Below are positions 1 through 64,000 of a DNA stretch of 64,000 bases, one piece after another. Source of the stretch: Verrucomicrobiota bacterium (lineage in GTDB: Bacteria; Verrucomicrobiota; Verrucomicrobiia; Opitutales; UBA2995); contig JAQBYJ010000016.1 in the NCBI GenBank assembly GCA_027622555.1, positions 1 through 64,000 of the forward strand. Reading direction: 5' to 3'. Made by a program: the position numbers and the translations under genes. Under the pieces are notes generated by a model. The model was not told where the DNA came from. It saw only the letters and a program-made list of their open reading frames with translations, and did no database searches. How positions within the stretch are numbered: position 1 is the stretch's first letter; the number at the start of each line of letters is the position of its first letter.

Positions 1-57
1 CGAGGGCAAGTTTATTTATCAATCCCTGTAACCATACGCATTATACGCTCTAAATAA

Positions 58-270
58 TTATACCGTGCTACTGACGGAAAACGGATTAAATATATTCCAA
101 ATGTGAAGGTGAATATGCGTATGGGCGGAATGTCCAACGCATCGTTTAAAAATCGGATGATTGCCAATAGAATGGATCGCAGGGCCTGGGAATTAAATGA
201 GCTAAAGCCTGCGTTTGGATTTCGACTGCTGAAACCGTTGCGTAAAGTGAGGCAATTTTTTGACCGATGA
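58..270 (+). pseudogene. C-terminal remnant of a family 2 glycosyltransferase
   Basis: This frame resembles the C-terminal tail of WcaA-like GT2 glycosyltransferases: a KYIPNVKVNMRMGG stretch, then SNASFKNRMIANR, a RRAWELNELKP segment and a terminal KPLRKVRQFF. The frame is closed upstream by TAA at 55-57, and none of the three frames of bases 1-57 looks like the preceding part of such an enzyme. It therefore looks like a broken or rearranged gene end, not a functional gene. Its position just upstream of an EpsI-type gene fits an exopolysaccharide/exosortase locus. A sequencing error near 55 is the alternative. Confidence 0.5.
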
Positions 271-366
271 GAATCTTTGAACGATGCCAACCCGCGGGGA
301 AACGATTGCCGTAACTTAAAACCATTATTGTTTATTGTCCGTTAAACATCGTCTGGTTGTGATAGG

Positions 367-391
367 AAACCTGCTTCATGCAGGTTTTTTT
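367..391 (+). terminator. Rho-independent terminator
   Basis: An 8 bp perfect stem (AAACCTGC / GCAGGTTT) with a 5 nt loop is followed directly by a run of seven T. It lies between the glycosyltransferase remnant and the EpsI-like gene and should end transcription arriving from the left. Confidence 0.75.
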
Positions 392-478
392 GTCTCTGGA
401 AATATTTCGTTCGCCCTCTGACGAAATGTCTTTGCGCCTTCACAACTCTCCTTAAGAGTTTCAATCGACCATTAATTT

Positions 479-1180
479 ATGCCATTTACTTCGCCAAAGT
501 TATACCTGCTCGTGTTTTGCGGAATCGCACTTTTCGCTTTGGCGTTATTTACTATTCTGCCCAGGAAAGCAGACCCTTTGTTCACCTTGCCTGATTTTAA
601 ATCAAAGTTGCCTTCGGATCTTGATGATTGGGATTGGATCGATCCTCCGTTATCGGAGTCCGAGGAGGTGTTGAAGGTGATTGATCGCGATTTGGCATTT
701 GATGAAGGTCTGTACCGCGTATACATATCCGGAGAAGTGATGGTAGCAGTATGGGCAGCATACTGGAGCCCCGGAAAAGTGGATGTGCGCGATGTGCAGT
801 GGCATGTCCCCGACAGTTGTTGGGTGAATGGTGGTTGGAACATCGATCAAGGTTTGGATGATTACCCACTCGCGTTTCCCAATGGTCGGAAACTGATTTC
901 GGGAAAATATCGACTGATGGAAAAGAATGGAGGCAAGGTGCATGTTGCTTTCTGGCATCTGGTCGGCGGCAATAATTTAAAGATTACCCGAAATGCCGGT
1001 TCCTTGATTGAATTGCCGGAAATAATTTCTCAAACCGGATTCCAAAGTCAGGACGAGCAATTCTTTTTTCGTATTTCGAGTACCCATGCGTTCGAAGATC
1101 TGATGACTGATCCAGGCTTCAGGAAGATAGTCGAAAGCTTGGGCATGCTTGGGTTAAATGATGCTCAGACAGAGATGTAA
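479..1180 (+). CDS. EpsI-family exosortase-associated protein
   Basis: A 233-residue protein with one N-terminal membrane segment (about residues 8-27) and an extracytoplasmic EpsI domain (DUF3485). The family signature is visible as AAYWSPGK near 93-100 and WHVPDSCWVNGGW at 108-120, giving the conserved His109, Cys114 and GW pair. EpsI domains occur either fused to exosortases or as separate proteins beside them and take part in exopolysaccharide and PEP-CTERM export; their exact reaction is unsettled. Here the domain is stand-alone and no exosortase core is present in the window, so it may lie to the left. The PEP-CTERM gene 195 bp downstream supports the assignment. Confidence 0.8.
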   Translation: MPFTSPKLYLLVFCGIALFALALFTILPRKADPLFTLPDFKSKLPSDLDDWDWIDPPLSESEEVLKVIDRDLAFDEGLYRVYISGEVMVAVWAAYWSPGKVDVRDVQWHVPDSCWVNGGWNIDQGLDDYPLAFPNGRKLISGKYRLMEKNGGKVHVAFWHLVGGNNLKITRNAGSLIELPEIISQTGFQSQDEQFFFRISSTHAFEDLMTDPGFRKIVESLGMLGLNDAQTEM

Positions 1181-1374
1181 GTGCAGTCAGAAATAAGAGT
1201 ACTTTTAAAATACTGGTATCGAAAATGCATCTGCGATGGATGAAACAAAATCGTGAATTAATTTCTCCGTAAAAGTAGTCTGAAGAGCTTGATAATAATA
1301 TGATAAAAAGTGCGGACCCCTTTTTTGAGTGATGTCCAGTAGCCTGTTTTTTGCGGGTTTTGGTAATACCCGCT

Positions 1375-2043
1375 ATGAAAATAATTTTATTAATGAGCAC
1401 TCTTTGTTGTACCTTTTCGGGATTGAAGGGTCAACTGGTCGTATGGGATTTTGACGGAATCACTTATCAAAATACTATTTTGGCTTCCTCATTTGCCTCC
1501 TATCCCGCTGGAAGTATGAGCGCTTCGAATATTTCGGTCGGGTCAGGCCTGCTAAGGCGAAATGAGAACCACGGTATCGAGTTCAGAAGTTGGAGTACCA
1601 ACAGTTCACTTGATGTTGCCAATAACGATTACATCGCCTTCGACGTAACCGTTGATGTTGGACGTGCTGCTAATTTTGGAGACCTCACCTTTGATTTTCG
1701 CGGCCGAGATACCGGCGGTTCGAATGGGCCGGACAAGTTTGCTGTTTTTACCAGTGTCGCTGGCTTTACTGGCGGGAATGAGGTGGATACTTTCAATATT
1801 TCTGGAGACCCTGGCTATGGAACGGTGACTTTTGATCTTAGCAGCCTCACTAATGTGACTGGAACCGTCGAAGTGCGCATTTATGGCTGGGATTCGGGTT
1901 CCAATAATGGAGACATAAAATTTAAGAGTAACAGCGACACCGATATTGTTCTTGGTGGGGAAGTTATCCCCGAACCATCCACTTACGCATTAATATTCGG
2001 TGGAATTGCCCTGGCAGTTGTGATGTTAAAGCGTAGAGCTTGA
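1375..2043 (+). CDS. PEP-CTERM sorting domain protein
   Basis: A 222-residue secreted protein. The ATG at 1375 gives a normal signal peptide (KIILLMSTLCCTFSG); a TTG at 1351 would add eight residues without improving it. The middle is a Gly/Asn/Asp-rich beta-type region with no family I recognise. The C-terminus is a classic PEP-CTERM tripartite tail: IPEPST near residue 198, a hydrophobic segment (ALIFGGIALAVVML) and a basic KRRA end. An exosortase is expected to cleave at PEP so that the protein is released or anchored at the surface. No catalytic motif is visible. Confidence 0.85.
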   Translation: MKIILLMSTLCCTFSGLKGQLVVWDFDGITYQNTILASSFASYPAGSMSASNISVGSGLLRRNENHGIEFRSWSTNSSLDVANNDYIAFDVTVDVGRAANFGDLTFDFRGRDTGGSNGPDKFAVFTSVAGFTGGNEVDTFNISGDPGYGTVTFDLSSLTNVTGTVEVRIYGWDSGSNNGDIKFKSNSDTDIVLGGEVIPEPSTYALIFGGIALAVVMLKRRA

Positions 2044-2140
2044 GGATACTGGCAGGATTCGCAGTGTGTGTTTATTGTTTCCAAAGATACCGGAACTTTC
2101 AGACGGCAAAAAGACGAATACTTTATCCTTGGAATTCCAG

Positions 2141-2170
2141 AGTGCACGCGGCTAAGGTTGCGCGCTTTTT
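2141..2170 (+). terminator. Possible terminator after the PEP-CTERM gene
   Basis: An imperfect GC-rich stem (AGTGC with GCGCT, extended past one mismatch) is followed by five T, 97 bp after the PEP-CTERM stop and 15 bp before serS. The stem is short, so support is weak. Confidence 0.35.
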
Positions 2171-2184
2171 AACCTGGATAATCG

Positions 2185-3447
2185 ATGATTGATACTAAGA
2201 TCCTGAGAGAAGAACCGGAGCGGGTTCGCGAGGCCATAGCCAACAAGGGCAGCGATTGCGACCTGGATGCGATTTTGGCGATGGACATAGAACGTCGGCA
2301 GTTGATTACAACTGTGGAGCAACTGCGCGCCCAGCAGAAGAGCGTGAACTCCGAAATGGCTGCTTTGGGAAAAGGGTCTCCAGAGTTTCTGGCAAAGCTT
2401 GAAGAAATGCGTGCTGTCGCATCAAACGTCAAAGAGGGAGACTCATCCTTAAAGGAGCTCGAAGAAAAGTGGGAACAGGCGCTACTTTCTATTCCCAATA
2501 TCGCTCACAGTTCAGTGCCCGTTGCTCCAACACCGGAAGGAAATGTAGTTCATTCATCCTGGGGCGATATCGCCAGTGCAAGCCCTCACGCGGTGGCTCA
2601 TTACGATTCGGATGTTTTCAACCGACTCTCAGACTTTCCTCGAGGCTCCAAAGTTACTGGTGCTGGATGGCCGTTTTTTCAGGGTGGCTTGGCTCGGCTT
2701 ATCCGGAGTTTAATCAATTTTTACCTGGACGAGGCTCGCAACAATGGTTTCGAGGAGCTCATGGCTCCGTTGGTTGTAAACGAAGCCAGCGCCCGGGCAA
2801 CGGGACAGTTGCCGGATAAGGAAGGGCAGATGTATGTGATCCCTCAGGAAGGGTTTTACATGATCCCCACCTCTGAAGTCCCGGTCACGAATTTCTACCG
2901 GGACGAGATTCTGGATGAGGCGGACCTTCCAATCTATCGTGCTTGTTACACGCCGTGTTTTCGTCGCGAGGCGGGAAGTCATGGTAAAGACGTACGCGGT
3001 TTGAATCGCACCCACCAGTTCGATAAAGTGGAATTGGTAAAATGGGTCAAACCCGGGGAGTCCTATGACGAGTTGGAAAGTCTTCGCGACCATGCCGAAA
3101 GATTGCTTCAGAAACTGGAGCTTCCGTACCGCGTTCTGCTTATGTGCACCGGTGACCTAGGTTTCACTCAGACCAAGAAATATGATTTGGAAGTCTGGGC
3201 TGCCGGCCAGGAACGGTGGTTGGAGGTTTCCAGTTGTAGCAATTTTGAATCCTTTCAGGCACGGCGGGCAAACATCCGCTTTCGTTCTCAAGGAGAGAAG
3301 CCCGTTCATGTGCATACCTTGAATGGTTCTGCTCTCGCCGTTCCCCGTGTATTGGCTGCGATTCTTGAAAATAATTTGCAGGAAGATGGACGGGTTAAAA
3401 TTCCTGCTGTGTTGGTCGATTATTTCGGGGAAGATTATTTAACCTAA
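2185..3447 (+). CDS. serS: Serine--tRNA ligase
   Basis: A 420-residue class II aminoacyl-tRNA synthetase that charges tRNA-Ser, and tRNA-Sec where present, in the cytoplasm. The N-terminal ~110 residues form the antiparallel coiled-coil tRNA-binding arm (MIDTKILREEPERVREAI start, then heptad-like charged sequence). Class II motif 2 appears as FRREAGSHGKDVRGLNRTHQF and motif 3 as NGSALAVPRVLAAILE. Length matches the family. It is followed after 8 bp by tilS and then ftsH, so the three probably share a transcript. Confidence 0.97.
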   Translation: MIDTKILREEPERVREAIANKGSDCDLDAILAMDIERRQLITTVEQLRAQQKSVNSEMAALGKGSPEFLAKLEEMRAVASNVKEGDSSLKELEEKWEQALLSIPNIAHSSVPVAPTPEGNVVHSSWGDIASASPHAVAHYDSDVFNRLSDFPRGSKVTGAGWPFFQGGLARLIRSLINFYLDEARNNGFEELMAPLVVNEASARATGQLPDKEGQMYVIPQEGFYMIPTSEVPVTNFYRDEILDEADLPIYRACYTPCFRREAGSHGKDVRGLNRTHQFDKVELVKWVKPGESYDELESLRDHAERLLQKLELPYRVLLMCTGDLGFTQTKKYDLEVWAAGQERWLEVSSCSNFESFQARRANIRFRSQGEKPVHVHTLNGSALAVPRVLAAILENNLQEDGRVKIPAVLVDYFGEDYLT

Positions 3448-3455
3448 GATGAATC

Positions 3456-4880
3456 ATGGACTGGCCTAATAAAGCGGACGCACTGGCAGATTCGATTTCG
3501 AAGTCGGGGCTTCATCTCAAGGCTACCGAAAAGATCGGGTCCTCCACCGGTTCTCTGGGCGTTGCCTGTTCAGGTGGATCAGATTCATTGGCTGTACTCT
3601 TATTGGTTTTTGCGCATTTCCCGGAACTGCGTTCGCGGATTACGGTGTTGCATTTTAATCACTTACTTCGAGGTGAGGCATCAGAACAAGATGCTGCTTT
3701 TGTGGAGGAAGTGGCCAAAGGACTGGAATTGGAATTCGTTGGTGGTTTATGGAAGGACAGAGATGATTCAATCTCCGTATCTGAGGAACGGGCACGAAAA
3801 GCGCGCCATGCCTTTTTTGATGCATTTGTTTTCGAAAAGAAGGGTGCCCTCATCATTTCTGGTCACCAACAGGATGATATACTGGAAACCTTACTGTTGC
3901 GGATTGCTCGAGCCAGTAATCTGAAAGGCCTTTCCGCCCCAAAACCGGTGACTGAATTTGCAAACGGAAAAACGATGGTTCGGCCACTTCTTACCCTTTC
4001 AAAAGCGGCTATTGAAACCGCATTGTCCGATGCTGCGATTCCCTGGCGGGAAGATGCTTCTAATGCAGATTCGCGTTTTGATCGAAATCGTTTGCGGAAC
4101 GAAGTGATTCCGGCATGGCAGGAAGCAACTCAGTTTGACCTCGGACGAGCTGCCGCTCAGGTGAGAGCTTTTTTGGAAGAGGCGGATGAAGCGATTGAGC
4201 ATCAATTAGGGCAATCAGCGTTTCCCTCTCCCTCCGATAATCCTGCGGAACTGATGGAAGTTGATGGACCAAGAGCCGTGCTTCGGCGTTGGTTTCAAAT
4301 GTGGATTGCCTCAAGGAAGCTGGATGGTTCGATTTCCACCTCTGTCGTAAATGAAGTGTTGGATAGATTGGCTGATCTGGGAAAAGGACAATGGAGCGCT
4401 AGCGAAGGATTTATTCGTGTGAATGGCAGGCGTATTTCGTTTGAGAAGGATTTCGATCAGGATTTTCTTCGAGTTGAGCGTTTCAGCCTAAGTCCGAACG
4501 AAACACTTTCGCTGCCATCAGGCGCAAAACTTAGCTCCCAATGGACGCAATCCTCGGAAAAATTACTGGGAGATCTTAAAAATGGGAAATATTCGGAGAG
4601 TACAACGGTTCTATTAGACTGTGACCGTATCCCACATGAATCCTTTATTATCCGGTTTTGGCAACCAGGAGATCGCTATCAGGCGCTCAACGCCCCTGGA
4701 AATAGGAAACTTCAAGATTTGTTTGGAGATCGTAAAATACCAAAAGAGGAACGAAATAAACTACCGGTGGTCACTACGAATGATTCACTAATCCTTTGGT
4801 GTCCCGGGCTTCCGGTGAACCATCTCGTCCGCGTAACTGAAAAAACAAAAGAAATCCTGCAATTGACTTATACCTTCTGA
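3456..4880 (+). CDS. tilS: tRNA(Ile)-lysidine synthase TilS
   Basis: A 474-residue cytoplasmic enzyme that converts C34 of the CAU-anticodon tRNA-Ile to lysidine using ATP and lysine, preventing misreading of Met codons. The N-terminal ATP-pyrophosphatase domain has the PP-loop ACSGGSDSLAV near residues 38-48 and a SGHQQDDILETLLLRI segment typical of TilS. The C-terminal ~90 residues (IRFWQPGDRYQAL onward) match the TilS substrate-binding domain. The tilS-ftsH neighbourhood is common in bacteria. The start is 8 bp after serS. Confidence 0.95.
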   Translation: MDWPNKADALADSISKSGLHLKATEKIGSSTGSLGVACSGGSDSLAVLLLVFAHFPELRSRITVLHFNHLLRGEASEQDAAFVEEVAKGLELEFVGGLWKDRDDSISVSEERARKARHAFFDAFVFEKKGALIISGHQQDDILETLLLRIARASNLKGLSAPKPVTEFANGKTMVRPLLTLSKAAIETALSDAAIPWREDASNADSRFDRNRLRNEVIPAWQEATQFDLGRAAAQVRAFLEEADEAIEHQLGQSAFPSPSDNPAELMEVDGPRAVLRRWFQMWIASRKLDGSISTSVVNEVLDRLADLGKGQWSASEGFIRVNGRRISFEKDFDQDFLRVERFSLSPNETLSLPSGAKLSSQWTQSSEKLLGDLKNGKYSESTTVLLDCDRIPHESFIIRFWQPGDRYQALNAPGNRKLQDLFGDRKIPKEERNKLPVVTTNDSLILWCPGLPVNHLVRVTEKTKEILQLTYTF

Positions 4881-4922
4881 CACTAAGATTGTTCTAAGCT
4901 ACAAATTTTCTGATATTAAGAC

Positions 4923-6995
4923 ATGCCTACTGAAAACGACTCTGAGGGCCGCCGCCCATTAAAAAATAGTCCACCTGATCGCTTCCAACCGAAAGTTGCC
5001 ATGATCTGGCTTCTTGTTGTATTGGCCATCGCGAGCTTGTTTATGCTCGGTCCGCGGACCAAAGGCCGTATAATTTCACTGGAACCTCATGAAGTGTTTA
5101 CCGAACTTGATCGCGGAAATATCAAGTCTGGCATAATCAAATCGGATCCTTCCGGAGGCTCATGGGAATGGTCAATTATTACGGGAGAACTGTATGTTGA
5201 TCCCCGGATGGAGGTCCCAGTTGATCCAGATGCTTCCACTTATGTTTCTACAAATCAAGATTCTGAAAAGGAACCTATTCGGTTTCGCTCCGATGGTCGC
5301 TTGACCGGAGATGTGTATCAAAAGCTTCAGGAGTCTGGAAAATTTTCTGAGGAGAAGAGTAGCAGCGCAATGACGGATCTCCTGCTCGGAATTGTTCCTT
5401 TTATTCTCATCATTGGACTTCTCTATTTTCTGTTTGTCCGTCAGTTGAGAATGGCTGGCCGTGGAGCTATGAGCTTTGGCAAAAGTAAAGCCAAGCTACT
5501 CACTCGCGATCGGGATAAAGTTTCTTTTAAAGACGTGGCTGGTTGCGATGAAGCTAAAGAAGAAGTAGGAGAGGTCGTTGACTTTCTTAAAGATCCTAAA
5601 AAATTCCAACGTATCGGGGGGCAAATCCCCAAGGGGATTCTCATGGTCGGACCTCCTGGAACGGGTAAGACGCTCATCGCCCGTGCTGTTGCCGGGGAAG
5701 CGGAAGTTCCTTTTTTCACCATTAGCGGTTCAGATTTTGTAGAAATGTTTGTAGGCGTAGGTGCGAGTCGAGTGCGTGACATGTTCGAGCAGGCACGCAA
5801 ACATGCACCCTGTATTGTATTCATTGATGAAATCGATGCGGTGGGTCGCCAACGTGGCGCAGGCCTCGGTGGCGGTAACGACGAGCGCGAGCAAACTTTG
5901 AATTCCCTTTTGGTTGAGATGGATGGATTCGATGGACACGAAGGTGTGGTTATCATTGCTGCAACGAATCGCCCGGATGTATTGGATGGAGCACTGCTTC
6001 GCCCGGGTCGTTTTGACCGTCAGGTGCTTATCGACTTGCCCGATCTAAATGGCCGGGAAGCCATATTGAAGGTGCACGCCAAAAAAATAAAATTGGGTGC
6101 AGGTGTAGATCTCCGGGTTGTCGCGCAGGGCACTACAGGTTTTTCAGGTGCCGATCTGGCAAATCTCTTGAATGAGGGTGCGTTGATCGCCGCTCGTTAT
6201 GACAAGAAGGAGGTCGATCGCCATGATATGGATGAGGCGCGCGACAAAATTAGCTTTGGTCGTGAACGCCGAAAACTCATGGACGAAGAAGATCGTCGGA
6301 TGACTGCATTCCACGAAGCGGGCCATGCCTTGGTTCAAGCCGTTCTGGGAGACAAGAAGTTAGCCCTCTACAAGGTAACGATAATCCCACGTGGACGCGC
6401 TTTGGGGATGACCATGTTCACTCCTACCAAGGATATTTTAGGCCGCTCCAAAAAGGAATTACTTGATGAAATCTGTATGGCCATGGGCGGTCGTCTCGGC
6501 GAAGAAATCGAAACAGGCGACTTTAGCAACGGAGCTTCGGGAGATATCAAGATGGCCACCAAGACCGCACGTCACATGGTTTGCGATTGGGGTATGGGCG
6601 ACTTGGGACCTGTCGCCCTTGGTGAAAATCAAGAGCATATGTTTCTGGCCCGTGAAATCACCCGTACGCAAAATTACAGTGAGGAGACCGCGAGGAAGAT
6701 AGACGAAAATATCCGCGCAATCATTAACGCTCAGTATGAGCGGGCCAAGGGCATCATCGAAGAACACCATGATGCATTAAAATTGATAGCTGAGGCGCTT
6801 CTCGAATACGAAACCATTGAGGCTGTCCATGTTCATGAAGCGCTCAAAGATGGTAAGATTACTTCTCCTTTCGAAAACAATGATCTGATTCGTAAAGGAC
6901 AGGATAAAGTCGAAGAAGTTGAGAAGGAAGCCGCCGCCAAAAAGAAAAAACCCGAGATTGGACCTTCAACGGACGCCGCTGGTGCCATTGCCTAA
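4923..6995 (+). CDS. ftsH: ATP-dependent zinc metalloprotease FtsH
   Basis: A 690-residue membrane-anchored AAA+ protease that degrades misassembled membrane proteins and some cytosolic regulators. It has two membrane segments (about 26-42 and 156-174) flanking a periplasmic region, then an AAA domain with Walker A GPPGTGKT near 242, Walker [11 protein letters not shown], and the second region of homology [19 protein letters not shown]. The peptidase domain carries the zinc motif HEAGH at about 463-467. The tail is charged and Lys-rich. It lies 42 bp after tilS. Confidence 0.97.
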
Positions 6996-7037
6996 ACCTT
7001 CCTCTTTGACTGTTTCTTAGGGCTTGATGATTCAAGG

Positions 7038-8327
7038 ATGCTTGGGCATCGTGCCCACCATTCAATGACGAAGCCAGATATTAGCTACTCTCGGATCGGA
7101 CAGCTTGCAGAGCCTCCGGTTATCAGCGAAATCATGAAGGTCGCTTTGGAAAACAAGCAGATTCTTTCTTTGGCGGCCGGGTTTACGGACACCGAGGCCT
7201 TACCTGTTCAGGCTGTTCGGGATGTAGCTGTGTCCCTGGTCACGAATGGTCGTTCCCCGGAGTATCTTCAGTACGGCACAACCATGGGTCGACCTGATCT
7301 AAGAAAGTTCGTGGCCCAACGTTTGAGCAGGATGGATCACCACCAGAGTCCATCCTACCACCCTGATAATGTCATGATTACGAATGGCTCCCAGCAGTCA
7401 CTCTACATGGCCATGCAGGTGTTATGTGATCCTGGTGACATCGTTCTGGTCGAAAGTCCGAGTTATTTTGTTTTCCTGGAGCTTTTGAAGGGACTGGGGA
7501 TAACCGCGGTTGGCCTTCCTTTGGATGAACATGATGAAATCGATACAAAAGCTACTGCGGCGTTAATAGAAACGTTCAAGGCGGATGGGTCGATAAACCG
7601 GGTTAAAGCAGTGTACTTGGAATCCTGGTATTCAAACCCGTCAACCCGTTGTTTGACCACGGAAAAAAAGGTTGAGGTGGCCACGGTCTTGAAAGAAGCA
7701 GACCTGATTATTCCGGTACTTGAGGATGGTGCCTATTTCGAACTCTTTTTTGAGGAGCGTTTTGCCTCGATGAGTATCCTGGCTATTGAGGAATTTGATT
7801 CCTTTCCCCGGCTCTTCTTTGGCACTTTTACAAAGCCGTTTGCCACTGGATTAAAGGTTGGGTATGTCATCTGTGACCACTCCCAAGTCCTGTCAAAAAT
7901 GGCTAGTATAAAAGGCCATCATGACTTCGGTACTTCTAATTTTAATCAAGCCATCGTGGAGCAGGTTACTTTGGATGGTGCCTATGATGCTCATCTGGTT
8001 AAAAGTCGTTCTCGTTATTTGGAAAAAATGGAAACCTTGCATCAAACCCTCATCGGCGAAGGGCTGCCCGAATTGGGTTGGGATTGGCAGAAACCGGATG
8101 GTGGCATGTTTCTTTGGCTCAAGGGGCCCGACGCTGTTGATACTTCCCGGGAAGGAGCTTTTTTTGAAAATGCTGTAAAAGGAGGAGTTCTTTATGTTCC
8201 AGGTGATTTATGTTTTGCGCCTGGAGGCCCCAAAAACTACATCCGTTTATCTTTTGGAGTACTTGAACAGAACGATTTGGTTGAAGCAGGACACCGCCTT
8301 GCCAAAGTAATGCGAAAGTTCAAATAA
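7038..8327 (+). CDS. PLP-dependent aminotransferase class I/II
   Basis: A fold-type I aminotransferase of the 2-aminoadipate/kynurenine aminotransferase II-like branch (429 residues). Visible marks are GSQQSLYMAMQVL and VESPSYFVFLELLKGLGI in the large domain, the ESWYSNPSTRCLT segment where QNPTG usually stands, and the PLP-lysine context GTFTKPFATGLKVGY. The substrate cannot be fixed from sequence. The first ATG (7038) is followed by a TGGGCA-TCG-TGCCCA hairpin at 7043-7057, so the ATG at 7065 (MTKPDISYSRIG) may be the true start. Neither has a clear ribosome binding site. Confidence 0.85.
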   Translation: MLGHRAHHSMTKPDISYSRIGQLAEPPVISEIMKVALENKQILSLAAGFTDTEALPVQAVRDVAVSLVTNGRSPEYLQYGTTMGRPDLRKFVAQRLSRMDHHQSPSYHPDNVMITNGSQQSLYMAMQVLCDPGDIVLVESPSYFVFLELLKGLGITAVGLPLDEHDEIDTKATAALIETFKADGSINRVKAVYLESWYSNPSTRCLTTEKKVEVATVLKEADLIIPVLEDGAYFELFFEERFASMSILAIEEFDSFPRLFFGTFTKPFATGLKVGYVICDHSQVLSKMASIKGHHDFGTSNFNQAIVEQVTLDGAYDAHLVKSRSRYLEKMETLHQTLIGEGLPELGWDWQKPDGGMFLWLKGPDAVDTSREGAFFENAVKGGVLYVPGDLCFAPGGPKNYIRLSFGVLEQNDLVEAGHRLAKVMRKFK

Positions 8328-8358
8328 CCAATATCTTTAATCTTATCTTATCTGAGTT

Positions 8359-9738
8359 ATGAAAATATGTTGCATCGGCGCAGGCTATGTAGGTGGGCCT
8401 ACCATGGCGGTAATCGCAGAAAAATGTCCTCACATTACGGTTACCGTGGTCGATGTAGACGCATCCAAAATCGAGGCTTGGAATAACGGGAATTTACCGA
8501 TTTTCGAACCGGGACTCCAGAAAGTCGTCGATGGCCGACGGGGAACCAACTTGTTTTTCTCAACCGACCGTGAAACCGCTATCGCAGAGGCGGACATTAT
8601 TTTTGTTGCTGTAGGAACACCTACAAAAAAATACGGTATTGGCGCCGGTCGAGCCGCGGATCTTGTGTATATTGAAAAGTGTGCACGTGATATTGCGCAA
8701 ATGGCAAAGGGTCCAAAAATCATTGTGGAGAAATCCACTATTCCCGTTCGAACAGCCGATGCCATAAAAGCCATTTTGAATGAAAGCGACACTGCTCAGT
8801 TTCAGGTGCTTTCAAATCCGGAGTTTCTTGCGGAAGGGACCGCAATTAATGACCTGCATCATGCGGACCGTATATTGATTGGCGGAGATCAAACTCCTGA
8901 AGGTCTCAGAGCCATTGATACCTTGGCCAGTGTGTATGCAAATTGGATTCCTACCGAACGAATCCTTAAGACGAACCTTTGGTCATCTGAGCTATCCAAG
9001 CTAACCGCCAATGCATTCTTGGCTCAACGGATTTCTTCAATTAATGCAATGAGTGCTTTATGTGAGGCGACTGGTGCGGATGTGGATGAGGTTTCAAAGG
9101 CGATTGGAACGGATAGCCGAATTGGGCCAAAATTTTTAAAAGCCTCGGTTGGCTTTGGAGGATCTTGTTTCCAGAAGGATATTTTGAATCTTGTTTACCT
9201 CTGTGAATATTATGGTCTTCAGGAAGTTGCCGACTATTGGTGCAAGGTGGTTGAGATGAATGATTACCAGAAAAAACGATTTTCAGCCAAAATAGTAGAA
9301 ACGCTTTTTAATACAGTTAACGGGAAGAAAATTGCCATTCTTGGTTTTGCTTTCAAAAAGGATACCAATGACACGCGCGAGTCTTCATCGATTTATGTCT
9401 GTCAGGATCTTATTGCGGAGAACGCCACCGTTTCGATTTTCGATCCACAAGTCGCTCACAATCTGATTTTTACAGATTTGGGTCAAACTCAGGAAGACGA
9501 AAATGGTGTCCCGAACCGAAATGTTGAAATTGCCGAAGACGCCTACGCCGCATGTGCGGGAGCTCACGCTGTGGCCGTTCTAACGGAGTGGGATATGTTT
9601 AAGGATCTGGATTTTCAGCGGGTATTCGATTCAATGGAGAAACCGGCATGCATTTTCGATGGCCGAAATATTCTCGATCGAGCAGCTCTTGCAAAAATTG
9701 GCTTCAAGACTTACGCAATTGGTAAGTCCAATACCTGA
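8359..9738 (+). CDS. ugd: UDP-glucose 6-dehydrogenase, eukaryote-like
   Basis: A 459-residue NAD-dependent enzyme that oxidises UDP-glucose to UDP-glucuronate for polysaccharide synthesis. The Rossmann start [19 protein letters not shown], the [12 protein letters not shown] segment, the catalytic Cys in [18 protein letters not shown] and the late [12 protein letters not shown] motif are all present. These stretches look much more like plant and animal UGDH than the usual bacterial Ugd/TuaD type, from recall of those sequences. The gene overlaps the convergent rsmA by 28 bp. Confidence 0.95.
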
Positions 9739-10565
9739 TTCTTAGCCAGCTTTTGCCAGTCTTCTATCTTTATCGATTCTGGTCGAGTAGTAGGCTTCAG
9801 GCCGTTGGCAATAAGATCTTCGAGCCATGGCAAGAAAAGCCCGGCAGCATCGATCTTGGGAATGATGGAGCTTATCTGCTTTCGTCTTTGTCTGAATATT
9901 TGCCGGATACCGTCCTTTATCGTCTTCGAAAACAGGATGGGACTGTCCTTAATCTTTATACTCAACAATGCTGAGCCCACCTCTGGTTTGGGGTAAAAGC
10001 AATTGGCACTCACCTTATGGACTGCCTCCACATCATAAGCTGATTTTAGAAATATTGAAATGGGTCCGTAGTTGCCTGAATCGCTTGCGGCAATAAATCG
10101 ATTAGCTGCTTCTTTTTGTAACATTATCACCATGCGCGATGGAAGGGGACCGGATAGAACCGCATCCAACCAAGGTGTGGAAATAGCATAGGGTAAGTTC
10201 GCAACGATTTTGAAAGGCTTGTCTTCAGTTGGGACCTCTGCAAGCGGTGCGTCCATCGCGTCGCCGTGCTTCAAATTAAAATGTTGTGGGTACTCAGGCA
10301 GGACCACTTCTTCCAAGTAGCGAAAAAACCCGGAATCCATTTCTATAGCGTAAACCTGGCAGCCTGCCTGAAGCAAAAGTTGGCTTAACGCACCCAGGCC
10401 CGGGCCGATTTCCACCACGGTGTCTCCTGGTGTTATTTCAGCTAGTTCGAGTGACTTTCGAGCAATGTTGGCTTCAATCAGAAAATTTTGCCCAAATCGT
10501 TTCCTGGGAGCGAGTTGACGGGACTCCAGGAGAGCTTTAACGACAGTTAGGGTTGGATAATCCAT
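9711..10565 (-). CDS. rsmA: 16S rRNA dimethyladenosine transferase (KsgA)
   Basis: A 284-residue SAM-dependent methyltransferase that dimethylates two adjacent adenines in the 3' hairpin of 16S rRNA during small-subunit maturation. The N-terminal RKRFGQNFL signature, SAM motif [11 protein letters not shown] and catalytic NLPYAIS (NLPY) motif are clear, and length is normal. Its 3' end overlaps the 3' end of ugd tail to tail by 28 bp, so the last eight or so codons of both genes share the same bases. trpC lies 18 bp upstream in the same direction. Confidence 0.96.
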
Positions 10566-10583
10566 CCTTTAGCGCAGGAGAGC

Positions 10584-11372
10584 TTACAAATTGTGGATTT
10601 CTCGGATAAACGCTCCCGGATCAGCGTGCTCCATTAGCGCTTGTCCGATGAGGACAGCTTGAGCACCAGCTGCCTTAACGCGCTTAACATCCTCGATGGA
10701 AACAATCCCCGATTCTGCAATACTTACACAACCTTCGGGGATTTTTGGAATCAGCGCTTCAGATAATGCCAGGTCAGTCGTGAAAGTTGCGAGGTTGCGG
10801 TTATTCACGCCGATAATGCGCGCTTCAGCTTGGACTGCTCGTGCAAGGTCGTCTTCGTTGTGAATTTCAAAGATAGAATCAAGGCCGGCCGCATTCGCGC
10901 TCCTATAAAGCATTTGAATCTCCTTATCCGTCAGTGCGCGGACGATGATCAGTATGGCACTGGCCCCTGCTTGGGCAGCCTCCACTATTTGGATCGGATG
11001 CACGAAAAAGTCTTTCCTCAAACAAGGGACCCTCGCTTGAGAACCTTTTATCAGGTTGGTTACGTCTTGCAGGTCGTTTATCGATCCTGAAAAAAACCGT
11101 TCATCCGTAAGAACGGAGATAGCGTCCGTCTGTGCGTCCACATAATGTCCTCCCTGAGCCAGGGCAGATGCTCCCGCTGCAATGTCACCTGCAGATGGGG
11201 ATTTGCGCTTTATTTCGGAAATTACGGAAACCTTGTCGTGACCGAAAAGAGCTTGGAACAGGGATGGGCGGTCCGGATCAATAAAAGCCTCCAATTCGGA
11301 GTCCTGCACCTCGCGTACGCGGTCGGCGATCTCCAGCCTTTTGTACGCCATTATCTCATTCAATTTGTCCAT
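10584..11372 (-). CDS. trpC: Indole-3-glycerol phosphate synthase
   Basis: A 262-residue TIM-barrel enzyme of tryptophan synthesis that converts CdRP to indole-3-glycerol phosphate. Diagnostic segments are SEIKRKSPSAGDI near the N-terminus, VPCLRKDFFVHPIQI, IIGVNNRNLATF and AESGI followed by GAQAVLIGQALM, covering the phosphate and catalytic loops. It is a stand-alone gene; no other trp gene lies in the window. It sits directly upstream of rsmA on the minus strand, and mazG is divergent 86 bp away. Confidence 0.96.
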   Translation of the reverse strand: MDKLNEIMAYKRLEIADRVREVQDSELEAFIDPDRPSLFQALFGHDKVSVISEIKRKSPSAGDIAAGASALAQGGHYVDAQTDAISVLTDERFFSGSINDLQDVTNLIKGSQARVPCLRKDFFVHPIQIVEAAQAGASAILIIVRALTDKEIQMLYRSANAAGLDSIFEIHNEDDLARAVQAEARIIGVNNRNLATFTTDLALSEALIPKIPEGCVSIAESGIVSIEDVKRVKAAGAQAVLIGQALMEHADPGAFIREIHNL

Positions 11373-11458
11373 TCTTCGGGATTCGTTCTTTATTTATTTA
11401 AGGAACTGTTATAACCAAGAACTTAATAATCCTGCCTATCCAACAAAAAAATACAACT

Positions 11459-12121
11459 GTGAGCTCAATCAATGCTTTGCGCGAAACTGTGGCCGCACTC
11501 AGAGCCCCTGATGGGTGTCCATGGGACATTGAACAGACCCATCAGTCTTTGGCTGTGTGTTTGATAGATGAATGCTGTGAACTCCTGGAGACCCTGGATA
11601 CCTTGGATATGGATCACATGCGGGAAGAGCTTGGCGATGTGCTGTTGCAGGTCATAATGCACGCTCAGATTGCCAGCGAGAAGGGAACATTCGATTTTGA
11701 TGCCGTTTGCGATGAAGTGAACGAAAAACTGATTCGACGCCATCCGCATGTGTTTGGCCCGGATGATTTAAATTTGAAGGATTCCACCGCAGTTTTGAAG
11801 AAGTGGGACGAGATAAAAGCTACTGAACAAAAGAACGGAAACCAGTCCGAAGGAAAGATGTTCAAACACTTACCGCCCCAATTGCCATCCTTGCTCCGTG
11901 CCAGAGATGTCTATAAACAGATTCAAAAGAAAGGCCTGGATACCGAGTCCCTTGTGAATGAACAATCCGTGGCCATTCAGGCTCAACAGATAAGCGAAGA
12001 ATCTGTCGGCAAAACATTATTTGAAATGGCGGCTTCTTGCCGCATTGCTGGAATTGATCCTGAATCGGCATTAAGACGCTATGCCAACCATATTATTAAA
12101 AAGATTGAAGAAAGATACTGA
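11459..12121 (+). CDS. mazG: Nucleoside triphosphate pyrophosphohydrolase MazG
   Basis: A 220-residue all-alpha NTP pyrophosphohydrolase that removes aberrant NTPs. The GTG at 11459 is the start; the metal site LIDECCELLETLD followed by REELGDVLLQVI gives the ExxE...ExxD pattern. RRHPHVFG and a second, degenerate MazG repeat in the C-terminal half complete the architecture of long MazG proteins. The downstream peptidase gene overlaps its 3' end. Confidence 0.92.
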   Translation: MSSINALRETVAALRAPDGCPWDIEQTHQSLAVCLIDECCELLETLDTLDMDHMREELGDVLLQVIMHAQIASEKGTFDFDAVCDEVNEKLIRRHPHVFGPDDLNLKDSTAVLKKWDEIKATEQKNGNQSEGKMFKHLPPQLPSLLRARDVYKQIQKKGLDTESLVNEQSVAIQAQQISEESVGKTLFEMAASCRIAGIDPESALRRYANHIIKKIEERY

Positions 12122-12857
12122 GACCAGGTTTCACACCGTGCGGACTTCGAATGGTCCGATAATGATACCGTACTACCTTCGTCGATCTAAACGCGCTCGT
12201 CGTATCACGGTTCGTCTCGGCGCACAAAATCAAGCACTTGTGATCGTGCCCTATCGCGCATCGCTCAAAGTAGCTCTCGCGTTTCTTGATCAATGCGGGG
12301 ATTGGCTGCTCGACCAAATGTCGAAAGCGCCTTCTCCGACATCCATTTTGGAATATCTTCTGAACAAGCCTGTGTTCACATTAAATGGAAGGCGGTGTCG
12401 TGTAACCTTTGCTTTTACAAGCGGGTGCCCTTATTTTGAATACAAACGGGAGAAAGAAAAAGTCGTCTTTCGTTACGACCCGCATAATATCCATGAAGCC
12501 CGTATTCGAGAGGCCCTCAAGAAGCTGGCCAAACTCTGCCTCACCGAGCGCCTTGAATTTCTTTGTAGCGAAAAGAAGATTATTCATCCCCCAAGTCGCG
12601 TTACCGTGCGTGACCAATCCAGCCGTTGGGGATCCTGCTCTCCCTCGCGAAGCATCTCTTTGAACTGGAGACTCATACTCCTGACAACTGGAGTGCAGGA
12701 TTACGTCATCCTTCATGAGCTGGCGCATTTGAAGGAAATGAATCATTCCAGAGATTTCTGGAGTTTGTTGAACAGCTATGATTCCCGCAGCAAGCTTCAT
12801 GATCGTCGGTTAAATATGGTTGGTCGAACAATCATTTCACTCGGGCGATCAGAGTGA
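12081..12857 (+). CDS. YgjP-like zinc metallopeptidase (DUF45)
   Basis: A predicted cytoplasmic zinc peptidase of the YgjP/SprT-like family, function unknown. The C-terminal half has RDQSSRWGSCS and the HExxH motif in VILHELAHLKEMNHSRDFW, with the third His ligand eight residues on. The longest frame (258 residues) overlaps mazG by 41 bp. Homology-like sequence starts around RRSKRARRITVRLG, so GTG 12138 or ATG 12162 are plausible alternative starts. The stop overlaps the xerC start by 4 bp, indicating translational coupling. Confidence 0.85.
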   Translation: MPTILLKRLKKDTETRFHTVRTSNGPIMIPYYLRRSKRARRITVRLGAQNQALVIVPYRASLKVALAFLDQCGDWLLDQMSKAPSPTSILEYLLNKPVFTLNGRRCRVTFAFTSGCPYFEYKREKEKVVFRYDPHNIHEARIREALKKLAKLCLTERLEFLCSEKKIIHPPSRVTVRDQSSRWGSCSPSRSISLNWRLILLTTGVQDYVILHELAHLKEMNHSRDFWSLLNSYDSRSKLHDRRLNMVGRTIISLGRSE

Positions 12858-13780
12858 CCGAAGAATCGCCAGATCTGTTGATCAAAGGATTGGATCCTTT
12901 TCTGTCACACCTTGAGAAAGAACGTAGACTGTCTGCCTATACGGTTCGAAACTATGGACAGGCCATTCGAGATTTCTCCTTTTGGATGAAGGCGAATACG
13001 CGTTGGGACGGTGAGTGGGAGGACTTATCAGCAACACAGCTAAAACGATTTCTCATCGAGCGCCAAGGGTCTCATTCCCGTCGAACGATTCATAATCACT
13101 TTTCCGCGTTGAAGACCTATTCGAAGTATTTGCAGACGCAAAAGCTCATAAAAAAAAATCCCTTTACCGGGATCGTGTTACCTAAACTCGCCAAACCTTT
13201 GCCCAAGTTTTTAACGGAGAAGCAAATGAGTCAGTTGCTTGCCGGGCCTATGAAATTGCTCGATAATGAAACGCTTGATCCCTGGCTTGTCTGGCGCGAT
13301 CGCCTGGTGTTGGAGTTGCTCTACGGTGCAGGTTTGCGTGTGAGTGAGTTAGCCGGCCTCAATTACGGAGCGATCGATTTTCAACGTGGAGTTGCCCGTG
13401 TCCTGGGTAAGGGTAACAAGGAACGCTTATGTCCGCTGGGAAAGATTGCGATGGTGGTGCTCGAAAAGTTTCGTCAGGAATATGCCCCGGCTACGGGATA
13501 TGAGGATCCGGTTGTTTTAGGAAATAAAAAAAATCGGATCCGAGTACGGCAGGTTCAACTCATGGTCAAACAGTACCTTGCTTTAGCCGATTTGCCTCTC
13601 GATTTAACACCGCACAAAATTCGACATTCATTTGCTACTCATTTATTGAATCATGGAGCTGATTTACGTCTGGTCCAGGACCTCCTTGGTCATGCGAGTC
13701 TTTCGACCACCCAGATTTATACCCACGTAACGTTGGGCCGATTAAAAGATGCACACAGCAAAGCGCATCCCAGGGCATAA
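12854..13780 (+). CDS. xerC: Tyrosine recombinase XerC-like
   Basis: A 308-residue site-specific recombinase of the XerC/XerD type, which resolves chromosome dimers at dif. An N-terminal SAM-like DNA-binding domain (about 12-105) precedes the catalytic domain with Arg in GAGLRVSELAGL, Lys in KGNKER, HKIRHSFATHLL, the LGHASLSTTQ His and the nucleophile Tyr in QIYTHV. The start is a GTG overlapping the previous stop. Core-genome neighbours and normal length argue for a housekeeping Xer and not a phage integrase; XerC versus XerD is not certain. Confidence 0.88.
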   Translation: MTEESPDLLIKGLDPFLSHLEKERRLSAYTVRNYGQAIRDFSFWMKANTRWDGEWEDLSATQLKRFLIERQGSHSRRTIHNHFSALKTYSKYLQTQKLIKKNPFTGIVLPKLAKPLPKFLTEKQMSQLLAGPMKLLDNETLDPWLVWRDRLVLELLYGAGLRVSELAGLNYGAIDFQRGVARVLGKGNKERLCPLGKIAMVVLEKFRQEYAPATGYEDPVVLGNKKNRIRVRQVQLMVKQYLALADLPLDLTPHKIRHSFATHLLNHGADLRLVQDLLGHASLSTTQIYTHVTLGRLKDAHSKAHPRA

Positions 13781-13784
13781 CTTT

Positions 13785-14321
13785 TTAAACTACGAGCTTG
13801 TCGCTAATCCGAATCTTTCCACCTTCAATAACTCTGCAATAAATCCCGCGAAGGTTTAAACATCGATATTCCGGGAGATTGATCCATTTCAGGATATCTT
13901 TCCCAAATTCTCCGGCAAATTTAGCGCAGGCATCGTTGAAAACATCTGTGACTTCTAATGTAACAGATCCAACGTTGAAGCGACCACCTACGGGGAACTC
14001 CTCTGCGTTCAGATCGCGATCCACCATAATGTTATCACCAGGATGGTAGTGGTTGTTTTTCTCTTTTTGGAAGAGGCGGATGATTCGTGAGTTACAAACG
14101 GCCACCTGGACTCGAGGGTCAGAATCTCCGTTTTCAAGATACTTCCATGTTCTCCAAATCCAGCGATCACCTATGGCACCTTTTTCTACATCTATGTCAA
14201 TGGAGTCAGGATACTCTCGAACTCCATCGTCTATGCGCAGGCATAGGGAGGTTACCTGCCCGGTGTAGGGGTTTTCAGCGAGAGAAGCTTGAAGTGTGGT
14301 TAAACGAGAATCGTTGCTCAT
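13785..14321 (-). CDS. MOSC domain protein
   Basis: A 178-residue MOSC-domain protein, related to the C-terminal domain of molybdenum cofactor sulfurase and to YiiM. Visible signs are an N-terminal beta strand with TGQVTSLCLRID, a GAIGDRW segment, and the conserved Cys in NDACAKFAGEFG followed by LRGIYCRVIEGGKI. Such proteins bind molybdopterin or reduce N-hydroxylated compounds; the actual substrate here is unknown. It ends 4 bp from xerC (convergent) and starts 3 bp downstream of the helicase gene stop, so it is likely cotranscribed with it. Confidence 0.8.
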   Translation of the reverse strand: MSNDSRLTTLQASLAENPYTGQVTSLCLRIDDGVREYPDSIDIDVEKGAIGDRWIWRTWKYLENGDSDPRVQVAVCNSRIIRLFQKEKNNHYHPGDNIMVDRDLNAEEFPVGGRFNVGSVTLEVTDVFNDACAKFAGEFGKDILKWINLPEYRCLNLRGIYCRVIEGGKIRISDKLVV

Positions 14322-14323
14322 GG

Positions 14324-16381
14324 CTAATAGTGTGCGTGGTCGAATACCCAGCCCCGATTTTCTTTGTTGAACCGGTGATAATCTTTTTTAGGAAGCGTAT
14401 TCAAGAATTGAATGCCATACTGTTTGGTAAAAACTCTTGAGTCGAGGAGGGTTATGAACCCTTTGTCATCTTTCTTCCGGATAAGCCGGCCAATGCCTTG
14501 ACGAAACTTAATCAGAGCGTCGGGTAGGGTGAGTTCCATGAATGGACTCTTCCCTTGTTTTTTCATCCAGTCGCTTTTTGCTTCTGCAACGGGGTGAGAA
14601 GGATTTTCAAACGGCAGCTTGGTTATAATAACCTGGGAAAGGGCCGGACCGGGAACATCTACTCCTGCCCAAAAACTCTCGGTGCCGAGTAGGACTCCGT
14701 TTCCGGATTTGGCAAATTCTCGGGTGAGCTCTGAGCGCGAAAAATCTCTACCTTGCTGGAAAAGTGGGCGACCCAGGTTTTCGAGTTCGGTTTCGATTCG
14801 TCGGGCAATTTGGTTAAGATCGTAGTAATTAGTGAAAAGCACCAGGCTTCCTCCTTCGACTTGCTCCACACAGAAGAGGATCATTTCCTCCAGGTAGTCG
14901 AGGTCTTGACGACCATCCCTTAACTGGGGAGGAGCGTCGTCAGCTACAAACACCTGTACGTTATGTTCGTAATCAAATGGTGAAGTTACCTGGTAGGTTA
15001 ACTCCTTTTCTGCGCCAATCTGTTTTTGGAAATTCTCCATGTTGGGACCGGCTGCCAGCGTCGCACTGGTCAGAATCACTCCCGTTTGACGCATGAAAAG
15101 ACTTTCTTTCAGATATTCAGAAATGTCGATGGGAGCACTGCGTAAGTATACGATTTTTCCTCCCCGGCCGCCTCGCTCTGCCCAATAGACTTGTTCGTCC
15201 AACGATTGGCTGATAAATTGACGGATGCTGTTGCACAGATCTGTGAGTCGATCGCGTTGATCTTCAACAATGGATTTCTCGGGTCCATCATCCAGGTGAA
15301 TTGCAATCTCTTTTATGCGGATGATCAGGCCTCTAATTTGTGGGAGTAACACGGGATCCAACCAGTCGGGCGTATAGATCCGGGCAATCTCGCGTTTCTC
15401 GAGGAACATCTGCCTTACCAGGCTAAAGAATACATCCGCTTCATTTCGCACCCGTACTACCAGGTTGCAATCACCCGTGGTTCCATGGCGCCGGAGCAGA
15501 CCTTTTTTGCGCTTTGGATTGTATAGAAATGATAGGGTTCGGTTGACTCCATACGAGCTGATACCCAGGCCGTAATGATCGGTTGCCACGCCCGGAACCG
15601 TGTGCGCTTCATCAAGGATTACAAAGTCCTCAGGATACAAAATTCCACGGCCCTTTGGCACGGGCATGCCGGAGCCGAGCAGAGAAAACAGCAAACTATG
15701 ATTTAAGATGAGTATGTGGGCATCGCGAATTTTTGTGCGCGCCTTTTGGTAATGACACACTTTCGGATCGCAGTGTTTTTTGTTACAGGCCGAAGAGTCA
15801 GCGCTCACCCAGTCCCAAACTTCAAAGGATGGAGGAGGAACCAGTTCTTGCCGAATGCCTACTTTGGTATCCAGTGACCATTGGACAATGCGCTCAAGTT
15901 CAGATTGTTCATCGCTCGGGATAAGCTCTGTTTTTTGTGCAATGGCTTGATCCAGGCGCGTGGTGCATAGGTAGTTTCCTTTACCCACAAGAATGGCCAC
16001 TTTGAATTTGAGGTAGGCTTGTAGTTCTGGTACTTTTGAAAAGAGGTTTCTACAAATCTTTAGGTCGTTATCCTTGATTTGCTCCTGAAGTGAAATCGTG
16101 TTGGTTGCCACGATTCCCTGCCGCTTATTACGCATGGCAATGAGGATAGCGGGAATTAAATAAGCCAGGCTTTTTCCTACGCCTGTACCTGCTTCGAAAA
16201 GGAGCGGTTGATGGTTAGTGAATGCTCCGATGACTTCTCGGGCCATGGTTTCCTGTTGAGGCCGGTACTCCATCCCCAGGGTTGTTTGCAGCCATCCTCC
16301 TTCACTGAAAATTTTCGTGACTAAATCAAAGAGAAGATCAGGTGCCGAATCTGCTTCGATTTCATTTTGAAAACCTATCAT
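14324..16381 (-). CDS. DinG/XPD-type ATP-dependent helicase
   Basis: A 685-residue superfamily 2 helicase of the DinG/YoaA type. Walker A is in FEAGTGVGKSLAYLIPA, the DEAH box in FVILDEAHTVPG, and the iron-sulfur cluster cysteines in SACNKKHCDPKVCHYQ. The C-terminal RecA domain has LLGTESFWAGVDVPG and QGIGRLIR. The family unwinds 5'-overhang DNA or R-loops and helps with DNA damage. ATG 16381 is chosen; an upstream TTG adds four residues. The first codons face the upstream region of the metal ATPase gene head to head. Confidence 0.88.
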   Translation of the reverse strand: MIGFQNEIEADSAPDLLFDLVTKIFSEGGWLQTTLGMEYRPQQETMAREVIGAFTNHQPLLFEAGTGVGKSLAYLIPAILIAMRNKRQGIVATNTISLQEQIKDNDLKICRNLFSKVPELQAYLKFKVAILVGKGNYLCTTRLDQAIAQKTELIPSDEQSELERIVQWSLDTKVGIRQELVPPPSFEVWDWVSADSSACNKKHCDPKVCHYQKARTKIRDAHILILNHSLLFSLLGSGMPVPKGRGILYPEDFVILDEAHTVPGVATDHYGLGISSYGVNRTLSFLYNPKRKKGLLRRHGTTGDCNLVVRVRNEADVFFSLVRQMFLEKREIARIYTPDWLDPVLLPQIRGLIIRIKEIAIHLDDGPEKSIVEDQRDRLTDLCNSIRQFISQSLDEQVYWAERGGRGGKIVYLRSAPIDISEYLKESLFMRQTGVILTSATLAAGPNMENFQKQIGAEKELTYQVTSPFDYEHNVQVFVADDAPPQLRDGRQDLDYLEEMILFCVEQVEGGSLVLFTNYYDLNQIARRIETELENLGRPLFQQGRDFSRSELTREFAKSGNGVLLGTESFWAGVDVPGPALSQVIITKLPFENPSHPVAEAKSDWMKKQGKSPFMELTLPDALIKFRQGIGRLIRKKDDKGFITLLDSRVFTKQYGIQFLNTLPKKDYHRFNKENRGWVFDHAHY

Positions 16382-16498
16382 GCGGAGGATCAAAGTTTCG
16401 CGGTCGAAAGAGTCGATCCAAAACCAGAGCAGGAAGCTTTTTGGAATGATTCTAAATTAGGTTGCCTCTTTCCTTTTGCCCTTCAGCATCTCCCGATC

Positions 16499-18745
16499 AT
16501 GGTAAATATTGGCAGCAAAGAGGAACCTTCATGGGTGAGAGATCTCAGGAATTTTTTGAGTGAGCAGAAGGAAATTCAGGCGATAAAAATAAGTGCTGAA
16601 ACTCACACTGTTTCTGTTGCCACCTTTACAAAGGATCAGAATGCAGCCTTGGAAGGATCTTTGCAGACCTTGCTGAACGCGGTAGAAAATGAATTAAGAG
16701 CCAACCCTGCGGAAGGTACACATTTATCGATGGACGGTATTTGGGTGCATTCCAGAAATGACGAAACCGTCGTTGAAAAAACTCAATGTCCTGCTGTTCG
16801 TTCGTTGTGGACCTGGCGCGAATATGAATGGCCCTCGGAAGAAAGTACGGTCGAAGACTCGGAGGAAGAGTGGAAGTTTATGGCTCTTCTGGCCGGAATA
16901 TGCGGGGTTACTTTATTGGCGGGTGTTCTCGTCGGATTATCTTCAGCTATCCCCCTATGGGTTGTTTACGTTCTCTATTCTATAGCTTTAATCAGCGGTG
17001 GATGGGATGCCACGGTAGATGCGTTTGAGAATATCAAGCGTGGGCAATTGGATATTCATTTCCTGATGTTGTCGGTCGCCCTGGGTGCCGTTGCCATTGG
17101 TTCGTGGGCGGAAGGCGCTCTATTATTATTTCTGTTTTCGTTATCCGGGGCCCTTGAGCATTATGCGGAGCATCGGACTCATCGTGAAATCGATGCTCTT
17201 ACACGCGCCGCACCGAAGACTGCTAACCTCGTTGACGTGGATGGGGAAGTGGTCGTGCGCCCGGTGGAATCGATATTGCCCGGTCAAATACTCCGCGTAA
17301 AACCAGACGAATTATTCCCGGTCGATGGTGAGGTCATCTCAGGAAAGACGGCGTCCGACGAATCGAATCTGACTGGTGAGGCAGTTCCGGTTGAGAAGAT
17401 TGTGGGTGATTCAGTTTACAGCGGCACGCTTAATCTTTGGGGTGTTTGTGATATTCGGGTAGTTCGTCAAGCGGCAGAAAGTTCGCTTCAGAAAATTATT
17501 CGTCTCATCCAAAACGCGCAGCATCTGCGTGCACCTAGTCAGCGATTTACCGATAAATTCGGGACGAAGTATACCTATTTAATTCTCGGAATCACCGCTG
17601 GGTATTTCTTGTTTTCATGGCTGGTCCTGAATCTACCAGCTTTCGAGAAAGAGGCGGGCGAGTTTTCTGCGTTCTATCGGGCAATGACATTTTTGGTTGT
17701 CGCGAGTCCTTGTGCGCTGGTGATTTCCATTCCATCTGCCATTTTGGCTGCGATCGCCTGGGGTGCGAGAAAGGGTATTCTTTTCCGGGGAGGGGCAGCC
17801 ATTGAAAAATTGTCTGAGGTCGATGTAGTCGCGATGGACAAGACCGGGACGCTTACCCAAGGCGATTTGTCTGTTACGGGTGTAGAGAGTTTTCCCGATG
17901 GCAGGAGTGATGAAGTGTTACAATTAGCTTTCAGTCTTGAGACCCATTCGAATCACCCTTTGGCGAGAGCGATTGTCAGCTATGGAAAGAAAGAAGGTTT
18001 GGTTGCTGAAGCGGTAGAAGATTTTCAGTCATTCAGTGGCAAAGGTTTGCGCGGGCAGGTTAGAGATGAAGCCATTTTCTTAGGTCGGCGAGAATTAATG
18101 GAATCCGGCCCTTTTTCTGATTGGATTAAGAAAGTCGACGAACCGCCTCCATCCGTGACCGAAGTTTGGGTATTTCAAAAAGACCTGATAGGGAGGATTC
18201 TGTTGGAGGATAAAATTCGGGAACACTCGAAACAGACCTTAGCAAGACTGCGGGAAGTTGGCATTAAAACCATGATGTTGACGGGTGATCGTCGTAGTGC
18301 AGCGGATGCTGTCGGTGAAAAAATCGGTATTCAGGAAGTTCGAAGTGGTTTGTTGCCTGAGGATAAGGTGCAAATTATTAAAGAGCTCACTGAGGCAGGT
18401 CATAAAGTGGCCATGGTTGGTGACGGGGTGAATGACGCTCCAAGCTTGGCCGCTGCTTACGTAGCGGTTTCGATGGGAGCTCGTGGCAGTGATGCGGCCC
18501 TTGAGCAAAGCGAAGTTGTTCTCATGAATGACAAGATTGAAAAATTTCTGACCGCGTATGAGCTCAGTCGGAAGGCCAAATCGATCATTCGGCAGAATCT
18601 CGTTATTTCGCTTGGAACAGTCCTTTTAATGGCCAGTGCCGCGTTGTTTGGCCTCATTCCGCTTACCGTTGGTGTTTTTGCTCACGAAGGTAGTACGGTG
18701 GTGGTGGTCCTCAACAGTTTAAGGCTTTTGATGGGACGGGAGTAA
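16499..18745 (+). CDS. P1B-4-type heavy-metal translocating ATPase
   Basis: A 748-residue inner-membrane P-type ATPase. The membrane metal site is SPC in VVASPCALVIS (near 401), the phosphorylated Asp is in DKTGTLTQG (near 447), the HP motif is SNHPLARA, and the hinge is GDGVNDAPSLAAA. The last membrane helix has HEGSTVVVVLNSLRLL. SPC together with HEG-T marks the P1B-4 group, which exports Co, Fe or Zn. The N-terminal ~120 residues are unusual: a soluble domain with no CxxC metal motif. An in-frame TTG at 16367 would overlap the helicase start, so ATG 16499 is preferred. Confidence 0.88.
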   Translation: MVNIGSKEEPSWVRDLRNFLSEQKEIQAIKISAETHTVSVATFTKDQNAALEGSLQTLLNAVENELRANPAEGTHLSMDGIWVHSRNDETVVEKTQCPAVRSLWTWREYEWPSEESTVEDSEEEWKFMALLAGICGVTLLAGVLVGLSSAIPLWVVYVLYSIALISGGWDATVDAFENIKRGQLDIHFLMLSVALGAVAIGSWAEGALLLFLFSLSGALEHYAEHRTHREIDALTRAAPKTANLVDVDGEVVVRPVESILPGQILRVKPDELFPVDGEVISGKTASDESNLTGEAVPVEKIVGDSVYSGTLNLWGVCDIRVVRQAAESSLQKIIRLIQNAQHLRAPSQRFTDKFGTKYTYLILGITAGYFLFSWLVLNLPAFEKEAGEFSAFYRAMTFLVVASPCALVISIPSAILAAIAWGARKGILFRGGAAIEKLSEVDVVAMDKTGTLTQGDLSVTGVESFPDGRSDEVLQLAFSLETHSNHPLARAIVSYGKKEGLVAEAVEDFQSFSGKGLRGQVRDEAIFLGRRELMESGPFSDWIKKVDEPPPSVTEVWVFQKDLIGRILLEDKIREHSKQTLARLREVGIKTMMLTGDRRSAADAVGEKIGIQEVRSGLLPEDKVQIIKELTEAGHKVAMVGDGVNDAPSLAAAYVAVSMGARGSDAALEQSEVVLMNDKIEKFLTAYELSRKAKSIIRQNLVISLGTVLLMASAALFGLIPLTVGVFAHEGSTVVVVLNSLRLLMGRE

Positions 18746-18838
18746 GTTTTTACACTTTTCACAGACTAAAGAATTTGGTTGTAACCTGACTTTTATGTCT
18801 TTTTATGAGTAAGCTACCTAAGATACCTAAGAAATGCA

Positions 18839-19582
18839 ATGAGCCAGTCTGTATTAGTCGAAAAACTAAAGATTCTTACTGAAGTTGTTCCAATCAGTGA
18901 AAAGCTTGAAAACGCCAGTGCCCTCGAGCGGATACGTTGGGGATTGGATACATTTGGCGATGGTTTGGTAATGAGTTCTAGTTTTGGTGCTCAATCTGCG
19001 GTTATGTTACACATGGTTTCTACCATGGCACCCACGATTCCGATCGTTTTTGTAGACACGGGATACCTGTTTCCTGAGACCTATCATTTTGTTGAAGAAT
19101 TGCGAAGACGCCTCGATTTAAACCTTCGTATTTACCAATCAGAGATGACTGCTGCCCGTCAGGAAGTTCTTTATGGAAAGCTCTGGGAGCAGGGGAAAGC
19201 AGGTATCGAAAAATACAATCTGATGAACAAAGTAGAACCGATGAACCGCGCTTTGGTTGAGCTCGGGGCCAAGGGGTGGTTAGCTGGACTCAGACGAGAC
19301 CAATCGTCTTCCCGGAAGCATTTGGATGTAGTGATGAAGCAGGGAAATATCACTAAGATTCACCCTATCATTGATTGGACAGATCGGGAGATTTATCAGT
19401 ATCTGACGAACAATAATCTACCTTACCATCCTCTTTGGGAACAGGGTTACGTTTCAATTGGTGACAAGCATAGCTCAAGTCCGTTACTGGGAGATATGTC
19501 TGCAGAAGAGACGCGTTTTAATGGTGTGAAGCGCGAGTGTGGTTTACATGAATTGTCCGGCCAAACGGATTTTATGATTTAA
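18839..19582 (+). CDS. cysH: Phosphoadenylyl-sulfate reductase
   Basis: A 247-residue enzyme of assimilatory sulfate reduction that makes sulfite from PAPS with thioredoxin. The PP-loop region [15 protein letters not shown], the [14 protein letters not shown] segment, [10 protein letters not shown] and the C-terminal ECGLHEL containing the catalytic Cys are visible. The paired-Cys motifs of the iron-sulfur APS reductases are missing, so PAPS is the likely substrate. It overlaps the convergent DHFR-like gene by 4 bp. No cysD/N/I gene lies nearby. Confidence 0.92.
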
Positions 19583-20127
19583 TCCACCGAATATTCGCAA
19601 CGGTATTTCAACAATAGGGTGGACGGACCCAATTCGAAAGATTCTTTTAGAATCAGAGCTACTTTCGGCACTGAATGGACCAGTGAGGTTCCTGAACCGA
19701 ATAACAAGGGTTCTACAGTTATCCAAAATTCATTGATCAATCCGGCTTCGAGGAAGGCGCTGTAAATAAAACTTCCACCAAGAATAGCTACCCTTGGATT
19801 GGTCATGCCAATTCCTTGAATTTCCTTCACGATTTCCAAAGGTGTCTTTGCTGTAAATTCCAAGCGATCCGGTACTTCCAGGTGTTTGTATGTCTCTGGT
19901 TCATTTGTGATAACGATTCGTTTATCGTTTGAATCGTTCAGGACCATTGGCAGTAGGTATTCCCTCGAAACGTCGAAAGTGCGACGCCCCATAATTTTGA
20001 AATCGAATGCTTTTACTGCCTTTGGAAACCACGCCTTATCCGCTTCTGACGTAAAACCTGTTCCCGGCTTATGACCCCGGGTAATAAATCCATCCAGGGA
20101 AGTAGCTGCGATCGCAATTATTTCCAT
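19579..20127 (-). CDS. Dihydrofolate reductase-like (RibD C-terminal) protein
   Basis: A 182-residue protein of the DHFR/RibD C-terminal fold. The start [16 protein letters not shown], the [14 protein letters not shown] segment and [25 protein letters not shown] match the NADPH-binding and dimer strands of this family. It could be a DHFR, a 5-amino-6-(ribosylamino)uracil reductase or an unrelated reductase; nothing in the neighbourhood decides. The last codon overlaps cysH. Confidence 0.82.
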
Positions 20128-20221
20128 GAGGTAAAAAGTGGTGATGAATCCGATGCGTGCAAGTTAAAGAAATGGTGTTCAGGCTTGCAAAAGTGGAATA
20201 GTTTTTTTCTTTGTGAATCCT

Positions 20222-21365
20222 ATGATTACACCTGAGACCCGTTCTAATATCGAAGAAATTAACAAACGTGGTGGTTACCTGTGGAGGTATCTTTGACGTC
20301 GAGAATAAACAGACTCAGATAGCTGCCATGGAAGCAACCATGGGGGAACAAGATTTCTGGAATAACCAGGAGACTGCCCAGAAGACCGTTATCGACATGA
20401 ACTACTTGAAACGGTCTGTAAAACTGATGACAGACTTTCAGGTTAAGTTGGACGATATGAACGCATTGATGGAGTTGGTCGATGAGGAGGAAGGCGAACT
20501 GGAGGGCGAGTTTTCTATAGAACTAAAAACAACTGTCGATAACCTGGTTGTTGAATTGGACGAGCTTGAAATTAGCTCGTTCCTCAGTGGGCCACACGAC
20601 AGTGCCAATGCATTTCTAACGATTCACTCGGGTGCCGGTGGTACCGAATCCTGCGATTGGGCTGAAATGCTTTACCGCATGTATACCCGTTGGGCTGAGC
20701 GCAATGGCTACACGATTGAAATACAGGATATGCAACAAGGTGAAGAGGCGGGGCTTAGTCGAGTGACCATGCTTATTAGCGGTATCAACGCCTATGGATA
20801 TGCTAAAGCAGAGCGAGGCGTACATCGGCTGGTTCGGATCTCGCCTTTTGATTCAAACAAACGGCGGCACACTTCGTTTTGCTCGGTCGACGTTATTGCG
20901 GAAATTGTTGGTGAGGTGGATATCGAGATTAAAGAGGAAGATCTTCGTATTGATACTTACCGTTCAAGTGGTGCCGGCGGGCAGCATGTGAATAAAACAG
21001 AATCGGCTATACGTTTGACTCACATACCTTCTGGAATCGTTGTCGCCTGCCAGAATCAACGCTCTCAGCATAAAAACCGAGCGACCGCTATGAGTATTCT
21101 CAAATCTCGTCTCTTCGAAAAAATGGAAGACGAGAAGCGCGCTGAGATGGATCAATTCTATGGCGAGAAGGGAGAGATTGGCTGGGGAAATCAGATTCGC
21201 AGTTACGTTTTTCAACCGTATCAAATGGTGAAGGATCTTCGTACGGGCACAGATACTTCCGATATCCAGGGTGTGATGGATGGAGATATCAATCGCTTTA
21301 TTTATAGCTGGCTGCGAGCAGGGTGTCCCATCTCGAGAAATAAAAATATCAACATGGAAGATTAA
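20222..21365 (+). CDS. prfB: Peptide chain release factor 2 (programmed +1 frameshift)
   Basis: RF2 ends translation at UGA and UAA. The gene starts at ATG 20222 with 24 codons in one frame up to an in-frame TGA at 20294-20296; a +1 shift there joins the main frame (GAC at 20295) to give about 380 residues. The stop-codon recognition motif SPF is in [13 protein letters not shown] and the peptidyl-transferase GGQ is at about 252-254, in [20 protein letters not shown] at 20268 in the second frame is not needed and would drop the conserved N-terminal helix. An unknown ATP-grasp-like gene follows after 2 bp. Confidence 0.93.
20282..20297 (+). promoter_or_regulatory. RF2 autoregulatory +1 frameshift site
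   Basis: The sequence TGGAGGTATCTTTGAC contains a Shine-Dalgarno-like GGAGGT three bases before the CTT slippery codon, then TGA followed by C, as in other bacterial prfB genes. When RF2 is scarce, the ribosome pauses on TGA, the tRNA-Leu slips from CTT to TTT, and reading continues with GAC. This makes RF2 synthesis self-limiting. Confidence 0.93.
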
Positions 21366-21367
21366 GT

Positions 21368-22783
21368 ATGGGTAGTCCATTTGATGTGCCCGGTCATTCC
21401 TACCAGCACCTAAAGGAAACATTTCAAGCCACCTCCCTTTTCGAGGATAAAACTTGGAAATTGTCTCCTCATGCCTGGCCAATCAGTCAAAAGGAACTCG
21501 ATGAAATCAGGACCCTGGGTCAAGCATGTCTTGATTTTCATAAAGCACTTGAGACGCTTTATATTCGTTCTTCAGAAGGGAAAAAACTTCTCAGAAATAA
21601 AGACCTCTTTGCCCCTTGGGTCGCGGATTATCTCGACAGAGGTAAACCTCATCACCTGATTAAGCACGGGCGATGCAAAGCGACACGTGGACAACTGCCG
21701 GTTGTCATTCGTCCAGATCTTTTAGTCACCGAAGAAGGTTTTGCCCTGACAGAAATCGATTCTGTGCCTGGCGGTATCGGACTCACCGCCTTTCTGAATC
21801 GATTGTATTCAAGTGTGAATGACCGCGTTATTGGAAATGCGGATTTGATGTTGAAGTATTTCTACAAGGCTCTTGCGTCTAAGACACCTGACAAACATGC
21901 ACCGATGATTGTCATCGTCGTCAGCGATGAGGCAGCAACCTATCGTCCAGAGATGGTTTGGGTCTGTAATGAACTTCAGAAACTTGGCAAACGCGTCTAT
22001 TGTTTCCATCCGGATGAAGTGTATCCGTTGGGCGATAATATGCATGTGTCTATTGATGGAAATCCTGAGAAGGTGGATGTCATTTATCGTTTCTTCGAAT
22101 TGTTCGACTTGCCCAACTTGAAAACCATCCCGTTTTACTTCGAAGCTTTGGAAAAAGAAGAAGTGGAGCTTACTCCACCTATGAGGGCATTCCAGGAAGA
22201 GAAGTTGAGTCTTGGTTTATTTCATCACGGTATGCTTGCACAATTTTGGAGTGAGAATTTGCCCAAACGGTCTTTCAATGCTTTGTCCAAAGTCATCCCC
22301 AAAAGCTGGGTGATGGATCACACACCTTTGCCTCCTACAGCGGTTTTGGATGGTCCGCTGGTGAGTGGAAAACCCATTCGTGAATGGTCTGATCTTTCAA
22401 ATGCTTCCCAAAAGGAACGAAACTTGATCATAAAGATCAGTGGATTTCACGAAACGGCATGGGGAGCTCGAAGTGTGACACTCGGGAGCGATTCATCCAG
22501 GGAAGTTTGGCAAGAGGGGATTCAGCAAGCAGTTGAAATGAGTGAGAATCATCTGCATATTTTGCAGGAGTATCGTAAGCCGAAGCGATTAACACATCCA
22601 GTCTATGCGGATCCTGAAAATGTTTTCCAAATGCAAGGACGAATTCGGCTCTGTCCTTACTTTTTTGTGGATGGAGAAACTGCCGAGTTGGCTGGCATCC
22701 TCGCTACTTTTTGTCCGGCAGATAAAAAAATAATTCACGGAATGCGCGACGCTGCGATGTTACCGTGTCAATTGGTTGATTAG
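21368..22783 (+). CDS. Conserved unknown protein, possibly ATP-grasp-like
   Basis: A 471-residue soluble protein I do not recognise. It starts 2 bp after prfB, so it is likely cotranscribed with it. The segment VIRPDLLVTEEGFALTEID followed by SVPGGIG resembles the nucleotide/substrate region of glutathionylspermidine-synthase-like and other ATP-grasp enzymes. ERNLIIKISGFHETAWGARSV could be the ATP-binding strand-loop. There is no signal peptide or membrane segment. Cys is scarce and no metal motif is visible. The ATP-grasp link is an inference from these two short stretches only. Confidence 0.6.
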   Translation: MGSPFDVPGHSYQHLKETFQATSLFEDKTWKLSPHAWPISQKELDEIRTLGQACLDFHKALETLYIRSSEGKKLLRNKDLFAPWVADYLDRGKPHHLIKHGRCKATRGQLPVVIRPDLLVTEEGFALTEIDSVPGGIGLTAFLNRLYSSVNDRVIGNADLMLKYFYKALASKTPDKHAPMIVIVVSDEAATYRPEMVWVCNELQKLGKRVYCFHPDEVYPLGDNMHVSIDGNPEKVDVIYRFFELFDLPNLKTIPFYFEALEKEEVELTPPMRAFQEEKLSLGLFHHGMLAQFWSENLPKRSFNALSKVIPKSWVMDHTPLPPTAVLDGPLVSGKPIREWSDLSNASQKERNLIIKISGFHETAWGARSVTLGSDSSREVWQEGIQQAVEMSENHLHILQEYRKPKRLTHPVYADPENVFQMQGRIRLCPYFFVDGETAELAGILATFCPADKKIIHGMRDAAMLPCQLVD

Positions 22784-22820
22784 GTAGACTCCATTTCCGT
22801 TTTTTTGCTTCGATTATGAG

Positions 22821-22846
22821 TGGCGCTCCCGCCGGGAGTTGAACCC
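22821..22846 (-). other. Putative attachment site: tRNA 3'-end-like fragment
   Basis: Read on the minus strand this is GGGTTCAACTCCC (a T-arm with its seven-base loop), then GGCGGGAGCG and CCA, the layout of a tRNA or tmRNA 3' end with encoded CCA. No tRNA body precedes it on the minus strand. It stands between the backbone gene ending at 22783 and the integrase at 22975, as expected for the displaced 3' fragment left when an element integrates in a tRNA gene. The intact gene should then lie at the other end of the element; I do not find it in this window. Confidence 0.55.
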
Positions 22847-22909
22847 TTAGCCTGAATCCCCTTGTTTTCAGTATTTAAAAGGCTTTCAGAGATTCGCCTT
22901 GAAACACTT

Positions 22910-22927
22910 GTAAGCATCCGTAAGCAT
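22910..22927 (+). repeat. Direct repeat GTAAGCAT upstream of the integrase
   Basis: Two 8 bp copies of GTAAGCAT at 22910 and 22920 are spaced ten bases apart, one helical turn. They lie between the att-like sequence and the integrase start. Closely spaced direct repeats here are typical arm-type or excisionase binding sites, but function is inferred. Confidence 0.4.
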
Positions 22928-22974
22928 TTTCTTTTCGGGGATTTTTATGCGAAACAACTTATTCAAGGAAACCA

Positions 22975-24246
22975 ATGGCCGGTAAAGGCCCCAAGTGGGT
23001 TAAGGAGGTTCGGCGCGGCAATGTGACCGTAAAGGTCTATCGGATTGCACGCAAAGACACCAAATCGGGTTTCATTTACGGGGTATCCTGGAAGGACTCA
23101 GGCGGAAAATGGACCCAGAGGCAAAAAGTTGACCTGAAAAAAGCAATGGATCTGGCGAAAAAGACCGCCGACGAATTGCATTTAGGAAAGGTTCTGACTC
23201 CCGAATTTACGCAATCCGAACTGGAGGGTTTGGGCCATGCAAAGAAATTGCTAGGGGATGTTCCTTTGCTTTCCGCCGTCCAAGAATGGAAAAGAGCGAA
23301 TGAGTTGACCGCAGGGCAGATTATCCCCGCAGCTCAGGACTGGTATGACCGGAACACCGGAAAAATCAAAAAGGCCACCGTTGGCGAAGTAATAGACGTA
23401 TTTTTGAAATCAAAAAGGGAGGATGGTAAAACCACGAAGAAAAGTTATGAAGACACCTTTCCGTCCTTAAATGCGGCAATGGGTAATGTCCCTATTACGA
23501 GAATCACCGCCACTCGGATCCAAGATTGGTTGAATGGCATGACGGTAATTAAAACCCGTAAATCCGTCACAGGCCGCACCCGTAACACCCACAGAAAACG
23601 GGTTGTGACTTTGTTTCGATTTGCTTCAAGAAGAGGTTTTTTGCCGATTCACTTTAAGACCCAGGCCGAACTGACAGACCGCGCAAAGGAGGATGATATT
23701 AACATAGGCATTGCCGATGCAGATAATTATCAGAAGCTTTTAGACCTGATGAGGGATGAATTTCCCCATTATCTGGCGGCAACGGTATTAGCGGGCTTAT
23801 GTGGAATGCGCAGGTCAGAAGTTCATGGGCAGTTGTGGGCGGATATTAGTCTGGAACGGCGCTTTGTTCGTGTTACGAATGCGAAGCCAAACACACCTGC
23901 AAAACGATTGGTTACGCTATGCGATACGGCCATTGAATGGCTGATGCTTTGCGAGAATCGGGTGGGGGAGGTTTGTCCAGGCACGACCATGTTCATGGAT
24001 CGAATTCGCTTTATCGGAAAAGGCCGGGGGTTGGTTCTCCATAAAAACTGCTTTCGTGATTCGTTCATTTCCTGCCGGATCGCTGCAACGGGGGAGGTGG
24101 ACCGGACGGCATTGGAGGCAGGGACAAGTGCCAAGATGATTCACAAGCACTACAGGGAACTTGTGACAACCGAAGAGGGGCAAGCCTGGTTTAAGGTCAG
24201 TCCGTACAGACCAAGCGGGAAGGTGGTTAGTTATGACGCGGGATGA
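22975..24246 (+). CDS. Tyrosine-type integrase of the integrative element
   Basis: A 423-residue site-specific recombinase. An N-terminal Lys/Arg-rich region resembles an arm-type DNA-binding domain; a core-binding SAM-like domain lies around 140-220. The catalytic domain has Arg in GLCGMRRSEVHG. The usual HxxR box is NCFRDSFIS (Asn in place of His), and the nucleophile Tyr is in HKHYREL. The His replacement is seen in other integrases of this broad type, from recall. It lies next to an att-like sequence and is the first gene of the element; its last 14 bp overlap the next gene. Confidence 0.85.
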   Translation: MAGKGPKWVKEVRRGNVTVKVYRIARKDTKSGFIYGVSWKDSGGKWTQRQKVDLKKAMDLAKKTADELHLGKVLTPEFTQSELEGLGHAKKLLGDVPLLSAVQEWKRANELTAGQIIPAAQDWYDRNTGKIKKATVGEVIDVFLKSKREDGKTTKKSYEDTFPSLNAAMGNVPITRITATRIQDWLNGMTVIKTRKSVTGRTRNTHRKRVVTLFRFASRRGFLPIHFKTQAELTDRAKEDDINIGIADADNYQKLLDLMRDEFPHYLAATVLAGLCGMRRSEVHGQLWADISLERRFVRVTNAKPNTPAKRLVTLCDTAIEWLMLCENRVGEVCPGTTMFMDRIRFIGKGRGLVLHKNCFRDSFISCRIAATGEVDRTALEAGTSAKMIHKHYRELVTTEEGQAWFKVSPYRPSGKVVSYDAG

Positions 24247-24904
24247 AGCATTCAAAAGGTTGTATGCTCTGCGGGGTAAGCTGTTCTTTGGTGATGATTG
24301 GAAAAGCAATAGGAAGATGGGAAATCTTGAGAACACCTTGCTTGATTGGGCAACAAGGAATCATCGGCTAAAAGTCCATTGGACCGAAACGGAACCGACG
24401 GAAACAGCAATCTTGGGGCATATTCCAGGGTGGGTAAAAAAGAAAGACCATATAACAATTTCGCAATTCGCCAGAATGTATGAGAGGGCCGCTTTGAATG
24501 CTCCCGTCAAAAAGAACGATTACAATGTCTGCATGGCGTTCATTGTAACCATGGGGTTCTCTTATTCTGAAAAGTTTAAGGGCTTGGTTGAGCAAACCGG
24601 AATTTATCGGCCCTGGGCGGTGGACCTGGAGCGGTGGCAAAAGTTCATGAAACCAAAGGTTATGGAGATGCGGGAAGAACTGGAACAATTTCCGGGATTT
24701 CCGCCGTCTACCCAGCACGTCTTGGATGTTTTGAAACAGCTTGAACGTGATCCGGACAATATAATCCGTTCCCGGGAAAACAGATTGAAGAAATATATTG
24801 AAGACTTTGAAAACAAATATAGCGGGGAGATCGGCTTTAAAAGTGTTCCTCCGTCTTCAAAGGGCGGAAAAAGAAAGTCGGGCTCTCGGGCAAAAATACA
24901 TTAG
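24233..24904 (+). CDS. Unknown element protein
   Basis: A 223-residue soluble, charged protein with no family I recognise. The start overlaps the integrase end by 14 bp, so the two are translationally linked. The C-terminal third is helical and Lys/Arg-rich (DNIIRSRENRLKKYIEDFEN, then a GGKRKSGSR tail), suggesting nucleic-acid contact. It has no signal peptide or membrane segment. A hairpin follows at 24911. Confidence 0.55.
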   Translation: MTRDEAFKRLYALRGKLFFGDDWKSNRKMGNLENTLLDWATRNHRLKVHWTETEPTETAILGHIPGWVKKKDHITISQFARMYERAALNAPVKKNDYNVCMAFIVTMGFSYSEKFKGLVEQTGIYRPWAVDLERWQKFMKPKVMEMREELEQFPGFPPSTQHVLDVLKQLERDPDNIIRSRENRLKKYIEDFENKYSGEIGFKSVPPSSKGGKRKSGSRAKIH

Positions 24905-24910
24905 TTTTTA

Positions 24911-24943
24911 AACTACCCCACTTCTGATAATTTTGGGGTAGTT
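24911..24943. terminator. Perfect 10 bp hairpin, possible terminator or operator
   Basis: AACTACCCCA at 24911-24920 pairs perfectly with TGGGGTAGTT at 24934-24943 around a 13-base loop, directly after the stop of the preceding gene. The T-rich side is on the left (TTTTTA before the stem), so it is not a standard plus-strand terminator. It could act on the minus strand or as a binding site in front of the excisionase-like gene. Confidence 0.4.
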
Positions 24944-24998
24944 AGGTGCCTTTCGTGGGTTGTTTATAAATGCTGTTTTGTTTCTATTATTTGGAGCA

Positions 24999-25202
24999 AT
25001 GCCAGCAATAGCACACGATGAGACAATCCCAACTGAAGAAGTCCAAAGACTTACTGGGTACGCTCATCGTCAAAGCTTTTGGCGAGCATTTCCAAAGTTA
25101 AGGATTCCATGTTATCATATCAACTCGAAGCGGATTATTTTCTATAGATCCGAGGTTGAGGGATGGCTTGAGGATCGAAAAAGAAATCGACCACAAACCT
25201 AA
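24999..25202 (+). CDS. Excisionase-like helix-turn-helix protein
   Basis: A 67-residue protein with the small winged-helix/MerR-like HTH seen in AlpA and phage Xis: IPTEEVQRLTGYAHRQSFWR, then YHINSKRIIFYRSEVEGWL, where the last part is the typical wing and closing helix. ATG 24999 has a good GGAG five bases upstream; an upstream TTG would add a hydrophobic stretch that does not fit a DNA-binding protein. Together with the integrase it probably controls excision and perhaps transcription of the element. Confidence 0.65.
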   Translation: MPAIAHDETIPTEEVQRLTGYAHRQSFWRAFPKLRIPCYHINSKRIIFYRSEVEGWLEDRKRNRPQT

Positions 25203-25266
25203 ACCAAAAAAGAGGAAACCGTGGCAATCTATCCAGGACAACCACGGTTTTGAAATTAAAACGACA

Positions 25267-25545
25267 ATGAAAATACCAACGGACTCTAAAGGCTCTTGCA
25301 AGCATAAATGGCGGGGCGTATTCTTGGACGGAAGGATCAAAGTAACAGCCAGGTTTGAAAACCATGGGAAAAACATGGTCCGGGAGTGGGACCCGATGCC
25401 GCCTTGGGAGGCGAAAATGACGCGCAAGACCTGGTCGCAATTTCAACGGGAATACCACTTGTTCCGTTGGGAAATCGCCCGTGATCTGTGCGAGCTGGCC
25501 GGCAAGCTGGATGTATTTATGGCCGTGACAAAGGGGAAGATATGA
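25267..25545 (+). CDS. Unknown small element protein
   Basis: A 92-residue basic protein from ATG 25267 (MKIPTDSKGSCKHKWRG). A TTG start at 25156 would give 129 residues but overlaps the excisionase-like gene. It contains a central WDPMPPWEAKMTRKTW stretch and a helical C-terminus; no family is recognised. It ends in ATGA shared with the primase start, so its translation is coupled to the replication gene. A role as a primase accessory factor is only a guess from this coupling. Confidence 0.5.
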   Translation: MKIPTDSKGSCKHKWRGVFLDGRIKVTARFENHGKNMVREWDPMPPWEAKMTRKTWSQFQREYHLFRWEIARDLCELAGKLDVFMAVTKGKI

Positions 25546-27887
25546 ACCGGAACCTTGAAACCGCCCTAAAGCTCCGGGAAATAGGAATTGCCTGCATTCC
25601 GACCAACGGGAAGACAGCCATTTACCCTTGGAAGCGATGGCAAGATGATTTGCCCGACCCGGATTTATACCGGACCTGGTTTAGCAACGGTCGCAACATT
25701 GCACTGATAGGTGGAAAAGTAAAATGCCTCGACTTTGACGAGCCGGAAATTTATCCACTATTCGAGCAACGGGCGAAAGAATCCGGGCTTGGTGATATTG
25801 TTGACCGGTTGATCCGGCAGAAAACTCCATCGGGAGGGTGTCACCTGGTATGGCAATCAGACGGGGCACCGCTCCCAAACACCAAGTTAGCTGAAAAACA
25901 AAACCGGGAAGTATTGATTGAGACACGTGGAAAGGGCGGATATTTTCTAATAGCTCCATCCGAAGGCTATGAGCTTACACGCGGATCTTGGGAGGGAATA
26001 CCCTGCCTCAACGAAGATGAACAAGCCTCCTTGCTGGATCTTGCACGGTCATTCAATCAAAACGTGAAGGAAGATCCCAGGCGGGAAACCTTTGCTTCAG
26101 GCGAGTTGACCCCGGGCGACGAATACGACCAAAGCGGGAACTTTGAAGGACTGCTTGAAAAACACGGCTGGACCAAGTTAAGCGAAAAATATTGGCGGAG
26201 ACCCGGCAAAGACAAGGGCGTATCGGCATCATACAACCATATTCCGGGCCGGTTCTGTTGTTTCTCGACCTCTACCGTTTTCGAGGCGGAAAAAGTTTAT
26301 AAGCCGTTTGCGGTTTATGCGATCCTCGAACACGACGGCGACTTTAGCGCGGCGGCGTCCGCTCTGCGGCCACGCAGGGAAGATCGTGCGCTTGATTTGG
26401 AAGATGTTATTGGCCGGAATGAGGAAGAGAATACAACTTATCAGGACGCTGAACCTGAGGATAGGGAAGAAGCCGAGATGGAATTGCCGGAAATGCCTTT
26501 TCCGCTAAATGAAATCGTAAGCGAGGCCGTATCTCTCTACGGGGTTCATCCCGACATGCCGACACTTCAAGTCTTGTGTGCGGTCTCGGCTGCCATGAGA
26601 AAAAGTTTCAAACTCAGGATTCCACCTTTCGAGACCTTTGGGAACATATTCGGCTTTGTAACCGCAATCAGTGGTAGTGGAAAAACCCTTACCTCAAAAT
26701 TAATTAACAGGCCGTTGCATGAGTGGGAAATCGGCATGCAAAGACATTGGGAACTGAGGGTAAAGCCGTCAGTTAACGCGCAGATTCAAATTCTGAAAGG
26801 CAAACAGAAACGACTGGCTCAGCCTTCAAAGCAGGAATCCGAATCCAATTGCACGAAACAGCTTGAGGAGGTAAACAGGAAAATGGCAGAGCTCGAGGCT
26901 CGGTCAATAGTGCCGTCTCTCTTGGTGGAAGACGTGACCACGCAGGCGTTAGGCATGATGCTTCAGGCCAATGATGAGTATCTGGCTTTGCTCTCCTCGG
27001 AGGCCGGGGACGTTGTGGCCAATCTTTTTGGAAGAAACAACAGTAACAATCGAACAGATGAACACCTTTATCTGAAGGCGTTTTCCGGCGAATCGGGGAA
27101 GGTAAACCGGGTAGGCAGGGAACCAGTCATGTTAAGAGAACCAGTTATGACTGTATGCCTGTCTTCGACTCCGGACGAACTATCCGGATTATTCAATACC
27201 GACCGGTTCGTTACCGGCGGCTTGCTTCCACGATTCCTTATCTGTCTGAGCAAGTCCCCGCCGATGAGAGATGACGGCACAGCCCGTATGCCGGATCCCG
27301 GAGTCAGGGAACGGTGGGAAGCCTGTCTTCATGGGATTCTAAATATCAATGAAACTTTGACTGTAATTCCAACGCCTGAGGCTGAAAAAGTGTTTCGCGA
27401 TTATGGCAATAAATATGCCGATGCCTCAATTCAAATGCCGAAATTAGCATCCTTCAACACTCGTAGAAGGGAGATTGCTCAGAGGATCGCACTAATTATT
27501 CACGTTGCCCAACATGGCCCGGACGCGGGACACATCCGGATGGCCGTCAAGGGAGCTGAGACGGCTTGCAAATTGTCTGACTACTACGGGAGAGCATCCG
27601 CAAAAATAATCATGAAAGCCCGTCAGGGAATCGAAACGGGAGAGGTTGAGCGGATAATCGATACGGCCCGTCAGCACGGAGAGCAGACCGCAGACGGGTA
27701 TCAGATAAGCCTGAGGGACATTAAAAGACTGAAAGACATAAAGCCGGATAGAGTAAAAGAGTTGGCAACTAGCTACGGTGATTTGCTGAAAATCGAAACT
27801 CTTTCCTCAAACGAAAAGGGGGGTAGACCTTCAACGGTTGTAATCGTTAGCCGAGACGGTGGGGATGTCCGCCTAAGGATGGACTAG
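25542..27887 (+). CDS. Primase-polymerase / DUF3987 helicase-like protein
   Basis: A 781-residue protein from ATG 25542, overlapping the previous stop by 4 bp and preceded by GGGGAAG. The N-terminal ~190 residues match the bifunctional primase/polymerase (prim-pol) domain: GIACIPTNGKTAIYPWKRWQ, IALIGGKVKCLDFDEPE with the metal Asp residues, and TPSGGCHLVW. The second half is DUF3987, an AAA-like region with Walker A AISGSGKT near 375. Such fusions replicate plasmids, satellites and integrative elements. It is the element's replication module, with no relaxase or capsid gene beside it. Confidence 0.8.
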   Translation: MNRNLETALKLREIGIACIPTNGKTAIYPWKRWQDDLPDPDLYRTWFSNGRNIALIGGKVKCLDFDEPEIYPLFEQRAKESGLGDIVDRLIRQKTPSGGCHLVWQSDGAPLPNTKLAEKQNREVLIETRGKGGYFLIAPSEGYELTRGSWEGIPCLNEDEQASLLDLARSFNQNVKEDPRRETFASGELTPGDEYDQSGNFEGLLEKHGWTKLSEKYWRRPGKDKGVSASYNHIPGRFCCFSTSTVFEAEKVYKPFAVYAILEHDGDFSAAASALRPRREDRALDLEDVIGRNEEENTTYQDAEPEDREEAEMELPEMPFPLNEIVSEAVSLYGVHPDMPTLQVLCAVSAAMRKSFKLRIPPFETFGNIFGFVTAISGSGKTLTSKLINRPLHEWEIGMQRHWELRVKPSVNAQIQILKGKQKRLAQPSKQESESNCTKQLEEVNRKMAELEARSIVPSLLVEDVTTQALGMMLQANDEYLALLSSEAGDVVANLFGRNNSNNRTDEHLYLKAFSGESGKVNRVGREPVMLREPVMTVCLSSTPDELSGLFNTDRFVTGGLLPRFLICLSKSPPMRDDGTARMPDPGVRERWEACLHGILNINETLTVIPTPEAEKVFRDYGNKYADASIQMPKLASFNTRRREIAQRIALIIHVAQHGPDAGHIRMAVKGAETACKLSDYYGRASAKIIMKARQGIETGEVERIIDTARQHGEQTADGYQISLRDIKRLKDIKPDRVKELATSYGDLLKIETLSSNEKGGRPSTVVIVSRDGGDVRLRMD

Positions 27888-28474
27888 AACAAATCTCTGC
27901 TGACCGATTTTGTGCTTAACAAGGCTTTATAGTGATTAAGTGCTTTTACCATCCGATCAGCTGCCTGAGTAGATTTGCAGTTATAACTTTGGTCCTCGAA
28001 GTATTTTGCTGGTCCTTTTGATCCTGTTGTTGTCCCGACGCTTTTCATGGCGTTCTCCCCCTTTTTACATTCAAACACAAAACGTGTGCCATTTTGGGAA
28101 ATTCTAACCCTACGTAAATTAATCGTAACTAAATACTCAAAGTTTTCAGTATTTCGCCCTAAAAATATATTGAAGGTGTGCTTAAAACTGATTTGACCAT
28201 CTTCCAAGCTTACGAAGTCTGATTGGGATGCTGTTATTTCAACTTGCCGGACCCTTTTAACGATTTTCGTATTTAACAACGATTCAATATTTTCCTCAAT
28301 CCATGTCTTTGTATCCTCAAGTGATGGCTCCGTTGATGTCACATCTGAAGTAATCGGCTGCGCCGCTAAAAAGCAACTTCCTATCAGTAACTTTTCCTCA
28401 GAACCTGGCCAAATGGATCGAGGAAAGATTCCACGAGGGCTCAGACATAGAACAGATAGTGGGAGCGCCGCCAC
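27884..28474 (-). CDS. Unknown protein, N-terminally truncated at a repeat
   Basis: The supported part is about 27884-28350: a hydrophilic protein with EENIESLLNTKIVKRVRQ, a beta-rich middle and a KKGENAMKSVG loop. I do not recognise it. No ATG occurs upstream in frame before the dispersed repeat at 28355-28390. The longest frame runs through that repeat and into sequence antisense to another gene fragment, so its first ~40 residues are probably not genuine. I infer the gene lost its 5' end at this junction. The 3' end overlaps the primase gene by 4 bp, convergently. Confidence 0.45.
   Translation of the reverse strand: MAALPLSVLCLSPRGIFPRSIWPGSEEKLLIGSCFLAAQPITSDVTSTEPSLEDTKTWIEENIESLLNTKIVKRVRQVEITASQSDFVSLEDGQISFKHTFNIFLGRNTENFEYLVTINLRRVRISQNGTRFVFECKKGENAMKSVGTTTGSKGPAKYFEDQSYNCKSTQAADRMVKALNHYKALLSTKSVSRDLF
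28355..28390 (-). repeat. Dispersed repeat, copy 1 (minus orientation)
   Basis: On the minus strand this reads TTACTGATAGGAAGTTGC, then TTTTTAGCGGCGCAGCCG. It matches the left ~36 bp of the fuller copies at 30768, 32947 and 33119. It sits exactly between two genes that both lack their 5' ends, so it marks a rearrangement junction at the right side of the integrative element. Confidence 0.75.
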
Positions 28475-28728
28475 CCGCCATCGGAGGCAAAGTTACTTTG
28501 ACGGAATGGCGTCCAACGCAGTTTTGTTTAAGATACGAAGGTGATCAGCATGCCGAAGGGTTGATCTACGCGCTGACTTTCAAACTCTTTCGCCACCTGC
28601 AAGCCGATATTTTCGGAATGACCGCCTATAAAACACGCGCAGGTCCTTTTGTATCGCTCTACTTCAACCTCCCCACGACCCTCTCACTCGAAGAAGGAAA
28701 AACCTTAATCGACCAGCACTTTACTTGA
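28391..28728 (+). pseudogene. C-terminal fragment of an unknown protein
   Basis: An open frame of about 112 residues runs out of the repeat at 28355-28390: NLAKWIEERFHEGSDIEQIV, then a Gly/Pro-rich turn, TEWRPTQFCLRYEGDQ, and LIYALTFKLFRHLQADIFGM to a normal stop at 28728. There is no ATG; the first possible start is GTG 28459. The composition is that of a real folded protein, so I read it as the surviving C-terminus of a gene cut at the repeat. I do not recognise the family. Confidence 0.5.
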
Positions 28729-28775
28729 AGCCTGGGATTTCGCCCGAACGCCGGTTAGGACTTCACCAGTTTCAT

Positions 28776-29252
28776 CTATATACGTTTCTGCGCACGCAAC
28801 TCGACCCGCCGCATAGGCATAGAATCAATCAACCCATACACGTTATCCCATGAGAAACCTGAAAGCGTAAACCGACGCTTTACCCCACCATCGAGGCCAA
28901 TCAAAGCAACATCCATCCCCAACAACTGTTCCACCAGCGCAAGCTTTAGGCCCTCATTACTCACCTGCTTTTCCCCGGATCCATAGACATTTACTTCCTC
29001 ATTAGTTACAGCGACGACTACCAGTCGGTATTCTTTCAACCTACCTAGCTGCCGTTCGAGTTCGGCCTCGAATTTCGTTAAGGAAGTTTCGCCCAATTGG
29101 GCCACCATCACACGGTTCTCCCATCGAAAGTCATTCAGGGGATTCGCAAGGGAATCAAGCACTGTTGAAGCCATACCAATGACAAGAACCACGTAACCAA
29201 ATAAACAATAGGAATGTCCTTCTCTAATCATTCGAGACCGTCGCATCATCAT
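28776..29252 (-). CDS. DUF4174 domain protein
   Basis: A 158-residue exported protein. After a hydrophobic N-terminus (YCLFGYVVLVIGMAS) comes the DUF4174 pattern: FRWENRVMVAQLGE, RLVVVAV, VALIGLDGGVKRRF and the closing SMPMRRVELRAQ, in which IDSMPMRR is the strongest mark. The fold is thioredoxin-like, but no CxxC is present; function is unknown. Starts at 29252, 29249, 29246 and 29231 (MIREGHSYC) are all possible. Confidence 0.72.
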   Translation of the reverse strand: MMMRRSRMIREGHSYCLFGYVVLVIGMASTVLDSLANPLNDFRWENRVMVAQLGETSLTKFEAELERQLGRLKEYRLVVVAVTNEEVNVYGSGEKQVSNEGLKLALVEQLLGMDVALIGLDGGVKRRFTLSGFSWDNVYGLIDSMPMRRVELRAQKRI

Positions 29253-29779
29253 ACGCCTCTGTTGCCTCCATTATCAGAGACAACGTGCAAAGAACTACCA
29301 TTACTACAATCATCGTTGTTTCGATCATATTCTACAATACGGTTCTCAGCTTTTAACGCAACCCGGTCAATACACAGAAACCTGTTCAAAACCTCTACGC
29401 ACCAGATTTTTCAACTCCCTCCCCAGCACTCAGCCAGACGATCACACGGAATACGACATGAACGATCTCCACTGGGAAACTGCGACCACTGATGCGGAAA
29501 ACCACCTTCTGTTTTGATCTTCGGTAAATTCCGGGAATTACAATAGCAGTTTTCAATATACCGCGAAAACGTGAGTTATGCATCCCTGTTTTCCACAATC
29601 CAGACAACTGCAGGAGTTCTCGTTGACACGACAGCAGCCAGAAGCGCATCCTGACACCCTTTGGTAAATGAATTGCGGATTCGAGCCCACCAGATTCCGG
29701 GAAGGAGATCACCTCCAGAATCCGCACCGAAGCGTTCTAACCCATAAGGGTAAAACGGAAAGTTTGCACCTACCCATCC
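29253..29779. other. Non-coding or degraded stretch
   Basis: These 527 bp hold only short frames in all six directions, none with recognisable protein-like composition or a ribosome binding site. No palindromic doublet or repeat copy was seen. It may be decayed coding sequence, given the scrambled surroundings. Confidence 0.4.
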
Positions 29780-30130
29780 ATGACGAACGTTCTACTTTTT
29801 TCCTGCAGCGCACTCTCGGCCTTATCCTTTTTGTGGTATGCGATGGACTGCCTAACGACCGTACGCATGAAACTGGAATTTGAGCGCTATGGCATGGGTT
29901 CCTATCGAGTTCTGACCGGAGTACTTCAAATCTGTGGCGTAGTGGGTCTCGCGGTAGGCTACACGATTCCGATCATCGGAGTTCTTGCAGCAGCAGGTCT
30001 AGCGATTCAAATGCTTCTGGCACTGGTCGTAAGGATACGAATCAAGGATGGGTTCCTGCGCTCGTCACCGGCAGTTTTCTACCTCATACTCAACGCTTTC
30101 CTCGTCTATTTATACCTGCAGCGAATATGA
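29780..30130 (+). CDS. DoxX-like four-helix membrane protein
   Basis: A 116-residue membrane protein with four hydrophobic segments and the DoxX-like loop LEFERYGMGSYRVLTGVLQICG after helix 1. The family is linked loosely to redox and thiosulfate metabolism; no specific role can be assigned. Its 3' end overlaps the 3' end of a similar protein on the other strand by 21 bp. Confidence 0.7.
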   Translation: MTNVLLFSCSALSALSFLWYAMDCLTTVRMKLEFERYGMGSYRVLTGVLQICGVVGLAVGYTIPIIGVLAAAGLAIQMLLALVVRIRIKDGFLRSSPAVFYLILNAFLVYLYLQRI

Positions 30131-30490
30131 GTAGTAAGCCAGGAAAAGACAGAGCAGCAAGACACAGGCGGCGGGAAAGGACTTCACAAGCGCATCATTT
30201 ATTTTTAGATGCATAGCGATTGCGACGACCATCAACACCGTCAATACCAGTGCGGAAGGTAATAGGGTTTGCGGCAAGAAAATCCCGATCAGGAGCCCCA
30301 CTGCCGCAGCGATCTTTAGAGATCCAACCACGCCTACCGACCACGCTGGCAGTCCGTATTCCGCAAATTCTTCCTGCATGGTTTTAGCCTTTCCACCCCG
30401 ATAGATAGAATGTTTGTTAAACCGCAATCCCCACACATTGAGAATCCCCAAGCCTACTATTAGTTGACACACGATTGCTAGATAGTCCAT
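30110..30490 (-). CDS. DoxX-like membrane protein, convergent paralogue
   Basis: A 126-residue four-helix protein of the same type: EEFAEYGLPAWSVGVVGSLK corresponds to the loop of the neighbour, followed by GLLIGIFLPQ and the LVKSFPAACVLLL helix. It faces the plus-strand DoxX-like gene tail to tail with a 21 bp overlap. The pair may be an inverted duplication that has diverged. Function unknown. Confidence 0.7.
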   Translation of the reverse strand: MDYLAIVCQLIVGLGILNVWGLRFNKHSIYRGGKAKTMQEEFAEYGLPAWSVGVVGSLKIAAAVGLLIGIFLPQTLLPSALVLTVLMVVAIAMHLKINDALVKSFPAACVLLLCLFLAYYSYSLQV

Positions 30491-30767
30491 TTTAGTCCGT
30501 TTCGATAAATTTTGATTCTTTTAGTTAAGTTTTCGTATCGCCTCTCAAGACGGTTGAGCCAGGATCTTGTAACCTAGCAGCGCCCTGCTGCGTAAGTCAA
30601 AGGATTCAACGCTGACTTTCCGGTACACAGGCCAGTCACAGTTATCGAATGAACGTCACCAGAAAACAGGAATAACGTTCTTATGAAAAAGGCGAGACAT
30701 TCGAACCCACAGGAATTCGTTTACGTAATTCCTACCAATGAGGATGGAGTCGTGAATTCAGAATCTT

Positions 30768-30820
30768 TTACTGATAGGAAATTGCTTTTCAGCGGCGAAG
30801 CCGCAGAGGTGGGGGTTTTG
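30768..30820 (+). repeat. Dispersed repeat, copy 2
   Basis: A full ~53 bp copy: TTACTGATAGGAAATTGC, then TTTTCAGCGGCGAAGCCGC (a GCGGC-GAA-GCCGC hairpin) and AGAGGTGGGGGTTTTG. It lies inside a 50-codon frame at 30683-30835 that reads TDRKLLFSGEAAEVGVL across the repeat, the same frame as in the sulfatase fragment at 32947. A sulfatase fragment begins immediately to its right. Confidence 0.8.
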
Positions 30821-30824
30821 CCAG

Positions 30825-31067
30825 GAATTCGATGAGTACGAAGGAATTCCCTATTCCAACGACATGTGGCCCTATAGTCCCATATTTGCGCACCTCCCCC
30901 CAACGATCCGGCTTTCTAAAACCCTGCCCTTCGTCCACAATGAGGAAGCCGTTAATCCCGAGTTGCAAGCCGAGGATCAGGCGCTGCTCACCCGTTGGGC
31001 CACCGAATCAGCCCTTAAGTTTATTGATCAAAACAGGGGAAACCCGTTCCCGCTCTTATCCATATAG
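30825..31067 (+). pseudogene. Sulfatase internal fragment
   Basis: An 80-residue frame with the mid-part of an arylsulfatase: EFDEYEGIPYSNDMWPYSP, where the GIPYSNDMWP string is typical, then a LPFVHNEEAVNPELQAEDQ stretch and ALLTRWATESALKFIDQNRG leading to a degraded PFFLYLPH-like site. The N-terminal Cys-x-Pro-x-Arg region and everything after the break are missing. It starts five bases after a dispersed repeat copy, so the break is probably at that repeat. Not functional. Confidence 0.7.
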
Positions 31068-31293
31068 CAGTTACAGTATCAATGTTTTGCGCTATCCAAA
31101 TAGGAAATTTGTGCGTATCTTCAGTATATGTCCGCCTGTTTCAGTCAACGAAGGAGGAAGTACCTTCGCCCTTTTAAAAGGCAGGCGGGTTTACGACGCA
31201 GCGAAACAAATACTACAATGTGAATTCTTATACAAATGGATTGATTCCTGCGAGTTGGCGATATAACATATTTGCTAATTCGATGATACTTCT

Positions 31294-32379
31294 ATGAAAA
31301 CTTTATCTCTTCTCATATTCCCGATTATAGTTTTTTGCCTGGTTCAGCAAGTGACGACAAACGCAAAGGAAATGTCTCAAGTGGAGCTTGAACAATTGTT
31401 TGCCCGGTTTCCGGAGGCAGATGCCGACGGAGACGAAAAATTGACCCTTAAGGAAGTCGAGCGGTTTCGCAAAGCACGCAACGCAAAGAAGCAACAGGCG
31501 CGCAAGCAGACAGCCGCCACCACCACACTCGCGGATGCAACTAAAAACACGGTGCCAGAGCCAACCCTGCCAAATGTACCCTATGGAGCGCACGAAAGGC
31601 AGGTTCTAGACCTCTATCGCGCTGCTTCGGATCACCCGACGCCCGTAGTCATCTTCTTCCACGGAGGCGGATTCCGCGGAGGTGACAAACAATCTTTTGC
31701 CAAAGATACCCGTCCCTACGTCGAAGCCGGCATCTCGGTAGTGTCATCCAATTATCGCTACAGCAGCCAGGCAATTTATCCGGGTCCGGTACTCGACGGC
31801 GTACGGGCCGTCCAGTTTGTGCGGGCGAAAGCAAAGGAGTGGAACATTGATCCAAAGCAGATCGCCCTCTCGGGCAGTTCGGCCGGCGGTCTCATGGCAT
31901 TGTGGATCGCTCTCCACGACGACCAGGCTGACCCGGCATCGGAAGATCCTATTGCGCGGCAGTCGACGCGGGTGACCTGCGTGGTGCCCTACATCACCGC
32001 GTGCTCGATTGAACCGGACTACGTCCGGCAGCATCTCGGGGCGAACGATTTTGGCGCGATCCTGCCGTTGTTTGGCGTTGCAACCGTCGAGGAACTTTCC
32101 CGTCCCGGCAAAGCGGCTCTCATACACAACGCCTCACCCCTTACGCACCTTTCACCGGACGATCCACCAATCCTGTCCATCTTCCGCAGTCCTTTATCGC
32201 CGACGCCACTCCCTCCGGACGCAAAGTTCGGCCAGTGGATTCATCATCCGAAATTCGGCGAGCTGCTAAAACGGGCCTGTGATTCCATTGGGGTCGAATG
32301 CACATTTTATCATGCCGGTTTTCCGGCGCCTGAGGGGGCCGAAGCAGCCTTTGTATTCAAACAGTCAGCCTACCAATAG
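31294..32379 (+). CDS. Alpha/beta hydrolase (esterase) with EF-hand-like N-terminus
   Basis: A 361-residue exported protein. After a signal peptide (LLIFPIIVFCLVQQVTTNA) comes an EF-hand/dockerin-like loop, FPEADADGDEKLTLKEVERF, then a linker and an alpha/beta hydrolase of the BD-FAE/hormone-sensitive-lipase type. The oxyanion motif is FFHGGGFRGGD and the nucleophile elbow is LSGSSAGGLMAL; the C-terminal FYHAGF supplies a candidate His. It probably removes acyl groups from glycans or other esters outside the cytoplasm. The bases look more GC-rich than the neighbours, hinting at transfer. It stands between two sulfatase fragments. Confidence 0.82.
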   Translation: MKTLSLLIFPIIVFCLVQQVTTNAKEMSQVELEQLFARFPEADADGDEKLTLKEVERFRKARNAKKQQARKQTAATTTLADATKNTVPEPTLPNVPYGAHERQVLDLYRAASDHPTPVVIFFHGGGFRGGDKQSFAKDTRPYVEAGISVVSSNYRYSSQAIYPGPVLDGVRAVQFVRAKAKEWNIDPKQIALSGSSAGGLMALWIALHDDQADPASEDPIARQSTRVTCVVPYITACSIEPDYVRQHLGANDFGAILPLFGVATVEELSRPGKAALIHNASPLTHLSPDDPPILSIFRSPLSPTPLPPDAKFGQWIHHPKFGELLKRACDSIGVECTFYHAGFPAPEGAEAAFVFKQSAYQ

Positions 32380-32492
32380 ACCCGAAGCACACCCGTTGCG
32401 ACAGTACCGACAATCGGAATTCCGCCGAAAATAGTTATACAACAAAAATTGCGGCCCGTTTACCTGAGAACTCGGAAGGGGTCCCCGCTCGG

Positions 32493-33044
32493 AAGGGGTC
32501 TTTCCTGCAAATGTCCCACTACCCCAACCAGGAAGAAAAGGAAGGCGGCCGGAACCGCCAGGCCGACCCGGATAACAAGTTTATAGGGATCACAGACAAA
32601 ACCATGGGTGAAGTTCTTGACGCGGTGGAACGGCTCGGAATCAAGGACAACACTTACTTTATCTACACCACCGATCACGGCACGCCTGGACGCAACCCCC
32701 CACTGAGTGGAGGAAAAGGCACCGTGAGGGAAGGAGGCCTGCGTGTCCCTTTCATCGTAGCCGGACCCGGCATCGAGGCTGGAGCCTGTTCCTATGTCAG
32801 AGTGAACGCGATGGATTTGCTTCCCACGTTCGCTGATTTGGCGGGAATCAAGAAAGCTCTTCCCAAGGAGGTCGAAGGCGGGAGTCTCGTAGCGGTATTG
32901 AAGAACAAAGGACTCGGAAATGTGAAACGGGCGCGTGAAGAATTCGTTACTGATAGGAAATTGCTTTTCAGCGGCGAAGCCGCAGAGGTGGGGGTTTTAG
33001 GGGGAGGAGTGAAAATTGAAAGCATAGAGAAGCAATTTGTCTGA
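32493..33044 (+). pseudogene. Sulfatase C-terminal half, truncated and fused to repeat
   Basis: The frame carries the second half of a sulfatase: KGSFLQMSHYPNQEEKEGG, KTMGEVLDAVERLGIKDNTY, FIYTTDHGTPG, the GTVREGGLRVPFIVAGPG segment and AMDLLPTFADLAG. The N-terminal half with the formylglycine Cys is gone, and the C-terminus runs into a dispersed repeat (FVTDRKLLFSGEAAEVGVL) and stops shortly after. It is probably not functional. It could be the other part of the fragment at 30825, since that one stops where this one begins, but the two look like different sulfatase subfamilies. Confidence 0.7.
32947..32998 (+). repeat. Dispersed repeat, copy 3
   Basis: A full copy nearly identical to the one at 30768, replacing the C-terminal coding part of a sulfatase fragment. 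The frame reads TDRKLLFSGEAAEVGVL. Confidence 0.8.
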
Positions 33045-33056
33045 TTTGGGGGTTAG

Positions 33057-33171
33057 ATTGATAGGAATTTGCGAATAGAAACGTGATTCATGCTGAAATA
33101 TACCGGGGAAAGTCAATTTTATTGATAGGAATTTGCTTTTTAGCGGCGAAGCCGCAGAGGTGGGGGTTTTG
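33057..33171 (+). repeat. Dispersed repeat, partial and full copies 4
   Basis: A 16-17 bp partial copy (ATTGATAGGAATTTGC) lies at 33057-33073 and a full copy at 33119-33171 with the GCGGC-GAA-GCCGC hairpin. The partial copy matches the full copy beside it exactly over 16 bp, which suggests a local duplication. The rest of 33045-33332 holds no gene. Confidence 0.7.
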
Positions 33172-33332
33172 GGGAGCAGCCGATCAGGCTCAGAGTGATT
33201 ACTACAATTAAAGAAGCATAGGGTATTTTCATTCTTAGGTATTTATTCTTCTGATTGGGCCGGGTCAAGCAACAGGGGGAGGTTTCTGTTAAATACTTGT
33301 CGGGAGCTTAGCAGACTTGATAGCTTTAAGCT

Positions 33333-34709
33333 ATGACCACCTATGCATTACCCACCCTAAAACGAATTACTCACCTCCTCCCGAAAATATTGTTTATTGT
33401 CTTGCCCCTCGCCTGGTTCTTTTCTGGCTGCGCAAAACAAGGGTCGCCGCCCAATATACTGATTATTTTCACTGATGACCAAGGATATGGCGACCTGAGT
33501 TGTTATGGTTCGAAAAGTATACACTCGCCAAATCTCGATAAACTGGCGTCCGATGGCATGCGGTTTACTGATTTTTATGTGCAACCCGTTTGCGGGCCAT
33601 CGAGATCGGCATTGCTTACGGCCCGGTATCCGGTGCGAAGTCTTGGCTGGAGTATGCCCGAAAGCGAAATAACCTTCGCAGAACTCATGCAGGATGTGGG
33701 CTATCGAACTGCCTGTATCGGTAAGTGGGATGTTTCCAATCGCCGACCGATCATCGAACGTATGCCGAACAACCAGGGCTTCGATTACTACTTCGGACCT
33801 CTTGGAGCAAACGATAGCGGGAATGTTACTTTTCATGAAAACAATGAAGCGGCTGGCGGAACTGACGATATGGGTTCGCTTACGAAACTGTATACGGACA
33901 AAGGCATCTCGTGGCTGAAGGAAAACCAGGAAGGTCCATTTCTCCTTTATCTTTCGCATACCATGGTGCACTCGATCATTGATGCTTCACCTGAATTTAA
34001 AGGAAAGTCCGGCGGAAATTTATATGACGATACCATTGAGGAATTGGATTATCATACGGGTCGCTTGTTGGATGTGCTGGATGAGCTGGGACTTCGTGAA
34101 AACACGCTTGTGATTTTCACTTCAGACAATGGACCCTGGAGCAATTTCGAGGAAAGTTTGGGTCCGAAGCATAATGGACAAATCGGTTGGGGTACTTCCG
34201 GACCCTTGCGCTCTGCAAAAGGTTCGACTTACGAAGGAGGTCTTCGGGTTCCTGCTATTATGCGCTGGCCAGGACACATTCCCGCGGGACGTGTTAGCAA
34301 CGCGATTGTGAGCAGCCTGGATTTACTACCCACCTTTGCGAAACTGACAGGTTTTGATGTTCCGAATGATCGACCCATCGATGGTTTTGACCAGACCGAT
34401 TTAATTTTAGGAAAGAATGATGAAGGAGCACGGGATCATTTGTTTTATTATTGCCGGGAAGAATTTCAATGTGTGCGACAAGGAAAGTGGAAATTGGTGA
34501 TGCCAGATCTCAAAGTCTTTCGTAGCTATGTAGATGATCGTCCTTCCGGGAAGATCGAGCTTTATGACCTGGAAAATGATATTGGCGAAACGACGAATCT
34601 TGCGGCTGGACATCCGGAAGTAGTTCAGCAGCTTTTGGAGTTAGCAGCGATAGCGCCTCAAATCGATGACCCGACGAAGCTGACGTATATCAATCCTCCC
34701 GCTCCTTAA
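33333..34709 (+). CDS. Sulfatase (arylsulfatase A-like), lipoprotein
   Basis: A 458-residue sulfatase acting outside the cytoplasm on a sulfated glycan or aryl sulfate. A lipoprotein signal ends at WFFSGC (Cys33). The metal site starts with FTDDQGYGDLS and the formylglycine motif is VCGPSRSALLTAR with Cys87. Later marks are GKWDVSN, HTMVHS, FTSDNGPW and KGSTYEGGLRVPAIMRWPG. Cys87 must be converted by a formylglycine-generating enzyme not found in the window. The aldolase gene starts 14 bp downstream, indicating an operon. Confidence 0.92.
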   Translation: MTTYALPTLKRITHLLPKILFIVLPLAWFFSGCAKQGSPPNILIIFTDDQGYGDLSCYGSKSIHSPNLDKLASDGMRFTDFYVQPVCGPSRSALLTARYPVRSLGWSMPESEITFAELMQDVGYRTACIGKWDVSNRRPIIERMPNNQGFDYYFGPLGANDSGNVTFHENNEAAGGTDDMGSLTKLYTDKGISWLKENQEGPFLLYLSHTMVHSIIDASPEFKGKSGGNLYDDTIEELDYHTGRLLDVLDELGLRENTLVIFTSDNGPWSNFEESLGPKHNGQIGWGTSGPLRSAKGSTYEGGLRVPAIMRWPGHIPAGRVSNAIVSSLDLLPTFAKLTGFDVPNDRPIDGFDQTDLILGKNDEGARDHLFYYCREEFQCVRQGKWKLVMPDLKVFRSYVDDRPSGKIELYDLENDIGETTNLAAGHPEVVQQLLELAAIAPQIDDPTKLTYINPPAP

Positions 34710-34723
34710 TAACTTTATCACTT

Positions 34724-35512
34724 ATGACCAAGACCGATTACTTAAACTCATTCTTCCAGGAGGACGGCCGAACGGTCATCTTGCCCATCGATCATGGCAC
34801 TGCGATTCCTGTACCTCAATTGGCCCTACCAGGGGAGCTGATCGAGTCAGTGAGAGATTGGGTCGATGGATTTGTGGTAAATCTTGGCGTCGCTCGTAAC
34901 TGCCAAAAGCAACTCGTTGGCAAAGGCGTTTGTTTGCGAACGGATTTATATAAACCGGCAGAATCAGGGAATCCTGATCCAGGTCCCGTAAGGCTTTTTA
35001 CGGCCGAAGATGCGGCTAGTGTGGGAGCTCATGCGGTTATGAATATGTTTTATTTGCATCATCCTCACGAAGCGGACAATGCCCGCGAATGTGCAACTCT
35101 CATTTCGGAGTCTGAAGAGTTTGCGCTTCCGGTAATCCTGGAAACGCTCCCTCTGGGTATTGGAAGGCCGGACGATTACACCGTCGAGAACGTTGCCTTT
35201 GCTGTTCGCTTTGCCGCGGAACTCGGAGCTGATGTTGTGAAAACGGTTTTTCCCACCGGAGCGAGTGTCGATGACTTTAAAAAGATCGTAGACGCGGCCA
35301 TGGTTCCCGTCATTGTTTTGGGCGGCGCGGCTATGGGCGATGACGAGGCATTGTTAACCATGGTAAAGAAAGCGATCGAAGGCGGAGCGAGTGGAATCGC
35401 GGTAGGTCGAAATGTTTGGCAACATCGGCATCCTCCAGCGATTGCGGCAGCGTTACGTGAGGTTGTACATGAAAACGCTTCGGTGGAATCTGCTATGAAA
35501 CTGATGGGGTAG
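34724..35512 (+). CDS. Class I aldolase of the DhnA/DeoC family
   Basis: A 262-residue TIM-barrel aldolase related to archaeal-type fructose-bisphosphate aldolase, LsrF and LacD-like enzymes. The N-terminal LPIDHGTAIPVPQLAL resembles the DHG motif of the family; the Schiff-base Lys is in ADVVKTVFPTG (near 172), and the phosphate-binding end is VIVLGGAAMGDDE plus GASGIAVGRNVWQH. It probably splits a ketose or deoxysugar phosphate made from the sugar released by the sulfatase 14 bp upstream; the exact substrate is not determinable. Confidence 0.8.
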   Translation: MTKTDYLNSFFQEDGRTVILPIDHGTAIPVPQLALPGELIESVRDWVDGFVVNLGVARNCQKQLVGKGVCLRTDLYKPAESGNPDPGPVRLFTAEDAASVGAHAVMNMFYLHHPHEADNARECATLISESEEFALPVILETLPLGIGRPDDYTVENVAFAVRFAAELGADVVKTVFPTGASVDDFKKIVDAAMVPVIVLGGAAMGDDEALLTMVKKAIEGGASGIAVGRNVWQHRHPPAIAAALREVVHENASVESAMKLMG

Positions 35513-35708
35513 GGCTCAATATTGTGGGCTTTCGAAAAAATTAATAGCTTGCATGACCGGATTTAAACGTATCCAACAAGCTTCTTACGTTCGGGTTACC
35601 GGAAAAACACGCGCCATTGCGGAGTCTTTCGAAACGGAACCTGCCCTGACTTGGTCGTCCATCGATGAGTGATTGATTTTGGGAAATTAATACAATCATC
35701 ATCGACCT

Positions 35709-37127
35709 ATGCGGCGTCCGCACCAGTTACCAAATTCGTCCCGACGTCCGCCCAATACCATGAAAGAATTAAATTTTGAGGGTATGCCTTTGGCTGCCCC
35801 TATCCAAAAAGCGTTAGCTGAAAAGGGTTATACCACACCATCGCCGATTCAGGCGAAAGCAATTCCTGTCCTTCTCCAGGGACGCGATCTACTAGCCTGC
35901 GCTCAAACGGGTACTGGAAAAACCGCGGCATTCGCGTTGCCGATCCTTCACGGATTGGCGGGAGAGCGCAGGAAGCTGCGACGTTACGAAGTTCGCAATC
36001 TCATACTCACTCCAACTCGCGAGTTGGCCGTCCAGGTTGCTGAAAGTTTCTCTACCTATGGTAACCGCATTTCTTTCGAAATCGGTTTGGTTTACGGTGG
36101 GGTATCGCAGGTGCCTCAAGTGAGAAGTCTGAAACGGGGGTTGGATGTGTTAGTCGCAACCACAGGACGTTTACTCGATCTAATTGAACAAGGATATATA
36201 GAACTTGGCGGAGTCGAGTGCTTCGTCCTCGACGAAGCCGATCGCATGTTGGATATGGGCTTTATTCGGGACATTCGCAAGATTGGTGAATTGTTACCTC
36301 GCAAACGCCAGACGCTGCTATTTTCAGCCACGATGGCTCCTGAAATCACTAAGCTTGCTTCGACGCTTCTGCATAATCCTGAAGAAATCCGTATTACTCC
36401 CTTGGTGACAACCGCGGAAAAGATTGATCAGTACATCCACTTCGTAGAACAAAAAGATAAACTTACTCATCTCTTGGACATGATGAGTCGAAGGATGAAG
36501 GACAATGCAGGCGAATTGAATTTGGTGTTCAGTCGAACCAAGCACGGTGCCCGCAAGTTGGCCGAAAAACTGGAACGTCATGGGGTCCGCGCGGATGCCA
36601 TTCATGGTGACAAGTCACAAGCAGCCCGACAGAAGACACTCGACCGGTTCAAAAATGGGCAAACTCCAGTTCTGGTCGCAACGGATGTTGCCGCCCGCGG
36701 AATCGATGTGCGTAACATTACCCTGGTTGTTAATTACGACCTGCCTTCAGAAGCGGATAACTATGTTCACCGTATCGGCCGCACAGCTCGCGCTGGAGCC
36801 AGCGGTCGTGCCATTACCTTTTGTTGCCACGAAGAATTGGATCTTCTCCGAGACGTTGAAAAGATAATCAAACAAAGCATTCCAGTTGATTCGGATCATG
36901 TCAGGCATTCATCATCGATCGCAGCCCGTCATAATGACGGAGCGAGATCAAGACTGCGCGCTTCTGGAAGGTCCGGGGGAAACCGAAATGGGAACCGGAA
37001 TGGAGGAAGTCCTAATCGTACGAATAAACCTAAGGTTTCCCTGCAAACCGCCAAGGTTGCTGCCGCTGCTCCATCGGGGCGAAATAGACGTAATCGTCGA
37101 AGAGCGTCAGCAGGTCAAAGAGGGTAG
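35709..37127 (+). CDS. DEAD-box RNA helicase, RhlE-like
   Basis: A cytoplasmic RNA helicase of 472 residues from ATG 35709, or 455 from ATG 35760 (MKELNFEGMPLAAPIQKAL), where family similarity begins. Q-motif PSPIQAKAIP, Walker A AQTGTGKTAAF, PTRELAVQV, the DEAD box FVLDEADRMLDMGF, SAT in LLFSATMAPE and the C-terminal HRIGRTARAG are present. The tail is basic and Gly/Asn/Arg-rich (GNRNGNRNGGSPNRT), as in RhlE proteins. It helps ribosome assembly or RNA turnover and is probably unrelated to the sulfatase genes. Confidence 0.92.
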   Translation: MRRPHQLPNSSRRPPNTMKELNFEGMPLAAPIQKALAEKGYTTPSPIQAKAIPVLLQGRDLLACAQTGTGKTAAFALPILHGLAGERRKLRRYEVRNLILTPTRELAVQVAESFSTYGNRISFEIGLVYGGVSQVPQVRSLKRGLDVLVATTGRLLDLIEQGYIELGGVECFVLDEADRMLDMGFIRDIRKIGELLPRKRQTLLFSATMAPEITKLASTLLHNPEEIRITPLVTTAEKIDQYIHFVEQKDKLTHLLDMMSRRMKDNAGELNLVFSRTKHGARKLAEKLERHGVRADAIHGDKSQAARQKTLDRFKNGQTPVLVATDVAARGIDVRNITLVVNYDLPSEADNYVHRIGRTARAGASGRAITFCCHEELDLLRDVEKIIKQSIPVDSDHVRHSSSIAARHNDGARSRLRASGRSGGNRNGNRNGGSPNRTNKPKVSLQTAKVAAAAPSGRNRRNRRRASAGQRG

Positions 37128-37244
37128 TTTTTGATTCAATATCCGCGGCTTCATCGGTGTGGTTTTCGCACGGAGGAATCTCGGTAAGAGAAACGCATTG
37201 CGTCTGATTTTTCCTGGTTTTGTGTCCCGTTGTCTGCAGGAGAT

Positions 37245-37481
37245 TCAGAGGATCAGATAAATAATTATCTGTAATCCTATCGCTATAGCCGCCCACAATT
37301 TTAGATTGTTGGTCCAGTTTCGTTCCTCGATTTCATTAGGACTCACACGCTCTGGAGAAAGCCTGAGTACCCAAATAAAAACGACAAGCAAGGTGAGGAC
37401 AAAAATTGTGCGGGCTGCCCACAATGGCACAAGCAGCACCAAGTTTCTGAACAAATCGCCTATGTGGTGCAAGGGTGTCAT
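37245..37481 (-). CDS. Small two-helix membrane protein after the SSS symporter
   Basis: A 78-residue protein starting at ATG 37481, 5 bp after the stop of the symporter gene upstream on the same strand. It has two hydrophobic segments (about 14-38 and 60-77) joined by a conserved-looking charged loop, LSPERVSPNEIEERNW. No family is recognised. The tight spacing suggests a small partner subunit of the symporter, by analogy with the small membrane protein encoded beside some acetate-type SSS carriers. It ends 117 bp from the convergent helicase gene. Confidence 0.6.
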   Translation of the reverse strand: MTPLHHIGDLFRNLVLLVPLWAARTIFVLTLLVVFIWVLRLSPERVSPNEIEERNWTNNLKLWAAIAIGLQIIIYLIL

Positions 37482-37486
37482 GCTGT

Positions 37487-39022
37487 TTAAATTGCAGGTT
37501 CGGTCTTGAGATTTAGAAAGGCGGTTTTCTCCGTCGGCTCGGGTGGGGTCAATCGACTTACGATGACAATGACTGTCAATGCGACTACAAATGACCAGAT
37601 TGAGAAATACAGAAATGGTTCCTCGATTCGGAAGAGAGGTTCTATGCCGAATGACGCATGCCAGTTGTGAAGAATAAAAAGTCCAACCGAGCAGACGATC
37701 CCGCAAAGAAATCCACATAGGGCGCCCGTACCATTGGCGCGTTTCCAGAAAAATCCGGTTAGGATCATCGCGAGTGCCGGTCCCTGGAAAAACGACATAA
37801 GGGTTTGGAAAATGGTGTAGATGCTGGTGTTCTCTCCAGCCTGCCGGATGAAAAATGCAAAGCCGATTCCCCAGATCATAAGGACCAGAGTCACGGTCCG
37901 TCCAATGAAGAGGATTCTCTGGTCGTCGGCTTCACGGTTAACAAAGCGTAAGTAAAAATCTTTTGTGGCAACCGTGGCCGAAGCGTTGAGGTAGGAATCG
38001 ACGCTCGACATCAGAGCTGCGATGAATGCAGCAAGAAAGAGCCCGCGAATACCGGTAGGTAGCAGTTGGGCTGCAAGGGTGGGGAAAGCGGCGTCCGGTG
38101 TCGCAAGGTCTGGAAACTTCGCAATCGCGATCAAGCCTGGTATCGCGATGATGACCGGGATGAGGATCTTAAGCATTGCTCCCCAGACGTAGGCGGCCTG
38201 TGCATGGAATTGGGATTTGGCACCGAGTGATCGTTGCATGATCGCCTGATTGCCGATCCAGTAGGCCGGAGATAGTATGAAGGCCAGGCCGAACAAAATT
38301 GCTGGCCACGGGAACGGCGACTTTGCGTCGGCTGGTACAATCAGAGTAGTGTGGTTTTCTGTTCTTTCCCCGAGTGCGGCCAGTTGTTCCCGAAGGCCGT
38401 CAATTCCCCCGAGATCGTAAAGTCCGATGCCGAGTACGAGCAAGCATCCGCCTATCATGACGGAACACTGAATAACATCCGTATACACTACCGCTTTGAG
38501 GCCTCCGCCTATAGTATAGATTCCCACCATCCCCGCAGTTACGAAAATGCATGTGACTTCCGAAAACCCGGTGAGTGTGTTCAGCATCCTGGCCGAGGCA
38601 TAGAGCATGAGGCCAACGTTACAGGCCATGAAGAATAGCCAACACAGGCCGAGCGAACTGCGGACCCCGACGTTGAATCGCCGCTCCATAAACTCAGGGA
38701 TCGTGTAGATTCCCATGCGCCAGAAGATAGGCACAAAAATAAACGCGGCGATGATCATGGCAGGGACGCATCCGATCCACTCGAAGTTAGCCACCGCTAT
38801 GCCATGAGCATAAGCGGCTCCACCTACTCCTATGATGTCTGTTCCACCAATATCACTTGCAACCAGAGACATTCCTATCGCCCACCACGGAAGTGTTCGG
38901 CCAGCCAGGAAAAAATCTTTCCCTGTTTTAAACTTCCACCCAATAGCCAGCCCCAATCCCACTGTGCCAATTAGATAAATGGCAACTACGATATAATCGA
39001 GGGTTGTGAGTCCGGATTGCAC
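37487..39022 (-). CDS. Sodium:solute symporter (SSS family)
   Basis: A 511-residue inner-membrane carrier with about 13 helices. The SSS core is visible: DYIVVAIYLIGTVGLGL in helix 1, KTGKDFFLAGRTLPWWAIGMSLVASDIGGTD across helices 1-2, GGLKAVVYTDVIQ and AAFIAALMSSVDSYLNASATV. It probably takes up a sugar or sugar acid with Na+. It follows a Gfo/Idh/MocA gene after 7 bp and precedes the small membrane protein, so it belongs to the minus-strand operon. Substrate unknown. Confidence 0.9.
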   Translation of the reverse strand: MQSGLTTLDYIVVAIYLIGTVGLGLAIGWKFKTGKDFFLAGRTLPWWAIGMSLVASDIGGTDIIGVGGAAYAHGIAVANFEWIGCVPAMIIAAFIFVPIFWRMGIYTIPEFMERRFNVGVRSSLGLCWLFFMACNVGLMLYASARMLNTLTGFSEVTCIFVTAGMVGIYTIGGGLKAVVYTDVIQCSVMIGGCLLVLGIGLYDLGGIDGLREQLAALGERTENHTTLIVPADAKSPFPWPAILFGLAFILSPAYWIGNQAIMQRSLGAKSQFHAQAAYVWGAMLKILIPVIIAIPGLIAIAKFPDLATPDAAFPTLAAQLLPTGIRGLFLAAFIAALMSSVDSYLNASATVATKDFYLRFVNREADDQRILFIGRTVTLVLMIWGIGFAFFIRQAGENTSIYTIFQTLMSFFQGPALAMILTGFFWKRANGTGALCGFLCGIVCSVGLFILHNWHASFGIEPLFRIEEPFLYFSIWSFVVALTVIVIVSRLTPPEPTEKTAFLNLKTEPAI

Positions 39023-39029
39023 TTAGATT

Positions 39030-40055
39030 TTAAAGTGGCAATTTTTGGTGGCTGCCTTGCTCGGCTGATCGAATACCCGCTTCGAGAATCTCTTGCGCGT
39101 CCCTGGAGTTTTGAGGATCACAAAGCAACCAGGGTTGTTTGTCATTTCGAATACAATGTATGAAATGGTTCGCTGAGTTTTGGAGGTATGGCTCTGATTC
39201 GAGAACAGGTACTTCACTTCCCATAGGGTTCGATTCCGAAGCGAGGATCAGCGGAGCTCCTTCTCTTGGTTCAACCAGCATGGTGCCTTCGGTACCGTAA
39301 AAGGTAGTAGTGTAACTGGTGAGCTTGCCAATCTGTGTCCAGGAACCCTCGGCAGACGACATGCCAAACGGATACTTCATGGCTATGATCGCGTTGTCTT
39401 CGACCTTAAGTCCGTCCTTCACCTGCCCACCTGTCATGCCTGTAACTGATTCTGGCAGTCCCAGCAGAGAGGCCGCCAACACACTGCCGTAACAACAGTA
39501 ATCCATCATGGCACCTGCTCCATTGAGTTCTGGATCGAACAACCAATCGCAAAAATACTTTGAGCATCCCAACTCAGCCGGACCGGCGTGAGCGGCTCGA
39601 TATTTTACAGCCCAGACTTTTCCGATAGCGCCTTCCTGAACCATAGCCAGGGCTTTCTGAAGTTGGGACCACCAGGCGAAAGGCCAATTGATAACCAGCT
39701 TCACATTGTTTTCCTCGGCTGCCGCAACCATGCGATTTGCTTGCTCCAGTCGGGCTGCCATCGGCTTTTCTATCAGGACGTGAAGCTTTTTTTGCATCGC
39801 TGCGATGGCCAGCTCTGCTCCTTCATAATTGCTACTGAAAATGTAAACCGCATCCAGTTGTTCCTTGTCCAAGAGCTCGGAGGAGGAAGTGTAAGTTTTG
39901 CATCCGTATTCAGTTGCGATCCGGGTAGTTAACGGGTTATTCGGATCGGCCGCTGCGATCAACTCCGCATCTTCATGCGCTACCAGAAATGGCAAGTTAT
40001 CCCAAACGTGATCGTGGCTGAGTCCGAGGACTCCAATTCTAAGTGGTGAGGTCAT
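39030..40055 (-). CDS. Gfo/Idh/MocA family oxidoreductase
   Basis: A 341-residue NAD(P)-dependent sugar dehydrogenase-like protein from ATG 40055 (MTSPLRIGVLGLSHDHVW); an upstream ATG at 40106 adds residues before the Rossmann strand. EKPMAARLEQANRM holds the usual catalytic EKP Lys. The C-terminal alpha/beta domain has DYCCYGSVLAASLLG in place of the common D(I)GxH helix. Cys residues are unusually frequent around 190-210. Probably oxidises or epimerises a sugar imported by the next gene product. Confidence 0.85.
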   Translation of the reverse strand: MTSPLRIGVLGLSHDHVWDNLPFLVAHEDAELIAAADPNNPLTTRIATEYGCKTYTSSSELLDKEQLDAVYIFSSNYEGAELAIAAMQKKLHVLIEKPMAARLEQANRMVAAAEENNVKLVINWPFAWWSQLQKALAMVQEGAIGKVWAVKYRAAHAGPAELGCSKYFCDWLFDPELNGAGAMMDYCCYGSVLAASLLGLPESVTGMTGGQVKDGLKVEDNAIIAMKYPFGMSSAEGSWTQIGKLTSYTTTFYGTEGTMLVEPREGAPLILASESNPMGSEVPVLESEPYLQNSANHFIHCIRNDKQPWLLCDPQNSRDAQEILEAGIRSAEQGSHQKLPL

Positions 40056-40171
40056 AGTGATATTGTTGAATGTGGGTTCGGAGATTTTTTGTTTTTGCAG
40101 GAGCAAATTAGTTATCCAGGTCTTAGATTGCAGGCAAAATGAAAATTTAATTTTAGGTAGCTCATGCGAGC

Positions 40172-41479
40172 TTATACAACGGGCTCTGGATCGCTCGTTT
40201 CATCTTTGAAGTAAATCCAAAACAAAATGGCGGAAACAAATCCCAGAATGGAGCACGCCCTCCAGAAACGAACATAGGAATCGAGATCCAAAACGCCGTT
40301 GGGTGCACCACATAGATCTGCCAACCAGCCATTCAAGAATCCACCGGTGATGGCAGGCGCCAGACCCAGCATAACGAAGAAAAACAGGATCTGGGCCGTG
40401 TGGTGAATTTCTTTCGGGGCAATTCTTTGAACATAGATAAAAGAACCTGCGTAAAAACAACCGAAACACAGTCCATGCAAAAGTTGGACTGCCACATGGA
40501 CTTCAACCGGCAGCCCAGGGATGCCAAAAATCAAGTAACGCAAAGCGTAACAGAAAATTCCAATCGTCATGACAGTCCGGAATCCCCACTTGGTCAGCAA
40601 AACGCCGAGAAATGCGAGTGCGGCAATTTCCGAGAACTGGCCCAGTGACATGGCCGGCATGATGTAGCTGGCCTGCAAACCGCTCGCTTTGAGGAATGGG
40701 CTGGTGTTCATCATATAAAATACCTGCAAAACACTTACTGGTAAGGCGATAATCATGAGGACCAGGAAACTGCGTTTTTTGAAGAGTTGCATCGCCTCCA
40801 CCCAGGCTAGCTTTTTGCGGTTCTTACCTTTTGGCGGTGTGTTTGGCAGAATGAACCAGCAGTAGAATGCGAAGATTATAGCCAGTCCTCCGGCAAATTT
40901 CAGACTATCGATCATTCTCCAGGTTACGTCGGGAACATTATCTCCCTTGAAGAAGGGAGGCAGTGCCTGGAAACGCAGGTTGGTCTGCAACCAGAGCATG
41001 GGAAAAATCCAGGATACGGCGATCCATCCGATGGTTCCCCAGAGTCGCACGCGGGGAAACTGCGTCTTCGGATCGCTCATGTGCTCCATGGCCAGTGAGT
41101 TAGTCAGCGAGTTGGTGGGAACATACAGGATGGCGAAGCCGATCGACAGACACATCCAAACCGCGAAAGACGACTGGTAAGCGGTGGCCCATTTTAAAAT
41201 ACCCGCCAGGAGAAGCATGACAGCCAGACACTTCTGGGTTGAGAACATCCGGTCGGTCAACTGCCCGGCAATAAAGGGAGCCAGAATAGATCCAATCGCC
41301 ATCGGAATCCCGATGATCATTCCCTTTTCGGATTCCGTAAATCCGAGTCCGCCCATCGATACCTCTGTGACCAGGAAAATTCCCGCCAATGGCATCCACA
41401 TGCCTTTGACTCCATACTCCATAAACATCATGGCGCTGAGGCGTGCGTCTACTTTTATTTTGGGTGGAGATTCTGTCAT
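40172..41479 (-). CDS. MFS transporter, nucleoside:H+ symporter-like
   Basis: A 435-residue, 12-helix carrier of the NupG/XapB-like branch of the major facilitator superfamily: ARLSAMMFMEYGVKGMWMP at the N-terminus, YVPTNSLTNSLAMEHM, FPRVRLWGTIGWIAVSWIF, and HGLCFGCFYAGSFIYVQRIAP. In sugar loci this group often imports nucleosides or small glycosides; the substrate here is not clear. It lies between two Gfo/Idh/MocA genes in the same direction. A REPIN-like doublet separates it from the upstream gene. Confidence 0.85.
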   Translation of the reverse strand: MTESPPKIKVDARLSAMMFMEYGVKGMWMPLAGIFLVTEVSMGGLGFTESEKGMIIGIPMAIGSILAPFIAGQLTDRMFSTQKCLAVMLLLAGILKWATAYQSSFAVWMCLSIGFAILYVPTNSLTNSLAMEHMSDPKTQFPRVRLWGTIGWIAVSWIFPMLWLQTNLRFQALPPFFKGDNVPDVTWRMIDSLKFAGGLAIIFAFYCWFILPNTPPKGKNRKKLAWVEAMQLFKKRSFLVLMIIALPVSVLQVFYMMNTSPFLKASGLQASYIMPAMSLGQFSEIAALAFLGVLLTKWGFRTVMTIGIFCYALRYLIFGIPGLPVEVHVAVQLLHGLCFGCFYAGSFIYVQRIAPKEIHHTAQILFFFVMLGLAPAITGGFLNGWLADLCGAPNGVLDLDSYVRFWRACSILGFVSAILFWIYFKDETSDPEPVV

Positions 41480-41521
41480 GGGTGTTGGGGTAGATTTTGT
41501 TTAAAATTTTGGGCTTTGTGT

Positions 41522-41606
41522 AGGAGCTGCTTTAGCTGCGATTTCCTGGGAACGCCAAGCCCCAGCTTGGCATTTTAAGCCAATGATCGCAGCTAAAGCA
41601 GCTCCT
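41522..41606. repeat. REPIN-like palindromic doublet A
   Basis: Two 21 bp arms in perfect inverted orientation, 41522-41542 (AGGAGCTGCTTTAGCTGCGAT) and 41586-41606, flank 43 bp that contain a second, inner palindrome (GCCAAGC...GCTTGGC). The right arm runs into the end of the Gfo/Idh/MocA gene and supplies its TAG stop. The form is that of REP doublets mobilised by RAYT transposases; no RAYT gene lies in the window. Confidence 0.8.
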
Positions 41607-42855
41607 GCATTTTGGTGTGTAAATTATAATATTCAGCAATTGGTACCTGGTACTCGGATACCGTTCCATTAATAACTTCTTCAATCGATATGCGACGGCC
41701 TGCCAGATCGCTCTCGAGAATGGCGAATGCTGCGGCCAGATCGGTTAATCCTTCACGTCCGCTCGTTTCTGTCGGACGTTTTTCTTGAATGGCGTTGATC
41801 CAGTCGAGCTGGGCTGTGGCGAAGGCATTGGTGATGCCACGGGGAAATTCTCGGTCCTTGCGTTCCGGGTCGCATTGATCCTGGTAAAGCATTTCGATAG
41901 GGTGGGTGGAGCCATCATCCAGTGTAAGGGCGTCTCCCATTACGCGACCTTTGCTTCCATAAAGTACGGGACCGCCTCCGAAGTGAATACCCTCTCCGTG
42001 ACCCGCCCAACTTGCCGTTAGTGATCCAAATGCACCGCTTGCACTCGTAAAGGTCGCATTGAAAATATCGTCGGCATCGCAGTCGATAGTTTCGGATTCG
42101 CCCGCGGTATTTATGAAATGGCGTTTTGATTCAATAACCTGGGCCGTGCCTGCAATGGAGTTTAGATCTCCCAGCAGGTATCGGGCTAAGTGAAATTGAT
42201 GAACTCCGAGATCGAGCGCTATGCCGCCGGCCAGCTTTTTAAAATGACGCCACGGTGTGTGGGCAACCACTTTGTCGGGAGTCCACCAGTTGCCGACGTT
42301 GCCCAAGAGAAACATTTGCGGAGTTCCAATATAGCCCGAGTCAATCAGCCATCGGAGGTAGCGTGCTTTATCGAGAAAGCGCACATTTTCAAAAACGCCC
42401 AGGGTCAGTGCCGCCGTTTCAAAATCTTCGCACATTTTTCGAGCCGCCGCGACGGTGACTGCGAGTGGTTTTTGAGTCAGCAGGTGTTTGCCAGCGCGGC
42501 ATGCAACCTCGGCGACCAGGTGATGCATGCCATGTGAGGTGAAATCGTTTATCGCATCGACGGGACCCCGGGTAATCATCTCATCGTAGTTGTCGTACAA
42601 GGCTACATCGACATCGTCCTGGAAGTCTGAGACGTATTCGTCATCGATCGCCAACGGGTCACCCGGAGAGTCGCTGACCGCCGGGCGTTGAGGAGGACCT
42701 TCTCCGCGCTTGGCATACATTTGCGCATCTTCGGTCTTTCGGGCACATAGGGCCGTTATGCGGAAGTTGTCGAATCCCGCTTCTCGAAGAAGACGATAAC
42801 CTCTGAGGTGCGCTGCCAGAATTCTTCCGCAGCCGACGATGCCTATTCGAATCAT
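41593..42855 (-). CDS. Gfo/Idh/MocA family oxidoreductase
   Basis: A 420-residue dehydrogenase-like protein. RIGIVGCGRILAAHLRGYRL is the Rossmann start; LTQKPLAVTVAAAR has the catalytic Lys (QKP instead of EKP) and LDLGVHQFHLARYLLGD the C-terminal GxH helix. An insert at about 45-75 (EGPPQRPAVSDSPGDPLAID) is longer than usual. The last residues, QELL and the stop, are encoded by the arm of REPIN A. It overlaps the sulfatase upstream by 4 bp (ATGA), so both come from one transcript. Confidence 0.88.
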   Translation of the reverse strand: MIRIGIVGCGRILAAHLRGYRLLREAGFDNFRITALCARKTEDAQMYAKRGEGPPQRPAVSDSPGDPLAIDDEYVSDFQDDVDVALYDNYDEMITRGPVDAINDFTSHGMHHLVAEVACRAGKHLLTQKPLAVTVAAARKMCEDFETAALTLGVFENVRFLDKARYLRWLIDSGYIGTPQMFLLGNVGNWWTPDKVVAHTPWRHFKKLAGGIALDLGVHQFHLARYLLGDLNSIAGTAQVIESKRHFINTAGESETIDCDADDIFNATFTSASGAFGSLTASWAGHGEGIHFGGGPVLYGSKGRVMGDALTLDDGSTHPIEMLYQDQCDPERKDREFPRGITNAFATAQLDWINAIQEKRPTETSGREGLTDLAAAFAILESDLAGRRISIEEVINGTVSEYQVPIAEYYNLHTKMQELL

Positions 42856-44756
42856 AATGCTGTTATACGTACTTGATAACCACCTTCTATAGAACCTTCC
42901 GAATAATGCATATCGGCCCGGAGTAATTTCGGTCCTTCAGATACTTGAATGGTGGGGAAGGAAACCGACTGGGTTCCTTTTTTAATCTTTATTTTGTATT
43001 CGTCATTCCCGATAGAGAGTAGCAGTTCACCGTCTTGTTTCGGTGCGAACTCCCGGGGCATATCGACCTGAATATTGAATTGACCGGCCTTTGCAAAATC
43101 CAACTCCCAATGACCGCTGCTACCGGCACTCCATTGCTCCGCTACCCGATCCTGCCAAGTGAGTACGGATGGGTTTTCGTGGTGGGCGTCTATGATGATG
43201 TCCGGGGGACCGGGGTTGGTTAGAACGTTGGACATTACATCGTCAAACCAGGCATCATACAGTGTTTTCAGATAATTAAATTTGTGGGGCATCGTTGCGA
43301 CCAGATTGTTTGTTTCCCCCGGATCCAGGTCCAGGTTGTAGAGTTGGAAATGGGGGTCTCCATTGAATGTCTGAGTACCGAACCCTGAAGGATGGACCAG
43401 TTTCCACATAGCATCACGCACCATGAAATTATGATAGCGCTGGGGTTGGCTTCCCCGGTGGATTTGCATGAAGAGTGGACGGGGTGCCATTCGTTTTTCC
43501 GGGTTGAGTAACTGCGGTAGAATACTGCGACCATCGATTTGTAGTCCGTCGGGCAACTCAGCTTCACAGGCTTCAACAATAGTAGGTAGGAGATCGATAT
43601 GAGCTGCGATAGTATCGTGCACAGTTTCCCCGGCTCCTAGTTTGGCAGGCCAGTGACTCCATAACGGGGTGCGCACACCGCCTTCGAGAACTTCTGTTTT
43701 ATTACCCTGCATATCACCTACATAGCGTTTGGTATTCGGTCCATTATCTGTCATGACAAACACCAAGGTATTTTCGTAAAGTCCGGTTTCTTTAAGTGTT
43801 TCAAAAAGACGTCCCACATTTTCGTCCACATTGGTGATCATGGCCGCAATACGGCTCAATGTATCCACTTCTTTTTCCAGGTCGCGTGGTTTTCCACGAA
43901 TAAGACTGGCGAGATCTTTTTTGAGGTAATGTTTTCTGAGGTCCTCTGGAACATCGTGATAGGGACCATGAGGTGCGTTGGTGGGAATGTAGGCGAAGAA
44001 TGGTCGACTCTCCAATTTCTTTTCCCGGATCCAGTTTTGGGCGTGCTCAAAATAAACGTCGGTGCAATAGCCTTCTGTCTGCGTCTGGTGACCATTGTGT
44101 ATCAGGATGGGGTTGGTGTAGTTATTATTGTTCTCTATCGGATCTGCTGGTTGGGCGAGTCCGCCACCTCGATGTACTAGCGATTCCTCAAATCCCTGAT
44201 CGATTGTTCGCATAGGATAACTATCACCCAGGTGCCATTTACCGAATATGCCGGTTGCGTAGCCAGCATCACCAAGGATCTCGGCGATGGTGACTTCGTC
44301 TGTATGCATCATCGAACGACCCAGCCAGGTATCGACACAATAGGTACGATGGTTGTAACGACCGGTCATAATACTGGCCCGTGTAGGGGAGCAGACCGGG
44401 CTGACATAAAAATTGTCCCAGAGCACACTTCTTTTCGCCATGGCATCGATGTTTGGCGTCTCGATGATTTTATTTCCCGTTGCACCGAAATCTCCGTAAC
44501 CTTGGTCATCCGTGATGACGATAATTACATTGGGTCGTTCAGCTTGAGTGGTTAAGGGGATTCCAGTTCCGAAGCTGAATATCAAAGACAGAGCTAAGCA
44601 TTTGGAGGCGGAATTGAGGGGACGCAACGGCCCTAGCTCTTGGGCGCGATCTTGGTAGGGCCGTTGCGTCCCCGCAATTCCGAGTGATTGGATTAAAGCT
44701 ATCAAGATCTTTTTGAAACTGGATAATGACCAGAAATAAGAAGTGCGCTTGTTCAT
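42852..44756 (-). CDS. Sulfatase with C-terminal beta domain and REPIN in signal region
   Basis: A 634-residue sulfatase. VIITDDQGYGDFGATG starts the metal site (VIVITDDQ), and the formylglycine motif is VCSPTRASIMTGR with Cys122. FGKWHLGDSYP, NAPHGPY, MTDNGPN and LEGGVRTPLWSHWP follow. Past residue ~520 is an extra beta-rich domain (GELLLSIGNDEYKIKIKKG), as in some glycan sulfatases. Residues 26-49 are encoded by an in-frame REPIN-like doublet, splitting what reads as a signal peptide into KKILIALIQSL and CLALSLIFSF. No ATG lies between this insert and Cys122. Confidence 0.88.
   Translation of the reverse strand: MNKRTSYFWSLSSFKKILIALIQSLGIAGTQRPYQDRAQELGPLRPLNSASKCLALSLIFSFGTGIPLTTQAERPNVIIVITDDQGYGDFGATGNKIIETPNIDAMAKRSVLWDNFYVSPVCSPTRASIMTGRYNHRTYCVDTWLGRSMMHTDEVTIAEILGDAGYATGIFGKWHLGDSYPMRTIDQGFEESLVHRGGGLAQPADPIENNNNYTNPILIHNGHQTQTEGYCTDVYFEHAQNWIREKKLESRPFFAYIPTNAPHGPYHDVPEDLRKHYLKKDLASLIRGKPRDLEKEVDTLSRIAAMITNVDENVGRLFETLKETGLYENTLVFVMTDNGPNTKRYVGDMQGNKTEVLEGGVRTPLWSHWPAKLGAGETVHDTIAAHIDLLPTIVEACEAELPDGLQIDGRSILPQLLNPEKRMAPRPLFMQIHRGSQPQRYHNFMVRDAMWKLVHPSGFGTQTFNGDPHFQLYNLDLDPGETNNLVATMPHKFNYLKTLYDAWFDDVMSNVLTNPGPPDIIIDAHHENPSVLTWQDRVAEQWSAGSSGHWELDFAKAGQFNIQVDMPREFAPKQDGELLLSIGNDEYKIKIKKGTQSVSFPTIQVSEGPKLLRADMHYSEGSIEGGYQVRITAL
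44611..44680. repeat. REPIN-like palindromic doublet B, inside a sulfatase gene
   Basis: Arms of 25 bp at 44611-44635 and 44656-44680 are inverted copies with one mismatch; the core is GGGGACGCAACGGCCCTA. It belongs to a second sequence family, shared with doublet D. It lies within the signal-peptide coding region of the sulfatase and is read through without a stop, adding about 24 residues. Confidence 0.85.
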
Positions 44757-44977
44757 AGGGTAAGTTCTCAGAGTATTTTCTACTAAACGGAAACCGAAAC
44801 CGAACCGATTAGTAAGCCATTTTCTTCTGATTCGTTTGAGCTTTGCAAGTGGAGATAACGATTAGAGTGAGCTTTGTATGTAATTTTATTTTTAAGAGGA
44901 GTTAGGAGTCCTCATTTTCTCTGATCTCGATTACTCCTTTGAAATAGAACGCCATCTATGATAGCAGATTGGTTCAC

Positions 44978-46255
44978 ATGAAAAAGAGGAGCAGCATAAA
45001 TATTATTGGGATAATCCCGGTATTTTGCATTTGTCTCCTGAGTTGTGGTCGCGATTCCTCAAGCGTCTATTATCCTCCATCCGACGGTGAAGGTGGTTGG
45101 AGGAAGCTTGAGGACCCTCAATCGATCCTGGAAACGACTGGTGTAGAGCTTGAGGGTTTGGACTACGCTTTGGAAATTGCAAAAGCCAGCACCAGGAATG
45201 GCGGCCTATTGGTGGTTCGGAAAGGTTGGTTGATTTATGAAGCTTATTTCGGACTCGGGCACCGGGAGTCGTTAACCAATCTTGCTTCAGTTGGAAAACC
45301 CTTCACGAGCATGGCCGCTGGAATACTCATGAACGAGCAACCCGGTCGATTCCCGGATGGTCTAAATCAGAGAATTTATAATCCCGATTACCTGCCCGCC
45401 GTTGCATTTCCGCTTGGCGATCCGGCAAAAAGTCAGATCAATCTCGGCCAACTTCTTTCTTTCACCGCAGGTATTCGTGGAAACAATCCAAGCTATGTTT
45501 ATGGGGATGAAATAATAGTAGATCCGCCAGGATTAGATGGCTGGCCGGGTATGGTGGATGAATACGTGGTTGGTAAAAAAGATTATCTTAACAGGGGCAG
45601 CGTCACTACTGCATCTTCTCTTTGGATTGAGCCGGGTAGTGGCTATTCTTATGCTACCGCATCGATTCACCTAGTTTCCATGATGGTGCGGCATCTGACA
45701 GGAATTGAAATGGAAAACTACCTACGGTTGAAGTTGGCAGATCCCATGGGCTTTATGGAATTTACGTTTGGATATCGGAATATCGATGAAGTCGTTCATA
45801 CAACGGGTGGAGGGGGTGTAGTCGTACGCCCTACCGATATGCTAAGATTCGGATACCTGCTACTGAATCGTGGAAATTGGGAGGGTAGATCCATCGTCCC
45901 TGCTGACTATGTGGACCACTGTCGCCAAATTTCTCCCTACAATCCGCACTATCCCTACAGTCTACAATTTGATGTGAATACCGGTGGTCAAAATCCGAAT
46001 GTTCCGCGGGATGCTTTTTGGAAAACCGGGTCCGGTGGTCATGCATTGTTTGTCGTGCCTTCGCTTAACCTGGTAGTTTGGAAACTGGGCGGCCGAGACT
46101 CTCAGTACGATTCCAAAAACACAGGTTTGGAACTACACCCGGATGCGCCCAAATCCGCGCCCGACCGGGAAAACTGGAAAGCCAATATTGAAATTAACGA
46201 TGCCTACACACTGATTTTAAACACGGTTGTAAGCGCTGTTTCGAAAACTCAATGA
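44978..46255 (+). CDS. Serine hydrolase, class C beta-lactamase-like lipoprotein
   Basis: A 425-residue protein. ATG 44978 (MKKRSSINIIGIIP) gives a lipoprotein signal ending LLSC; a TTG three codons earlier is not needed. The SxxK nucleophile motif is ASVGKPFTSMA, the second motif is likely YSYATAS, and GSGGHALFVVP near the end corresponds to the KTG/HxG site. Such proteins in glycan loci are esterases or D-aminopeptidase-like enzymes more often than true beta-lactamases. It is transcribed away from the sulfatase gene at 44756; the 220 bp between them should hold both promoters. Confidence 0.82.
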   Translation: MKKRSSINIIGIIPVFCICLLSCGRDSSSVYYPPSDGEGGWRKLEDPQSILETTGVELEGLDYALEIAKASTRNGGLLVVRKGWLIYEAYFGLGHRESLTNLASVGKPFTSMAAGILMNEQPGRFPDGLNQRIYNPDYLPAVAFPLGDPAKSQINLGQLLSFTAGIRGNNPSYVYGDEIIVDPPGLDGWPGMVDEYVVGKKDYLNRGSVTTASSLWIEPGSGYSYATASIHLVSMMVRHLTGIEMENYLRLKLADPMGFMEFTFGYRNIDEVVHTTGGGGVVVRPTDMLRFGYLLLNRGNWEGRSIVPADYVDHCRQISPYNPHYPYSLQFDVNTGGQNPNVPRDAFWKTGSGGHALFVVPSLNLVVWKLGGRDSQYDSKNTGLELHPDAPKSAPDRENWKANIEINDAYTLILNTVVSAVSKTQ

Positions 46256-46670
46256 CCCGCCGTTTTGTTGAGTTTCAGTATTCGATTAAAGATGGAATCC
46301 AGAGATTCAAACTCGGCTAGAAAATTGACAATAGACTCATGGCCCTGTTGGTTGCCGTACAGATCCCTCAAAGCCGTCTGTCCTAAAATGAGCTGCCCAT
46401 TTGATCATTTGTTGTTTGATAGTGTATCATATCAGCACTTCAAATCTCCTCCATTGCCATTTGCTAACAAAGCATCTGACCAATTTGAAAATTGAGACGA
46501 GTTTATGTTTCCCCAAAATAAGTCATAGCGAGAATGGCCATGAATTGTTAACTACTTGGAGCACGAAGGGACACCTCTGAACTAGAATACACCTGGATAT
46601 TTTTCCTCTTAAGGGTCTGGATATTGTTTAAATATTCCATCTTTTTTAGCTCTTCTCCGACCACGTTTTA

Positions 46671-46703
46671 GTTAACTCGTCGAAAATCCTAGTTTGAGTT
46701 AAT
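46671..46703. promoter_or_regulatory. Inverted repeat with GAGTTAA half-sites (distal)
   Basis: GTTAACTC at 46671-46678 faces GAGTTAAT at 46696-46703, one mismatch, 17 bp apart. The half-site matches the proximal palindrome at 46821-46839. Confidence 0.4.
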
Positions 46704-46820
46704 CTATTTCTGGTTTGATATTTCGCAGATTTTCAAACTTGCACGATTGTAACTCCTTGTTTTTATTGGGTTTAAGACCATGAAGCCATTGCTCCAAACC
46801 CCTCAACCTCAACCATGTTA

Positions 46821-46839
46821 TAATTAACTGAGTTAATTA
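46821..46839. promoter_or_regulatory. Perfect palindrome, possible operator of the nuclease cassette
   Basis: TAATTAACT-G-AGTTAATTA is a perfect 9 bp inverted repeat with one central base, ending 23 bp before the start at 46863. Location and symmetry fit a dimeric repressor site overlapping the promoter or leader. No regulator gene is adjacent, so one of the two cassette proteins or an unlinked factor would have to bind it. Confidence 0.45.
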
Positions 46840-46862
46840 GAAAAACACTGTTCGCTAAAGAA

Positions 46863-47315
46863 ATGCGTTACGAAGACATCATCGTAAAAGTCGTTGCAAA
46901 TCATCTTGTGGCTAAGGGTTGGGACATCATTTCCACTTGCGAAGGAACTGCTCATGGTGATGACATTGCCGCAGTTCTTGGATCAAATGAATTACGAATT
47001 GAGGCGAAGGGCGAAGGTTCATCCAAAGAGCATACATCTCGCTACGGTTTGGCTTTCACGAGGAACCAAGTAAAGGATCATGTTGCCAATGCTTTTTTTC
47101 GTGCTGCAATGATGAAGCAGAAATATCAGTGTGCAGTAGGAATAGCCTTACCCGATAACAGTGACCATATCGAAATGATTGAAAGAATTAGAGATGCATT
47201 GAATAAACTCGAGATTGAGATCTATTGGGTATCTGAATCTCTGACAGTCCGAACTGATAGATGCGAACAAACCGGATTACTAAATTCCGGGAAGGCTCCG
47301 CCTCCCCTCCATTAG
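46863..47315 (+). CDS. PD-(D/E)XK nuclease-like protein
   Basis: A 150-residue soluble protein with a restriction-endonuclease-like core: HGDDIAAVLGSNELRIEAKGEG gives Asp, then E-x-K (EAK), the catalytic triad of PD-(D/E)XK enzymes, followed by SRYGLAFTRNQVKDHVANAF, a helix with the NQ pair seen in related families, and the VGIALPDN strand. This could be a restriction, repair or defence nuclease. It opens a two-gene cassette with a palindrome upstream and lies in an AT-rich patch within a sugar-catabolic region. Confidence 0.65.
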   Translation: MRYEDIIVKVVANHLVAKGWDIISTCEGTAHGDDIAAVLGSNELRIEAKGEGSSKEHTSRYGLAFTRNQVKDHVANAFFRAAMMKQKYQCAVGIALPDNSDHIEMIERIRDALNKLEIEIYWVSESLTVRTDRCEQTGLLNSGKAPPPLH

Positions 47316-47339
47316 TATCCTAGGCGTTAGCTTAAGAAA

Positions 47340-47936
47340 ATGCCCGATACCGAACTAGAAAGACTTCATTTTGATTACTTCGTGGAAGCAACCGGATACG
47401 TGCTCGATGACCCCATTCAGCGAGATAAGCCCGACGTTGTTGTAACTTATCAGGGAATGAAGACAGGAATAGAACTTACAGAAGGATGTCCTGAAGAACA
47501 AAAAAGAGCTACCGTGATTGCGAAGAAAGCAGGATTGGAAAGTTTTTGCTCTAGTGATCTGCGAGATCGCCCTAAGGAATCGAGAATAGCCAACAACGAA
47601 CTTCTTGATAAGATCTCCGAGCCATCAGCAGCAAAATCTGAGATTTCAGATGTCAGGTGGGCCAATCGAGTCGCTCAACGAATCAAGGGAAAGGCAGACA
47701 AACTAAAAACCGGTGAAATCGAATCGTTCGAAAAAAATTGGCTCGTTGTCGTTGATACCTCCCCCAATATAGCTTCAGAAAGAACTGAGTTCCTTAGAGC
47801 TGTGCTTATGTCAGCTCTCGGTGCAGATCATCTAGAAAACCCTGTATTCGATCTTACTTACATTGTCGGTTGCGGGAACATATTCATTATCGATGAACGA
47901 AATACTCTCGGCATATCTCGAAGATCAAAGAATTAA
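47340..47936 (+). CDS. Unknown protein with a nuclease-like core
   Basis: A 198-residue soluble protein 24 bp after the nuclease-like gene. KPDVVVTYQGMKTGIELTEG resembles the second strand and E-x-K hairpin of PD-(D/E)XK folds but with Thr in place of Lys (ELT). A helical middle (KSEISDVRWANRVAQRIKGK) precedes a second beta region (NWLVVVDTSP, DLTYIVGCGNIFIIDE). I do not know the family. Catalysis is uncertain because of the missing Lys; it may be a partner or sensor of the preceding protein. Confidence 0.5.
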   Translation: MPDTELERLHFDYFVEATGYVLDDPIQRDKPDVVVTYQGMKTGIELTEGCPEEQKRATVIAKKAGLESFCSSDLRDRPKESRIANNELLDKISEPSAAKSEISDVRWANRVAQRIKGKADKLKTGEIESFEKNWLVVVDTSPNIASERTEFLRAVLMSALGADHLENPVFDLTYIVGCGNIFIIDERNTLGISRRSKN

Positions 47937-48005
47937 AGTAGCTAACCAGGCAGTCGAGGGAGTAATCGGAGAGGGTCACTAGTCAATTGTCAAGTATGAC
48001 GCAGG

Positions 48006-49559
48006 CTAGTCTCCCAGTTGTTTGATTTTGAATTTCTCCAGCTCGGCCGGTGTGTGTTCTTTCAAAAGTATAGTTTCGATTTGAGCGACGACGTCCGGAT
48101 GCGCTGCTGCCACATTACGTTGCTCGGCGGGATCCGTTTCGAGATCATAGAGTTCCACCTTGAGATTACCATTGAAGATGTTTTTGCGCATGGCTTTCCA
48201 CTTGCCCATGCGTACTGCCTGCTGGCCTGTGTAGGATGGAAACTCCCAATATAGAAATTCATGAGTTACTTGTGCAGCTGTTCCCAGAAGCGTAGGCAGA
48301 AAACTGATACCATCCGTATCCTCTGGAGGTGTTACGCCTGAGACTTCGCAAAGAGTGGGTAGTACATCCCAGAATGCGGAGATGTGTCCGGAGGTTTGAC
48401 CAGGTGCTATTTTGCCTGGCCAGTTGGCGATCATCGGCACTCGGATGCCTCCCTCGTTAACAAATCCTTTTGCGTAACCGTATACGCCTTTAAACGGCGC
48501 AGCGCTGTTAAAATAAACTGAATCGCTACCTCCGTTGTAGGTGGGGCCGTTGTCACTCGAAAAAACAATCAGGGTGTTTTCGTATTGTCCGGTCTCCTTT
48601 AAGGTTTCAATTAGCCTACCCACTGATTCGTCCAGGTAAGAAACCATCGCTGCGTAGGTCGCTCGTGGGGTTCGGTTTGGGAAATAACTATTTTCCCCCA
48701 GGTAAGGTTCTTCTGGTCCAAATTTTTTGGTATAATAATCGACCCAGCGTTGTGGTGCTTGTAAAGGGACATGAGAAAGTGGCGAAGCAAAGTAGAGAAA
48801 GAAGGGGATGTCTTTGTTGGTGGAAATAAAGTCGCGAGCTTCTTTGAGCATGAGCTCAGGTGCGTACTCAGCTAGTTGATACTTCGCATAACTGGATGGA
48901 GCATTTGGATTTGCTCCTTCGTCCAGTAGTGTTTGTGGCTTTACCAATTCATTTGCCAACATGTGTTTCTCTTCATTTCTCCACAGGTGAACCGGATAGT
49001 AAGTATGTGCCTGTCTCTGGCAGTTGTAGCCATAAAAGAAATCGAACCCTTGCTTGTTGGGTATCCCTTCGGTCAACGGTGCTCCCAGGCCCCACTTGCC
49101 GACGAGGGCTGTTTTGTAACCGGCTGTTTGTAGCAAGCTTCCAATGGTTGTGGTGCCAGGAGGAATTGGTCGTTGGCCTTCGAGATTCGGATCTTTTACT
49201 GCCGCCGCAAAATCCCAGGTGTCTCCCCGTTCAGTCCATTCGTCATTGCCTCGAATATAGGCGTGTCCGCTATGTTTACCCGTTAATAAAACACAACGCG
49301 AGGGCGCACAGACCGGGGAGCCGGCGTAGTGGTTGGTGAAGCGGATGCCGCCAGCTGCCAAGGCGTCGAGGTTCGGTGTTTCAATCAACGTTTGACCGTA
49401 TGAACCGAGCTCATTGTAGCCCAGGTCATCGGCAAGAATGTAAATGATGTTGGGTGGCCTAGCGGGAGCAGCTTTTTCGGTTGAGTCTTTTGGACCACAG
49501 GCGATGAAGCCCAGAAGGATAGCAAGTGATCCGAGCAAAGGGGCGAGGTATGTTTTCAT
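48006..49559 (-). CDS. Sulfatase, lipoprotein
   Basis: A 517-residue sulfatase from ATG 49559: the lipoprotein signal LGSLAILLGFIAC ends at Cys21. YILADDLGYNELGSYG begins the active site; the formylglycine motif is PVCAPSRCVLLTG with Cys84, and GKWGLGAPL, SPLSHVPLQAP, FSSDNGPTYNGG and GFVNEGGIRVPMIANWPG follow. Longer frames upstream only run into the next gene in another phase. It is the last gene of the minus-strand operon and lies 14 bp after the acetyltransferase gene. Confidence 0.92.
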   Translation of the reverse strand: MKTYLAPLLGSLAILLGFIACGPKDSTEKAAPARPPNIIYILADDLGYNELGSYGQTLIETPNLDALAAGGIRFTNHYAGSPVCAPSRCVLLTGKHSGHAYIRGNDEWTERGDTWDFAAAVKDPNLEGQRPIPPGTTTIGSLLQTAGYKTALVGKWGLGAPLTEGIPNKQGFDFFYGYNCQRQAHTYYPVHLWRNEEKHMLANELVKPQTLLDEGANPNAPSSYAKYQLAEYAPELMLKEARDFISTNKDIPFFLYFASPLSHVPLQAPQRWVDYYTKKFGPEEPYLGENSYFPNRTPRATYAAMVSYLDESVGRLIETLKETGQYENTLIVFSSDNGPTYNGGSDSVYFNSAAPFKGVYGYAKGFVNEGGIRVPMIANWPGKIAPGQTSGHISAFWDVLPTLCEVSGVTPPEDTDGISFLPTLLGTAAQVTHEFLYWEFPSYTGQQAVRMGKWKAMRKNIFNGNLKVELYDLETDPAEQRNVAAAHPDVVAQIETILLKEHTPAELEKFKIKQLGD

Positions 49560-49573
49560 GATTGGGGAGATGC

Positions 49574-50713
49574 TTAAATTTTCAGGAAGATCTTTTTCTT
49601 GTAAAGCCAGTGGCACAAATACCATAGAATAAACCAGCTGATCAAGGCTGTTGAAAGTTCTACCCACGTTGGATTGAAGCCGATGCGACCCAGGATGCCG
49701 TTGGTGTAAATCTCTACGTTGGGGCCTAGCCATTTCCCTGCCAACAACTGAGTAGTCATGTAGATGAAAATCGAATTCGTTCCAACGACGTTGATGATAT
49801 ACAGCCAATTGGGTTTCCAGGCACGCATATCGATTGCGTAATAAAAAAGTGCCAAAATCAAAAGGCACCAACCGCCGCTGGCGTAGATAAAGGAGCCTGT
49901 GCAAATGCGTTTAATGATTGGGATACGCAAGGTCTCGCTACCAAAGCCCCAGTTTAGCAGATAACCTAAAATCAGTCCGCCCAGGCCTGCGTATACCAGG
50001 ATCTTCAATTTGTGTTGAGTAGGCTTGCTGCTAATTAGCATTTGCCCAATCAAGGCTCCCCAAATCGTATGGGCGGCTGTAGGAACAAAGTTAATCGCTA
50101 CCCAATGGCCTCCTGCAATTGGGTTTCGTAGCACCGTGTCCATCCAGGTGCCAAAGTTTTCACCGGGAGTATAAGGATGATTGAATCCCTCGAGTGGAAA
50201 GACCCGGTAGCTTATATCTGTGATGAGTATCAGCCCGATAGATATGCCAAGCTGAGTTTTCCAGGGTAGTCGGAAGACCCAGAAAGTAATCAATATGGTG
50301 AATGCCAATTGCGCGAGCACGTTGCGCAAAATCCAAACCATCTCTCCCGCGTAGACACAGTGCAGGCCGGTTCCAAAAATAAGTAGAAGTAGACAACGTA
50401 TATAAATATGTTTCCCGATGATCCCCCAGGAATCACCCCGGTTTTGACGTTTGTTGATGGAGTAAAACATGGCCACCCCTACGATAAACATGAAGGCAGG
50501 TTGCACCAGATCCCAAGCACGCAACCCATGCCAGGGATGGTGAGTAAACTGAATGAGGAAAGGGCTCAAGAAACTGTCTTCGCCAGTTACCTTGGTGAGA
50601 GCTCTGTAGATGCCTGCTCCTTCAGCTACCAAGAGGAACATGACCAGACCACGAAACAGATCCAGGGACAGAAGTCTCTCTGGTTGTTGAGTGGAAGAGT
50701 CAGGTGAACTCAT
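49574..50713 (-). CDS. NagX/HGSNAT-like membrane acyltransferase (DUF5009)
   Basis: A 379-residue integral membrane protein from ATG 50713 (MSSPDSSTQQPERLLSLDL). RLLSLDLFRGLVMFLLVAEG is the typical first helix of NagX/DUF5009 proteins, related to heparan-alpha-glucosaminide N-acetyltransferase; FTHHPWHGLRAWDLVQPAFMFIVGVAM follows with the conserved His and DL(V)QP, and about ten helices in all. It may acetylate glucosamine residues across the membrane or act on import of amino sugars. It lies between GH109 and a sulfatase gene in the operon. Confidence 0.8.
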   Translation of the reverse strand: MSSPDSSTQQPERLLSLDLFRGLVMFLLVAEGAGIYRALTKVTGEDSFLSPFLIQFTHHPWHGLRAWDLVQPAFMFIVGVAMFYSINKRQNRGDSWGIIGKHIYIRCLLLLIFGTGLHCVYAGEMVWILRNVLAQLAFTILITFWVFRLPWKTQLGISIGLILITDISYRVFPLEGFNHPYTPGENFGTWMDTVLRNPIAGGHWVAINFVPTAAHTIWGALIGQMLISSKPTQHKLKILVYAGLGGLILGYLLNWGFGSETLRIPIIKRICTGSFIYASGGWCLLILALFYYAIDMRAWKPNWLYIINVVGTNSIFIYMTTQLLAGKWLGPNVEIYTNGILGRIGFNPTWVELSTALISWFILWYLCHWLYKKKIFLKI

Positions 50714-50732
50714 TTCAGTTGTTCGATGGAAG

Positions 50733-52133
50733 TTACGAAACAATTCCCAGGGGCAGTGTTTTCCTCCACTGACCGCGGGTGAAGTCTGGAAACTTTTGCG
50801 AGGAACCATCTTCGGCTATCGAGGCTTCGCTCAACGGACTGACGGCACTCCAGAAACAACCTTCGTAGAGGTTTTGGTCGAGTGGCTCGCCATTGCGCAA
50901 ACAATCGATGATGCGGTAGCGCATGAGAAAGTCCATGCCCCCGTGTCCGCCCATTCTTTCCGCGAGTGAGCCCATACGTTTGTAAAGAGGGTGATCATGT
51001 TCCTCCATGAAGGCTTCAAGCTTTTCTCCCTCGGCCCAATGGTGATGATCTTTGGTCGCTCCAGGCACTCCGCCTTCGAGTGCAATACGGGTAGGGTAGC
51101 CAGTCAAAGTTCCCTTGGTGCCCTGAATGAGGTTTAATCGTGTGTAGGGGCGGGGACTCGTTTCATCCCACTGTACCATAATCGTACGACCCAGCTTAGT
51201 TTTAATGATGGAGGTATTCATATCTCCGCATTCGTAACTGAGCTGGTTCCATTGATGATCGGCCGGGTAGTTCTTTTCAGCATATAATGCGCGGCCTTTC
51301 GCAGGAGATGAAAACGAAACCAGGCGATCGAAGTTATCCTCACCACGAGCAAGGTTCATGTACTGGGCGACGGGGCCTAGACCATGCGTGGGATACAAAT
51401 TTCCGTTTCCCATGGCATAATAAAAGGTTCTCCAGGAACCGGTTGCCCGTTTGACTTCTTCCATTTGAAAACGCAGCTCATGAATGTAAGAGGCTTCACC
51501 GTGGAGTAGCTCGCCAATTATGCCTTTGCGACAGAGATTGAGATATAACAGTTCTTCACGACCGTAATTTACGTTCTCCATCATCATGCAGTGCTTGCCT
51601 GTTGCCTCGGAGGTATCGACGAGTTTCCAGAGTTCCTCGTTCGTAAGACCTAACGGCACTTCAACAAATGCGTGCGCTCCACGCTTCATCGTTTCAATAG
51701 CCATGGGTGCATGATCTTTCCACGGTGTCGCTATGAAGACCGCGTCAGGTTTAACTTCCTGAAGCATCTTCTTCCACAAGTTTTTCTCACCGTGAAACAG
51801 TTGAATGTTTTTGTGCCGTTTACCCTTTCCGGCCTCTTCACAATTTTTATTGGAGCGCAGTGCGTAGTCTTCGAAAAGATCGCAGATGGCCACGACTTCG
51901 GATCCTTCGATCGCAGCGAGTTGTTTGGCATGCTCAACACCACGAGCTCCGACACCAATAAACGCTATGCGGACGGTCTCGATTTTAGGTGCGGCAAAGT
52001 CACCCATGTAACGGGCTCCCGACGGTCGGGCTGGAGCACTGGCCAGACGACTACTTGAGGCAGCCAATAATCCTGTGGTTAACCCGGTTACTTTTTTGAA
52101 GAAACCACGACGAGACTCGTTAATGAAGTTCAT
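50733..52133 (-). CDS. GH109-type alpha-N-acetylgalactosaminidase, Tat-exported
   Basis: A 466-residue Gfo/Idh/MocA-fold glycosidase of family GH109, which uses NAD+ in an oxidation-elimination-addition cycle. The Tat signal is ESRRGFFKKVTGL. After the Rossmann start (IAFIGVGARGVEHAKQLA), the family signatures are clear: ENVNYGREELLYLNLCRKG, GELLHGEASYIHELR, NGNLYPTHGLGPVAQYMN and FDRLVSFSSPAKG. The known GH109 activity is release of terminal alpha-GalNAc, so the operon likely handles GalNAc-containing, sulfated glycans. Some homologues act on other sugars, so specificity is inferred. Confidence 0.88.
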   Translation of the reverse strand: MNFINESRRGFFKKVTGLTTGLLAASSSRLASAPARPSGARYMGDFAAPKIETVRIAFIGVGARGVEHAKQLAAIEGSEVVAICDLFEDYALRSNKNCEEAGKGKRHKNIQLFHGEKNLWKKMLQEVKPDAVFIATPWKDHAPMAIETMKRGAHAFVEVPLGLTNEELWKLVDTSEATGKHCMMMENVNYGREELLYLNLCRKGIIGELLHGEASYIHELRFQMEEVKRATGSWRTFYYAMGNGNLYPTHGLGPVAQYMNLARGEDNFDRLVSFSSPAKGRALYAEKNYPADHQWNQLSYECGDMNTSIIKTKLGRTIMVQWDETSPRPYTRLNLIQGTKGTLTGYPTRIALEGGVPGATKDHHHWAEGEKLEAFMEEHDHPLYKRMGSLAERMGGHGGMDFLMRYRIIDCLRNGEPLDQNLYEGCFWSAVSPLSEASIAEDGSSQKFPDFTRGQWRKTLPLGIVS

Positions 52134-52182
52134 GATAATTTTTTAAACGTTAATTCGTATTAGGGCAATGATTGTGATAGTT

Positions 52183-53763
52183 CTATTTTTTTCCGGGTGG
52201 CTCGGCCCATTCGGTCGGTGAAGGCACATTGCTGTTGCTGACAGGCAAGGTGGCTAACCAAGCTTCATGAAGCTTCCCGAGCTCAGCCAGGATTTCGGGG
52301 TGTTGATCAAGGTAGTTGATTGATTCTGAGGGATCCGCACGAAGATTGCGCAGAAAGGTGCCCAACTCGAGCTCGACCATTTCCGTTTCGGAAGAACCGG
52401 GACCATCCACTTGATGCAATTTCCAGTCGCCCTTTCGAACCGACCACTCATCCGCAGTTTTCCAATGTAGCACGTCGTGCTCAAGCTTTGGATCAGTACC
52501 GGTTAAGAGTGGCATCAAATTCAATCCGTCGGCAAAAGCGGGTATCGCTTGCCCGGTAAGATTGCAGAAAGTTGGAAGAAGATCGAGGGCACTGACGACA
52601 TTATCCGAAACCGCATTTTGTGGAAGAGTGCCGGGCCAGCTCACAATCATTGGCACGCGCGTTCCACCTTCGTAGAGCGTGAATTTACTTCCACGAAGGG
52701 GACTGTTGTCGGCATAAATAGGAGTGGAGCCTCCGTTGTCACCGATATAAATTACCAAGGTGTTTTCACTTAACCCCAGATCTTCGACCTGTTTCAATAT
52801 CCGTCCGACCTCCTGGTCCAGGTAATGAAGCTGGCCTAAATAATGCGCACGCCCATCGGGATTATTTGGCCGCCTTGATCGGCGATACCAATGGATGTAA
52901 GGTTCTTTTTTTGGATCCCAGTCTCCGTAGTCCTTCAGTCCGTGCTCATCGAGGTACTCCTGAGGGAGTTGATGCGTGAAATTGTGAACCGCATTGAAAG
53001 AGAGGTACAAGAAAAACGGATTCTCCTTTTGGCGGGTTATGAAATCTCTGGCTTTTTCACCAAATATTTCAGTGCTCATGCCTTCCATATCCACTTCGTC
53101 CAGGCCGTCACGAAACGGTCCCATCCCCCAGGAATTGCTCGGCTCAGGATTCGTTGCTCTCAGTGCATCGAATTCGTCGATCATTTTCTGACTGTGTTTC
53201 AGATAATGGATACGCGCATTTTCAGATCCGAAAAATTCATCGAAACCATGTTCCAATGGAAAGTTTCGGGTTCCAGGTCCATTGGGGGAGCCGTAATGGA
53301 CTTTGCCAACATAGCCGTTGGTATAACCTGCTTTTTTTAGAAGCTCGGCCAAAGTCTGGTTGTCCCAATTGGTAATTCCGGGGCCACCATACCATTGCAT
53401 GCCGAATCGTTGCTGATAGGCACCTGTGATTATCCCGCAGCGTGAGGTGTTGCAAATAGGGGAGCTGGCATAGGCCTGGGTGAAACGTGTTCCTTGCGAT
53501 GCCAGACGATCAATATTTGGTGTAGAAACATCGTCGAGAGTTCCAGCGATCGACATGTCCGCATAGCCTTGGTCATCCGAAACGATGAGGATGATGTTGG
53601 GTTTTTCGTAGTTTGATGTTTCATTCGACCTACAACCTGAAATAAATGCCAGTGTTGTCGCTACAGCTAAAATTGTAGGAGCAAACTTGTTCGCGACTTT
53701 TAAGTCGACACAGGCAAAGGGGGCGCGAACAAGTATGCTCCTACAGAAACGTCTCCAGTTCAT
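52183..53763 (-). CDS. Sulfatase with CNTSR motif and REPIN in signal region
   Basis: A 526-residue sulfatase. The metal site begins IVSDDQGYADMS; the formylglycine motif is ICNTSRCGIITG with Cys104, where Thr replaces the usual Ser/Pro pattern (C-N-T-S-R). GKVHYGSPNG, NAVHNFTH, YIGDNGGSTP and LYEGGTRVPMIVSWPG follow. The lipoprotein signal TTLAFISGC (Cys44) is preceded by residues 7-30 encoded by a REPIN-like doublet, so only MNWRRF comes before the insert. It overlaps the symporter gene upstream by 4 bp and is translationally coupled to it. Confidence 0.88.
   Translation of the reverse strand: MNWRRFCRSILVRAPFACVDLKVANKFAPTILAVATTLAFISGCRSNETSNYEKPNIILIVSDDQGYADMSIAGTLDDVSTPNIDRLASQGTRFTQAYASSPICNTSRCGIITGAYQQRFGMQWYGGPGITNWDNQTLAELLKKAGYTNGYVGKVHYGSPNGPGTRNFPLEHGFDEFFGSENARIHYLKHSQKMIDEFDALRATNPEPSNSWGMGPFRDGLDEVDMEGMSTEIFGEKARDFITRQKENPFFLYLSFNAVHNFTHQLPQEYLDEHGLKDYGDWDPKKEPYIHWYRRSRRPNNPDGRAHYLGQLHYLDQEVGRILKQVEDLGLSENTLVIYIGDNGGSTPIYADNSPLRGSKFTLYEGGTRVPMIVSWPGTLPQNAVSDNVVSALDLLPTFCNLTGQAIPAFADGLNLMPLLTGTDPKLEHDVLHWKTADEWSVRKGDWKLHQVDGPGSSETEMVELELGTFLRNLRADPSESINYLDQHPEILAELGKLHEAWLATLPVSNSNVPSPTEWAEPPGKK
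53674..53745. repeat. REPIN-like palindromic doublet C, inside a sulfatase gene
   Basis: Arms TGTAGGAGCAAACTTGTTCG... at 53674-53695 and its inverted copy at 53724-53745 (one mismatch) flank 28 bp. It is 72 bp long, exactly 24 codons, and is read without a stop as part of the sulfatase N-terminus. Same sequence family as doublet E. Confidence 0.85.
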
Positions 53764-55688
53764 GATTGTGATTGTTTCGAAATTAACCGCAGTCCAAGTA
53801 CTGATGCGATGACAAGTAAGCCAAAACCCATCAGGTAGTTTCCATAAATCACTTTCCCTATACCAAACAGAAATCCGTAAACGGAAAAGACGCCGATGAA
53901 TACATTGAGTATTTGAGGTGCCAAGGATTCACTTTTTGAAAGGTTGTCTAGTTGGTTTCGAACCGGTTTCCAACCGTTTCCACCGGGACGAGCTTTTTTA
54001 TAAAAGCTCTTTAGGGTTTCCATATCCGAAGCAGGAGTCATCAGGGTAACCGTTAACCAAACAACGGTAGTCAGGCCGATGCTTATAATGAGCTCCATCC
54101 ACCAAGGCATGCCGTGTTCAATCGTTCTGAAAGCAACGGCAAAGACAAATGAAGCCACCATGGCGCTCAGTTCACTGAAAGCGTTGATACGCCACCAGAA
54201 CCAGCGAAGTATAAATATGAGTCCTGTTCCGGCTCCGACCTGGAGTAAAATCTGAAAGGTATCAAGCGCATCTTGTAATTGGAGAGCCAACAACCCTGCC
54301 AGAATCATCATCGCTACTGTGGAAATACGGCCGACGGTAACCAGTTGTTTTTCTGTGGCATCTGGTTTGAGGAAGCGCTTGTAGAAATCGTTCGCAACGT
54401 AGGAAGACCCCCAGTTGAGGTGGGTTGAGATTGTCGACATGTAGGCGGCAATCAATGATGCTAGAACCAGCCCGAGCCAGCCGTGTGGAAGAAAGGTTAG
54501 CATCGCCGGATAAGCAAGATCGTGGCCTAGTTTATCATCGGGGACATCTTCATTTGAAAAGGTCTGGCGTAGTGATGTAAGACCTGACTTTTGAATATTA
54601 AGATCTCTTAAAACTTGTTTCTCGATATCACTGACTAGTTCTGGAGTGTCTTTCAACTTTTCTGTAAGAATGACCATTTCCGGGGTCTCCAGGGTATTGG
54701 CTGCTTGTTCTCTGACATCCTTTGTATCCATTGGAAACACAATGAGTGAAGCCAGTGCTACAAGTATCCATGGCCACGGACGTAGGCCGTAGTGGGCAAA
54801 ATTGAAAAAAAGCACCGCTCCGGTGGCGTGTTTTTCATCTTTTGCTGCTAACATGCGTTGAGCGACGTAACCGCCACCACCAGGTTCGGCCCCAGGATAC
54901 CAAACGCTCCACCATTGTACTACGAGAGGGATGATTAACAGCGTCATCCATAGGTTGAGGCTCTCGTCGGTCCATGCGCCGGTTGAATCTTTTTCAATGG
55001 TCGGGAAAAAGCTAAGTTTATCCGCTACATTGGGATGTTCCAGCATTTCGCTGAGCGATCCGATTTCCACATGACTAATAGCGAAATACGCTGCTGCAAT
55101 TGAACCTACCATCGCAACTATGAAAAGGAGGAAATCTGTGAAAACAACTCCACGGAATCCTCCTGCGGAGGAAAATATAACTGTGGCAAGCCCAGCCCAC
55201 ATGATGGATTGTAACGGACTCAGGCCCAGCATGACCCCGCCAATCTTTATGGCTGCCAATGACACCGCAGCCATAATCATTATGTTAAAGAAAACCCCTA
55301 AGTAAACGGCTCGAAATCCTCTTAAAAATGCAGCGCTCTTTCCACTATATCGTAATTCATAGAACTCAATATCCGTGAGCACTTCAGATCGTCGCCATAG
55401 TTTGGCGTATAGGAAAACGGTAAGCATTCCAGTTATTAGGAATGCCCACCACATCCAGTTTCCAGATACGCCATCGATTCGGACTACATTGGTTACGAAG
55501 TTCGGCGTGTCGGTGGAGAATGTTGTCGCTACCATAGAGAAGCCAAGTAGCCACCAGGGCATTTGCCGACCTCCCAGGAAGAACTGACCGCTGTCCTTTC
55601 CTGCCGCTTTTGCTACAATTAATCCTACAGCTATAACGGCGAGGAAGTATCCTATGATGAAAATCCAATCGATGAGTTCAAGTTGCAT
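53760..55688 (-). CDS. Sodium:solute symporter (SSS family), long form
   Basis: A 642-residue Na+-coupled carrier. DWIFIIGYFLAVIAVGLIV, QFFLGGRQMPWWLLGFSMVATTFSTDTPN and GGFRGVVFTDFLLF are SSS hallmarks. An extra hydrophilic stretch around 330-400 (EQAANTLETPEMVILTEKL and following) sits between helices and is typical of the long Bacteroidetes/Verrucomicrobia forms. It is placed between the TIM-barrel isomerase and a sulfatase gene, so it probably imports the amino sugar released outside. Confidence 0.9.
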   Translation of the reverse strand: MQLELIDWIFIIGYFLAVIAVGLIVAKAAGKDSGQFFLGGRQMPWWLLGFSMVATTFSTDTPNFVTNVVRIDGVSGNWMWWAFLITGMLTVFLYAKLWRRSEVLTDIEFYELRYSGKSAAFLRGFRAVYLGVFFNIMIMAAVSLAAIKIGGVMLGLSPLQSIMWAGLATVIFSSAGGFRGVVFTDFLLFIVAMVGSIAAAYFAISHVEIGSLSEMLEHPNVADKLSFFPTIEKDSTGAWTDESLNLWMTLLIIPLVVQWWSVWYPGAEPGGGGYVAQRMLAAKDEKHATGAVLFFNFAHYGLRPWPWILVALASLIVFPMDTKDVREQAANTLETPEMVILTEKLKDTPELVSDIEKQVLRDLNIQKSGLTSLRQTFSNEDVPDDKLGHDLAYPAMLTFLPHGWLGLVLASLIAAYMSTISTHLNWGSSYVANDFYKRFLKPDATEKQLVTVGRISTVAMMILAGLLALQLQDALDTFQILLQVGAGTGLIFILRWFWWRINAFSELSAMVASFVFAVAFRTIEHGMPWWMELIISIGLTTVVWLTVTLMTPASDMETLKSFYKKARPGGNGWKPVRNQLDNLSKSESLAPQILNVFIGVFSVYGFLFGIGKVIYGNYLMGFGLLVIASVLGLRLISKQSQS

Positions 55689-55717
55689 AATTGAGAAATA
55701 TTTTCAGTCGTGGTTTT

Positions 55718-55788
55718 CGGCACTACGGGGACGCAGTTGCCCTACCATAACAGCTAATGGGTAGGGCCATCGCGTCCTCGCGATGCCG
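55718..55788. repeat. REPIN-like palindromic doublet D
   Basis: Imperfect arms at 55726-55746 (CGGGGACGCAGTTGCCCTACC) and 55760-55780 with about four mismatches, bounded by CGGCA...TGCCG. It resembles doublet B but is more decayed. It lies in the 136 bp gap between the symporter start and the isomerase stop. Confidence 0.7.
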
Positions 55789-55824
55789 TGGAGTTCGTTC
55801 AGTAAAAGAAAATCATAAAAAAAG

Positions 55825-56673
55825 TCACAGAGCGAATATTTTGTCCATGGCTCTTGAGGTGTTTTCGATGAGTGTTTCAGGTGCGTATTTATAAAACGGT
55901 ACTGGTGGTATCATTTCGGCGGCGACCCAGCCGTCGTAACCAATTTCGGATAGGGCCTGCATAACTGCGGGCCAATTGACGTCACCTGACAGGAGGTCAC
56001 AAAACCCATCCACGGAACCAACCGCACGGCGGTAGTCTTTAAAATGAACACGCTTGATCCGTTCGCCAAGAATAGGAATCCAATGTTCGGGATAACCAGT
56101 GGCCAGAACATTTCCTGCATCGAAATAACTCCCGACGTGGGGAGTATCAAATTGGTCTATAAACACCTTCATCTCCATCGGGCTTAAGAGGAACTTGTTC
56201 CAGACGTTTTCAATCCCGATATTTACACCCAATTCTTCCGCTAACGGTACCGCTTGCTCGATGAAGGCGGTCGCGCGTTCCCAGACTTTGTCGTAAGATA
56301 GCTCCTCGCAACCGGGAATAAAATCGGCGCCTACGGATCCAGGGACGACGAGAATGGTATCAATATGCAGGTGAGAAGCTGTGCGTATCTGTTTGTCTAA
56401 TACTTTCCGCGCATTGGCCCGGGTTTCTTCATTTTCGCTGGCCGGATTTAATCCCCAATACATGCCGGTGGCCAAACCGCTCAACGTGATACCCACTTCA
56501 TTGGCGAGATCAGCTATCTGGTCGAGCTCGGTTTCCGTGGTATCCAGGTTGATCGGTCCGTCTCCACTTACGTCGATTTCAAAACCTTCGAAACCGGCGT
56601 CCTTGGCAATTTGCAGTTTCTGTTTGAGGTCCCAATCTCCGTAGAAGGACCAGATGCTTATAGATTTTTTCAT
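55825..56673 (-). CDS. Sugar phosphate isomerase/epimerase (TIM barrel)
   Basis: A 282-residue xylose-isomerase-like TIM barrel from ATG 56673 (MKKSISIWSFYGDWDL). The strands show EGFEIDV, LSGLATGMYWG, TILVVPGSVG, NIGIENVWNKFLLSP with the metal Glu, GSYFDAGNVLATG and RVHFKDYRR. These give the Glu/Asp/His metal ligands of the AP_endonuc_2 family. It probably isomerises or epimerises a ketose in the pathway. A longer frame starting at 56724 begins inside REPIN E and is rejected. Confidence 0.87.
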   Translation of the reverse strand: MKKSISIWSFYGDWDLKQKLQIAKDAGFEGFEIDVSGDGPINLDTTETELDQIADLANEVGITLSGLATGMYWGLNPASENEETRANARKVLDKQIRTASHLHIDTILVVPGSVGADFIPGCEELSYDKVWERATAFIEQAVPLAEELGVNIGIENVWNKFLLSPMEMKVFIDQFDTPHVGSYFDAGNVLATGYPEHWIPILGERIKRVHFKDYRRAVGSVDGFCDLLSGDVNWPAVMQALSEIGYDGWVAAEMIPPVPFYKYAPETLIENTSRAMDKIFAL

Positions 56674-56695
56674 AAAAGAAAGAATTGGTGATTCA

Positions 56696-56771
56696 AAATG
56701 TAGGAGCAAACTTGTTCGCGACACGAATATAAACAGGCGTACCGGTCGCGAACAAGTTTGCTCCTACATTT
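56696..56771. repeat. REPIN-like palindromic doublet E
   Basis: Perfect 27 bp inverted arms at 56696-56722 and 56745-56771, core TGTAGGAGCAAACTTGTTCG, flank 22 bp. The right arm supplies the TAG stop of the Gfo/Idh/MocA gene ending at 56764; the left edge is 22 bp from the isomerase start. Being perfect, it looks the most recent of the five. Confidence 0.85.
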
Positions 56772-57804
56772 CATATTTATTATCACAGGCAGATTGAATT
56801 TCATTTAGCGTAAGGGCAAGCGAAGCATGGGCATCTTCCAGCGTAGCTATCGTAGGCGCGATGCCAGCCTTTAGGCAATTGGTGAAATAGAGGAGCTCGT
56901 TATAATAACCGCCGAGATCAGATACATTGCCCTCGCCTGAGGTCGATTCTCCAGAGTCCGGTTTGGCGACTTCCAAAGGTTGCGGTTCGTTTTCGCCTTC
57001 ACAGATCATGAGACCTTTTCCGTTACTCGAATCGAAGTCCAACACCGCATTTTCATACAGAGCTTGAAACGACATTTGAAAACCCCACTTGGCTGGGTAA
57101 TTCCAACCACCTTCGGTTGAAACGGTAAGGCCATCGTAATCGAGGAGATTAAAGATATGAACCGGACCACTGTAATCCTCCGTAACCCGACTGGTGAAAG
57201 TCAGCGGTTGCCCGAGAAGCGCTAATACAAAATCGGTATCGTGAATATGGAGGTCGAGCGCTGCTCCTCCTGCCTGATTGGCATCGTTGAGCCAGTTGTC
57301 GACTCCGTAACCGGGGCGACCGGCGCGACGCATCAAGTGAAGGTTGAGCAATCTTCCTCCTCTGCCGGATTTGTGAAAATCCATCAAAGTCTGATACTCG
57401 GGCCAAAAGCGGATACAGTGCCCGACTTGAGCGATGGTTCCATGAGTCTTTGCTGCGGCAAGAATGTCGCCTGCTTCTTCCATGGTTAAAGCCAAAGGCT
57501 TTTCACAAAACAGAGCCTTGCCGGCCTCAATGGCGGTTATGGCGAATGGTCGATGTAACTTCGTTGGTAAGCAGATGTCTACGAAGTCGCAGTCGGTGTT
57601 GGCTAATGCTTCTTCCAAATTGGAGAAAACGGGAGCTGGTGTTCCGAAGGATTGTAGTTTCGCGGCGCTGGATTCGGTATTGGCATCGACTGCCGCAACC
57701 AGTTCAACGCCCTCGAGTTGAGCATAAATTTGCGCGTGCATGCCGCCCATGAATCCGCAGCCGACAAGAATGCCCTTTAAGGGAGTAGTAGTTTTTTCGC
57801 TCAT
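56764..57804 (-). CDS. Gfo/Idh/MocA family oxidoreductase
   Basis: A 346-residue sugar dehydrogenase-like protein: GILVGCGFMGGMHAQIYAQL is the Rossmann start, FCEKPLALTMEEAG has the catalytic EKP Lys, and LDLHIHDTDFVLALLG the C-terminal His helix. The final residues and stop (NKYEM then TAG) run into REPIN E. It overlaps the PIG-L gene upstream by 4 bp. Probably oxidises or epimerises a sugar intermediate in the amino-sugar pathway. Confidence 0.88.
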   Translation of the reverse strand: MSEKTTTPLKGILVGCGFMGGMHAQIYAQLEGVELVAAVDANTESSAAKLQSFGTPAPVFSNLEEALANTDCDFVDICLPTKLHRPFAITAIEAGKALFCEKPLALTMEEAGDILAAAKTHGTIAQVGHCIRFWPEYQTLMDFHKSGRGGRLLNLHLMRRAGRPGYGVDNWLNDANQAGGAALDLHIHDTDFVLALLGQPLTFTSRVTEDYSGPVHIFNLLDYDGLTVSTEGGWNYPAKWGFQMSFQALYENAVLDFDSSNGKGLMICEGENEPQPLEVAKPDSGESTSGEGNVSDLGGYYNELLYFTNCLKAGIAPTIATLEDAHASLALTLNEIQSACDNKYEM

Positions 57805-58652
57805 GAAAATTGTTGCACCCGGCTCTTCACGTCCTGGGTCAATTGGTTTAGGTGTTCGAGTATAAAATCAGAAATGGTTAATGAAGTGTCGTGGATGAGT
57901 GGAGTCAGGTCGATTCCCCAAGTAATGAGTTCTGCCTGATCGGGACTATGAGAATCGAAGAAGGTCGCATTGGCGCGACACCGACCTTGCACCGCCAGAT
58001 CGTAGCGTTTTCCGCCAGTGATTTGAGAATCGAAGGTAAGGGTGAGTTTTTCGAAGAGCTCCGGATTTGCACCGTAATCCATTGGTACTTTTTCCGAATC
58101 GGATAACCAGTCGAGGCCCCGCCAGACCTCGCAACCGATGATACGTTTTGGAATGTGGTGGTTCGCAGTTTGTCGCAGTGCTTCAATGGAAGCGGACATC
58201 ACAGCGACATGCGTGTCATGCTTATCGGCTGGCTGGTGAAGGTAGACTGTTTGCGGGCGCATTTTTAGCAGGATGTTTGCGATATCTTCAGTAACCGCCT
58301 TGCGTTCAGGTCCTTTAATTTGACTGCTCCGATAGTCTAATTGAAACTGTGCCGCATACTGACCGATGTCGGCTGCTTTGCGTTGTTCTTCTCGCCGGAT
58401 TTCGCGAATCTCATCGTTGTTATAACTTGAATACGGGCCTACGCGAGAGCTTCCCCGTCCATCGGTTATGGTTACACCGGTAAACCAATTCCCGTCATTT
58501 CCAAAACACGCCGATATACCCTCGTAAGCCATGAACTCCAGATCGTCCTGATGGGCTCCGATTGCAAGGTGAGTGGTGGATTGGAGGGCCTGCTCAATCG
58601 AGAAATCTTTGTTTAACCAGATATCCGTTTCTGTATTGTGGAATGGAAGCAT
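57801..58652 (-). CDS. PIG-L family N-deacetylase
   Basis: A 283-residue zinc-dependent deacetylase of the PIG-L/LmbE family. The first metal motif is GAHQDDLEF (His34, Asp37), and the distal His residues are in LHQPADKHDTHVAV; both are intact. The family removes acetyl groups from GlcNAc-type substrates. In this operon it is a good candidate for deacetylating the imported N-acetylated sugar before deamination. It follows the NagB/PIG-L fusion by 23 bp and overlaps the oxidoreductase gene. Confidence 0.87.
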   Translation of the reverse strand: MLPFHNTETDIWLNKDFSIEQALQSTTHLAIGAHQDDLEFMAYEGISACFGNDGNWFTGVTITDGRGSSRVGPYSSYNNDEIREIRREEQRKAADIGQYAAQFQLDYRSSQIKGPERKAVTEDIANILLKMRPQTVYLHQPADKHDTHVAVMSASIEALRQTANHHIPKRIIGCEVWRGLDWLSDSEKVPMDYGANPELFEKLTLTFDSQITGGKRYDLAVQGRCRANATFFDSHSPDQAELITWGIDLTPLIHDTSLTISDFILEHLNQLTQDVKSRVQQFS

Positions 58653-58675
58653 TTGAAAAGTGTCGTCAGGTTGAG

Positions 58676-60610
58676 CTATTCAGACTCGAGAATCTCGTTC
58701 AGGTTAATGCGTTTGAACGCTTCTATAGCTTCATATTCGGCCATGCCAACCGCATCGTAATCGGCCGCGGTGTTGCGGTTAAGCTCATCGGTTTGTTGCC
58801 AGATTTCCTTGTGCGCGGAATCCCGTAAAGGGAATTGCCGCCGTTGAGAACGGTATTGAAAACTGGCTTCTACCTTGAGGTTAAGCTCATCCGGACTAAG
58901 AGGCACGGCCATATCGATTTCGAAAAGTGGCCATTCTTGACCAATGCCCCGGTAACTCCAAAGATAGGTGTCTTTGATCCATGGGTCCTTAGCGACTTCT
59001 TTAAGTGCTTGTTTGAGGAGGTAATAGCTGATTCCTGAAACGGAACCGGGATCGGCGTGCCCTCCGGTGAAATATATCTGGTGAGGTTCCACTTCCCTTA
59101 AGAGAGCCACGAGTTTGTCCTTGTCTTCACCGGTGGCGTGAAATGCGCGGTAACGGCCGTTTTCGTAAAATGGAAGATCCAGGAATTGTAGGTTTTCTTT
59201 GGAGATTTTTAAATTGTGAGAAGCGTCACCTGCTTCGTTCCGGCGAACAAGCGACTTCACCTGGCGAATGGATTTTGAATCCCCAGCATTACTTGCGGAG
59301 TCCTGAAGCTCAGTAAGTAATACAGAAGCAACCTGACCCAAACTAAAATCCTCAGCCTTTTTCAGATTTAGTTGGGTTTCCATTTCACTCATGAGGGAAA
59401 GAATCTGCCGGGCCATACTGTCGGGTACGGCCAGGTTGCCTGAGGTTAGATAAGCTAGGTTAACTTCGCTGCCCTGATTCTTCAGACGATGAATGGTCCC
59501 GCCCATACAAAGAACATCTTCATCGGGTTCTGGAGCGAGTACCAGGACACGCTTGGGGAACGGGCTTGCTCGTTCGGGTCTATTACTGTCGTCCGCTTTC
59601 GGTTTTCCTCCTGGCCAACCCGTGATGGTGTGCTGGGTTTGATTAAAGACACTTATGTTCAGATCGTAGGCAGGGCCGACTTCGGTCAGCAATTCGCCGA
59701 GGCCGAATTCGTTGTAGTCGGAATCTTGAAGTTTGAGTATAGGTTTCTGCGTCTTTTTCGATAGCCAAAGTACGGCTTTGCGAATGGTGCGTTTATCCCA
59801 ATCAACCGGGCCAACGAGCCAGGGAATACGAAATCGGGTTAACAATTCTGAGGCAGGGTCGTCTATAAAAAATCGTACGTCGGGGTGACCTTGCAGCAAA
59901 CCGGCGGGCAGGTTTTCATTGGGTGCTTCCTCCACTGCTTGTTGAACGACTCCCGCCTTCGCTTGGCCCCAAGCCATGAGGACTATTCGTTTGGCTTTGA
60001 GGATGGTCCCTACGCCCATGGTAATTGCGTACCGAGGCACATTGGCTTCGCCTAAAAAGTCTCGGGCGGCATCACGCCGGGTGAGGGCATCGAGGCTAAC
60101 GAGCCGTGTTTTGGAATCGCGGGTTGACCCGGGTTCGTTAAAGCCAATATGCCCTGTGCGGCCAATTCCCAGGATCTGGTAATCCAGGCCACCGACTTTA
60201 TCGATCTCCCCATCATACGCAGCACATGAAGCATACACCTTGGAGCGTTCAATCGTCCCGGAAGGGAGGTGTACTTGATTTTTTGGGATATCTACCTGGC
60301 TGAATAGGCGTTGCCACATGAATTGGTGGTAGCTTTCCGGGTGGTCGGTATTGAGCCCGTAATATTCGTCCAAATTGAACGTGATGACGTTGCGAAAACT
60401 CAGATTCTCCTCGCGATGCAGTCTGACCAATTCCTGGTAAACGGGGAGGGGGGTTGAACCGGTTGCCAGTCCTAAGACGGCTTGTTTTCCCTCTTTTGAT
60501 CTTTGTTTGATCAGGTCGGCAATTTCACTGGCGACCATTCTGGCAGCGGCGGATGAATTCTGGAAAACTCGGGTTGAAATACGTTCAAATTGCTCTGCTT
60601 CAGTACTCAT
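58676..60610 (-). CDS. NagB-type deaminase fused to a degenerate PIG-L domain
   Basis: A 644-residue two-domain protein from ATG 60610 (MSTEAEQFERISTRVF). The N-terminal ~260 residues are glucosamine-6-phosphate deaminase: LGLATGSTPLPVYQEL, FNLDEYYGL and GHIGFNEPGS. The C-terminal ~270 residues match PIG-L (VLVLAPEPDEDVLCMGGTIH, YLTSGNLAV), but the metal motif HPDD is changed to EPDE, and the distal His motif is lost in YFTGGHADPGSVSG. The second domain thus looks catalytically dead and may be structural or regulatory. Such fusions are known in Bacteroidetes. It is the first gene of the operon, divergent from the AraC regulator. Confidence 0.88.
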   Translation of the reverse strand: MSTEAEQFERISTRVFQNSSAAARMVASEIADLIKQRSKEGKQAVLGLATGSTPLPVYQELVRLHREENLSFRNVITFNLDEYYGLNTDHPESYHQFMWQRLFSQVDIPKNQVHLPSGTIERSKVYASCAAYDGEIDKVGGLDYQILGIGRTGHIGFNEPGSTRDSKTRLVSLDALTRRDAARDFLGEANVPRYAITMGVGTILKAKRIVLMAWGQAKAGVVQQAVEEAPNENLPAGLLQGHPDVRFFIDDPASELLTRFRIPWLVGPVDWDKRTIRKAVLWLSKKTQKPILKLQDSDYNEFGLGELLTEVGPAYDLNISVFNQTQHTITGWPGGKPKADDSNRPERASPFPKRVLVLAPEPDEDVLCMGGTIHRLKNQGSEVNLAYLTSGNLAVPDSMARQILSLMSEMETQLNLKKAEDFSLGQVASVLLTELQDSASNAGDSKSIRQVKSLVRRNEAGDASHNLKISKENLQFLDLPFYENGRYRAFHATGEDKDKLVALLREVEPHQIYFTGGHADPGSVSGISYYLLKQALKEVAKDPWIKDTYLWSYRGIGQEWPLFEIDMAVPLSPDELNLKVEASFQYRSQRRQFPLRDSAHKEIWQQTDELNRNTAADYDAVGMAEYEAIEAFKRINLNEILESE

Positions 60611-60707
60611 TGTGATCTCGAATTTCAATTATATCACTTTGATTCTGGTAAAAACTAAGCAATTACTGCATTGAACTTAGCGTTTCCGATTCGTTTAATG
60701 CTGATTT

Positions 60708-61598
60708 ATGCGTTTTTCTCTTATCCAGGATACTCTAAGTCTTAATTCTCCCGATGACTACTTTACCGGTCGTTCGGCCGAGGATATTTGTATCCCGCGC
60801 AACCTGATCGTGTTCTCTCGTAAAACGAACAAGGACTTGCAGCGAAAATCGTTCGATGGGTACCCTCACCATCGTTATGTGTTAGTGTTCAACCTCATGA
60901 CGGAAGGCACAATGAATGTGGATGGGATTCATTGGCGGCTTAAGCCTGAAAACGCTTTGATGGTTTTCCCTTACCAGTTTCATCACTTTATTGATTTGGC
61001 TGATCGCAACCTGGTTTGGTTGTTTATTACATTTGAGCTGGAGTTGCCGACGGCCATGCAGGGCTTTCGGCATAGAATCCTCCAAATGGATCAACGCTGC
61101 CATGAATTGTTGGCGCGCATCATCAATCATTATAGAGAGCTGTCCGGTGAACGTTCTAACCGTCGGCTTACCTTGGACTGTGCGATGTTAATTAATCATT
61201 TGCGGGAGCAGGTCAGGGATGACCCAACTGTCGCAATGCTCTCGGGAAATGTGAAAGGATCCTCGAATGCTCTAATCCGGGGAATTCAGAACTGCCTCAC
61301 ATCCAATGCAGGATCCCTGCAAAGCGTGTCGGACATCGCATCGGAACTGAACATGTCGGAAAGTAATCTTCGGGCGGTTTTCAGACAACAGTTTAACATT
61401 AGCCTTGGGGCTTACATCAAAAATTTCCGAGCTCACCTGGCTATCCAATTGATGCAAAATCCCCGAATGAGTTTTACCGATATTGCGTTCGAGTTGGGAT
61501 TTACGACCCTGTCATCATTTTCTCGTTTCTTCGCTAATACGATCGGCGTGTCTCCCCGTCAGTATCGCAATAACGTTGCCAAGGGTACTGGGAATTAG
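60708..61598 (+). CDS. AraC-family transcriptional regulator
   Basis: A 296-residue regulator with an N-terminal cupin-like ligand domain (GTMNVDGIHWRLKPENALMV, a beta-rich stretch) and a C-terminal double HTH: SVSDIASELNMSESNLRAVF and MSFTDIAFELGFTTLSSFSR, ending FFANTIGVSPRQYR. It is divergent from the NagB fusion with a 97 bp gap and probably controls the amino-sugar operon in response to a sugar. The binding site is not evident by eye. Confidence 0.9.
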   Translation: MRFSLIQDTLSLNSPDDYFTGRSAEDICIPRNLIVFSRKTNKDLQRKSFDGYPHHRYVLVFNLMTEGTMNVDGIHWRLKPENALMVFPYQFHHFIDLADRNLVWLFITFELELPTAMQGFRHRILQMDQRCHELLARIINHYRELSGERSNRRLTLDCAMLINHLREQVRDDPTVAMLSGNVKGSSNALIRGIQNCLTSNAGSLQSVSDIASELNMSESNLRAVFRQQFNISLGAYIKNFRAHLAIQLMQNPRMSFTDIAFELGFTTLSSFSRFFANTIGVSPRQYRNNVAKGTGN

Positions 61599-61634
61599 AG
61601 CGGTTTCAAAAATTGAAAATGAGCGTTTCCTACT

Positions 61635-62984
61635 TCACTTCTTATAAGTAAAGCCAAGTTTGTCCAAGCCGCTCTGAACTTCCTCGCACGACATAAACAA
61701 ATCCCAAAATAAACCTGATCTGAAATTTTCGATCATTACGATCATAGGCCCTTGGTCGATTGCCAGGTATCTTGGGGCAACCCAACCGTCGTCGGGGCGA
61801 AAGGCATCGTAGAGTCCGGCGGGTCCATTCAAGAGCTCACCGTAATTTTCAACAAAACCACGCATCGCCTTCAACGACTCTTCCGGAGTGTAGGGTATCG
61901 AGCTGATGGCTGCAGTTGGAGAAATAACTCCAATATCTTTGTCAGGCCGATGGGATGCGTATCCGATGGTTCCATTTTTGGGTGAATAGCTGGAAGTTAG
62001 TCCCCAGCAATCTTCCCCATAACCTCCGTATCCGTTCGGGTTTTCAACACAATGGCGGTAGTGAGTTAAAGCATGGTTCCTGTTCAGATCCCAATAATTT
62101 CCGTATGCATCTTCCAGGTTTCGTGGGTCCAGGCCGAGGTAAGAATAATGAGCCCAAAAGAGCGGCCCAACCGGTGAGTCATCGGTATCGTAATGATCAA
62201 GCACCCGGTCCAATCCATAGTATGTGTCCTCGGCCTCCACGGCGCCGTCTCTCGCCCAGCAATGATGATAGACTTCAGCTTGGGTGCCATGGGTCGGAGA
62301 GGAAGCTGCCAACACGTGAGTTATGAGAGTTTCATTATACCCTCTGAGCGCAAAATCCATTTCGAATCCATAGTTGGGAGACCAGTGCCAATATAAGTTT
62401 TCTGATTTTTGGGTATACCAGTCCCATTCCATCTCTTGCCAAAGGGCATTAATTTGTTCAGCCAATCTTCGTTCCTTAGGTACCTTTTGGTCGCAGTATT
62501 GACGTACGCACAATAGCCCCTGAATTAAGAAAGAACTTTCCACCAGATCTCCTCCGTCGTCCTTTTTGCTAAATGGTTTGGTTTTTCCGGTTTCTCCATT
62601 CAACCAGTGTGGCCATACGCCATGAAACTGGTCGGCCTTTTCAAGAAAGTCCACGATCCGGGTCAATCTGGCGATGCCTTCTGCCCGGCCAATATAACCT
62701 CTTTCAATTCCCACAAGTATAGCCATCACTCCGAATCCTGTGCCACCGGTAGTCACGATGTTGGAGTCGCTTAGAGGGTAATCGCCATCAGGATGATATC
62801 TCTCGCGTGCCAACCCTGAACTGGGTTCGGCATAGTCCCAGAAATACTTGAAGGATTGGGATTGAACAAAGTCGAGTAACTCCTCATCGGACATCGCGGT
62901 TTTAGCGAATCCGGTTTCGTTGATGGGTTTTTGACAGCCATACAAGAAGGCAGTCGCCGCAACTATTAGTGGGAGAATATGCAT
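61635..62984 (-). CDS. GH144-like glucoamylase-type lipoprotein
   Basis: A 449-residue exported (alpha/alpha)6-barrel protein. The lipoprotein signal ends VAATAFLYGC. LLDFVQSQSFKYFWDYAEP, TTGGTGFGVMAILVGIERG, WPHWLNGETGK, and the C-terminal GPAGLYDAFRPDDGW and IDQGPMIVMIENFRSGLFW match the putative glucoamylase group (COG5368), which includes GH144 endo-beta-1,2-glucanases. It may cleave a beta-glucan. It ends 37 bp from the convergent AraC gene and is not part of the amino-sugar operon. Confidence 0.82.
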   Translation of the reverse strand: MHILPLIVAATAFLYGCQKPINETGFAKTAMSDEELLDFVQSQSFKYFWDYAEPSSGLARERYHPDGDYPLSDSNIVTTGGTGFGVMAILVGIERGYIGRAEGIARLTRIVDFLEKADQFHGVWPHWLNGETGKTKPFSKKDDGGDLVESSFLIQGLLCVRQYCDQKVPKERRLAEQINALWQEMEWDWYTQKSENLYWHWSPNYGFEMDFALRGYNETLITHVLAASSPTHGTQAEVYHHCWARDGAVEAEDTYYGLDRVLDHYDTDDSPVGPLFWAHYSYLGLDPRNLEDAYGNYWDLNRNHALTHYRHCVENPNGYGGYGEDCWGLTSSYSPKNGTIGYASHRPDKDIGVISPTAAISSIPYTPEESLKAMRGFVENYGELLNGPAGLYDAFRPDDGWVAPRYLAIDQGPMIVMIENFRSGLFWDLFMSCEEVQSGLDKLGFTYKK

Positions 62985-63539
62985 GAGCTTAGGCCGAGCG
63001 GTTTATGAAATCCACTATCTCTGGTTTCGGTAATGCGATCCAGAACAATTTTGCGGAAAGCAGTTTGTCCGTTCTGGCAGAAGGGCAGATCTCATTTGAG
63101 CAAAAAGCATCTCACTAAAGGTGTTTCACCACGGAAGTATCGGAGCCGCTTTTCAAAAAAATGCCCGGTATGGGAATGGATTAACCCTACGCCAGCCGTC
63201 TTATGGATAGTGTTGCTTGAACTCTTTTCTTTACTTCAAGCGAAGCAATTTCCGAACGATTGACTTTTAGGATGATTCTGGCGCATAACAAGTATTCGTT
63301 CGTAAAATCCCTTTGCCACTAAAAGAAGAACCGTCAAATCTACCAATCTATGTTGCCAGTTTTTGCTCCTCTCCCTGAAATCCTTACCTCTGCGTCCTGC
63401 CCCGGGCAAAGTCCATGGACTGCGCCGCTAAAAAGAAAATTTCTATCAGTAATCGTAGGGGTTGACGTAGAATCAGGAATCTCGTCCTTTCGCGCGTAGC
63501 GAGCATATTACCGCTTCCCCCTATTGCGATAATCTACGA
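62985..63539. other. Intergenic region with one repeat copy
   Basis: 555 bp without a convincing gene; a 76-codon frame at 63033-63263 is rich in Arg/Lys/Ser/Cys and has no recognisable motif. A dispersed repeat copy lies at 63419-63452. Confidence 0.45.
63419..63452 (-). repeat. Dispersed repeat, copy 5 (minus orientation)
   Basis: On the minus strand: TTACTGATAGAAATTTTC, then TTTTTAGCGGCGCAG. It matches the left part of the other copies and shares the GCGGCGCAG variant with the copy at 28355, then diverges. Confidence 0.65.
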
Positions 63540-64000
63540 ATGAATACGGAACGATTGGCACTCAAATCAAGGCGAGGAGTTTCGCCGGGCTGGTGGCTAG
63601 TGCCACTCGCGGCGGTTCTGATTCTGGGACTGGTATTTCTATCTGGATGCAAGGATGACGGTCGCGCGATAAACGGGAATCCAGACACCCAACAATCCTT
63701 CAGCTCCCCCAACGCCGATGCTCACTTCAAAATCACCCTTCCGATCGAGCTCTCCCGCCTGGCCAATGAATGGGAAGCCCAACAGGCGCTGATTCTCAGC
63801 ATTTCCTATTCTAAGGCATTGGAGGATCTCGAGAACATCCGGAACTTAGCTAGCATATTGGACGTTGCCCACAACTATTTGGACATTTACGTCTTTGGCG
63901 ATCAAGAGGAGTACAAGCAATACGCCCAATTCCTGTCCTTGATCAGCCAGCATCCCAGGATCGAGTTGATCTTGGAAAAGACCCGCTTCATCGATTCTCG
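63540..64000 (+). CDS. Lipoprotein, agmatine-deiminase-like, partial
   Basis: The first 153 codons of a gene that runs off the window. A signal with WWLVPLAAVLILGLVFLSGC predicts a lipoprotein. After a Ser/Asn-rich linker, SRLANEWEAQQALILSISY resembles the first strand of the peptidylarginine/agmatine deiminase fold (usually R-x-x-AEWEPQ), and ILDVAHNYLDIYVFGDQEEY fits the next strand. The catalytic residues lie beyond the window, so the family call rests on this N-terminus only. Confidence 0.5.
   Translation, partial: MNTERLALKSRRGVSPGWWLVPLAAVLILGLVFLSGCKDDGRAINGNPDTQQSFSSPNADAHFKITLPIELSRLANEWEAQQALILSISYSKALEDLENIRNLASILDVAHNYLDIYVFGDQEEYKQYAQFLSLISQHPRIELILEKTRFIDS

Follow-up and report, generated by a model that had tools for sequence, protein, structure and literature searches.

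A dispersed repeat at gene breakpoints in Opitutales, very probably the 3' end of an IS91-family element

Repeat copies and broken genes in the window

The window, i.e., the whole 64-kb stretch of DNA analyzed here, contains five copies of a repeat of about 50 bp, as counted with a 26-bp core and up to 3 mismatches (<=3); dinucleotide shuffles of the same sequence gave 0.00. An earlier note on this DNA had placed copies at 28355, 30768, 32947, 33119 and 63419, and all of these exist. It had also listed a partial copy at 33057; a match is present at that position, but it is not a separate copy, as it lies inside the body of the 32947 copy, where ATTGATAGGAATTTGC stands in place of the homologous body sequence (~33057). 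The features are given below, with oriIS designating the putative 3' terminus of the element discussed later and a slash marking the outer edge of the repeat.

28355..28390, minus: putative oriIS end, inner half lost, stops within the hairpin; outer edge TTAC/TGATAGG at 28390
28390..28731, plus: GlnD-like gene, C-terminal 112 aa, truncated precisely where the repeat has its outer edge
30768..30819, plus: putative solo oriIS end; outer edge TTAC/TGATAGG
30820..31066, plus: sulfatase internal fragment, begins at the repeat's inner edge
32511..32946, plus: sulfatase fragment whose C-terminus is lost where the following repeat has its outer edge; matches to the Sulfatase (201-301/301) and SGSH_C (11-75/154) profiles
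32947..32998, plus: putative oriIS end belonging to a longer remnant of the element; outer edge TTAC/TGATAGG
32999..33118, plus: ~120 bp of element body adjoining oriIS, 91-93% identity to long copies on contigs C153 and C150; contains the partial TGATAGG match at 33057
33119..33170, plus: putative solo oriIS end within the element remnant; outer edge TTAT/TGATAGG, inner edge inside a DUF1080-type gene
33171..33232, minus: DUF1080-type gene, first ~20 codons (MKIPYASLIVVITLSLIGCS), interrupted by the inner edge; G002 has the intact gene at the syntenic position
63250..63452 (inner limit approximate), minus: decayed longer copy, oriIS at 63419-63452, then ~150 bp of element body

The breakpoints were assessed by homology of the window segments to sister genomes, and the four that were checked (28390, 30820, 32946 and 33171) are real. 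The sulfatase internal fragment said to lie directly after a repeat indeed starts at 30820, and its homologue is whole in genome G001; likewise, the repeat described as replacing the C-terminus of another sulfatase follows a gene that ends in the middle of a domain at 32946. The fourth breakpoint, in the DUF1080-type gene, was absent from the earlier list. The GlnD-like fragment showed 81% identity to sister genome G004, whereas its identity to the complete resident gene, on C20, was 52%, so that it is an imported extra piece. Outside the window, repeat edges also truncate a rhamnosidase gene and a GSDH-type gene of the source genome. Some copies are intergenic, and a broken gene is not found beside every copy; despite this, the proposed link between copies and truncated genes held wherever it was checked. 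One earlier statement had to be withdrawn: the two minus-strand copies do not both stop at GCGGCGCAG, as the 63419 copy, which carries a palindromic insertion of ~27 nt inside its hairpin, continues into decayed element body to ~63250.

A possible integrated island occupies positions 22783-28000 of the window. It includes a tyrosine-recombinase-like ORF with a weak PF00589 match (22975-24246) and a Prim-Pol/DUF3987 primase ORF (25488-27887), and near 22820-22850, directly following a gene that every sister genome has conserved, there is a sequence resembling a tRNA 3' end. The tRNA scan of the 64-kb window found none.

Structure, distribution and clustering of the repeat

Read in the sense of the element, the repeat consists of AACCCCCACCTC, a GCGGC/GCCGC hairpin and TAAAAAGCAAATTCCTATCA, and is followed by a tetranucleotide RYAA, probably host DNA, which is TTRY on the other strand; its outer edge, TGATAGG, is exact. 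The GCGGC-GAA-GCCGC hairpin pointed out earlier is present in the window and is also kept in relatives, with a perfect stem in 39 of 43 distinct copies. Pairing was retained despite sequence change (GGGGC/GCCCC, GAGGC/GCCTC), and the stem pair counts exceeded those of shuffled and slid controls, with both sides changed in three cells only. The repeat was also considered as a coding insert, and this was dropped, as the stem is kept and the translation is not. Inner lengths are very different, and copies end after ~48 bp, after ~170 bp, or lead into a transposase: the majority, bare ends of ~48 bp, stop after GGGGGTTKT, and a few extend for ~120-280 bp into a shared body. In some long copies, the repeat and the body are separated by a second hairpin module of ~33 bp that ends in ...ACAGGTAGGGGGAGGAG (L033 after 7064, L034 after the 8301-8349 copy, and L086 after 10268). 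Variant repeats with ~20-25 extra bases after TTTGCTTT, ahead of the main hairpin, were observed at L084:1407-1481, L084:4625-4700 and L080:1505-1570.

The paired stem, with some compensatory changes, and the position of many copies, antisense to genes and a short distance upstream of them, are what a cis-regulatory RNA or another 5' leader would be expected to show. This explanation is scarcely conceivable, as the Rfam scan of the 64-kb window gave no match, the copies cut coding sequences, their neighbours are unrelated to one another, and the repeat is linked to a transposase.

The genome-wide consensus search that the earlier note had asked for was run as a profile search with the 52-bp unit TTAYTGATAGGAATTTGCTTTTYAGCGGCGNAGCCGCNGAGGTGGGGGTTKT, and it returned ~30 clear copies in the 6.0-Mb source genome, with 90-100% identity between copies across ~50 bp, and homologous copies in relatives within the order Opitutales. 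Among the source genome and its relatives, 12 of 53 genomes had copies at E <= 0.001; in a wider draw on Opitutales, at E <= 1e-5, the repeat was found in 9 of 177 genomes, which comprise the family of the source genome and a single genome from each of two further families. In GTDB, exact-pattern matches came from Verrucomicrobia/Opitutales assemblies and from a single bin assigned to Poribacteria, and no exact match was found in viral contigs. The Poribacteria-binned contig (L066, JAPUIP010000568.1) comes from a sample series shared with a repeat-bearing Verrucomicrobia bin, and its copy reflects either mis-binning or transfer.

Neighbouring copies less than 6 kb apart have the same orientation in 42 of 43 pairs, the sole opposite-orientation pair being 28355/30768 in the window, and at the loci read the GC content of the DNA between copies ranged from 0.355 to 0.593. 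Such same-orientation arrays, with unrelated and partly foreign genes between the copies, resemble an integron, in which the repeat would be an attC-type site and the cassettes would be moved by a tyrosine recombinase; a gene for such an enzyme adjoins one copy on C59. We consider this highly unlikely. The core pair RYYYAAC/GTTRRRY (R'/R'') was not seen when the aligned copies were read by eye, the genes between copies are often truncated, bare copies occur in tandem, no consistent integrase was found at the clusters, and the repeat belongs to an IS91-type element.

TGATAGG is preceded by a preferred tetranucleotide, TTRY. All 25 copies of the source genome have RY immediately before it, and 14 of the 25 have TTRY, with P values of about 1e-16 and 3e-19, respectively, for window background frequencies of 0.23 and 0.016. 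Beyond the tetranucleotide the flanks look unrelated. Other preferences were found in G034 and G010, the latter preferring AAA. Tandem copies are joined as GGGGGTTTTAT/TGATAGG or GGGGGTTTTGC/TGATAGG, so that TTRY again precedes the next end. Part of the TTRY signal could belong to the element rather than to the target. The two observations supporting a host origin of the four bases are the varied words found there and the GlnD-like junction, and on these the bases appear to be host DNA.

Linkage to an IS91-type transposase

The search for a linked recombinase, also suggested in the earlier note, led to an IS91 transposase, near-complete but frame-shifted at locus L079 of a relative and present as pieces at contig ends of the source genome. 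At L079 (G010:C96), positions 8358-9629 of the minus strand encode a 423-aa ORF that matches Zn_Tnp_IS91 (PF14319, 7.7e-20) and Y2_Tnp (PF04986, 2e-19), above cut-off, and the NCBIfam IS91 model (NF033538) with 188.4 bits for a cut-off of 125. The HPHIH and RYYGYY motifs are visible in its sequence, and immediately 3' of the ORF are three repeats in tandem. The shared body of the long copies continues into an antisense frame whose end reads ...DNGLLLVIEDPDPWAHDTEPVFWTD, and in G010 this frame comes after the frameshift behind the 423-aa ORF. The C-terminal tail at L079 (8100-8400) is thus in a different frame from the rest, which is due to a frameshift mutation or possibly to a programmed frameshift. 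At L079, at L084 and on C157, the repeat lies 3' of the transposase frame at a distance of ~230-280 bp.

The source genome has a transposase C-terminal tail beside the repeat on C157, at the contig end, and a short piece on C150; N-terminal parts, 76% identical, are at the starts of C45 and C163. A tail beside a repeat was also observed in sister genomes G004 and G003. A complete transposase was not found in the source assembly, only these N- and C-terminal parts, and the PF04986 search of this genome gave no match because the contigs break inside the multi-copy element. At L134 (G000:C163, ~40-100), the N-terminal transposase part has an in-frame, palindrome-containing insertion of ~46-48 nt that the C45 copy lacks. 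On the side of the putative 5' end (terIS), C45 and C163 have a common region from about GCACAATTATTC on, an approximate limit. Before it lies a DUF1501 gene, of which only the last (3') part is present on C45 and the whole on C163; the two are ~80% identical over these parts and diverge more than the element parts, and their shared transfer is not certain.

Two observations in relatives are recorded here. Genome G034, 97% complete, has at least 14 copies of the repeat (loci L074-L077 and L085), and an IS91 transposase was not found in it. In the complete relative G040, another IS91-type transposase is matched seven times on C1 (around 332000, 2472000-2479000 and 2685000), and several of these matches are closely grouped in one orientation.

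Because the repeat is short, dispersed and hairpin-bearing, and because the source genome (G000) has 21 Y1_Tnp (PF01797) matches, a large RAYT-like set, we also weighed a palindromic REP/RAYT element moved by a Y1 transposase. This is extremely unlikely: the transposase reached by the long copies is of the Y2/IS91 and not of the Y1 type, and the Y1 loci are not at the repeat clusters, only the C35 locus sharing a contig with even a weak copy. The suspicion voiced in the earlier note, that the repeat marks junctions of recombination or insertion of an unnamed type, was borne out, and the type can be given as the oriIS (3') end of a rolling-circle transposon of the IS91 family. The element is a previously undescribed member of this family, known here mainly from solo 3' ends; a search of the open-access literature found no description of it in Verrucomicrobia.

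Proposed mechanism and comparison with known systems

Family features used here were taken from PMC3189936, PMC6218425, PMC13393415 and PMC4778049, and from general knowledge. IS91-type elements transpose from their 3' end, with termination at the 5' end or at some other sequence, and so yield one-ended products whose 3' end is constant (PMC3189936). The constant TTRY/TGATAGG edge and the varied inner ends of the repeat fit such products. Taken together, the data very probably identify the repeat as the 3' terminus (oriIS) of an Opitutales IS91-family element; the breakpoints are probably explained by IS91-type transposition from the repeat end, often one-ended, and recombination between copies may contribute to them.

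In the mechanism that we propose, the HUH/Y2 transposase would nick at TTRY^TGATAGG, and the displaced strand, with the repeat leading, would be joined to a TTRY target. Transfer, which is expected to depend on the hairpin and on TTCCTATCA, would frequently stop early, mostly ~48 nt in at TTKT, leaving a bare end, or alternatively would overrun the element into neighbouring DNA. That the TTKT inner edge is a favoured early stop is a conjecture, based on TTGT being itself a TTRY word. Bare ends would remain substrates for the transposase in trans, with the DNA on their inner side carried along. Repeated rounds, together with recombination between copies, would build same-orientation clusters with truncated and partly foreign gene pieces between the ends, and genes would break exactly at the repeat for this reason. 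The step from one-ended transposition to gene-fragment capture is inferred, and the best hint of it is the DUF1501 gene, the partial and whole versions of which on C45 and C163 are as expected for transfer beyond the 5' end. Counting against pure one-ended transfer, most solo copies have a sharp common inner edge and unrelated flanks, whereas daughters would then share inner flanks with their mother; the conjectured early stop at TTKT would account for this. Also speaking against the proposal, a complete transposase is missing from the source assembly, and none was found in G034 despite its many copies. When 13 inner flanks were searched in the source genome, no near-identical second copy was found, the matches being self matches and two distant ones, so capture from a resident source was not seen.

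The same result is expected if the repeats are IS91 ends but old copies recombined with one another, homologously or illegitimately, and this was the main source of the broken genes and clusters. The high identity of the ~50-bp copies also favours this reading, and most IS801 fragments of Pseudomonas syringae have been attributed to reorganisations (PMC3189936). As argued for IS801, much of the shuffling may have been done in this way. We regard recombination as the main cause as a serious but lesser possibility, because TTRY precedes the outer edge even between unrelated flanking genes and tandem copies are joined at TTRY-like words, so that each edge looks like a transposition product, and because recombination alone does not supply fresh gene fragments. 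Returning to transposition from the repeat end, a stronger version of it, rather unlikely in our judgment, holds that the bare 48-bp ends are working units, i.e., a minimal rolling-circle element served by a transposase in trans, in which copies of one orientation would begin and end one another's transfer, from one TTRY^TGATAGG to the next, and any intervening DNA would be moved as a cassette. If true, this would be a gene-fragment capture system, integron-like in working and made of IS91 origins.

The preferred reading names, and gives a mechanism for, a repeat by which both genes and assemblies of these Opitutales are fragmented. Evidence for the capture of neighbouring genes by IS91/ISCR elements has been called circumstantial (PMC4778049), and the present element would offer a non-clinical, high-copy case in which capture by one-ended rolling-circle transposition can be tested at many junctions, with a parallel in the gene-fragment capture by eukaryotic Helitrons.

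Each single feature of the element is known; what is unusual is the density of ~48-bp solo ends and their uniform orientation amid foreign gene pieces. The element resembles IS801 in its Zn-ribbon and Y2 transposase family, its transposition from the 3' end and its tetranucleotide targets, here read from sequence. IS801 also shows one-ended miniature products and transfer of adjacent DNA, and the likeness here lies in the junction pattern. In contrast, the target word is TTRY here and GAAC-like in IS801 (PMC3189936), the miniature units measure ~48 bp here and 229-679 nt there, and unlike in IS801, solo ends far outnumber transposase genes and form dense one-way clusters with foreign gene pieces. 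ISVsa3 and ISPps1, plasmid relatives annotated as IS91-like, are distantly related, with transposase identities of 26-30%; TTCCTAT is common to the element terminus and the 3' regions of both, ISPps1 having GTTGAATTTCCTATCC where the element ends in GCAAATTCCTATCA, and a stem ~20 nt upstream is visible by eye in ISPps1, as in the element. Capture of neighbouring genes has been proposed for the ISCR/IS91-like group, but the transposase of the element does not reach the NCBIfam cut-off for ISCR clade Ia (159 versus 925 bits). With integron cassette arrays the likeness is in appearance only, as same-way sites with unrelated genes between them, whereas attC cores were not seen here and the linked enzyme is of the IS91 type and not IntI. 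Helitrons share rolling-circle HUH transposition, a 3' hairpin and gene-fragment capture (PMC4778049), but they are eukaryotic and have a helicase domain, and the 3' hairpin of Helraiser acts in termination, whereas the element has its hairpin at the constant end, as IS91 does.
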